From positions 1-41,554 of the forward strand of contig VGIH01000002.1 in assembly GCA_016867965.1 (NCBI GenBank): a stretch of DNA of 41,554 nt. The letters are read 5' to 3'. Both the position numbers and the translations under genes were made by a program. This DNA comes from Betaproteobacteria bacterium. Its GTDB lineage: Bacteria; Pseudomonadota; Gammaproteobacteria; Burkholderiales; Burkholderiaceae. The notes under the pieces are model-generated. The model did not search any database, was not told where the DNA came from, and saw nothing but the letters and a program-made list of their open reading frames with translations. Positions 1 through 41,554 of the stretch are shown in pieces; position 1 is the first letter of the stretch; the number at the start of each line of letters is the position of its first letter.

Positions 1-126
1 TTTAAGGAATGGGCTGAGTATTTGTCGCGGGCAACTCACTTCTGCACCCGTTGCTCGGGCACAGAAGCGGTCGTACGTTCCAGTCGACGAGGCGTTATTA
101 AACCCCGATTTAGTCGAGGTCTGTAA
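1..126 (+). CDS. C-terminal fragment of an unidentified protein with a CxxC pair (5' end outside window)
   Basis: Frame 1 is open from base 1 to a TAA at 124-126: FKEWAEYLSRATHFCTRCSGTEAVVRSSRRGVIKPRFSRGL*. It overlaps the 3' end of the convergent DUF3501 ORF by 17 nt. Confidence 0.35.
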   Translation, partial: FKEWAEYLSRATHFCTRCSGTEAVVRSSRRGVIKPRFSRGL

Positions 127-715
127 CTAAGGAAGCGAGTGTTTCATGGGGGAGGGTTTCGACATGCATGGGATAACCCTTGTGGTCGCAACCCACCATC
201 ATCTGAGCACCCGCCTTGAGCGCGTCTTTCATGGCCGGTGTTAGTGGAATGCGCAGGAAATGCACGGCCGAGGTTTTCTCGGTCGTTGCTCGCTCTAAAT
301 CCTCGTCGGCAATTGCATAGACCCGTGGCTGACCTTCAATCTCAATAAAGATCTGATCTTCAACACCAACCAACTTTGCAAGCGCGACGCGACGATCTGC
401 CTCATTGGGGTACTCAATCATCATGGTGACCTTAAAGTCCGAACCACCAGGTACCATGGGGTTGTATGCATCCAACTCATCTTGAATACCTTCGTCTTCG
501 AAGGTTTTCTCAACGCGTAACATCTCTTGAATCTGATAACGCATTAAGAACTCGTTTTCAAAGATGAGAGTAAGGTGATCGCCTAAATGAACAGTGCGCA
601 GTTTGCGTTCAGCAATGGCGCGCGCTCTGATGTCAGGACGTGCTTTGTGATAAGTCTCAAGGCTTAATAAACTATCGCGAGTAATTTTTCCCATTTCAAT
701 TGATCCTGTTGTCAT
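110..715 (-). CDS. DUF3501 family protein
   Basis: 201 aa ORF (MGKITRDSLLSLETYHKARPDIRARAIAERKLRTVHLGDHLTLIFEN...) directly downstream of a GlpC-like Fe-S protein, the usual DUF3501 context. Confidence 0.85.
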   Translation of the reverse strand: MTTGSIEMGKITRDSLLSLETYHKARPDIRARAIAERKLRTVHLGDHLTLIFENEFLMRYQIQEMLRVEKTFEDEGIQDELDAYNPMVPGGSDFKVTMMIEYPNEADRRVALAKLVGVEDQIFIEIEGQPRVYAIADEDLERATTEKTSAVHFLRIPLTPAMKDALKAGAQMMVGCDHKGYPMHVETLPHETLASLVTDLD

Positions 716-718
716 GAT

Positions 719-2056
719 TTAGAGTCCGTAGGCTTTGGCCATTAGTGTTAGTGGATGCGCCATGGCAGTTTTCGGCAAACCAAGTTCATCCATCCCTTGA
801 GCAATATGATGCCCAGCGAGTTGGCAATCGGAGCTAATGTAATTGGGCGATTCTTCGGCCATGCTGCGAAATACTGGACGACCAATTTTCATCGCCATTG
901 CATGAAACTCTTTTTTTACACCCCACGTTCCTGAGTGGCCTGAGCAGCGCTCAACCACATTCACTTCAGTACCTGGAATGAGTTTGAGTGCTTCAGCGGT
1001 CTTCTGGCCAACGTTTTGCACGCGTGAGTGGCAGGCAACGTGATAGCTCACATGACCCAGCTCTTCTTTGAAGTCTTGATTGAGGAGGCCATCTTTACTG
1101 CGCGCAATAAAGTACTCAAACGGATCCCACATGGCTTCTTTGACCGCTTGCACATCAGCATCATCTGGGAACATGAGGGGTAACTCTTGTTTGAACATCA
1201 GGGTGCACGATGGAATTGGGGTCACGATGGCGTAACCCTCACGCGCCAATTTAGCAAGTTTGGGGATGTTCTTATCTTTATTTTCTTTTACGGATTCAAG
1301 GTCACCCAATTCGAGTTTTGGCATTCCACAGCACGCCTCTTTATCAACTAGCGCATAGGGAATCTGATTGTGATTCAGAATCTTGATGAGGTCTTGGCCA
1401 ATACCGGGCTCGTTGTAGTTGATGTAGCAGGTTGCATAGATGGCGACCTTGCCAGGAGTGCGTTGACCATCTTTAACTGGAAACGCCGCCGATGTCTTCG
1501 CCAATTGTGGGAAGGTCTTCGCAGCATACTCAGGAACCCACGCTTTTTTATCAACGCCTAAAGCACCTTCCATTACCAGTCGTGTAACACCCATGTTATT
1601 GACCGCATTGACTGCTTGGGTCACGATTGGAATGCCTGCAAATTGACCGAGTTTGTCCGTAGACGATAACAATTTGTCGCGAAAGGTCGTTTTACCCTCT
1701 TTGAAGGCAACCGCTTTGGCGCGCAACATGAGGTGAGGGAAATCAATATTCCACGGGTGAGGTGGGGTGTAGGGGCATTTGGTCATGTAGCAAACATCAC
1801 ACAGATAACACTGATCAACAACTTTTTGATAATCCGCTTTCGCTACCCCTTCCACTTCACCTTCTTCGGTCGCATCGACAAGATCAAAAAGGGTTGGGAA
1901 TGAGCCGCACAGGTTGACGCAGCGACGGCAACCATGGCAAAGATCGAACACCCGCTCTATCTCGGCTTCAAGCTTTTCGGTGTTGTAGAAGTCCGGATTT
2001 GTCCAGTCCAGGGGGTGTCTGGTTGGGGCTTCGAGATTACCTTCGCGTAAAGTCAT
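719..2056 (-). CDS. (Fe-S)-binding protein, heterodisulfide reductase/GlpC-like
   Basis: Two 4Fe-4S motifs (CHGCRRCVNLC; CYLCDVCYMTKCP) and CCG-type C-terminal motifs (ACCGMPKLELG, CSGHSGTWG). Confidence 0.88.
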   Translation of the reverse strand: MTLREGNLEAPTRHPLDWTNPDFYNTEKLEAEIERVFDLCHGCRRCVNLCGSFPTLFDLVDATEEGEVEGVAKADYQKVVDQCYLCDVCYMTKCPYTPPHPWNIDFPHLMLRAKAVAFKEGKTTFRDKLLSSTDKLGQFAGIPIVTQAVNAVNNMGVTRLVMEGALGVDKKAWVPEYAAKTFPQLAKTSAAFPVKDGQRTPGKVAIYATCYINYNEPGIGQDLIKILNHNQIPYALVDKEACCGMPKLELGDLESVKENKDKNIPKLAKLAREGYAIVTPIPSCTLMFKQELPLMFPDDADVQAVKEAMWDPFEYFIARSKDGLLNQDFKEELGHVSYHVACHSRVQNVGQKTAEALKLIPGTEVNVVERCSGHSGTWGVKKEFHAMAMKIGRPVFRSMAEESPNYISSDCQLAGHHIAQGMDELGLPKTAMAHPLTLMAKAYGL

Positions 2057-2170
2057 GGGTTTACCTTCGAGAGAAAAATTAAGATGGACGCAGTTTAGGG
2101 TTTTTTCCTATGATAGCCAAATTGTATTAATTAAAAATATTGATAGATTTTATTTAAATAACTGATTTAT

Positions 2171-2758
2171 ATGGATTTTTATGGATTATTGATTTCCACT
2201 GGGGTTGTTGCCTTAGCGGAAATCGGGGATAAGACCCAGCTTTTATCCTTGATGCTCGCTGCGCGCTATCCCAAACATGCTTGGCCAATTGTGTGGGGGA
2301 TCCTGCTGGCAACCCTTGCCAACCACGCCCTGGCCGCCTATGTGGGGCATTGGGTTGCTGGGCTACTGAGTCCTGATCTATTGCGTTGGATCTTGGGGAT
2401 TGGATTTTTAGCCCTCGGCGCATGGCTACTCATTCCCGACAAACTGGATGAAGGCCAGGCCGCAAAACCAGCCAAAGGGGCTTGGGCAATTTTTGTCTTA
2501 ACCACCAGCTTGTTCTTCATTGCTGAAATGGGAGATAAAACCCAAATCGCGACGATTGCGCTCGGTGCAAAGTACGACAGTGTTTTATCTGTAACCCTTG
2601 GAACCACTCTGGGCATGATGTTAGCGAATGCCCCGGCAGTATGGCTTGGACAACAATTTACCAAGCGCTTGCCAATTGCGTGGGTGCATCGGATTGCCGC
2701 CACGATTTTCATTGTGCTTGGAATGGCTACTCTACTTTGGGGTGGGAATCTTACCTAA
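2171..2758 (+). CDS. TMEM165/GDT1 (UPF0016) family cation transporter
   Basis: Hydrophobic 195 aa protein with duplicated E-x-G-D-K-T-Q motifs (AEIGDKTQLLSLML and AEMGDKTQIATIAL). Confidence 0.92.
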   Translation: MDFYGLLISTGVVALAEIGDKTQLLSLMLAARYPKHAWPIVWGILLATLANHALAAYVGHWVAGLLSPDLLRWILGIGFLALGAWLLIPDKLDEGQAAKPAKGAWAIFVLTTSLFFIAEMGDKTQIATIALGAKYDSVLSVTLGTTLGMMLANAPAVWLGQQFTKRLPIAWVHRIAATIFIVLGMATLLWGGNLT

Positions 2759-2790
2759 TTACTTATTTAGGAAGCAACTAAAATCATTTC

Positions 2791-5457
2791 ATGCGAACTG
2801 ATTCTGCCAAGCGCTTTTTGCGCCTCCACTACACAGCCCCTGATTATCAATTTGGCCAGGTGGAACTTGATGTTGAGTTAATACCTCAGCGCACCCTCGT
2901 GCATAGTCGCATTGAGGTGATCCCGACTGAGGCAACACAAAATGCTAAAGACGAGGTTTCCCTCATCTTGGATGGCGAGGATCTAGAGTTTATTAGTCTG
3001 CGCATCAATGGCCAAACCCATCGCCATGTGGAGTTAACACCAGGCCGAATGGTGATTCATGGCCTACCTAATCGAGGTAAGCAAAATTTTGTCATTGAAA
3101 TCAAAGCCGCATGCATACCTGAAAAAAATACCTCCCTAATGGGGCTGTATGTCTCACGCGGTAATTTCTTTACGCAGTGCGAAGCAGAGGGTTTTCGCAA
3201 AATTACTTATTACCAAGATCGCCCCGATGTAATGGCGCGCTATCGGGTGACCTTGCGTGCCCGCAAAGCGGATTATCCGGTCTTGCTCTCGAATGGAAAT
3301 TTGATTGCCAAAGAGGATTTAGCTGATGGTTGGCACAGCGCTATTTGGGAGGATCCATTTCCGAAACCTTCTTATTTATTTGCATTAGTGGCTGGCAAAT
3401 TTGTTTGCTTAGAGGATGTCATTACTTCTGGTGGTGGCGATAAAAAGCTATTGCAAATTTGGGTCGAGCCCCGCGATTTGCATAAAACCCATCATGCAAT
3501 GGATTCTTTAAAGCGATCAATCGCCTGGGATGAAGAACGCTTTGGATTGGAACTTGATTTAGAGCGCTTCATGATTGTGGCCGTGAGCGACTTCAATATG
3601 GGGGCGATGGAGAACAAGGGTCTCAATATCTTTAATACTAAGTTTGTGCTTGCGGATGCGCAAACTGCCACGGATACGGATTTTGCCAATGTAGAGAGCG
3701 TGGTCGCGCACGAGTATTTTCATAATTGGACGGGTAACCGGGTGACTTGCCGGGATTGGTTTCAGTTATCACTAAAAGAAGGTTTAACGGTATTTCGGGA
3801 TCAAGAGTTCTCAGCCGATCAAATGGGTACCGAGTCTGGTAGGGCAGTCAAGCGCATCGACGATGTGCGTTTATTACGCCAGATGCAGTTCCCCGAGGAT
3901 GCGGGACCCATGGCGCATCCCATTCGCCCTGATGAGTATCAAGAAATCAATAATTTCTATACGGTCACGGTTTACGAGAAGGGTGCCGAAGTAGTACGGA
4001 TGTATCAAACCTTACTCGGGGTCGACGGCTTTCGTCGCGGTATGGATTTGTACTTCAAGCGACATGATGGGATGGCGGTCACTTGCGATGAGTTCATCGC
4101 GGCGATGGCAGACGCCAATGGGCGTGATCTCAGTCAGTTTAAAAATTGGTACAGTCAATCGGGTACCCCACGGGTTCAAGTCAAGGAACAATTTGATTCG
4201 CGCAAACACGAGTACCGCTTGACCCTCAAGCAATCTTGCCCGCCCACTCCCGGGCAAGTAACCAAAAAGCCATTTCATATTCCATTGAAAGCGAGTTTGT
4301 TGTTTGAACAAGATGCATCCATTGGCTCGAAAGAGGGAAAGTATTTTGGTCAAGAGGTATTGCTGGAGCTGACCCAGCCAGAGCAAACTTGGGTCGTTAA
4401 GCAAATTCCTGCCAAACCCGTGCTTTCAATCAATCGGGATTTCTCTGCTCCCATTGTGCTTGAGCATCCGCAGAGTGAAGCAGAGCTACTCGCTCTGATG
4501 GCATACGAAACCGATTCGTTCAACCGCTGGGAGGCTGTGCAAAAGTTAGCCCAACAATTTATTTTGGCAGACCGAAAGCCCGACCAACAATTACTAGAGG
4601 CCTACCGCAGATTGTTGGTTGATCCACAATTGGATCCAGCCTATAAGCAACTTCTCTTTACGCTGCCAGCTGAAAGCTATTTGTATGAGCAGGCTCAATC
4701 GGTTGATCCTCAGAAATTACATTGGGCGCGTAGAGGCTTTAAGTCAGCCTTGGCAAAAGCACTCAAATCCGATTGGGCGAAGACCTATAAGTCGCTTCAA
4801 ACGTCAATGAACTACAGCCCGGATGCCAATAGCATGGGTCGGCGTGCCCTCAAAAATGATGCACTTATGATGCTTTTGGAAACCAACGATACGCAATGGT
4901 ACGAAGTGGCTGAGGAGCAATACGAGTTAGCAAACAATATGACCGATCGCTTTGCGGCATTACAGGCTCTTGTATTCGCTGGTGCACCGCAGGCTGAGAA
5001 TGCCATAGCGGATTTTTATCAGCGCTTTGCCGAAGATCCTCTCGTGGTGGATAAGTGGTTTGCTTTGCAAGCAACTCGACCCCCACAAACCGAGGGTCAG
5101 TCTGTGCTTGGTCTCGTTCAGGCGCTCATGCGTCATCCTGCTTTCCAGATGAATAACCCCAATCGGGTACGCAGCCTTATTCATGCATTTTGTTTGAGCA
5201 ACCCGGGTGGATTTCATGGGGCTGATGGTGTGACCTATGCCTTTTGGGCTGAGCAGGTGATTGCACTTGATGAGATCAATCCCCAGGTAGCGGCACGACT
5301 AGCTCGCGGTTTAGACCGCTGGCGTCAGTTTGCACCGCGCTACCAAAGGCCAATGAAAGCTGGGTTGGAGACAGTAGCGGCAGTTAGTCGTCTTTCACCC
5401 GATGTGCACGAGGTCATATCAAAGGCATTAGCGAGCACTCATCCCAGCAAGCCATAA
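2791..5457 (+). CDS. pepN: aminopeptidase N (M1 family)
   Basis: 888 aa; GAMENKGLNIFN and HEYFHNWTGNRVT zinc-peptidase motifs. Confidence 0.97.
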   Translation: MRTDSAKRFLRLHYTAPDYQFGQVELDVELIPQRTLVHSRIEVIPTEATQNAKDEVSLILDGEDLEFISLRINGQTHRHVELTPGRMVIHGLPNRGKQNFVIEIKAACIPEKNTSLMGLYVSRGNFFTQCEAEGFRKITYYQDRPDVMARYRVTLRARKADYPVLLSNGNLIAKEDLADGWHSAIWEDPFPKPSYLFALVAGKFVCLEDVITSGGGDKKLLQIWVEPRDLHKTHHAMDSLKRSIAWDEERFGLELDLERFMIVAVSDFNMGAMENKGLNIFNTKFVLADAQTATDTDFANVESVVAHEYFHNWTGNRVTCRDWFQLSLKEGLTVFRDQEFSADQMGTESGRAVKRIDDVRLLRQMQFPEDAGPMAHPIRPDEYQEINNFYTVTVYEKGAEVVRMYQTLLGVDGFRRGMDLYFKRHDGMAVTCDEFIAAMADANGRDLSQFKNWYSQSGTPRVQVKEQFDSRKHEYRLTLKQSCPPTPGQVTKKPFHIPLKASLLFEQDASIGSKEGKYFGQEVLLELTQPEQTWVVKQIPAKPVLSINRDFSAPIVLEHPQSEAELLALMAYETDSFNRWEAVQKLAQQFILADRKPDQQLLEAYRRLLVDPQLDPAYKQLLFTLPAESYLYEQAQSVDPQKLHWARRGFKSALAKALKSDWAKTYKSLQTSMNYSPDANSMGRRALKNDALMMLLETNDTQWYEVAEEQYELANNMTDRFAALQALVFAGAPQAENAIADFYQRFAEDPLVVDKWFALQATRPPQTEGQSVLGLVQALMRHPAFQMNNPNRVRSLIHAFCLSNPGGFHGADGVTYAFWAEQVIALDEINPQVAARLARGLDRWRQFAPRYQRPMKAGLETVAAVSRLSPDVHEVISKALASTHPSKP

Positions 5458-5478
5458 AGGCATTGATTTTGCTGGGAT
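5441..5478. repeat. 10-bp perfect inverted repeat across the pepN stop codon
   Basis: atcccagcaa (5441-5450) pairs with ttgctgggat (5469-5478); 18-nt loop; no T-run follows. Confidence 0.6.
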
Positions 5479-5518
5479 AAAATCACAAGCTTAACGTAAT
5501 CTAGTTCTTAAGGTTCAT

Positions 5519-5594
5519 GCCGGAATAGCTCAGTTGGTAGAGCAGCGCATTCGTAATGCGAAGGTCGTAGGTTCGATTCCTATTTCCGGCACCA
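5519..5594 (+). tRNA. tRNA-Thr (anticodon CGU), CCA encoded
   Basis: gccggaatagctcagttggtagagcagcgcattcgtaatgcgaaggtcgtaggttcgattcctatttccggcacca: GCCGGAA/TTCCGGC acceptor stem, anticodon loop TTCGTAA, GGTTCGATTCC T-arm. Confidence 0.96.
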
Positions 5595-5620
5595 TCGTTT
5601 CTAATAAATAAATGCCTAAA

Positions 5621-5652
5621 GTACGGGTTTTCACTAGTCAGTACGGGTTTTA
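5621..5652. repeat. Two direct copies of gtacgggtttt, 20 bp apart, downstream of tRNA-Thr
   Basis: Exact 11-mer at 5621-5631 and 5641-5651. Confidence 0.85.
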
Positions 5653-5778
5653 CTTATGTGAAAATTTTTGTTTGTTGATGTTTGTCAATTTTTGTCTAAA
5701 ACTTTTATTGAAGAATTAGTTAATAAAGTTGCTACATAACAATATTAATACTTTGAAAAACTTTTTGGAGGAGCAGCT

Positions 5779-6789
5779 ATGCGTTTGAGATTCAAGTCCA
5801 CCTTATTGAGTGTTGCGTTGATGGCTGGTTTTGCAGCTACAACCACCGCTCACGCTCAGGCTAAGTGGGAGCCAACAAAACCAGTTGAATTCATTATCTC
5901 TGCCGGTCCTGGTGGTGGCGCTGATCAAATGGCGCGAATGATTCAGGGTATTATCACTAAGCATAACCTGATGAAGCAGTCCATCATCCCTGTGAATAAG
6001 GGTGCAGGTGCAGGTGCCGAAGGTTATTTGGCCATTAAAGAAGCTAAGGGTGATCCCAACAAGATCATTATTACCCTCTCAAACCTGTTCACAACTCCTC
6101 GCGCAACCGGCGTGCCGTTTAGCTGGAAGGACATGACCCCAGTTGCGATGTTGGCTCTCGACCAGTTTGTGTTGTGGACCAATTCTGAAAAAGGTTATAA
6201 GTCCGCTAAAGACTATATCGACGCAGCAAAAGCTGCTGGCCCAGGCAAGTTCAAGATGGCTGGAACTGGATCGAAGCAAGAAGACCAAATCATCACCGTA
6301 GCGCTTGAAAAAGCAACTGGTACAAAGTTCACATATGTACCTTTCGGAGGTGGTGGCGCAGTAGCGGTTCAGTTAGTTGGTAATCACGTGGACTCGACTG
6401 TTAATAATCCGATCGAGGCTGTTGCACAGTGGCGCGCTGGCAAATTAACTGCGCAGTGCGTATTTGACACTCAGCGTATGCCCTATAAAGAGAAAATCAC
6501 AGCGACTCAATCATGGAATGATGTTCCAACCTGTAGAGAGGTTGGCGTTAACACTGATTACGTGATGTTGCGCGGTATTTTTATGCCGCCCGGTGTGACT
6601 CAGGCGCAAGTCGATTTTTACATCGATCTGTTCAAAAAAGTTCGTGAGACACCGGAGTGGAAGAAATTCATGGCTGATGGTGCGTTCAACCAAACCTTTA
6701 TGACCGGCAAAGAATACGTAGCTTGGTTAGAAAAGGCTGATGCATTACATGCCCAACTGATGAAAGAAGCAGGATTTCTTGCGAAGTAA
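5779..6789 (+). CDS. tctC: Tripartite tricarboxylate transporter substrate-binding protein (Bug/TctC family)
   Basis: Signal peptide; WEPTKPVEFIISAGPGGGADQMAR; followed by TctB- and TctA-like genes. Confidence 0.92.
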   Translation: MRLRFKSTLLSVALMAGFAATTTAHAQAKWEPTKPVEFIISAGPGGGADQMARMIQGIITKHNLMKQSIIPVNKGAGAGAEGYLAIKEAKGDPNKIIITLSNLFTTPRATGVPFSWKDMTPVAMLALDQFVLWTNSEKGYKSAKDYIDAAKAAGPGKFKMAGTGSKQEDQIITVALEKATGTKFTYVPFGGGGAVAVQLVGNHVDSTVNNPIEAVAQWRAGKLTAQCVFDTQRMPYKEKITATQSWNDVPTCREVGVNTDYVMLRGIFMPPGVTQAQVDFYIDLFKKVRETPEWKKFMADGAFNQTFMTGKEYVAWLEKADALHAQLMKEAGFLAK

Positions 6790-6804
6790 TGATGTAATCT
6801 AAGA

Positions 6805-6837
6805 AATAAGACCTCATTGTGGGGTCTTATTTTTTTC
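6805..6837 (+). terminator. Rho-independent terminator/attenuator between tctC and tctB
   Basis: aataagacctc-attgt-ggggtcttatt: 11-bp stem with one G-U pair, followed by a T-run. Confidence 0.85.
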
Positions 6838-6870
6838 CTAATGAATAAAAAATATTAGAAAAGTACAGTT

Positions 6871-7386
6871 ATGTCAGAGCAATCAAATCAAAATTCCCTT
6901 GTTAGTATGCGTACAGTTGAGATTGCTGTGGCGCTCATGTTTCTTGTTTTTGCGATAGTTGTTATGCAAGGCAGTATTAAATTGGGATCTAGCTGGGGTA
7001 GTGACGGCCCACAAGCTGGTTATTTCCCTTTTTATATTAGTTTGATTATTTTGATCTCCAGTTCTGCAACCTTGATTCAGGCGGTTCGGCAAAAAGAATT
7101 GAGTAATGAGACTTTTGTAGACAAAGGCCCATTTCGTCAGGTATTAGCTGTTCTTATTCCTGCCTTCTTCTTCACCTTATCGATGCAGTTAATCGGCATC
7201 TATGTTTCTGCTGCAATTTATATTGCTTTTTTCATGATCTGGATTGGTAAGTACGCCGTATGGAAATCGATTGCCCTCGGTGTGGCAGTTAGCGTTGCGC
7301 TCTACATGATGTTTGAGTACTGGTTCCAGATTCCATTGCCCAGCGGTTCATTAATTAACCCGCTCGCATTGGTTGGTATTCAATAA
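6871..7386 (+). CDS. tctB: Tripartite tricarboxylate transporter small membrane protein TctB
   Basis: 171 aa hydrophobic protein with the GPQAGYFPFYISL motif, located between TctC and TctA. Confidence 0.9.
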   Translation: MSEQSNQNSLVSMRTVEIAVALMFLVFAIVVMQGSIKLGSSWGSDGPQAGYFPFYISLIILISSSATLIQAVRQKELSNETFVDKGPFRQVLAVLIPAFFFTLSMQLIGIYVSAAIYIAFFMIWIGKYAVWKSIALGVAVSVALYMMFEYWFQIPLPSGSLINPLALVGIQ

Positions 7387-7429
7387 GACACATTTATCCC
7401 TAAAACTAGAAAAATAAGAGGAACGTACG

Positions 7430-8923
7430 GTGGAAGAACTTAACGCACTTCTTAATGGCTTTGCAGTCGCACTGTCGCCATTTAATATTTTGCTGATGTT
7501 GGTGGGCGTAACGCTTGGAGTCATTATCGGCGTCTTGCCTGGCCTAGGCGGCGCCAACGGCATTGCAATTTTGTTGCCATTAACCTTTACGATGCCCCCC
7601 ACATCGGCCATCATCATGCTCTCTTGTATCTACTGGGGCGCTTTATTTGGTGGAGCTATAACGTCCATTTTGTTTAATATTCCCGGTGAGCCGTGGTCGG
7701 TTGCAACGACCTTTGATGGCTATCCTATGGCCCAACAGGGCAAGGCGGGTGAGGCCCTAACTATTTCCTTCACCTCTTCATTTATTGGCGCTTTATTTGC
7801 CATCATTATGATCACCTTCTTAGCGCCTTTGGTTGCTAAATTTGCTTTGCGTTTTGGTCCACCGGAGTTCTTTGCGGTTTATCTTCTAACCTTCTGTAGT
7901 TTTGTGGGTATGAACAAGGGTTCGCCATTTAAGGTGCTCTCTGCGATGATGCTTGGCTTTGCCTTGGCTGCCGTTGGTATGGACAGCGTGACCGGTCAAT
8001 TACGTCTGACCTTTGGTTCCACCGAACTGATGCGTGGCTTTGATTTCTTGATCGCAGTGATCGGTCTTTTTGGTATCGGCGAAATCTTGCAGTCGATGGA
8101 GGAGGGATTGAACTTCTCCGGTAAGACTGCCAAGATTCGTGCAAAGGTTGTGTTTGAGACCTGGGCGCGATTACCGCGCTACTGGGCCACATCGTTGCGT
8201 AGCTGCTTAATTGGGTGCTGGATGGGCATCACTCCTGGTGGCGCCACTCCTGCAGCGTTCATGAGCTATGGCCTTGCGAAGCAAATGTCAAAGAATCCCA
8301 AAAACTTTGGTAAGGGTGATGAGGAGGGCTTGGTTGCACCTGAGACAGCAAATAATGCAGCAGGTACGGCTGCGCTCCTGCCAATGCTGTCCTTAGGGAT
8401 TCCTGGTTCACCCACTGCAGCCGTATTGTTGGGAGGTCTTTTAATCTGGGGTTTACAACCTGGCCCATTACTCTTTGTGGAGCAACCTGACTTTGTTTGG
8501 GGCTTGATTGCAAGTATGTATCTTGGCAATATTGCAGCGCTCTTTGTGGTACTGACCTGTGTACCAACGTTCGCAGCAATTTTGAAGATCCCGTTCTCGA
8601 TCATTGCGCCAGTCATCATTGTGATTTGCGCAGTCGGTGCCTATACAGTAAACAACGCGATGTTCGATGTGTGGCTGATGTTGGGCTTCGGTGTCTTGGG
8701 TTATCTCTTCAAGAAACTCGACTACCCGATGGCGCCAATGGTTCTAGCCTTGGTCTTAGGTGATCGCGCTGAGGATTCCTTCCGTCAAGCAATGTTAGTT
8801 TCTCAAGGCAATCTTGGGATCTTCTTCTCGAACCCCTTGGTTGGTACCATCACAGGATTGGCATTAGTTCTACTTTTCTGGCCTCTCATCTCGAAGTTGA
8901 GACCTCAAAAAGTAGCCGCATAG
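7430..8923 (+). CDS. tctA: Tripartite tricarboxylate transporter large membrane protein TctA
   Basis: 497 aa; GVLPGLGGANGIAILLPLTF, GALFGGAITSILFNIPGEP and GIPGSPTAAVLLGGLL motifs; GTG start. Confidence 0.95.
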   Translation: MEELNALLNGFAVALSPFNILLMLVGVTLGVIIGVLPGLGGANGIAILLPLTFTMPPTSAIIMLSCIYWGALFGGAITSILFNIPGEPWSVATTFDGYPMAQQGKAGEALTISFTSSFIGALFAIIMITFLAPLVAKFALRFGPPEFFAVYLLTFCSFVGMNKGSPFKVLSAMMLGFALAAVGMDSVTGQLRLTFGSTELMRGFDFLIAVIGLFGIGEILQSMEEGLNFSGKTAKIRAKVVFETWARLPRYWATSLRSCLIGCWMGITPGGATPAAFMSYGLAKQMSKNPKNFGKGDEEGLVAPETANNAAGTAALLPMLSLGIPGSPTAAVLLGGLLIWGLQPGPLLFVEQPDFVWGLIASMYLGNIAALFVVLTCVPTFAAILKIPFSIIAPVIIVICAVGAYTVNNAMFDVWLMLGFGVLGYLFKKLDYPMAPMVLALVLGDRAEDSFRQAMLVSQGNLGIFFSNPLVGTITGLALVLLFWPLISKLRPQKVAA

Positions 8924-8932
8924 TTAACAAAA

Positions 8933-8957
8933 AAAGGGGGGGCGCAAGCCCCCTTTG
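8933..8957 (+). terminator. Probable terminator after the tct operon
   Basis: aaaggggg ... cccccttt hairpin shortly after the tctA stop; the T-tail is weak. Confidence 0.55.
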
Positions 8958-8990
8958 TTCATCTAGAGCACTTCTGGATAAAATATTGTC

Positions 8991-9362
8991 ATGCGTTTTC
9001 CTCATCAAAAACTGATCCATTGGTTTTGTGCCATTGCCTTTTTTTGGAGTGTTTTTACCCCGTCTCTTGCACAAGCCTTTCTGCAATCGCCCAATGAAAA
9101 TTTCCTAACCATGGAACTCTGTGTAGTCGATGGTTCCAAGCAAACCATTAAATTGGATACTGAAGCGCCGGTTACTTTGTCAAATGACTGCCCCTATTGC
9201 TTAGCGCAGTCTCTAGCACCTCTTAGCCTTTTAACCAATCTTGAATTTGCAACCCCCTCAACACCCATATTGACCCCCAGTTTGTATTTGGAGTCCGCAA
9301 AAACTCTATTTGCATGGGTCAAGCTTCCCTCTCAGGGACCACCTCAGAATACTCGCACTTAA
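8991..9362 (+). CDS. DUF2946-like secreted protein
   Basis: N-terminal hydrophobic signal (WFCAIAFFWSVFTPSLAQA), CVVDGSK and CPYC cysteines, next to a copper-chaperone gene. Confidence 0.55.
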   Translation: MRFPHQKLIHWFCAIAFFWSVFTPSLAQAFLQSPNENFLTMELCVVDGSKQTIKLDTEAPVTLSNDCPYCLAQSLAPLSLLTNLEFATPSTPILTPSLYLESAKTLFAWVKLPSQGPPQNTRT

Positions 9363-9418
9363 GTTCAATGGTGGGGCCTTGTTGCCCCTAATGCGAAGTT
9401 TTTCATGGGAGTCAAAGC

Positions 9419-9835
9419 ATGAAGATTCAATCCATGCGGTCATGGTTGGTTGTGGTGCTGGCAGCATTTAGTGTGTCAGCGTTTGCGGGTCCTAATGACC
9501 CACTATTTATTAGCCTAACCAGTGGGGAGCCTCATCGGGTCACGATGGCATTCAATTTCGGTAAGCATCACAACGAAAATGGACATCCCTTGAGTATTTT
9601 TCTAAGCGATCAAGGCGTCTTTGTTGGTGTTAAATCGGGTGCTGATAAGTACGCCGATCAACAAAAAATACTTCAAGAGATTATTGCCAAAGGGGGTACG
9701 GTCATTATGTGCCCCATGTGTTTAAAGCATTACGGATTAAGTCCAGGCGACCTATTGCCTGGTATCAAAATGGGCTCTCCTAAAGTAACAGGCGACGCAC
9801 TCTTTAAAGATGGCACTAAAACAATGACATGGTAA
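9419..9835 (+). CDS. Secreted DsrE/DsrF-like protein with a CPMC motif
   Basis: Signal peptide (WLVVVLAAFSVSAFAG); sulfur-relay-like core (ILQEIIAKGGTVIMCPMCLKHYGLSPGDLLPGIKMGSP). Confidence 0.7.
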   Translation: MKIQSMRSWLVVVLAAFSVSAFAGPNDPLFISLTSGEPHRVTMAFNFGKHHNENGHPLSIFLSDQGVFVGVKSGADKYADQQKILQEIIAKGGTVIMCPMCLKHYGLSPGDLLPGIKMGSPKVTGDALFKDGTKTMTW

Positions 9836-9855
9836 CGATTACAGAAAGGATCATT

Positions 9856-10347
9856 ATGAATACCAAATTTCTACACGCAATCACCGCAAGCGCTCTAATT
9901 GGCTTTTCTGGCTGGTCTCTTGCCCATAGCGATGCTAAGGGCTCGGACTATCGGATTGGGCAACTGAGGATTGAGAATCCCTATGCGCGAGCAACGGCCC
10001 CAGGTCAAAAAGCTGCAGGCGGGTTTATGAAGATTGAAAATAAAGGCGCCGCCGACCAATTAATTGCGGCAAGCTCCCCGGTGGCTGGCGAGATGCAGCT
10101 GCACACCATGGCGATGGACGGTAATGTCATGAAAATGCGTGAAGTCAAGGGGATTGACGTGCCGGCCAATGGCTCTGTAGACCTAAAACCTGGCGGCTTG
10201 CACCTCATGTTTATGGATATTAAGACGCCTTTAAAAGCAGGCGAAACCGTTCCGGTGAAGCTGAAATTTCAGAAATCGGGTGAGGTGGAAGTTAAATTAC
10301 AAGTGAGGGATATCTCCGGCGGTCATGGGGGCTCGATGAAGCACTGA
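9856..10347 (+). CDS. PCu(A)C family periplasmic copper chaperone
   Basis: IENPYARATAPGQKAAGGFMKIENKG, LHTMAMDGNVMKMREVKGIDVPANGSVDLKPGGLHLMFMDI. ATG at 9856 is a more plausible start than the track start at 9829. Confidence 0.92.
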   Translation: MNTKFLHAITASALIGFSGWSLAHSDAKGSDYRIGQLRIENPYARATAPGQKAAGGFMKIENKGAADQLIAASSPVAGEMQLHTMAMDGNVMKMREVKGIDVPANGSVDLKPGGLHLMFMDIKTPLKAGETVPVKLKFQKSGEVEVKLQVRDISGGHGGSMKH

Positions 10348-10507
10348 TTTCCTTGACTAAGGGTTTTTCCCGTAATTACCGCTTTTGGTGGGCCCGATTG
10401 ATTTTTTGACTTCTAATTGTGATAAATTTATAGCTTATGGCAGATCTTTAGAGGGCTGCCTAATACTAAGTTTATAAGCAATTATTCACGCTATTTAAGG
10501 GTTTTTC

Positions 10508-10834
10508 ATGGTCGATGCAAATCAATCGGGTTGTCTATTTGTTGGTGAAGGGGTCATTTTGAAGGGAAATTTTGCTGTGCCCGATATTGCCTCGGTTTCC
10601 GGTGTTGTGGAAGGCGATTTGTCTGCCAAACAAGTGATTGTTGAAGCTTCTGGTTTGATTCGTGGCAAAGTGGTCGCAGAATCGGTTGATATCCGAGGAG
10701 AAGTTGCCGAGCAGTTAACTGCCTCCCGGTCGCTAATTATTCGCTCTAGCGGTAAAGTCGGCGGTTCTGTTCATTACGCTGAGATTGAGATCGAAAAGGG
10801 TGGATCTTTGCATGGCGATCTGCACCTTATTTAA
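10508..10834 (+). CDS. Bactofilin (polymer-forming cytoskeletal protein) 1
   Basis: Repetitive beta-helix protein: LFVGEGVILKGNF...VEGDLSAKQVIVEASGLIRGKVVAESVDIRGEV. Confidence 0.92.
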   Translation: MVDANQSGCLFVGEGVILKGNFAVPDIASVSGVVEGDLSAKQVIVEASGLIRGKVVAESVDIRGEVAEQLTASRSLIIRSSGKVGGSVHYAEIEIEKGGSLHGDLHLI

Positions 10835-10853
10835 CCTCCCATTAAGGTGATCT

Positions 10854-11300
10854 ATGTTTTCAAAGAAATCCAATGACATTCCAGAAAATTCCTCTGATGA
10901 GTCTCAAAATGCGTATTCAGAGCCAGTAACTGAAGTAGCAGGTGAGCCGGATCAAAGTTATGGCTATGAAAATAACGCCAACCGTGCAAATCCAATTAAG
11001 CCTTCCATTATTAGCGAAGGCTTTGAGTTTGTTGGAACCATTACATCCGAAGGCGTTTTAAATATCTCTGGTGTGATCAAAGGTAAAGTAACGGCCAAAT
11101 CCGTTTTGATTGATTCATCGGGCCTTGTAGAGGGCGAGCTCTTCTCCGATCAGGTAATGGTGAAGGGTAAGGTTTTGGGTGATATTAATTGCCAAGAGCT
11201 CAATATTGGCCCCCTTGCCGAGGTTGATGGCTCTGTGTCATACGACTCGGTCCATATCCAACGTGGCGGTAAGATCAAGGGTCACTTCATTAAGAAGTAA
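10854..11300 (+). CDS. Bactofilin 2
   Basis: Disordered N-terminus, then ISEGFEFVGTITSEGVLNISGVIKGKVTAKSVLIDSSGLVEGELFSDQVMVKGKVLGDI. Confidence 0.92.
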   Translation: MFSKKSNDIPENSSDESQNAYSEPVTEVAGEPDQSYGYENNANRANPIKPSIISEGFEFVGTITSEGVLNISGVIKGKVTAKSVLIDSSGLVEGELFSDQVMVKGKVLGDINCQELNIGPLAEVDGSVSYDSVHIQRGGKIKGHFIKK

Positions 11301-11308
11301 TTGCAATT

Positions 11309-11752
11309 ATGTTTGGCAACAAATCCAAATCAATCAAAACCCTTGGCCAAACCATTGAGTCATTTCAGACCATGGTTGGCGAGGCCACTGAAATCCATGG
11401 GCGTCTGGTTGCCTCTGAGAGCTTGCGAATAGACGGTAAGATCATTGGCAATGTCGAAACCTCGCAAGACGGGGTTGTCAGTATTGCCGTTGGAAAAAAT
11501 GGTTTGGTACAAGGTGATATTTACGCCTATCGCGTCATTATTGCGGGGCGGGTCGAAGGCAATGTCTACTGTACGGAGCGCGTTGAACTTCACAATGGTT
11601 CAGTCGTGCATGGCGATGTGACCTACGGTCAGATTGGTATTGAGCCGGGCGCTCGCTTAAATGGCTTAATGATTTCAAGATCCAAGGACTTGGATACTCA
11701 GGATAGCAGCCAGGTATTTAAGAAAAACTGGGAAAAAATTACTTCTACCTAA
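11309..11752 (+). CDS. Bactofilin 3
   Basis: TMVGEATEIHGRLVASESLRIDGKIIGNVETSQDGVVSIAVGKNGLVQGDIYAYRVIIAGRVEGNVYCTERVELHNGSVVHGDVTY. Confidence 0.93.
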   Translation: MFGNKSKSIKTLGQTIESFQTMVGEATEIHGRLVASESLRIDGKIIGNVETSQDGVVSIAVGKNGLVQGDIYAYRVIIAGRVEGNVYCTERVELHNGSVVHGDVTYGQIGIEPGARLNGLMISRSKDLDTQDSSQVFKKNWEKITST

Positions 11753-11757
11753 GCCCT

Positions 11758-12444
11758 TTAGATGCAGCGGTAGAGTTTTCGTAGGTTTTCGATTTCACCA
11801 AACTTCACATTAGCGGCATCAAATTCGCGGTCAAAGCTCTCGTTTTTGTGGGCATGGGCAAAGATGGCAAGTACGCGTTTCGCTTGCTCATGCCCCATCA
11901 TTGCCGCCAAGCTTAAGTAATAGGCTGCTTTGGAATTGTCTTGAGGAATAAATTCACCCTTGCCGTAGAGTGAACCAATCGTGAAAGCTGACTGACGACT
12001 ACCCGACTCGGCACCCTTGCTGAGTAATTCAAGGCCTTTGAAAATATCCCGAGGAACCCCTTGCTCCATACCTAAACCGAGGGCATAAATATTGCCTAAG
12101 TTGCAATAGGCATCATGGACTTCTTCTTTGATGGCTTTCTCGTAGTACTCGACCGCTACTTTGTAGTTTTGTTTTACTTTACCCAAACCGCGTTCGTGCA
12201 TTAAACCCACGTTATAAAGGGCGTAGCCATTACCGCGGGACGAATGGGAGTTCTGAAACTCATAAAACTGTTCAATCTGTTCGGGGCCTAATTGACCATC
12301 GAAAGTCATCCGAGTCAACATGTAAAGTGCATTTTCATCCAGATCATTTTTGGCAAGATCAAAGAAGATATCAAAGGCAATATCGACCTTGCCTTTATCA
12401 AGATTTAGTTTGCCTAACTCGAATGCGCCTGCGTTATATCCCAT
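11758..12444 (-). CDS. Sel1-repeat (TPR-like) protein
   Basis: Repeated ALYNVGLMHERGLG..., AYCNLGNIYALGLG..., AFTIGSLYGKGEF... units. Confidence 0.85.
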   Translation of the reverse strand: MGYNAGAFELGKLNLDKGKVDIAFDIFFDLAKNDLDENALYMLTRMTFDGQLGPEQIEQFYEFQNSHSSRGNGYALYNVGLMHERGLGKVKQNYKVAVEYYEKAIKEEVHDAYCNLGNIYALGLGMEQGVPRDIFKGLELLSKGAESGSRQSAFTIGSLYGKGEFIPQDNSKAAYYLSLAAMMGHEQAKRVLAIFAHAHKNESFDREFDAANVKFGEIENLRKLYRCI

Positions 12445-12476
12445 CCTAAAATTATATAGGGTTAATCCTAGGCGCG

Positions 12477-12935
12477 TTATTTAGTCGATGCGCAAAATGT
12501 TTCAATAATATGAAAACCAACGGAATCAACGGGTAGGTCAATCCACGGCGGATCGCTCTCTGTCAGATCGATAAAACGACCCTTGCCCATGGGCTCGATG
12601 AAGCCTTGACTGTTGAGTTTTTGGGACTTTTTTTCTTGGCAATCAAACTGAATTAGCGTGATCGCCGAGCGATAGGGTTCGTCATTTGGCCCCACCCGTT
12701 GGGCAAGGTAGTCCTGCAAGACCCATACTTTTAGGAAGGGCCCAATTTTTTCAATGGATTTTTCTTGAATGTAAATCGTGCTGTTAGAAAGCTTGCCAAA
12801 TACCTTCCACGACTCGCTATTTGATTGCGCAAGTGCCGCCATTGAAAGGACCATTAGAAGGATAGCAAGTAATCTGTTAATCACCGGTTGCGAGGAAGAG
12901 AAAAATTTCATAAAGACAGTGCCTAGGAGCACCAT
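12477..12935 (-). CDS. Surface-adhesin E-like secreted protein (copy 1)
   Basis: Signal peptide; WKVFGKLSNSTIYIQEKSIEKIGPFLKVWVLQDYL...ITLIQFDCQEKK; paralogous in layout to 35008-35469. Confidence 0.65.
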   Translation of the reverse strand: MVLLGTVFMKFFSSSQPVINRLLAILLMVLSMAALAQSNSESWKVFGKLSNSTIYIQEKSIEKIGPFLKVWVLQDYLAQRVGPNDEPYRSAITLIQFDCQEKKSQKLNSQGFIEPMGKGRFIDLTESDPPWIDLPVDSVGFHIIETFCASTK

Positions 12936-13690
12936 GAGACATTTTGGAACCAGAATTTGAGTCGGCGCTGTACACGAGCGGTATGAATTCCATTTCGAGT
13001 GCTTTCAAATTCAATGCGATTGCGAGGGGTGGGATCCAAAAGTTGACAGCCAACGCGTATCCGCGAAGATTCTTGGCTCAGACGTGTGTTACGAATAACA
13101 AGATCAAATGGCTCAGAGCGATTTTTTAGGCGTTCAAATGAGCAGCGTGTCCAGATTGTGCCAATTGCCATATCAGTGGCATCAGCACGCAAATCCAACT
13201 GGAGGCCATCCTCCGACATATCAACAATTTGCGCAATCATTTCCTTGCCTTGGGCAAAGTAAATCAATAATTTGAAATCCCGGTCAAAATTACCGGGTCC
13301 CGGTGTTCTAAAGCTTTTGCGTCGTTGAACAATTGCAATTTTTTGGGGAAGATCGCTGGTGTAGGACGAATCGGTCGCGAGGCGGATGTTGTTCAGGCTG
13401 AATTGCACTTTACCGCTATCCACATAAGTTACTAAGATGCGGGTGCCGATGATGGCGGGATGGGATCCGTCTGCCAAAGGCATCACCTTAAAGCGTAATC
13501 CAGTGGGCTCAACGCCTAGAACATTGATGCTAATTCCTTCCCGATCCGTAGCATTTTTGAATAATCCACAGATTCGGTCTTCCTCAAAAATGCGCTCTAG
13601 ATTTTTATAGGTAAACCGAGGGTCTACCCAGTAATTAGGGGCAATCTCTCCAAGTTCGGGGGGGTAAATACGAGCGCTCAATGGTGGCAA
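12923..13690 (-). CDS. YcgR-like PilZ-domain c-di-GMP receptor (copy 1)
   Basis: PilZ motifs RRKSFR and DMSEDG (RxxxR ... DxSxxG); same length and layout as 35494-36243. Confidence 0.85.
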   Translation of the reverse strand: MPPLSARIYPPELGEIAPNYWVDPRFTYKNLERIFEEDRICGLFKNATDREGISINVLGVEPTGLRFKVMPLADGSHPAIIGTRILVTYVDSGKVQFSLNNIRLATDSSYTSDLPQKIAIVQRRKSFRTPGPGNFDRDFKLLIYFAQGKEMIAQIVDMSEDGLQLDLRADATDMAIGTIWTRCSFERLKNRSEPFDLVIRNTRLSQESSRIRVGCQLLDPTPRNRIEFESTRNGIHTARVQRRLKFWFQNVSWCS

Positions 13691-13770
13691 AAAATCTTAT
13701 TTTGCCTGATAAATCATTTGTATACTAAGTTTCAGAACATTAATTGAATTCATCTTTATCAATATTCATC

Positions 13771-13959
13771 ATGAATCATTTTCTTCCCGACGATCGATTG
13801 CGGCGATTTTTGATGTTTCTATTTATTGTGCTTGCCGTGATCGAACTTTCGCGAGCATCATTTATTTGGGGAGCGATTGATATCATTTTTGCAGCAAGTT
13901 TCTCTCCACGCGTTCAGGTCTGGGCTCAAACTCAGTGGGCGCGGATTTTCAAAAGGTAA
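13771..13959 (+). CDS. Small membrane protein, unknown
   Basis: ATG at 13771; MNHFLPDDRLRRFLMFLFIVLAVIELSRASFIWGAIDIIFAASFSPRVQVWAQTQWARIFKR; one or two hydrophobic segments. Confidence 0.55.
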   Translation: MNHFLPDDRLRRFLMFLFIVLAVIELSRASFIWGAIDIIFAASFSPRVQVWAQTQWARIFKR

Positions 13960-13984
13960 TGATGCAAATTGAATTGCACCATTT

Positions 13985-14167
13985 ATGAAAAAAGACTACG
14001 AAATCCTCATAGCAACCCAAGTGCGAGGTAAATGGTGGCGAGTTGATTATGTCAATAAAGAAGGCAGAATGGAGTTTGAAACCGTTGAGGCGCTCGATGC
14101 TCAAAAGGCCATTAACATAACGAGTAACATTTTGTATCGACGTTATCGTACTGGCGATAAAAAATAA
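13985..14167 (+). CDS. Small basic protein, unknown
   Basis: 60 aa ORF MKKDYEILIATQVRGKWWRVDYVNKEGRMEFETVEALDAQKAINITSNILYRRYRTGDKK. Confidence 0.5.
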   Translation: MKKDYEILIATQVRGKWWRVDYVNKEGRMEFETVEALDAQKAINITSNILYRRYRTGDKK

Positions 14168-14280
14168 CATAATAAAAATCAATAAAATCAATTAATTATA
14201 AAATTACCAGGCTATTAGATACTTTTATTTGTCGTAATTTTGACCTAGAATCAATGTGTTCATCATGATTGGTATTGCAT

Positions 14281-14550
14281 ATGGCTGACACCCCGATAAA
14301 TTCCGTATTAGCCCCCTACGTTGGCAGCTCCAACTTGCGTAGCGGCGCGACCTTGGCTGAGCTTAAACTGGGCCTTCCAGAGACCCAGGGCGATTATCGC
14401 TACGTTCCAAAATCCAATGCCATTGAGGGTACTGAAAAAGCCAGTGGCGTCATTGTTGACATCAATCCTTTATCAACTTCTTTGCAAACCAGTGTGGTTT
14501 ATCCCAATGATCCGCGTTTGAAGATCTACAAGCAGATCGAGAACTCATAA
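14281..14550 (+). CDS. Small protein, unknown
   Basis: ORF MADTPINSVLAPYVGSSNLRSGATLAELKLGLPETQGDYRYVPKSNAIEG...; first ATG at 14281. Confidence 0.55.
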   Translation: MADTPINSVLAPYVGSSNLRSGATLAELKLGLPETQGDYRYVPKSNAIEGTEKASGVIVDINPLSTSLQTSVVYPNDPRLKIYKQIENS

Positions 14551-14563
14551 AGGGGCATGGATC

Positions 14564-14875
14564 ATGAGACAGCCACAGCGCAATGATATGTATGTAAATG
14601 GTGAGGGGATGAAGGTGGTTGTTAATAATGTTCTGGCACCCAATCCGGCCGGCGTACAAATTTTGGAGTATAAATTTATTGGCTCACCCGAACTCCACTT
14701 TATTCCCGTTGACGAATTTACAGGTCAGTTTGAGTTTGTAGAAACTTTTTCATCATTTGATATCTACATCGAAGAGCGCAACAAAATACTGCAATTAAAA
14801 GAAGAGGAAGAGGAGCGAGCCGCATTAGCTCGTAGGAAGGCCAAGGAAGAGGCAGCCAGTGCAATTAAGCGCTGA
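14564..14875 (+). CDS. Small protein with charged C-terminal helix, unknown
   Basis: ORF MRQPQRNDMYVNGEGMKVVVNNVLAPNPAGVQILEYKFIGSPELHF...EEEEERAALARRKAKEEAASAIKR; 13 nt after the previous ORF. Confidence 0.6.
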   Translation: MRQPQRNDMYVNGEGMKVVVNNVLAPNPAGVQILEYKFIGSPELHFIPVDEFTGQFEFVETFSSFDIYIEERNKILQLKEEEEERAALARRKAKEEAASAIKR

Positions 14876-14909
14876 GTTTGCGCGCATCGGTATTGGTATC
14901 TAGTCAGTT

Positions 14910-15260
14910 ATGGAAAATTCAGATTTTTATGAGGCCGAGCGCTATCTCAAGTTAGGCCTTTATCCACAAGCCTTTGAGGCGTTTATGGCATTGGAATCCG
15001 GCAGTTACGAATGCACATACTTGATGCCATGCAAGATGGCCCTCAACAATCAATTAAGTCCTCAGCAGCTCGAGCTTTTGTTTCATGACCTTGAGCGGGA
15101 ACTTAAGCAAAAGAATCCAAGGGCCATCTATAACTACGGATTGGTGTTAGACCACATGGGCAATCATGCAAAAGCGATTGAGTTATTGCAAATTGCGATG
15201 GATCTCGATATTCCAGAAGCCAGAGCGGCACTGAGCCGTATTCTGATTAAAGGGTCTTAA
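14910..15260 (+). CDS. TPR/Sel1-like repeat protein
   Basis: EAERYLKLGLYPQAFEAFMALESG..., NPRAIYNYGLVLDHMGNHAKAIELLQIAMDLDIPEARAALSRIL. Confidence 0.65.
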   Translation: MENSDFYEAERYLKLGLYPQAFEAFMALESGSYECTYLMPCKMALNNQLSPQQLELLFHDLERELKQKNPRAIYNYGLVLDHMGNHAKAIELLQIAMDLDIPEARAALSRILIKGS

Positions 15261-15267
15261 GAAGCCC

Positions 15268-15639
15268 TTACTTTGTATTGAGGTTGTTGGATTTGCTTTT
15301 GACCGGAGCAGGTGTAGCAATATCGGCAAATTGATCTTTAATGACCGTCAGCTCTTCAATTTTTTGATTGACCTGTGCAACATTGGCTTCCAGTTTTTGT
15401 ACCTGTTCTTTGTAACTGGCCTCAATCGACTCTTTTTGTTGAATCGATATCGCTCCACCCATTGCCCGAGTGAGCTCGGGGTTCACATGAAAGGCAATCC
15501 GGTAGCCTAAAAAATGAACACCAAATCCAGTCAGGAACAAAAAAATACAGATAATCACGGTAAGCTTGATGAGACCCTTACCTGTAATACTGATTTTCTT
15601 GACTTGGGAGGTTGAGCCTCCGATCCAAATAAGCTGCAT
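15268..15639 (-). CDS. Single-TM coiled-coil protein resembling the N-terminus of an M23 peptidase, without a peptidase domain
   Basis: MQLIWIGGSTSQVKKISITGKGLIKLTVIICIFLFLTGFGVHFLGYR..., then coiled coil QKESIEASYKEQVQKLEANVAQVNQKIEELTVIKDQ; ends at 123 aa. Confidence 0.5.
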   Translation of the reverse strand: MQLIWIGGSTSQVKKISITGKGLIKLTVIICIFLFLTGFGVHFLGYRIAFHVNPELTRAMGGAISIQQKESIEASYKEQVQKLEANVAQVNQKIEELTVIKDQFADIATPAPVKSKSNNLNTK

Positions 15640-15642
15640 GCC

Positions 15643-17361
15643 TTATTTTAAATCCAGATCCGTGACAGCCCCAAGACTGGCGCTACTCGCTAGACGAGCG
15701 TACTTTGCCAGTAAACCCCGTGTATAGCGCGATTTTGGTTGTTTCCAGGCAGCTCGACGCTTGGCGATCTCCTCCTCGGGGACATTAAGCTGAATCAATA
15801 GTTGATTGGCATCGATGGTTACGGAGTCGCCTTCTTGAATCAGGGCGATGGTTCCCCCAACAAACGCCTCTGGTGCGACATGCCCAACCACCATCCCCCA
15901 GGTGCCTCCAGAAAACCGTCCGTCGGTAATCAGGCCAACACTTTCTCCAAGCCCCTGGCCAACTAAAGCAGAAGTGGGCGCTAACATTTCGCGCATTCCA
16001 GGGCCACCTTTGGGTCCTTCATAACGAATAATCACCACATCACCGGCCTTAATCTTCTGGGCGAGGATCGCTGCCATGGCATCGTCTTCTGAGTCAAACA
16101 CCCGGGCAGGACCGGTGATGGACGGATTTTTGAGACCAGTAATTTTTGCAACACAGCCCTCGGGGGATATATTGCCCTTCAGAATTGCCAAGTGCCCATG
16201 GGGATAGATTGGGTTGCTGAGTGGTCGAATGACCCGTTGATCGTTTCTTGGTTTTGCTGGGACATCTTTTAATACCTCGGCAACGGTTTCTCCAGTAATG
16301 GTTAAACAATCGCCGTGGAGCAAGCCACCATCGAGCAAAATTTTCATGATTTGTGGAATTCCGCCGGCTTGGTGCAAATCGGTTGCCAAGAAAGTTCCGG
16401 AGGGTTTCATATCGGCGATGACCGGAACTCTTTTGCGGATCCGCTCAAAGTCATCAATCGTCCAATCAATCTCAGCGGCACTGGCGATTGCTAAAAAATG
16501 TAAGACCGCATTGGTTGATCCGCCAACAGCCATGATGACGCTTACTGCATTCTCAATCGATTTTTTGGTGATGACATCACGAGGACGAATATTTTTCTTA
16601 ATTGCCTCAACTAAAACGCGGGCGGATTGGGCAGCGCTCTCCACCTTTTCTTGATCTTCGTTTGCCATGGTTGAGGAATAGGGCAGGCTCATGCCGAGCG
16701 CCTCAAAGGACGAGCTCATCGTATTTGCGGTATACATACCGCCACATGACCCGCTGCCTGGGCAGGCATGCTGTTCAACACCCTTGAGATCCTCCTCGCT
16801 CAAGCGACCGGCGGTAAATTCCCCAACCGCCTCAAACGCCGATACGATATTCAATTCTTTACCTTTGTAATGACCTGGCATGATGGTTCCACCATAAACA
16901 TAAATGCCAGGGACATTGGTTCGAGCTAGTGCCATCATTCCGCCAGGCATGTTTTTATCGCAACCTCCAATAACCACTACACCGTCTTGCCAAAGACCAT
17001 TGACGCAGACTTCGATGCTGTCAGCAATGACCTCCCGTGAAACCAATGAATACTTCATGCCTTCAGTACCCATCCCAATACCATCGGAGATGGTTGGGGT
17101 TCCAAATACTTGGGCTTTGGCACCGGATGACTCAAGGGCGGCAATCGCAGCATCGGCTAGTTTTTGTAAGCCGCTATTGCAGGGCGTCACTGTGGAATGA
17201 CCGTTGGCAACCCCCACCATCGGTTTGCCAAAATCCGATTCTTTGTAACCCATTGCGTAATACATGGAGCGATTGGGAGCCCTTGCAACCCCCTCGGTCA
17301 CCTGGCGAGAGCGTTCATTTAAGCGTTTTTCGGTCTTGCTATTTGACATGGGTTTGGTCAT
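15643..17361 (-). CDS. ilvD: Dihydroxy-acid dehydratase
   Basis: [30 protein letters not shown] and [21 protein letters not shown] motifs. Confidence 0.97.
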
Positions 17362-17412
17362 CCAAAAATTAAATCATTAACGAGTTCGTCAGTGTATTCC
17401 TACACCGAATCA

Positions 17413-17577
17413 CTAAATAGCCATCATTTCAAAGCTATCTTTACCAGTGCCGCAATCTGGGCATGCCCAATCACTTGGTACCGCGTCCCAAGGCGTTCCG
17501 GGGGCTATTCCATCCTCAGGGCGCCCAGCCGACTCGTCATAAATAAAGCCACAGACAATGCATAAATAGGTTCTCAT
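17413..17577 (-). CDS. Rubredoxin
   Basis: Not in the ORF track (54 aa). Reverse complement encodes MRTYLCIVCGFIYDESAGRPEDGIAPGTPWDAVPSDWACPDCGTGKDSFEMMAI* with both CxxCG motifs. Confidence 0.95.
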   Translation of the reverse strand: MRTYLCIVCGFIYDESAGRPEDGIAPGTPWDAVPSDWACPDCGTGKDSFEMMAI

Positions 17578-17698
17578 GGGGTTTGTACTTTGAATTAAAA
17601 GAATTATTTTAGTGATATTGACCTAAATTAGCCATAAAGCGAATAGCCTAATAGGATCGGGGTCGGTAAATTCCAAAAATGCCAACTAGGGGAAAGCA

Positions 17699-18304
17699 AT
17701 GAGCACATCGAACGGAACCATCTACTTAATTGATGATGATGCCATTCGCCGTTCCTTATCCCGCATGTTGGCGGATGTTGGCTACGATGTATTTGATTAC
17801 AACAGTGCGACATCTTTTTTAAGCAATAGCCGTGTTGTTTCCCCCGCAGTTATTTTGCTTGATATGCAAATGCCCGATCTCTCAGGCTTGGAGTTATTGG
17901 ATTGTCTCGAAAAAAATGGCAGTACAACGCCGATTATTTTTCTTAGTGGACAAAGTCACCCCCAACAAATTGTTAAAGGGTTGAAAAGAGGCGCATTGGA
18001 TTTTCTATTTAAGCCATTTAATTTAGAAGAATTATTAAATGCGATTCAAACGGCACTTGAATATGACAGGAAGCAGTTCAAGCGAATCCTAAAAACGAGC
18101 GAAATTAAGCAAAACTTTTTGTTATTGACGCCTCGCGAAAAGGAGGTTTTTTCTCTATTGGTGAGTGGCTTAATGAATAAAGAAATCGCTCAGCAGCTAG
18201 GAACAACCGATACAACGATTAAGGCGCATAAGGCTCGGGTTATGGAAAAAATGCGCGCCGGGTCGGTCCAGGATTTAGTCCGTTTTCACCTTGATATGAA
18301 TTAG
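17699..18304 (+). CDS. FixJ/NarL-type response regulator (REC + LuxR HTH)
   Basis: IYLIDDDAIRRSLSRML, VILLDMQMPDLSG, LFKPF, then LTPREKEVFSLLVSGLMNKEIAQQLGTTDTTIKAHKARVMEKM. Confidence 0.93.
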   Translation: MSTSNGTIYLIDDDAIRRSLSRMLADVGYDVFDYNSATSFLSNSRVVSPAVILLDMQMPDLSGLELLDCLEKNGSTTPIIFLSGQSHPQQIVKGLKRGALDFLFKPFNLEELLNAIQTALEYDRKQFKRILKTSEIKQNFLLLTPREKEVFSLLVSGLMNKEIAQQLGTTDTTIKAHKARVMEKMRAGSVQDLVRFHLDMN

Positions 18305-18404
18305 CCCCGAGGTAAATAGACTTTTGTTGATGTTTGGGCTATAGTGCGTTGATAAATAATGACTAAGATCGTTATAAATATTAATAATAAATTGATGAGA
18401 CTGA

Positions 18405-19334
18405 ATGCCAAATCATAATCCTCTGCCCGAAATTCGGGGTGAAGTCATTAAAAAGACTCGAGAGTCAAAAGGCATTTCTATTCACGAAATATCGAAGGAT
18501 CTTTGTTTTTCGGTCAAACAAATCGAACAGATTGAAAGTGGTGAGCGCAGTCATTTTTATTCCTTAGCGATTAAAGTGGCCGCAGCTAAAAAAGTCGCTG
18601 ATTATTTGGATTTAAGTTATGACGATGTTTTTGACTTTGGTCCCGATTTGGTTCAAGAGAGTCAACAGGCAGAAAAAAATGCCGAGGTGGAGCAGAGCGA
18701 AGTCCCCGAAGAAAAATCAAGCGAGCCACCAGTAACAAAACCAATCGTTGAAAAGATTCCTGAAACCATAGAGCGTTTTGATTTGAGTGATGATGAACCA
18801 AAACCGAAAACTTCAAATACGAAGTATGTATTTTTTGCGCTCTTTGCAGCAATCGCCGCTACTTTTTTAATGATCGATTTTCCTGCGAAAGAGAAAGTTG
18901 TTGAGCCACCGCTTGCTAAGATGCCTACCGAGTCGCTTGACACTGCTCCGAAGAAAGAAGAGCCAGTGCCCGCTGCAACAACTAATCCAGCACCCGTTGC
19001 CACGACGACCCCGGCAGTAACCTCTGCGACCAATGAAAACTGCCCAGCGCCCGACGCCAATCAAACCACGTATCGCTCCCCAAGTCCCACGAAGGCTGGA
19101 AACATGGTTTATATCTCCAGCCGTATTAAGCAAGTGGTATGCGTTAAAGATGGAACGGGGAAATTAGAAAAACGTGCCTTGGATGTAAATGGCTCACACT
19201 CGTTTTTTGGTAAAGCCCCATTTGTATTAATGACCACCAATCTTTCTCAGGCGGATATCTTTTTTCAGGGCTATCGCGTTCGGATTGACGATCCAAATGC
19301 AAGCAGTGTCATTCTTGAGGAAGTTCCGTACTAA
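18405..19334 (+). CDS. RodZ-like protein: N-terminal HTH, TM segment, C-terminal DUF4115-like domain
   Basis: EIRGEVIKKTRESKGISIHEISKDLCFSVKQIEQIESG (HTH), KYVFFALFAAIAATFLMIDF (TM), Pro/Thr linker, beta-rich C-terminus. Confidence 0.7.
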   Translation: MPNHNPLPEIRGEVIKKTRESKGISIHEISKDLCFSVKQIEQIESGERSHFYSLAIKVAAAKKVADYLDLSYDDVFDFGPDLVQESQQAEKNAEVEQSEVPEEKSSEPPVTKPIVEKIPETIERFDLSDDEPKPKTSNTKYVFFALFAAIAATFLMIDFPAKEKVVEPPLAKMPTESLDTAPKKEEPVPAATTNPAPVATTTPAVTSATNENCPAPDANQTTYRSPSPTKAGNMVYISSRIKQVVCVKDGTGKLEKRALDVNGSHSFFGKAPFVLMTTNLSQADIFFQGYRVRIDDPNASSVILEEVPY

Positions 19335-19340
19335 TCAGCC

Positions 19341-19694
<354 letters not shown>

Positions 19695-19745
19695 TCAATC
19701 ATACTCAAGGACGATGACTTCCTCATTTCCCCATGATTTTTAGGA

Positions 19746-21377
19746 CTAGAGCTTAGCCCCTGAAGTAATGGGGTAGCGCCAATCTCGACCAAAGGCGCGA
19801 GCGGTAATGCGAACCCCAGGCGGTGCCTGACGGCGTTTGTATTCATTTAGCTGGATGAGACGCGTAATTTTTTGCACCGCCGCAGAATCAAAGCCGGCTG
19901 CAACGATTTCCGTACTGGATTGATTCTGTTCCATATAGCGTGCCAAGATGGCATCTAAAACTTCATAGGGAGGCAGGCTATCTTGATCGGTTTGATTGGG
20001 GCGCAATTCTGCCGATGGTGCTCGAGTCAAAATCCGCTCGGGGATCACCGGCTTGATTTGATTGCGATAGCGACAGAGTTGATAGACCAAGGTCTTGGCA
20101 ATATCTTTAATCACAGCAAAGCCCCCAGCCATATCCCCATAGAGGGTGCAATACCCAACGGCCATTTCACTCTTATTGCCAGTGGTGAGGACTAAGCGTC
20201 CCGTCTTATTTGAGAGTGCCATCAAGATCGTGCCACGCGCCCGAGCCTGAATATTCTCTTCGGTCGTATCGCTTGGTAAATCAGCAAATTGTTTTTGCAG
20301 GGCATCTTCAAATGCACCTACGGGACCTTGAATTGAAATCTCATCGTATTGCACACCCAAATTCGATGCGAGTTCGCGCGCATCAAGCCAAGAAATTTCT
20401 GCGGTATAGGGCGAGGGCATCATCACCGCACGGACCTGCTCAGATCCGAGTGCATCGACTGCAATCCCCAATACTAAAGCGGAGTCGACCCCACCCGAAA
20501 GCCCCAGAATGACTCCCGGAAAACGATTTTTGTGCACATAATCACGCGTTCCCATGACCAGTGCTTTATAGACTTGCGCCTCGAGAGTCAATGCAGGGGT
20601 GATTACTCCTCGCTGCGGTTCGCAGGCTTCAATTCGAAGGAATCCAACTTCTTCTTCGAACTGTGGCATTGCAAAAACGAGCTCCCCTTGGGAATTGACT
20701 GCGCATGATCCACCATCAAAGACGAGTTCATCTTGCCCACCCACCATATTGAGATAAACAATGGGTAAACCACAGGCTTGACTCTGCTGTTTGAGAAGCT
20801 CATAGCGTGTATGTTCTTTTTGGAGGTGGTAAGGCGATGCATTTAACACCACAATCATTTGTGCACCAGCTTGTTGAGCTTTGAGCACAGGTTCTGGATG
20901 CCAAACATCCTCGCATAACAAAACGCCCAGTTTCAAACCATGGTGATCAAAAACGCAGGCATTCTCACCCGCCACAAAGTAGCGTTTCTCATCAAAAACT
21001 TCGTGATTGGGTAATTTGTTTTTGAAGTAAGTTGCAATGACCTTGCCGTTCTCAATGACCGACGCTGCATTATGTAACCCACCATTGGATACAGCAGGGT
21101 GACCCACAATCACGGTTAAGCCTTGTAATGCTCCTAGTTGGGTACACAGGGATTGGAGAACGGTTTGTGTCTCTTTGATAAACCCAGGACGCAGTAAAAG
21201 ATCCTCCGGAGGGTAACCAGTTAGGGAGAGCTCCGGAGTTACGAGGATGCTCGCCCCATGATGATGGGCTTTTTGAGCCGCCTCAAAGATAGCCCGCGCA
21301 TTACCAATGCAATCACCCAACAGAGGATTGAGTTGCGCTAGAGCAATCTGCATGGGGGAATAAGCGCGCTGACTCAT
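19746..21377 (-). CDS. nadE: Glutamine-dependent NAD+ synthase
   Basis: Nitrilase-like N-domain (MQIALAQLNPLLGDCIGNA) and LGLSGGVDSALVLGIA PP-loop. Start placed at MSQRAYS (21377) or MQIALAQ (21353); the track start would run into ppa. Confidence 0.95.
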   Translation of the reverse strand: MSQRAYSPMQIALAQLNPLLGDCIGNARAIFEAAQKAHHHGASILVTPELSLTGYPPEDLLLRPGFIKETQTVLQSLCTQLGALQGLTVIVGHPAVSNGGLHNAASVIENGKVIATYFKNKLPNHEVFDEKRYFVAGENACVFDHHGLKLGVLLCEDVWHPEPVLKAQQAGAQMIVVLNASPYHLQKEHTRYELLKQQSQACGLPIVYLNMVGGQDELVFDGGSCAVNSQGELVFAMPQFEEEVGFLRIEACEPQRGVITPALTLEAQVYKALVMGTRDYVHKNRFPGVILGLSGGVDSALVLGIAVDALGSEQVRAVMMPSPYTAEISWLDARELASNLGVQYDEISIQGPVGAFEDALQKQFADLPSDTTEENIQARARGTILMALSNKTGRLVLTTGNKSEMAVGYCTLYGDMAGGFAVIKDIAKTLVYQLCRYRNQIKPVIPERILTRAPSAELRPNQTDQDSLPPYEVLDAILARYMEQNQSSTEIVAAGFDSAAVQKITRLIQLNEYKRRQAPPGVRITARAFGRDWRYPITSGAKL

Positions 21378-21402
21378 AAACAACGCCATGCACGATTCAT
21401 GC

Positions 21403-21939
21403 TTATGCCTTCTCTTTCTGATAGCGGGCCATGCCATCGGTAATTTCTTTGTGGGCATCCGCAATGGAACCCCACCCTTTGACTTTGACCCATTTGCCCT
21501 TTTCTAAATCTTTGTAATGCTCAAAAAAATGCTGAATCTGATTTAAGCGCATTTGGTTGATATCCTCTGAGCTCTCCCAATGGCTATAGATCGATAAAAT
21601 ACGATCTTCAGGAACCGCTAGCAATTTGGCATCATCACCAGCCTCGTCGTTCATTTGCAAAACGCCAAGCGCACGGCAACTGACCACCACTCCGGGGATT
21701 AAAGGAAACGGTGTAATTACCAAGACATCAACCGGATCGCCGTCCCCCGCAATGGTCTTGGGGATGTAACCATAGTTACAGGGGTAGTGCATGGCAGTAC
21801 CCATAAAGCGATCTACAAAAATCGCCCCAGTTTCCTTATCGACCTCGTATTTGATGGGGTCAGCATTCATGGGGATTTCAATAATGACGTTAAAGTTCTC
21901 GGGAACCCTCTTTCCTGGGGTGACGTTATCAAGACTCAT
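21403..21939 (-). CDS. ppa: Soluble inorganic pyrophosphatase (family I)
   Basis: [59 protein letters not shown]. Confidence 0.97.
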
Positions 21940-22124
21940 AAATGCTCCAAATTAAATAAAAACGGTCTGCTTAGTAGATACCCTGATCTTAGCAAAGTGG
22001 TAAAGCGCTAATTCTGTTGGATACTTTCAAAGCTGCAGGCTCACTATTTTAAGCCTTTGGGCTAATAGCAAGCTTGTCGTTTCAAAATTAAATTGAATCC
22101 TCAACCAAGTAGGAGTGATTTAGC

Positions 22125-24182
22125 ATGAGTGATGTAACTTTTGGTCTGTATTTTGCCCTAGTGTGTGGTGTCATCGCGGTGGTATACGGCTTTGTGATGC
22201 GCACCTGGATTCTTAAGCAAGACACCGGCAACGCCCGAATGGTCGAGATTGCTGAGGCGATTCAGCAAGGGGCGGCTGCTTATCTAGCACGCCAATATAA
22301 AACGATTGCCATTGTGGGTGTGGTGCTAACCATCCTGATGGCGGTCTTTCTTGATTTAGCAACGGCGATCGGTTTTGTGATCGGTGCCGTGCTGTCGGGA
22401 GCTTGTGGCTTCATTGGCATGAACGTTTCAGTGCGCGCGAATGTGCGAACTGCGCAAGCAGCGACTCAGGGCATGAACCAAGCCTTAAACGTTGCCTTTA
22501 AGGGTGGTGCGATTACTGGCATGCTCGTCGTGGGATTGGGCCTCTTAGGCGTTGGCGTATTTTTTATGCTCCTCGTGTCGATGGATAACGGCCAAGATCT
22601 CTCTGATGTCTTGCATCCGCTGATTGGTTTAGCCTTTGGCTCTTCTTTAATTTCAATCTTTGCTCGTTTGGGCGGTGGCATCTTCACGAAGGGTGCTGAC
22701 GTAGGCGCTGATTTAGTTGGCAAAGTCGAAGCGGGTATTCCGGAGGATGACCCACGTAACCCAGCGGTGATTGCCGATAACGTGGGCGATAACGTCGGCG
22801 ACTGCGCGGGTATGGCCGCTGACTTATTTGAGACCTATGCAGTGACTCTGATTGCAACGATGGTCTTGGGTGCACTCATGGTCATGAATGCCCCAGTCGC
22901 AGCGGTTATTTATCCGTTAGTGCTCGGCGGCATTTCGATTATTGCTTCAATTATTGGTTGCTCGTTTGTCAAAGCGAGCCCTGGTATGAAAAACGTGATG
23001 CCTGCTTTGTATAAAGGCTTAATCATCTCAGGTGTGATCTCCTTGGTTGGTTTTTACTTTGTAACCAATTGGATTATTCCGGATGACGCCTTGGGCATCC
23101 CAGGCAGTCAGTGGCGCTTATTTGGATCATCGATTGTGGGTCTGTTGCTGACCGCTGGATTGGTATGGATTACGGAGTATTACACCGGTACTGATTACAA
23201 GCCCGTTAAGCATATTGCCGAAGCATCAACCAAAGGGCATGGTACGAACATCATTGCGGGTCTTGGTGTATCAATGCGTTCAACTGCTTACCCCGTTATT
23301 TTTGTTTGTATGGCGATCTTTGCTGCGTATTACTTAGCAGGTCTTTATGGAATTGCAGTGGCTGCAACGGCCATGCTTTCCCTTGCTGGAATTGTGGTGG
23401 CACTCGATGCCTATGGCCCCATTACCGATAATGCTGGTGGCATTGCCGAGATGGCAGGATTGCCTGATTCAGTGCGCGACATCACCGATCCCTTGGACGC
23501 AGTGGGGAACACCACCAAGGCGGTGACCAAAGGGTATGCGATTGGCTCAGCGGGTCTTGCATCCTTGGTATTGTTCGCAGACTACACCCATGCTTTGGAG
23601 GCAATCGGCCAGCAAGTGACTTTTGATCTTTCTAACCACATGGTGATCATTGGTCTATTTATTGGCGGCTTGATTCCTTATCTCTTCGGAGCGATGGCAA
23701 TGGAGGCAGTAGGCCGTTGTGCAGGCGCCGTGGTGGAGGAAGTGCGTCGTCAATTTAGAGATATCCCTGGGATCATGGAAGGAACTGCTAAGCCAGAGTA
23801 CGGTAAGGCTGTCGACATGCTGACCTCCGCTGCGATTAAGGAAATGATCATCCCATCGCTCTTACCGGTCGTGGTTCCAATTCTGGTGGGTCTCTTCTTA
23901 GGACCCGCTGCACTGGGCGGCCTTTTGATGGGAACGATTATTACTGGCCTCTTTGTCGCAATCTCGATGTGTACTGGAGGCGGTGCGTGGGATAACGCCA
24001 AGAAATACATTGAAGAGGGCAACTATGGCGGTAAAGGATCGGAGGCTCATAAGGCTGCCGTGACTGGTGATACCGTTGGCGACCCTTACAAAGATACTGC
24101 TGGTCCCGCAGTGAACCCGCTTATTAAGATCATTAATATCGTGGCTCTCTTAATCGTGCCGCTCTTACCTGTAGTGCGGTAA
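22125..24182 (+). CDS. hppA: Membrane-bound H+-translocating pyrophosphatase, K+-independent type
   Basis: [41 protein letters not shown] has Lys at the position associated with K+-independence. Confidence 0.96.
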
Positions 24183-24200
24183 GCGGTAGCGGATGTAATT

Positions 24201-24227
24201 AAAACTCCCAGCATTGCTGGGCGTTTT
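24201..24227. terminator. Bidirectional terminator between convergent hppA and trxB
   Basis: aaaactCCCAGCattGCTGGGcgtttt: near-symmetric hairpin with A-run upstream and T-run downstream. Confidence 0.75.
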
Positions 24228-24243
24228 GCTAAGTAAGCACAAC

Positions 24244-27554
<3,311 letters not shown>

Positions 27555-27571
27555 ATCAGCAAATCGACAAC

Positions 27572-28240
27572 ATGGTGCGCTTTTTTTATTCCATCCTCTT
27601 AGCCTTTGTGCTTTTAAATCCTGTTCATGGACAACCAACAACACCATCTGGAATAGAGCAGCTCAAACAGTTTGTAAAGACCGTGCGCTCTGCCCAAGGC
27701 GAGTTTGTGCAACAACAAATGCGCTCACCCAAAGCCAATGAGCCACAAGATAAGCCAAAGATGATTCGGCAAACGTCAGGGCAATTTGTATTTCAGCGTC
27801 CTGGCCGTTTTGTCTGGGATACCCAAAAGCCATATGAGCAAAAACTCATCATGGATGGCAAACAACTTCTGATGTGGGATAAAGACCTCAATCAGTTAAC
27901 GATTCGCTCGGCCAATCAAGCCTTAGCGGCATCGCCTGCTGCCATCCTCTTTGGGGATGTCGTCCTCGATCAGCAATTTGATCTTGAAGAGGCGGGGACC
28001 AAAACTAATCTTCAGTGGGTGAACTTAAAGCCAAAAGCAAAATCTGGTCAGGGCGATCTGCCATACACGCAAATTGCAATTGGCATGAGCTCTGGCCTAC
28101 CCAGGGCTTTGGAGTTAACCGACGGATTTGGCAGCATGGTGTTAGTGATTTTTAATTCAATGCAAATCAACCCCAGCGTGGACCCCAGTCGCTTTCAATT
28201 TAAACCTCCGCAAGGCGCTGAGGTCGTGCGACTAAACTAA
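27572..28240 (+). CDS. lolA: Outer-membrane lipoprotein carrier protein
   Basis: Signal peptide; VRSAQGEFVQQQ..., SGQFVFQRPGRFVWDTQKPYEQKLIMDGKQLLMWDKDLNQLTIR. Confidence 0.93.
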   Translation: MVRFFYSILLAFVLLNPVHGQPTTPSGIEQLKQFVKTVRSAQGEFVQQQMRSPKANEPQDKPKMIRQTSGQFVFQRPGRFVWDTQKPYEQKLIMDGKQLLMWDKDLNQLTIRSANQALAASPAAILFGDVVLDQQFDLEEAGTKTNLQWVNLKPKAKSGQGDLPYTQIAIGMSSGLPRALELTDGFGSMVLVIFNSMQINPSVDPSRFQFKPPQGAEVVRLN

Positions 28241-28248
28241 TGGCTTGA

Positions 28249-29577
<1,329 letters not shown>

Positions 29578-29594
29578 TTGAGCCATCGAGTATC

Positions 29595-29684
<90 letters not shown>

Positions 29685-29718
29685 TTACTGACCCGACTTG
29701 ATTTTTAGTACCACTCCA

Positions 29719-30813
29719 TCACTCGTTAACCTTGCGATAACGAACAATCGCCGTTAAACGTTCTTGAGGATCAAAATCCAATCGATATACATTATTTTGA
29801 TCAAAAATAAAGGAACGATAAACACTAGAGCTCCAGCTCATTTTTAAGCGAATCATGCGGTATGAGCCTTCACTTAGGCCTTCCACCATCTTTTTTACTT
29901 GCTCAAATTGATTTCGTTGTTCTTCATTTGGACTAGCAACGCTACCCACATACTTTTCGTATGCATTCACTAATTCGGACTTATTGATTGTTTTGGCGTA
30001 GTAGAAAATAGGTTCTTGAGGGTTTTCGCTAGGCTCGGTACCTAACCATTTAAAGGAAATATCCGTCTTGGTCTCTAAATTCGTGATGACAAGAGCCTCA
30101 CCTGAGATGGTGATTTGATTGTTAGTGTCTAACCATTTTCCAAGCCAGCGTTTGTTAATGGGTTCGCTAGCAACCAGGTTTGGTTTAGATGCCGGTTGGG
30201 GCTGGGCCTGAGGTTGGGGGTCACTTGGTTTTTCTTCAGCGGTTGGAGTTTTCACAATCGCCTCGGGCTCATCAGCCGGTTTTTGTTTGATGAAATAAAT
30301 GGCAGAGGCGATCATGCCCACAATCAATAGCAACAAAATGAGTAAGCGATGATCGGATTTTTGGCTCTCCGCGCTTAGAGGCTTGGCTACTTTGGGGGCG
30401 GGGCTCATGGCTACAGGTTCAATCACTGGCTTCGGGCTTGCAAACCCAGGCTCGATGCGAGGGGCTACGGGCGGCGTAGTCTGCGAAACCGCGTTTTGGG
30501 GTTTGGTTGTTTCAGTGACTGGTAGTTCAGTGGGCTTACTAAAGTTGGTAGGCGGGGCAGTTAAGCGTGGTTTGGGGATGGTTTTTGAACCATCGGCATC
30601 GTTAGCGGTTCTCGATTTGTAGAGGATGCCAAAGCCAATCAGACTGAGGCTCGCTAGGGATTGGGCGATGAGGCCTAAAAAGACAGGATTACCTTCAGTA
30701 ACCACTTCTGGAGGGTTATTCATAGCGAAATGAACCCACTCATGGATTAAGTAGATCGACCAATTAATGCCGCTAATGATGGAACCTGCTTTTAATAGTT
30801 TTATAAATTCCAT
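29719..30813 (-). CDS. Membrane protein with Pro-rich linker, unknown
   Basis: Hydrophobic segments VFLGLIAQSLASLSLIGFGILY and LLILLLLIVGMIASAIYFI with Pro-rich linkers; C-terminal domain WLGKWLDTNNQITISGEALVITNL. Confidence 0.65.
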   Translation of the reverse strand: MEFIKLLKAGSIISGINWSIYLIHEWVHFAMNNPPEVVTEGNPVFLGLIAQSLASLSLIGFGILYKSRTANDADGSKTIPKPRLTAPPTNFSKPTELPVTETTKPQNAVSQTTPPVAPRIEPGFASPKPVIEPVAMSPAPKVAKPLSAESQKSDHRLLILLLLIVGMIASAIYFIKQKPADEPEAIVKTPTAEEKPSDPQPQAQPQPASKPNLVASEPINKRWLGKWLDTNNQITISGEALVITNLETKTDISFKWLGTEPSENPQEPIFYYAKTINKSELVNAYEKYVGSVASPNEEQRNQFEQVKKMVEGLSEGSYRMIRLKMSWSSSVYRSFIFDQNNVYRLDFDPQERLTAIVRYRKVNE

Positions 30814-30933
30814 ACCGATTACTCCAGGATGATTAAGCTAAAGTTTGTTGAAATACTGAGTAATAATAGCAAATACTGTTTATAAAATGGATAACAAAAA
30901 GCGAGCTTTTAATTGATATCCGATCGGAAATCC

Positions 30934-31407
30934 ATGCAAAAAGTCATGACAAAATCCATCATCAAGGAACTTGAGCAATCGCAATGCATGTTCTTTTGGT
31001 CAAAAAAATGGATTTTTCAGAACTCATTAATTAATTCAAGTGAGACTTGGGCGATTACCAAGCAAGTCTACTTCCGTAATGTCCGCAAACATCGGGCCTT
31101 GGCATTTGCGCTTCCCTATATTGTGATTGAGGTGCCTCTCCTGGAGCAATCAACCCGGGCGCGGATATTGCTAAGCTACGCCGCAGACATTACCTTAATG
31201 ATTGGTGCAATGGATCATTTCATAAAGGTTGAAAAAGGAATCAATGCTTGGCTCGAGAGGCCTGACAAAACATGGAGCCGTCAATCATTGGCGTCGGTCT
31301 GTGGTCGAATTATGAATACCGCCATTATTGCCGATGAGATTGCCTTACTGCGCTATCACGAGCCGTACCATAAAAAATTAGCTGGTCAATGGGAGGTCTT
31401 AGAGTAA
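30934..31407 (+). CDS. Hypothetical protein, unknown family
   Basis: ORF with ATG at 30934, MQKVMTKSIIKELEQSQCMFFWSKKWIFQNSLINSSETWAITKQVYF...; no recognised motif. Confidence 0.6.
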   Translation: MQKVMTKSIIKELEQSQCMFFWSKKWIFQNSLINSSETWAITKQVYFRNVRKHRALAFALPYIVIEVPLLEQSTRARILLSYAADITLMIGAMDHFIKVEKGINAWLERPDKTWSRQSLASVCGRIMNTAIIADEIALLRYHEPYHKKLAGQWEVLE

Positions 31408-31426
31408 GTATTTATTGAAGTGCTGA

Positions 31427-32047
31427 TTAACGATTAATCATAAATGCTTCAAATAAAACCGCTTGCACTGGAAGATCTTCGACCGTGATCTCAAGCGGAA
31501 AATCTTCTGCAGTCTCATCCAGATTTGGTTTTGTTGAGCCTGAATTATTTTGTTTGAGATAAATCGCGGTGAGTTGAGGATCAAGTTGATCGTTTGCAAA
31601 GAGTAATAGTTGCTGTGCGATCTTATTGCGTCCTGCGGTTGTGAGAAGCTCGTCGGCCGGCATTGAACCGAGGATTGTATTTGCCTTGTGCTCAATTAAA
31701 GGAAGAATATCTTTTAGTGCACTTTTGACAGAGCTATTTTGAACTTTCAATACCAGTTCTACTGTTGCATAACTGCGATATTTCCCATCTTTGACGTTGA
31801 CTTGAATGCGGTTATAAAAATGACTTGAGACTTTCACATAATGGTTGTCAAATGGATTCTTTTCTCGGTATTTCCTCGCCTTAATAATTTTATTTTCTAA
31901 TTTATTTTCTTCAATCTCGGCCAATTTCTTTTGATGCTCATTCTCTTGATAAGCTAAAAATCCACCGACGGCAATCAATACCAATAAAACCACGCCAATC
32001 GCAATCAGCGATTTTCGGGTGAGCTTTAATGATGGAAGTTTTGGCAT
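31427..32047 (-). CDS. FliL-like single-TM protein
   Basis: N-terminal TM (SLIAIGVVLLVLIAVGGFLAYQ), RSYATVELVLKVQNSSVKSALKDILPLIEHKANTILG, terminal LPVQAVLFEAFMINR resembling the FliL C-terminus. Confidence 0.6.
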   Translation of the reverse strand: MPKLPSLKLTRKSLIAIGVVLLVLIAVGGFLAYQENEHQKKLAEIEENKLENKIIKARKYREKNPFDNHYVKVSSHFYNRIQVNVKDGKYRSYATVELVLKVQNSSVKSALKDILPLIEHKANTILGSMPADELLTTAGRNKIAQQLLLFANDQLDPQLTAIYLKQNNSGSTKPNLDETAEDFPLEITVEDLPVQAVLFEAFMINR

Positions 32048-32112
32048 AGCAAGTGGTGGAATAGCTTAGCGAGATATGAGGATAGGCTTATTCTAAAGGC
32101 TTGTAGCGTAAT

Positions 32113-33507
32113 CTAGTTTTTACGAAGGTGGGCGGGTGGAATCCGCAGTTGCTCACGGTATTTGGCGACTGTGCGGCGGGCCACAGTGAAACCTTGGGAA
32201 GCCAGTAAATTGGTAATTTGATTATCCGAAATTGGCTTTTTAGGGGCTTCGGCAGTGATGATTTGCTTAATTAAGGATTGCACTGCAGTGGCCGATACCG
32301 ATCCACCCTTATCTGAACTCAATTGAGCGCTAAAGAAATATTTAAATTCAAAGATTCCTGCTGGACAGGCTAAGTATTTGTTGTTTGTAACTCGCGATAT
32401 GGTCGACTCATGCATACCAATTGCGCTGGCAATTTCACGCAGAACCATGGGTTTCATCGCAATATTACCTTGATGGAAAAAATTTTGTTGGCGCTCAACG
32501 ATCGCTTGAGCAACCTTAAGAATCGTTTCTTCGCGCTGTTCAATATTTTTGATTAACCAACGCGCCTCCAACATTTTTTGGTGTAACGCAGAATTACTCT
32601 TCTTGGAATTATTTTCTTTCAGAATCCGACTGTATTCTTGGTTTAACGTCAGGCGGGGTTTGAATGCTTGATTCGAGTGAACCACCCACTTCCTTTTGGT
32701 GTTTAGCTTTACCACCACGTCGGGCGTCACCCACTGCTCTACATTGGTATCAAAGCGCAGGCCGGGGTTGTGTTGTAGTGATTTAATAATGGCAACCGCT
32801 TCAAGAATGGCTGGCTCGGATTGTTTAAAGAGTTGCCGCAATTTCCCCCAATCCTTTTGTGCAATTTTAATGAGGTGATTCTGGGCAAGTAAAAATGCGA
32901 GCTCTAGGCAATTTTTATGTTCCAGATCTGTGGTCATTCGTCGTTGTATTTGTAAGCTCAGGCACTCGCTTAGCGAGCGAGCGCCGACGCCGGCGGGGTC
33001 GAGCTGCTGCAGTTGGGTTAACCCTTCTTGCAGTTGCTCAAAAGCTTCCGCAGGAGTCAACTGCAAGGATTGATGGATCTCGATGGCTAAATCGTCTAAT
33101 GATTCCAATAAATAACCGCGATCATCTAGGCAGCCTGCAAGATAAAAGATAAACCCCTTTTTTGCGGGATCGAGGCGCAAAGACTGTATTTGTTCCTCAA
33201 GATAGTTCAGAAGGGAAGTGGTCTGCGCCTGTTGCTCATGGCGAGTATCCCAATCCTCATCATCGTCACGCGAGCTTGGGGTGCTTGATGCCCAATTGGC
33301 TTGCATGACTTCGGCTTTGCCAGACAAATCCCCATCTTCTTTGTGCTGATCTGGCGGCGCATATTCTAAGAGGGGGTTTTCTTCAGCTGCTTTGGCAAGC
33401 TCCTCTTCCAATTCGGCTGATGAGATTTGCAATAACTCAATGGAGCGCTGCAATTGCGGGGTTAGCGCAAGATGCTGGCTAAATTGAGTTTTAAGTGCAA
33501 TCTTCAT
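32113..33507 (-). CDS. rpoN: RNA polymerase sigma-54 factor
   Basis: Region I LKTQFSQHLALTPQLQRSIELLQISSAELEEEL; IGMHESTISRVTNNKYLACPAGIFEFKYFFS; RpoN box ARRTVAKYREQLRIPPAHLRKN. Confidence 0.95.
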   Translation of the reverse strand: MKIALKTQFSQHLALTPQLQRSIELLQISSAELEEELAKAAEENPLLEYAPPDQHKEDGDLSGKAEVMQANWASSTPSSRDDDEDWDTRHEQQAQTTSLLNYLEEQIQSLRLDPAKKGFIFYLAGCLDDRGYLLESLDDLAIEIHQSLQLTPAEAFEQLQEGLTQLQQLDPAGVGARSLSECLSLQIQRRMTTDLEHKNCLELAFLLAQNHLIKIAQKDWGKLRQLFKQSEPAILEAVAIIKSLQHNPGLRFDTNVEQWVTPDVVVKLNTKRKWVVHSNQAFKPRLTLNQEYSRILKENNSKKSNSALHQKMLEARWLIKNIEQREETILKVAQAIVERQQNFFHQGNIAMKPMVLREIASAIGMHESTISRVTNNKYLACPAGIFEFKYFFSAQLSSDKGGSVSATAVQSLIKQIITAEAPKKPISDNQITNLLASQGFTVARRTVAKYREQLRIPPAHLRKN

Positions 33508-33616
33508 GGATTTATTCTAGAAGAAAGCAAAGGCGTAACCAAATTAAGGGCCAAGGCCGAATGGCATGGCTTGCGCTACAGGGTAAATGCGTTGGGGGAT
33601 TAACCCCGCGTGCGAC

Positions 33617-33958
33617 TTAATAACTCGGCTTACTAATGACTTTTAGATCGCCAGTGAGATGCGCACCTTTTTCTACGCTGATTTGCGAATACTCAATGGT
33701 GCCAGTAATTTTGCCGGTAGCATAAACCGTTAAATGGTCGGTCACTGAAAGGCCCTGCGTAATTTCGCCACGAACCTCGACGGTTTCTGCATTCACTTTG
33801 CCGTTGATCACCCCAGACGAGTCGACCATGACCTGCTTTGTTGTTAGCTCACCCTCGACCAACCCGGCAATGGCAGCCATATCGGGCACATCAAAATTAC
33901 CTTTAATGACCACACCCTCACCAACGAATAGGGAGCCGGGTTTGATGTTTTCAGCCAT
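33617..33958 (-). CDS. Bactofilin 4
   Basis: MAENIKPGSLFVGEGVVIKGNFDVPDMAAIAGLVEGELTTKQVMVDSSGVINGKVNAETVEVRGEI; aligns without gaps to bactofilin 1. Confidence 0.92.
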   Translation of the reverse strand: MAENIKPGSLFVGEGVVIKGNFDVPDMAAIAGLVEGELTTKQVMVDSSGVINGKVNAETVEVRGEITQGLSVTDHLTVYATGKITGTIEYSQISVEKGAHLTGDLKVISKPSY

Positions 33959-34107
33959 TTTTTCTTTTCCTTTTTTTGAGGGCAAATTGCTAATGCCTTG
34001 ATTCTACAAAATTATTCACCGGATAATCAATTGGCATGTGCATTAGTCAGCCCAAATAGGTATCAGAAGGGGTCTTCAGGTCAGCAATGTAAATGGATAC
34101 TAACTTT

Positions 34108-34188
34108 ATGAATGCAAAACTAATTCATCCATATGTTGGTAACTCCATGATTCATATCTTTAAATTATTGATGCCGGGAATCGGTTAA
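34108..34188 (+). pseudogene. Possible short or decayed relative of the 14281-14550 ORF
   Basis: 26 aa ORF MNAKLIHPYVGNSMIHIFKLLMPGIG* shares PYVGxS with MADTPINSVLAPYVGSSNLRS. Confidence 0.25.
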
Positions 34189-34247
34189 TGGGTGACATGC
34201 TTTTTGCCGTTATATAAAATTACCAGGATCAATTAAGGTAAATCGCC

Positions 34248-34502
34248 ATGTCGTCTCATCTCATTCAAGAATCTCGCATCAGTAGCCAGCGCTTCTATAC
34301 CGTGATGCGGGAGAGCAAGATTAAGTTTTATACGACAAGCGTTGCAGCGGCTCGGTATTGGATTAAAAACTGCTCAGAGGCTCCACCACTGCATACAAAT
34401 GGTAAGGCGGCTCCAGCGGCTCCAGCGGCAGCTGAGGTTGCTAGCGAGGAGGCAGCATTGCCACCAAGCACAGAAAACCCCGAGGCGGCGCCAAACGCCT
34501 AA
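34248..34502 (+). CDS. Small protein with Ala/Pro-rich tail, unknown
   Basis: 84 aa ORF MSSHLIQESRISSQRFYTVMRESKIKFYTTSVAAARYWIKNCSEAPP...AAPAAPAAAEVASEEAA. Confidence 0.5.
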   Translation: MSSHLIQESRISSQRFYTVMRESKIKFYTTSVAAARYWIKNCSEAPPLHTNGKAAPAAPAAAEVASEEAALPPSTENPEAAPNA

Positions 34503-34530
34503 TCGATACTTTGCCGAAGCTGGGTTAGTT

Positions 34531-34911
34531 TTATTGAGAGCGCGGGTAAATGGTGTTTTTCTGGACGTCTTCGGGATTCCAGTTTTTAGTCATATCGCCG
34601 GTAGGGCCAAACAGAGTTAAGAGTAGCAAAACTCCCAACACAGCAAATGCCACCCCTAGGATGAGAAGTAGATTCTTACTCTTTTTTTCCTCATTAGCCT
34701 TGATGCTGGGTGGTCTGGTAGGGGGATTAAATTTTTCGGGGAAAGCCGATTCGATTGCCGCATTGGCTTTTTTAATATGGGCATAGATTGTCGCATCGTC
34801 TTTTTCTTCCTCGATGGCGCGCATCGCCTCCAGATAGGAACGGTGAGCCGATTCAATGTATTTGGCGGTTTTTAGGTACTGTTCGTGCCTAGAAAAATGT
34901 TCGGGCTTCAT
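34531..34911 (-). CDS. Small single-TM protein with N-terminal helical region, unknown
   Basis: MKPEHFSRHEQYLKTAKYIESAHRSYLEAMRAIEEEKDDATIYAHIKKANAAIES..., then LLLILGVAFAVLGVLLLLTLFG. Confidence 0.65.
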   Translation of the reverse strand: MKPEHFSRHEQYLKTAKYIESAHRSYLEAMRAIEEEKDDATIYAHIKKANAAIESAFPEKFNPPTRPPSIKANEEKKSKNLLLILGVAFAVLGVLLLLTLFGPTGDMTKNWNPEDVQKNTIYPRSQ

Positions 34912-35007
34912 AAGGATGTACTTATAATTCCTCTACACTAAGTGCCTAGATTCGTAAGCCCATCAAGGATATGGGGTTTGCCTAGGGATGTTGATCATTA
35001 CTGCTCT

Positions 35008-35469
35008 ATGTTAACCAAAAACCATACTACCGCGCTGCAATCATTTTCAATGATATCTAATCAAGGAATTTATTGGTTACTTGCTTTGGTATGGCTTTGG
35101 GCTGGGGCTACACAGGCTCAACCATTGATGGCAGATCTAAAACCGATCCTAGATACCAAGACCCATAGTATTTACATCTATAAAAGCTCGGTTAAAAACT
35201 TACCGCCTGATTGGAAAAAGGTCTGGGTATTAACGAACTTTTACCCAGACCCTAACCAGCCCCCGCTTACCGTTTTATCAACGCGTCGCAATGTGCTATT
35301 TGATTGCCGTAAGAATCGGTTCTCTACTTTGGCACTGATTCGTTATGGAGAGCCTAATGCGCTGGGCAAGCCTCTGTTGCAGACCGACTCCGGTTTTGAT
35401 CTCAAAGAGCGCGAGGTCCCCGAGGGGTCGGCAATGGAGATTATTAAAGGCATTGTGTGCGGTTCCTAA
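35008..35469 (+). CDS. Surface-adhesin E-like secreted protein (copy 2)
   Basis: Signal peptide (YWLLALVWLWAGATQAQ); HSIYIYKSSVKNLPPDWKKVWVLTNFY...RRNVLFDCRKNRFSTLAL. Start taken at ATG 35008 rather than 34942. Confidence 0.65.
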   Translation: MLTKNHTTALQSFSMISNQGIYWLLALVWLWAGATQAQPLMADLKPILDTKTHSIYIYKSSVKNLPPDWKKVWVLTNFYPDPNQPPLTVLSTRRNVLFDCRKNRFSTLALIRYGEPNALGKPLLQTDSGFDLKEREVPEGSAMEIIKGIVCGS

Positions 35470-35493
35470 CAGGCTTGTTTAAACTAATGGGTT

Positions 35494-36243
35494 ATGAAAT
35501 TTAATATTTATCCTCCCGAAACCCCGGCTGTCATCGATCCAAATTGGAAAATCGAGGCGCGTTTTATCGCAAAAACGATTGAGCGGGAGGGGGAGCGTCA
35601 GCCCTACGGCGGTTTTTATCTGAGCCCTACCGATCTGGGGGTGCCCATGGAGCTCTTGCGGGTCGATCCGGCCCAAGGTCTCATGTTTAAGCTTCATGGC
35701 GGCAGCGTCGCTGAATTCATCGGTAGCGAGCAAATGGCGGTGTTATGCGGTCCCAACGGCAAGATGCAATTCAAAGCCCAAATAGTCAAAGCCAATGAAA
35801 AAGGCGAGCTAATTGCAGCTATACCCGATGAATTAATTCTGATTCAGCGTCGGAAACAGTTTCGTACATTGGGTCCACCGGATGAGGACTTTAACTTTGT
35901 CTTAAGCCTTGGCGCTGGCCAGGAGTTACTAACTAAAGTGATTGATATCAGTTCTGGGGGTATGCTGCTCGATATTCGTTTAGATGCCACCCAAGTCGAT
36001 ATTGGGCGCTATTGGCATGACTGCTATTTTGAGCGCCTGAAGTCGCGCTCTGGCCCAATCGATTTGCAAATTAAGAATAATCGCCCAGGTGCTCAACTGG
36101 ATCGTATTCGGGTGGGTTGCGAATTGTACGAACCGAACACTCGGGTTTTAAAAGAAATGGAAAGTACGCGCAGTGCGATTGAGAATGCACGCGTTGCTTC
36201 GAAATTAAATCGTTGGTACCTAAACGCATCGTGGTACGACTAA
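35494..36243 (+). CDS. YcgR-like PilZ-domain c-di-GMP receptor (copy 2)
   Basis: PilZ motifs RRKQFR and DISSGG; FERLKSRSGPIDLQIKNNR and DRIRVGCELYEP match copy 1 (FERLKNRSEPFDLVIRNTR, SRIRVGCQLLDP). Confidence 0.87.
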   Translation: MKFNIYPPETPAVIDPNWKIEARFIAKTIEREGERQPYGGFYLSPTDLGVPMELLRVDPAQGLMFKLHGGSVAEFIGSEQMAVLCGPNGKMQFKAQIVKANEKGELIAAIPDELILIQRRKQFRTLGPPDEDFNFVLSLGAGQELLTKVIDISSGGMLLDIRLDATQVDIGRYWHDCYFERLKSRSGPIDLQIKNNRPGAQLDRIRVGCELYEPNTRVLKEMESTRSAIENARVASKLNRWYLNASWYD

Positions 36244-36257
36244 GCGATTGATTGGCG

Positions 36258-37466
36258 ATGATTGAGGTTCGTCAATCCCAGCTTCAATCGCTAAGTCAAC
36301 ATGAAATTGAGCGCTTGGTTTATGTTGACCCCTTAAGCCAATTACCCAATCGACGCTACGTCGAGGAATCCCTTCCCAACTTACTGCAAAAACTCGATGG
36401 AACCGCGCTATTTTGTTTTGTCGACATCGATCGCTTTAAACAAGCCAATCAAATTAGTTATGCATTTGGCGACTCTCTCTTAAGTGCGTTTTCCCAACGG
36501 CTCGCATCACTTCTTAGGGCCCATGACTTGGTATGCCGTTTTGGTGGTGATGAGTTCATCGTCATTCTGTCTGATCTATCTGCTACGGATGCTTCGATGC
36601 AAGGTCAAGCCATCTGTGAGCGACTCTTAGCCCGCATGCAAGAGCCTTATCGGATTGATGGGAGACTCTATTCGGTCACGATTAGTATTGGATGTTGTCC
36701 CATCGACACGCAATCCACCTTTGAGGGACTGATCAAGAGTGCTGATGATGCACTTCGTGCAGCTAAGCGCAGCGGTGGAAATGCGCTGCAGATGGCAGAT
36801 GCGCTCCCGCCCGAGGTCACTAGTGCACATGCTTCCTCGTTCGCGGCAGCGATGCAGATTGATAGTCATCAGAGTGGTGTTGGTGCAGAAATTCTGTTGC
36901 CTGCAGCGTGTATGGATTTGGCGCAATGGTTTCATTACTTAGAGCGCTTACGATCACACTATGTAGCATCGTTCGTTTCGGGTCATACGCCATTTCGTTT
37001 GGCTATTGATGTACCGCAGCGTTTGATTATGCAGGATATGGCATTAATTCAATCGTTTACCCAAATGCTCCACGCGTATGTCGTGAATCATGCGTTACCT
37101 GCTCAAACGATTTGCCTCGAAATCGACGAATCATTTTTGCAGTCAAGCCCGATGGTGTTGGATCATTTTTATCGGGCGATGAGTGAGGCTGAGATTATGC
37201 TGTGTTTAGATCATTATGGACGCCCCCAATCGCGTTTTGGCAGTCAGTGCGAACCATTTTTTTCCTTGGTTAAGCTCTCTGTAAATTTATGCGATCCGGT
37301 TTGTGATGACGCACGCGCCCGATCACAGATTGAGGGGATTGTTACCATGGCTAAGACCATGGGCCAAATTCCCATTGCACAAAATTCCACTCATGATGCT
37401 GCCACTCAATTGGCATTAGCCGAATTGGGTTGCGAATATTTCCAAGGACCGTTTGTACGCATTTAA
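36258..37466 (+). CDS. GGDEF diguanylate cyclase with degenerate EAL-like C-terminus
   Basis: RAHDLVCRFGGDEFIVILSD (I-site RxxD and GGDEF both present); C-terminal half retains FRLAIDVPQRLI, ICLEIDESFL and EYFQGPF but lacks EAL and catalytic acidic motifs. Confidence 0.9.
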   Translation: MIEVRQSQLQSLSQHEIERLVYVDPLSQLPNRRYVEESLPNLLQKLDGTALFCFVDIDRFKQANQISYAFGDSLLSAFSQRLASLLRAHDLVCRFGGDEFIVILSDLSATDASMQGQAICERLLARMQEPYRIDGRLYSVTISIGCCPIDTQSTFEGLIKSADDALRAAKRSGGNALQMADALPPEVTSAHASSFAAAMQIDSHQSGVGAEILLPAACMDLAQWFHYLERLRSHYVASFVSGHTPFRLAIDVPQRLIMQDMALIQSFTQMLHAYVVNHALPAQTICLEIDESFLQSSPMVLDHFYRAMSEAEIMLCLDHYGRPQSRFGSQCEPFFSLVKLSVNLCDPVCDDARARSQIEGIVTMAKTMGQIPIAQNSTHDAATQLALAELGCEYFQGPFVRI

Positions 37467-37576
37467 CACAACCCCCAAGGGACTCGCATCGATTTTCATG
37501 GGCGCAGTCTAGAATAGGGCTATGGAGCATTGAACAGGTATTGGGCATTCGTTAAACTAAAGGTTTTGGTAGCGCT

Positions 37577-38374
37577 ATGTTGGCATTCTTTCAGAATATG
37601 ACCCTTGGAAAATGGATTGTGGTGGTTTGTGCCACCCTGTTTTGCATTGTCGCGATCGTATTCTTGCGGGACTTACTGACGAAGAAAAAAGAAGAGGAAG
37701 AAAAACCGGTTTCGCCTGAGGAGAGTGAAAAGGTCAAACTCGAACCCTTGTTGGTGGGCAGTCTACAAAAGACCCATCAATTAGAGGATGTAATTAATCA
37801 AAAAATAAGCAATATGAAGTTGGATTTGATGGCCGAGCGTCTTCGCATCACTTCCACTGCCGAGGTCTTAAAAAATTTAGCCATTGAGAAGCGTTTTCCT
37901 GAGACCCTCTATCAAATTTATTACGAAACCCGTGCCTTTCCTAAAAAATCACCCGAGGCGCAAGAAACGGATTTGGAATGGCATCGACAGGCGGGTATTA
38001 CTGATTTATCGGTCGAGCCAATTGTTGCTGAAGACGGTATTTTGATTCGCTTTACGCTCCAAGACCATCAGTACTCTCTGAGTGCAATCAATTATCGATT
38101 TGCAAGAACGTATTTTGTTGAACTGATCTTGCGAGATCCCGAGGATGTGAAATTATTAGTTGCGCGGGTCAAGGCCAATGAGTCTACAGGTCGAGAGATT
38201 TTAGAGAAAGCCGTCATTGAAATGCGCTCAGGCGACTGGATTGATGACATTGCGAGTTGCCGACTCTTAATGGATAAGCGTAAAACGGAAGTTCAACTCT
38301 TGGCAGAGCATCGTGAGGTTGAGACCTTAAAAAGCCGATTTATTTTGAATCAAGCGATTCGAAAAAAACAATAA
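37577..38374 (+). CDS. Single-TM protein with charged/coiled-coil region, unknown
   Basis: TM WIVVVCATLFCIVAIVFLRDLL, then KKKEEEEKPVSPEESEK and a globular region; within the downstream gene run. Confidence 0.7.
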   Translation: MLAFFQNMTLGKWIVVVCATLFCIVAIVFLRDLLTKKKEEEEKPVSPEESEKVKLEPLLVGSLQKTHQLEDVINQKISNMKLDLMAERLRITSTAEVLKNLAIEKRFPETLYQIYYETRAFPKKSPEAQETDLEWHRQAGITDLSVEPIVAEDGILIRFTLQDHQYSLSAINYRFARTYFVELILRDPEDVKLLVARVKANESTGREILEKAVIEMRSGDWIDDIASCRLLMDKRKTEVQLLAEHREVETLKSRFILNQAIRKKQ

Positions 38375-38390
38375 AGACTAGTCACGACGT

Positions 38391-39464
38391 ATGTCCACCG
38401 AAGTGAAAAAAACAGTGCATGGTTGGTTCTTGGGCTTTGCCAGCCTTCTCTTAGCCATTGCGCTGGGGGTTTTATTCAGTGCCGCTAGCGATCTAATCGA
38501 TGCCTCGATGCAATTTAATGCCTTAACTGTGAAGCAACCCCGCTTTGCTGATTTTGTTGGCCCGCAGCGCTATGACATGCTGATGAAAAAAGCGACCAAA
38601 CGTCCGGCTGCTAACCCTGCCCAAAAAGCAAATACCGAGGCAGCGAAGGTTCCAATCGATCCCGCGAAGGCTCCCCCCGAACCCCCAAAGGCCGCTAATC
38701 CACCTGCCGATCAGCCACTTGCATTGGACGCTGCGATTCAGAGAACCTTTGAGTTTTTCTCGGAGTATGAAAATAAGTTATCGAAGCCCAGCTTGCAGAT
38801 CATTAAGCCCGTGGTTGCTGCGATCGAGACCGGATCGCCGGCCGAGCAATCGGGGATCAAGGTGGGCGACACGATTTTGACCGTGGGCGGCACTAAGCTG
38901 GAATCCGTGATGGGGTTTTATCTAGCGCTTAGCGATAAGCCAAGCCCTGAGCTCTCTTTGCGAGTGTTGCGGGATAAGCGGGAGTTAAACATTATTTTGC
39001 GCAGCCCCAAGGGAATTATTTTTCATGGCAACAACACAGGAATTAAGTTTGCCCTCCCAGAGGATGTTTTCTACATTACTGAGCAAGATGCCAAGCGGCT
39101 GGCTGAGCAATACAAAAATGATTTTATGAGCACCATTCCCGCCGATTGGCGCACTGATGCAGCGAACAATTTAATGCAAATGGCGCGTCAGCTCAGCAAT
39201 TTGGGTACGGAAATGGTTGACCTCAATAATGCCAAACCAATTCGGATTAAATCAAGTGATTTGATTGCATGGCAACATAAGCGCTGGACAGAAAGTCTGG
39301 AGGATTATTTCAGTCAGCGCCGCTTGCTGGAAAACAAGGTCATTGAGATTTTGGGCAGCTTTGGGGATGCCATTAGCGGTCTGGTAGCTGCCTTATTGTT
39401 CTTTGGGATTGCTCTGTTATCGTTCTTATATAACCGCTCGTTTAGGCATAAAAGTTCAGCATGA
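38391..39464 (+). CDS. PDZ-domain membrane protein with N- and C-terminal TM segments
   Basis: N-terminal TM WFLGFASLLLAIALGVLFSAA; PDZ VVAAIETGSPAEQSGIKVGDTILTVGGTKLESVMGFYLALS; C-terminal TM ISGLVAALLFFGIALLSFLY; no protease motif seen. Confidence 0.8.
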   Translation: MSTEVKKTVHGWFLGFASLLLAIALGVLFSAASDLIDASMQFNALTVKQPRFADFVGPQRYDMLMKKATKRPAANPAQKANTEAAKVPIDPAKAPPEPPKAANPPADQPLALDAAIQRTFEFFSEYENKLSKPSLQIIKPVVAAIETGSPAEQSGIKVGDTILTVGGTKLESVMGFYLALSDKPSPELSLRVLRDKRELNIILRSPKGIIFHGNNTGIKFALPEDVFYITEQDAKRLAEQYKNDFMSTIPADWRTDAANNLMQMARQLSNLGTEMVDLNNAKPIRIKSSDLIAWQHKRWTESLEDYFSQRRLLENKVIEILGSFGDAISGLVAALLFFGIALLSFLYNRSFRHKSSA

Positions 39465-39865
39465 ATAGCCCTCTTATAGAGTATTGGCTTGGCATCGAGA
39501 TCAATGGTCAGCATTGTGCGATCTCTGCACGTCAGATTTATGCTACGTTCATTTGTAAGCAGACTCCGCAGTCAGCCGATGCCCTACGCTTGGATGGCAT
39601 CGTGGTGCATGAGGGGGAGCCCGTTTACCTTAAGCCCCATCATGCCCTCTTAAAACCCATGCAAAGTTCAATCAATCTCCAGGATTGGGGGCGGGCCTGC
39701 GAAGATCCCAGTTGGGTGATTGTGTTAAAAGATCGCGGCCGAATGGGGCCTGCCTTTAGGGTGCGCAAAATTACTGGACCATTTCATGGGGGCGCGAGCG
39801 AGTCAGGTAACTCGGTGCACCATGGTGGCTTCGATTACTCTGTTGTCAAAGTACTGACAAATTAA
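39461..39865 (+). CDS. Possible CheW-like adaptor protein
   Basis: 134 aa; alternating beta-strand pattern YWLGIEINGQHCAISARQIYATF...LDGIVVHEGEPVYLKPHHALLKP...SWVIVLKDRGRMGPAFRVRKITGPF; 4-nt overlap with the PDZ gene. Confidence 0.45.
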   Translation: MNSPLIEYWLGIEINGQHCAISARQIYATFICKQTPQSADALRLDGIVVHEGEPVYLKPHHALLKPMQSSINLQDWGRACEDPSWVIVLKDRGRMGPAFRVRKITGPFHGGASESGNSVHHGGFDYSVVKVLTN

Positions 39866-39881
39866 ATGCGTGGATAGTGAA

Positions 39882-41554
39882 ATGGAAAATGCCAATACCC
39901 AGGACAAACCCAATCTCGATGAGGGTGTAAAGGACGCGGTCTTTGTTGCCCCCAAAGCTTCGGGCTCATGGTCCGTTCTTAGCTATGTCCTGTTAATTTT
40001 GTCGGTCCTCACGGGGATGGCTGCTTTTCTTGCAGAGCGCCATTGGGTTAATGAGGATCGTTATGCCAACGCAATCTCAGCAGAACAAGCAATTGCGGTG
40101 AAATTGCCATTTGTATTAAAGGATCTTGCCGATAAAATCAACCGACCGCATCCGTTTGAAACGGCTTGGTTTGCCAGCCTTAAGAAATCCAACAAAGACC
40201 TTAAACAGTTTTTGGATCAAGTGCAGATTGTGAGTAAGCCGAAAGAGGCTACCAAAGACCCAGAGGCTCCTCCTGAGCCAAAACCAAGTTCATTTTTTGG
40301 CGCACTCGATGGTTTAGCCCACTCCATTTTTTCTGCGCTGGATGAGTCGGTCAAGCCATCGGTTAAAGAGCCGGTGGTCACAGTACCCGATCCTCAAGCC
40401 ATCCCGGTTCTTAACAATGCGAGTGATGTGATTGCGGTTGCTGCGATCGTCGATACCGCAGTGACCACGCTCACTAATCAAGAGTTGGAGCTCAACAACA
40501 TTAAAGTGTTGGCCCAAGCCTTAGCGCCGTTTATGGCTCCTGCTGGCATCCTCGATCTTACAAAAACCCCAGAGGATTCACCGCTCTACAAGATGGCCGT
40601 TAGTGCCGATGCCTTTATCAAAGCCAGTAAAGCGTGGCAGATCAACGTAACCGACATCGCTAGCCTCACTGAGCTTAATAAAAGTTTTGCCGAGGCGATT
40701 GACCAGCGCAATTTATTGGATGCCAGTGTGCAAAAGCCAGCGCCTGGTGCCAAACCAAACCCCAAGGTCATTGAACTGACGACTAAATTAAGGGCAAGCT
40801 TGTGGCAGACCAAGGCTCAGCCTACACTGCGCGCCTTGCAAGAGTTCAATAAGCAATTGATTGCGATTCGCACAGTAACCGCAGATCCACGCAGTATCCG
40901 CTTGGCCGCTCAAAAGAGTGGTCTGCAACCCACGGCGCTCGAGGATAACTACGGCAACTTGCCATCGATTTTGTTGCTTATTAGCGTCCTGTCATCCTTC
41001 TTGGCACTCATTAGTGCTGCTGTAGTGAGCCGTTTAAGCAAGACCCTGGTGTATACCGACCGTACTCCAAAATCATCGATTGCGCAGCGGTGGTCCAAAA
41101 ATCAATCGGACCGGAAAGCCGAGCGCATTTCTTCCAAACAGCAGATTGCGTTTAAGGATGATCTCCATAAAGAATTGGATCGCCTTAGTGAACAATTTCA
41201 TGGGGTTAATGAACTCGGAATTAAACTGCGCCAATCGATCACGATGCTGAGTCGGCAAGCTGGCGAAGTCGGGCATCCACCAGAACTTGAAAATGATTCA
41301 TCAGCCATTGAGGTCATTGCAGTACCCGAGCAAATTCAAGAAGCCTTTGATGCACTCAAGCAACAAGGCATTCGTCTATACCTCGCGATTTTGGATAACC
41401 ATTCTGGCAAACAACTAGCCGCCGAAACCGAAAAATTGAATGGCTTAATTGAGGAAGTGGAGTCAACCGTGACCCAGTCTGAGGGCTTGGTCAAACAGTT
41501 GTATGACGAGCTGGATTTGCGAATGCGCAAAACACAGGCGGCGATTTCAAGTTC
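39882..41554 (+). CDS. Large two-TM protein with periplasmic and cytoplasmic coiled-coil regions (3' end outside window), possibly MCP-like
   Basis: Absent from the ORF track because it has no stop in window. MENANTQDKPNLDEGVKDAVFVAPKASGSWSVLSYVLLILSVLTGMAAFLAERHWVNEDRY...; second TM NLPSILLLISVLSSFLALISAAVVSRL; helical tail to the window edge. Confidence 0.8.
   Translation, partial: MENANTQDKPNLDEGVKDAVFVAPKASGSWSVLSYVLLILSVLTGMAAFLAERHWVNEDRYANAISAEQAIAVKLPFVLKDLADKINRPHPFETAWFASLKKSNKDLKQFLDQVQIVSKPKEATKDPEAPPEPKPSSFFGALDGLAHSIFSALDESVKPSVKEPVVTVPDPQAIPVLNNASDVIAVAAIVDTAVTTLTNQELELNNIKVLAQALAPFMAPAGILDLTKTPEDSPLYKMAVSADAFIKASKAWQINVTDIASLTELNKSFAEAIDQRNLLDASVQKPAPGAKPNPKVIELTTKLRASLWQTKAQPTLRALQEFNKQLIAIRTVTADPRSIRLAAQKSGLQPTALEDNYGNLPSILLLISVLSSFLALISAAVVSRLSKTLVYTDRTPKSSIAQRWSKNQSDRKAERISSKQQIAFKDDLHKELDRLSEQFHGVNELGIKLRQSITMLSRQAGEVGHPPELENDSSAIEVIAVPEQIQEAFDALKQQGIRLYLAILDNHSGKQLAAETEKLNGLIEEVESTVTQSEGLVKQLYDELDLRMRKTQAAISS

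Follow-up and report, generated by a model that had tools for sequence, protein, structure and literature searches.

The window, the whole stretch of DNA analysed here, is the whole of contig C2 (41,554 bp). The draft genome to which this contig belongs measures 1.98 Mb, and we read it as that of a freshwater Polynucleobacter because the close relatives fetched with its TM protein (see below) are Polynucleobacter records. Seven open reading frames occupy its last part, all on the + strand, and the coordinates, starts and gaps given for them in an earlier note were borne out: a small Adhesin_E-like protein (AdhE, 35008–35469), a PilZ protein (35494–36243), a GGDEF protein with a degenerate EAL domain (36258–37466), a TM protein of no known family (37577–38374), a PDZ protein (38391–39464), a soluble CheW-like protein (39461–39865, overlapping the PDZ gene by 4 nt) and a large protein with receptor-like topology, here termed Big, which runs from 39882 and is still open where the contig ends at 41554. 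The starts at 35008, 36258 and 39882 are in-frame ATGs, and longer upstream TTG/GTG starts are also present. No consistent sigma-54 promoter was found upstream of the operon, sigma-70-type sites there were no more numerous than in shuffles, and the RNA elements of the window are two tRNAs only. Divergent from the operon (34531–34911, − strand) is a small protein with a C-terminal hydrophobic stretch and no known family, which is conserved near the operon in several Polynucleobacter loci.

Pfam searches agreed with the Adhesin_E, PilZ, GGDEF and PDZ labels of the earlier note. AdhE (PF16747, E 9e-12) has a hydrophobic, signal-peptide-like N-terminus and is the first operon gene in Polynucleobacter, with orthologues at the same place in 12 other loci; it is absent from more distant versions. 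The PilZ protein (PF07238, 1.5e-4) has both c-di-GMP-binding motifs intact (RRKQFR for RxxxR and DISSGG for D/NxSxxG) and a paralogue in the window that is 41% identical (12923–13690, − strand). In the region 10508–13690, three bactofilin-like ORFs adjoin a set of Sel1, AdhE and PilZ genes on the opposite strand. One continuous cluster in genome G010 (L026) unites bactofilins with rpoN, the operon, and a second PilZ accompanied by two Sel1 genes; the window therefore carries a rearranged version. The GGDEF protein retains its GGDEF motif and RxxD inhibition site (PF00990, 1.4e-35), although that label was incomplete, as a degenerate EAL domain lacking its N-terminal part is also present (PF00563, 1.5e-11, matching from profile position 44). 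Its gene was found only in the window genome and its nearest relative UBA962 (L064), and the two proteins are 46% identical as against 73–89% for their neighbours, so the GGDEF gene reads as a lineage-specific insertion, a late arrival that is diverging faster than the genes around it. The 37466–37577 gap comes after this gene, and relatives without it have PilZ directly before the TM gene.

The TM and PDZ proteins are membrane proteins without a named family. The former is predicted to have one N-terminal TM helix, a long coiled coil, an antiparallel beta sheet and a C-terminal helix (AF2 pLDDT 84.5); it has no Pfam family above cut-off and no PDB sequence match, and matches to a START/helix-grip-like fold were weak (best E 0.026) and were not relied on. 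The latter has a TM helix at residues ~13–31, a loop with the PDZ domain (PF13180, PDZ_2, 1.5e-7) and a C-terminal TM helix at ~328–346.

The last ORF is cut by the contig end, and the identity of the operon therefore lay outside the window. Big resumes on C110, another contig of the window genome; this contig begins with codons matching the Big C-terminus and then carries a gene for a protein we call X, followed by flgA and flgM; alignment with L064 places the two contigs ~8 codons apart, and they were left unjoined. The earlier note had advised looking beyond 41554 for CheA/CheY or secretion genes, and what lies there is a CheA-like protein without kinase boxes (X, described below), then flgA and flgM. 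No flgN was seen on C110, where flgA and flgM follow X; directly after flgM stands a TPR protein of 855+ aa (L177:2908-5472), the place of flgN in relatives.

In complete Polynucleobacter relatives the order is AdhE-PilZ-TM-PDZ-CheW-like-Big-X-flgA-flgM-flgN, and MWH-UniPo relatives keep it from TM onward. The genes are contiguous in G010, where FlgA (3.5e-23), FlgM (6.8e-6) and FlgN (2.1e-7) are matched by Pfam. CheW-like-Big-X-flgA-flgM-flgN forms the conserved core, which TM and PDZ usually precede; G018 and G036 have this core without TM and PDZ, and the minimal unit is therefore three chemosensory-derived proteins plus flgAMN. Conservation of gene order in >20 loci, rather than the gap lengths, excludes chance as an explanation of the layout, and the single, tightly packed operon proposed earlier is supported and runs on into X, flgA and flgM. 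In most Polynucleobacter loci a divergent rpoN lies upstream of the operon, and close by is a large flagellar cluster with FliA-, FlhG- and FlhF-like genes (by sequence), a two-component sigma-54 activator and kinase, FliF-FliG-FliI-FliL-FliM-FliN and others. Given the Big-X-flgA-flgM continuation in the same genome and the recurrence of the order in relatives, gene content identifies the seven genes as the front of a flagellar operon (its 5′ half), which reads AdhE-PilZ-[GGDEF]-TM-PDZ-CheW-like-Big-X-flgA-flgM.

The earlier note had placed signal synthesis (GGDEF) and signal reception (PilZ) at the centre of the operon, a view that did not survive this comparison. That the locus is a c-di-GMP signalling operon with unrelated membrane proteins would suit the intact GGDEF, RxxD and PilZ motifs, but the GGDEF gene is confined to two genomes, PilZ (like AdhE) is missing from the MWH-UniPo, 30F-ANTBAC and G018/G036 versions, the core occurs without GGDEF or PilZ and the conserved partners are flagellar genes; we regard this explanation as very improbable.

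A survey of 399 genomes from the order turned up the TM protein in seven: the window genome, two further Polynucleobacter, and four members of a single second family, to which LSUCC0115 (MWH-UniPo clade) belongs. X was found in the same seven. In 369 further genomes sampled at class level X was seen in none besides the window genome, so that neither sample holds an X outside Polynucleobacter and the MWH-UniPo family. Homologues outside the genus thus exist, but the literature searched yielded no described pathway that contains this operon, and the remark in the earlier note that the combination is not a standard operon holds. LSUCC0115 has been reported to have flagellar genes (PMC6952679); three flagellin-domain matches in this genome lie in open frames of 910–1400 aa (G053:C2:593347-599922), which are possibly giant flagellins. 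A record titled Thermoflexus hugenholtzii (L084) carries Polynucleobacter-type adhE-PilZ-TM genes and is probably a mislabelled or contaminated MAG.

X was modelled with AF2 on the 30F-ANTBAC sequence (L077) using an alignment of 15 orthologues (pLDDT 78.7), and all eight PDB matches of this model at E ≤ 0.001 in Foldseek were CheA, the best being CheA in the E. coli core signalling unit (8c5v_A, E 9.4e-9). The N-terminal bundle matches the CheA P1 domain (1i5n, TMt 0.69) and the C-terminal part is matched by CheW structures; whole-chain TM-scores against CheA are low (0.2–0.4), as expected of a flexible multidomain model. Profile comparison by hhalign gave P 5.7e-7 (probability 92%) against ChpA-type CheA, compared with ≤ ~3% for unrelated family pairs, and P 0.022 against the classical CheA set alone; one X member has an Hpt domain match (E 0.0038), and the X profile found no chemotaxis protein among PDB sequences by sequence alone. 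X is thus predicted to have CheA architecture over its full length (a P1-P3-P4-P5 fold), with P1/HPt-like, P3-like, P4-remnant and CheW-like P5 parts, the structural argument resting on one predicted model. It differs from CheA in lacking the ATP-binding boxes and the HPt motif H..K[GA] and in being carried in an flgAMN operon. By pattern search the N, G1 and G2 boxes were present in 0/21 X sequences, compared with 15/15, 15/15 and 11/15 CheA controls, and H..K[GA] likewise in 0/21, a motif that just 4 of the 15 partial-length controls show. In UBA962 (L064:6148-7655) and P. hallstattensis (L071:14321-15788) X appears as two separate ORFs, which may reflect either a frameshift or a sequencing error.

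As the boxes and the motif are absent, X is CheA-shaped but most likely not a kinase. That it is instead an active, highly divergent kinase phosphorylating some CheY could draw on the CheA fold along its whole length and on a His that some lineages, that of the window genome included, retain at the HPt site; however, the His is Tyr in other lineages, the Lys of the motif is replaced by Asp, none of the 21 X sequences has the boxes and the FliM of genomes with the operon lacks the CheY peptide (see below), which together make an active kinase exceedingly improbable.

PF01584 (CheW) is matched by 12 of the 23 orthologues of the CheW-like protein (best 4e-5), the window copy not among them, and the G010 copy scores 20.6 bits against a cut-off of 23.5; profile-profile comparison with CheW gave P 0.0018 (probability 15%), and the profile found no chemotaxis protein among PDB sequences by sequence alone. 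The tentative label of the earlier note is thus supported at the level of the family, not on the window copy alone. Half of the orthologues resemble the CheW adaptor to this extent, but the protein is short and sub-threshold, and the genome offers it neither a canonical MCP nor a canonical CheA as partner. Big, rightly described earlier as a large two-TM protein, is laid out as TM helix, loop of ~320 aa, TM helix and cytoplasmic helical part, and its orthologues (521–817 aa) all lack an MCP signalling domain. It was therefore rejected as an MCP homologue, its hhalign match to the PilJ N-terminus (P 4.8e-4) being weak, and is receptor-like in layout, a candidate receptor only. The succession of CheW-like, two-TM receptor-like and CheA-like genes recalls Pil-Chp (PilI-PilJ-ChpA), whereas the present operon adjoins flagellar rather than pilus genes and contains no CheY-, CheB- or CheR-type genes. 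FimL of Pseudomonas, a ChpA-related protein with Gln at the phosphoacceptor sites and polar localization (PMC3019171), offers a precedent for the re-use of a ChpA-related, phosphotransfer-incapable polar protein.

Lost motifs in X, the widely varying lengths of Big and X, and the apparent splitting of X at two loci might suggest relics: remnants of a chemotaxis gene set that have been decaying since these small-genome plankton gave up chemotaxis. However, dN/dS was 0.07–0.13 for the computable TM, PDZ, CheW-like, Big and X pairs (0.07 for the TM protein), similar to flgA (0.07–0.13) and flgM (0.06–0.10), although saturation of synonymous sites affects several window-UBA962 pairs, so that these values lean on the L027-L028 pair. 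These ratios indicate purifying selection on the operon genes and argue against decay; moreover, gene order is kept across two families and the X frame is intact in every other locus covering X. Decay is already disfavoured, and we consider it very unlikely.

Carriers of the operon were defined by the presence of TM or X, or of the reduced CheW-like-Big-X version (G018, G036). Flagellin was found in 9 of 10 carriers tested, the exception (G025) being a draft genome with FliM. A CheW-domain protein over the Pfam cut-off was absent from 14 of 15 carriers and MCPs (PF00015) from 10 of 10. In the remaining carrier, G402, a chemosensory cluster is present whose last gene encodes a fusion of response regulator and adenylate cyclase, and no motor output from it is evident; absence of CheW-domain proteins was accordingly rejected as a universal property of carriers. 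What carriers lack is the canonical set of chemotaxis genes directed at the motor. This cluster (L179:8304-16084) reads MCP-CheA (two CheW domains)-CheW-CheB-CheR-like gene-response regulator/adenylate cyclase and adjoins cyclic-nucleotide-binding and phosphodiesterase-like genes; it is possibly a cAMP-output chemosensory system in Polynucleobacter, and similar CheW/MCP matches occur in G001, G008, G015 and G022.

The N-terminus of FliM, the docking site of CheY-phosphate in E. coli, reads LSQ(D/E)E(V/I)DALL, or differs little from this, in 21/21 non-carriers, whereas this CheY-binding peptide is missing in 14/14 carriers read, including the window genome. In a FliM tree the 13 complete carrier sequences group as a single clade, with full support and a long stem; independent losses were rejected on this ground, the loss counting as one event, not 14, and the tree indicates that motif loss and operon belong to one evolutionary event. 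Loss of chemotaxis genes does not require the operon, because G007, G014 and G029 are flagellated Polynucleobacter without the operon and without CheW genes. FliM in these genomes (L098-L102, L148, L155, L156) has a degraded CheY-peptide (LTEGELDELL, LSQNEMDTLL) and MCPs were absent from G014 and G029, with a marginal match in G007; they apparently represent another flagellar type in Polynucleobacter. P. asymbioticus has been reported as non-motile and without chemotaxis (PMC3308952). Flagellar function in culture is uncertain, as P. duraquae has a full flagellar set and yet is barely motile, motility being rarely seen (PMC5018217).

There is good support for reading the locus as a flagellar operon with a chemosensory-derived module that lacks a kinase. 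We consider it fairly probable (roughly 0.6) that its products form a membrane complex that derives from a chemosensory system, no longer uses phosphorylation and serves a flagellum that is itself derived; how the chemosensory-derived proteins are wired to the motor we infer. Big, the CheW-like protein and X would make up a membrane patch derived from a chemosensory array and anchored with the TM and PDZ proteins, probably near the pole given the FlhF/FlhG-type genes in the cluster. The patch would act on the motor or its assembly by direct contact, with no phosphotransfer to CheY, and in Polynucleobacter PilZ (in the window genome also the GGDEF protein) would add a c-di-GMP input. A PilZ protein with both binding motifs in a flagellar operon is reminiscent of the YcgR-type flagellar brake, but its match to the YcgR model NF047947 is faint and far below cut-off (E 2e-5, 24 bits against 400), and a brake role is hypothetical.

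With neither kinase boxes nor a CheY docking peptide, both direct control of the motor and an assembly scaffold would fit. Under the former, which we put forward tentatively, the CheA-, CheW- and receptor-like proteins might touch the motor directly, for instance at the new FliM N-terminus, and in this way convey the periplasmic or c-di-GMP state to it, replacing the CheA-CheY relay. Under the latter, a possible though doubtful reading, chemosensory-derived proteins with TM and PDZ would be an accessory motor or basal-body scaffold that carries no signal and serves, for example, in polar placement, stator support or a P-ring/export checkpoint with FlgA, FlgM and FlgN; the module always adjoins flgA-flgM-flgN, X has no catalytic residues, three of the proteins are membrane proteins (one with a PDZ domain), no CheY-type output was found, and the FliM N-terminus has been reworked. 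However, Big keeps a large, receptor-like loop between its two TM helices, and the intact c-di-GMP motifs of PilZ, where Polynucleobacter versions have it, suggest regulation, for which reasons the data lean slightly towards control.

Chemotaxis is usually regarded as all-or-nothing, either wholly kept or wholly lost. In these plankton, which are abundant in fresh water, the kinase, the receptors and the CheY docking peptide of the motor seem to have been lost, and CheA-, CheW- and receptor-like proteins to have been retained within a flagellar operon, where selection acts on them. If this is confirmed, a non-enzymatic role of chemosensory proteins becomes directly testable, two unnamed membrane families (TM and PDZ) join flagellar biology, and the operon suggests how swimmers without canonical chemotaxis genes might control their flagellum.
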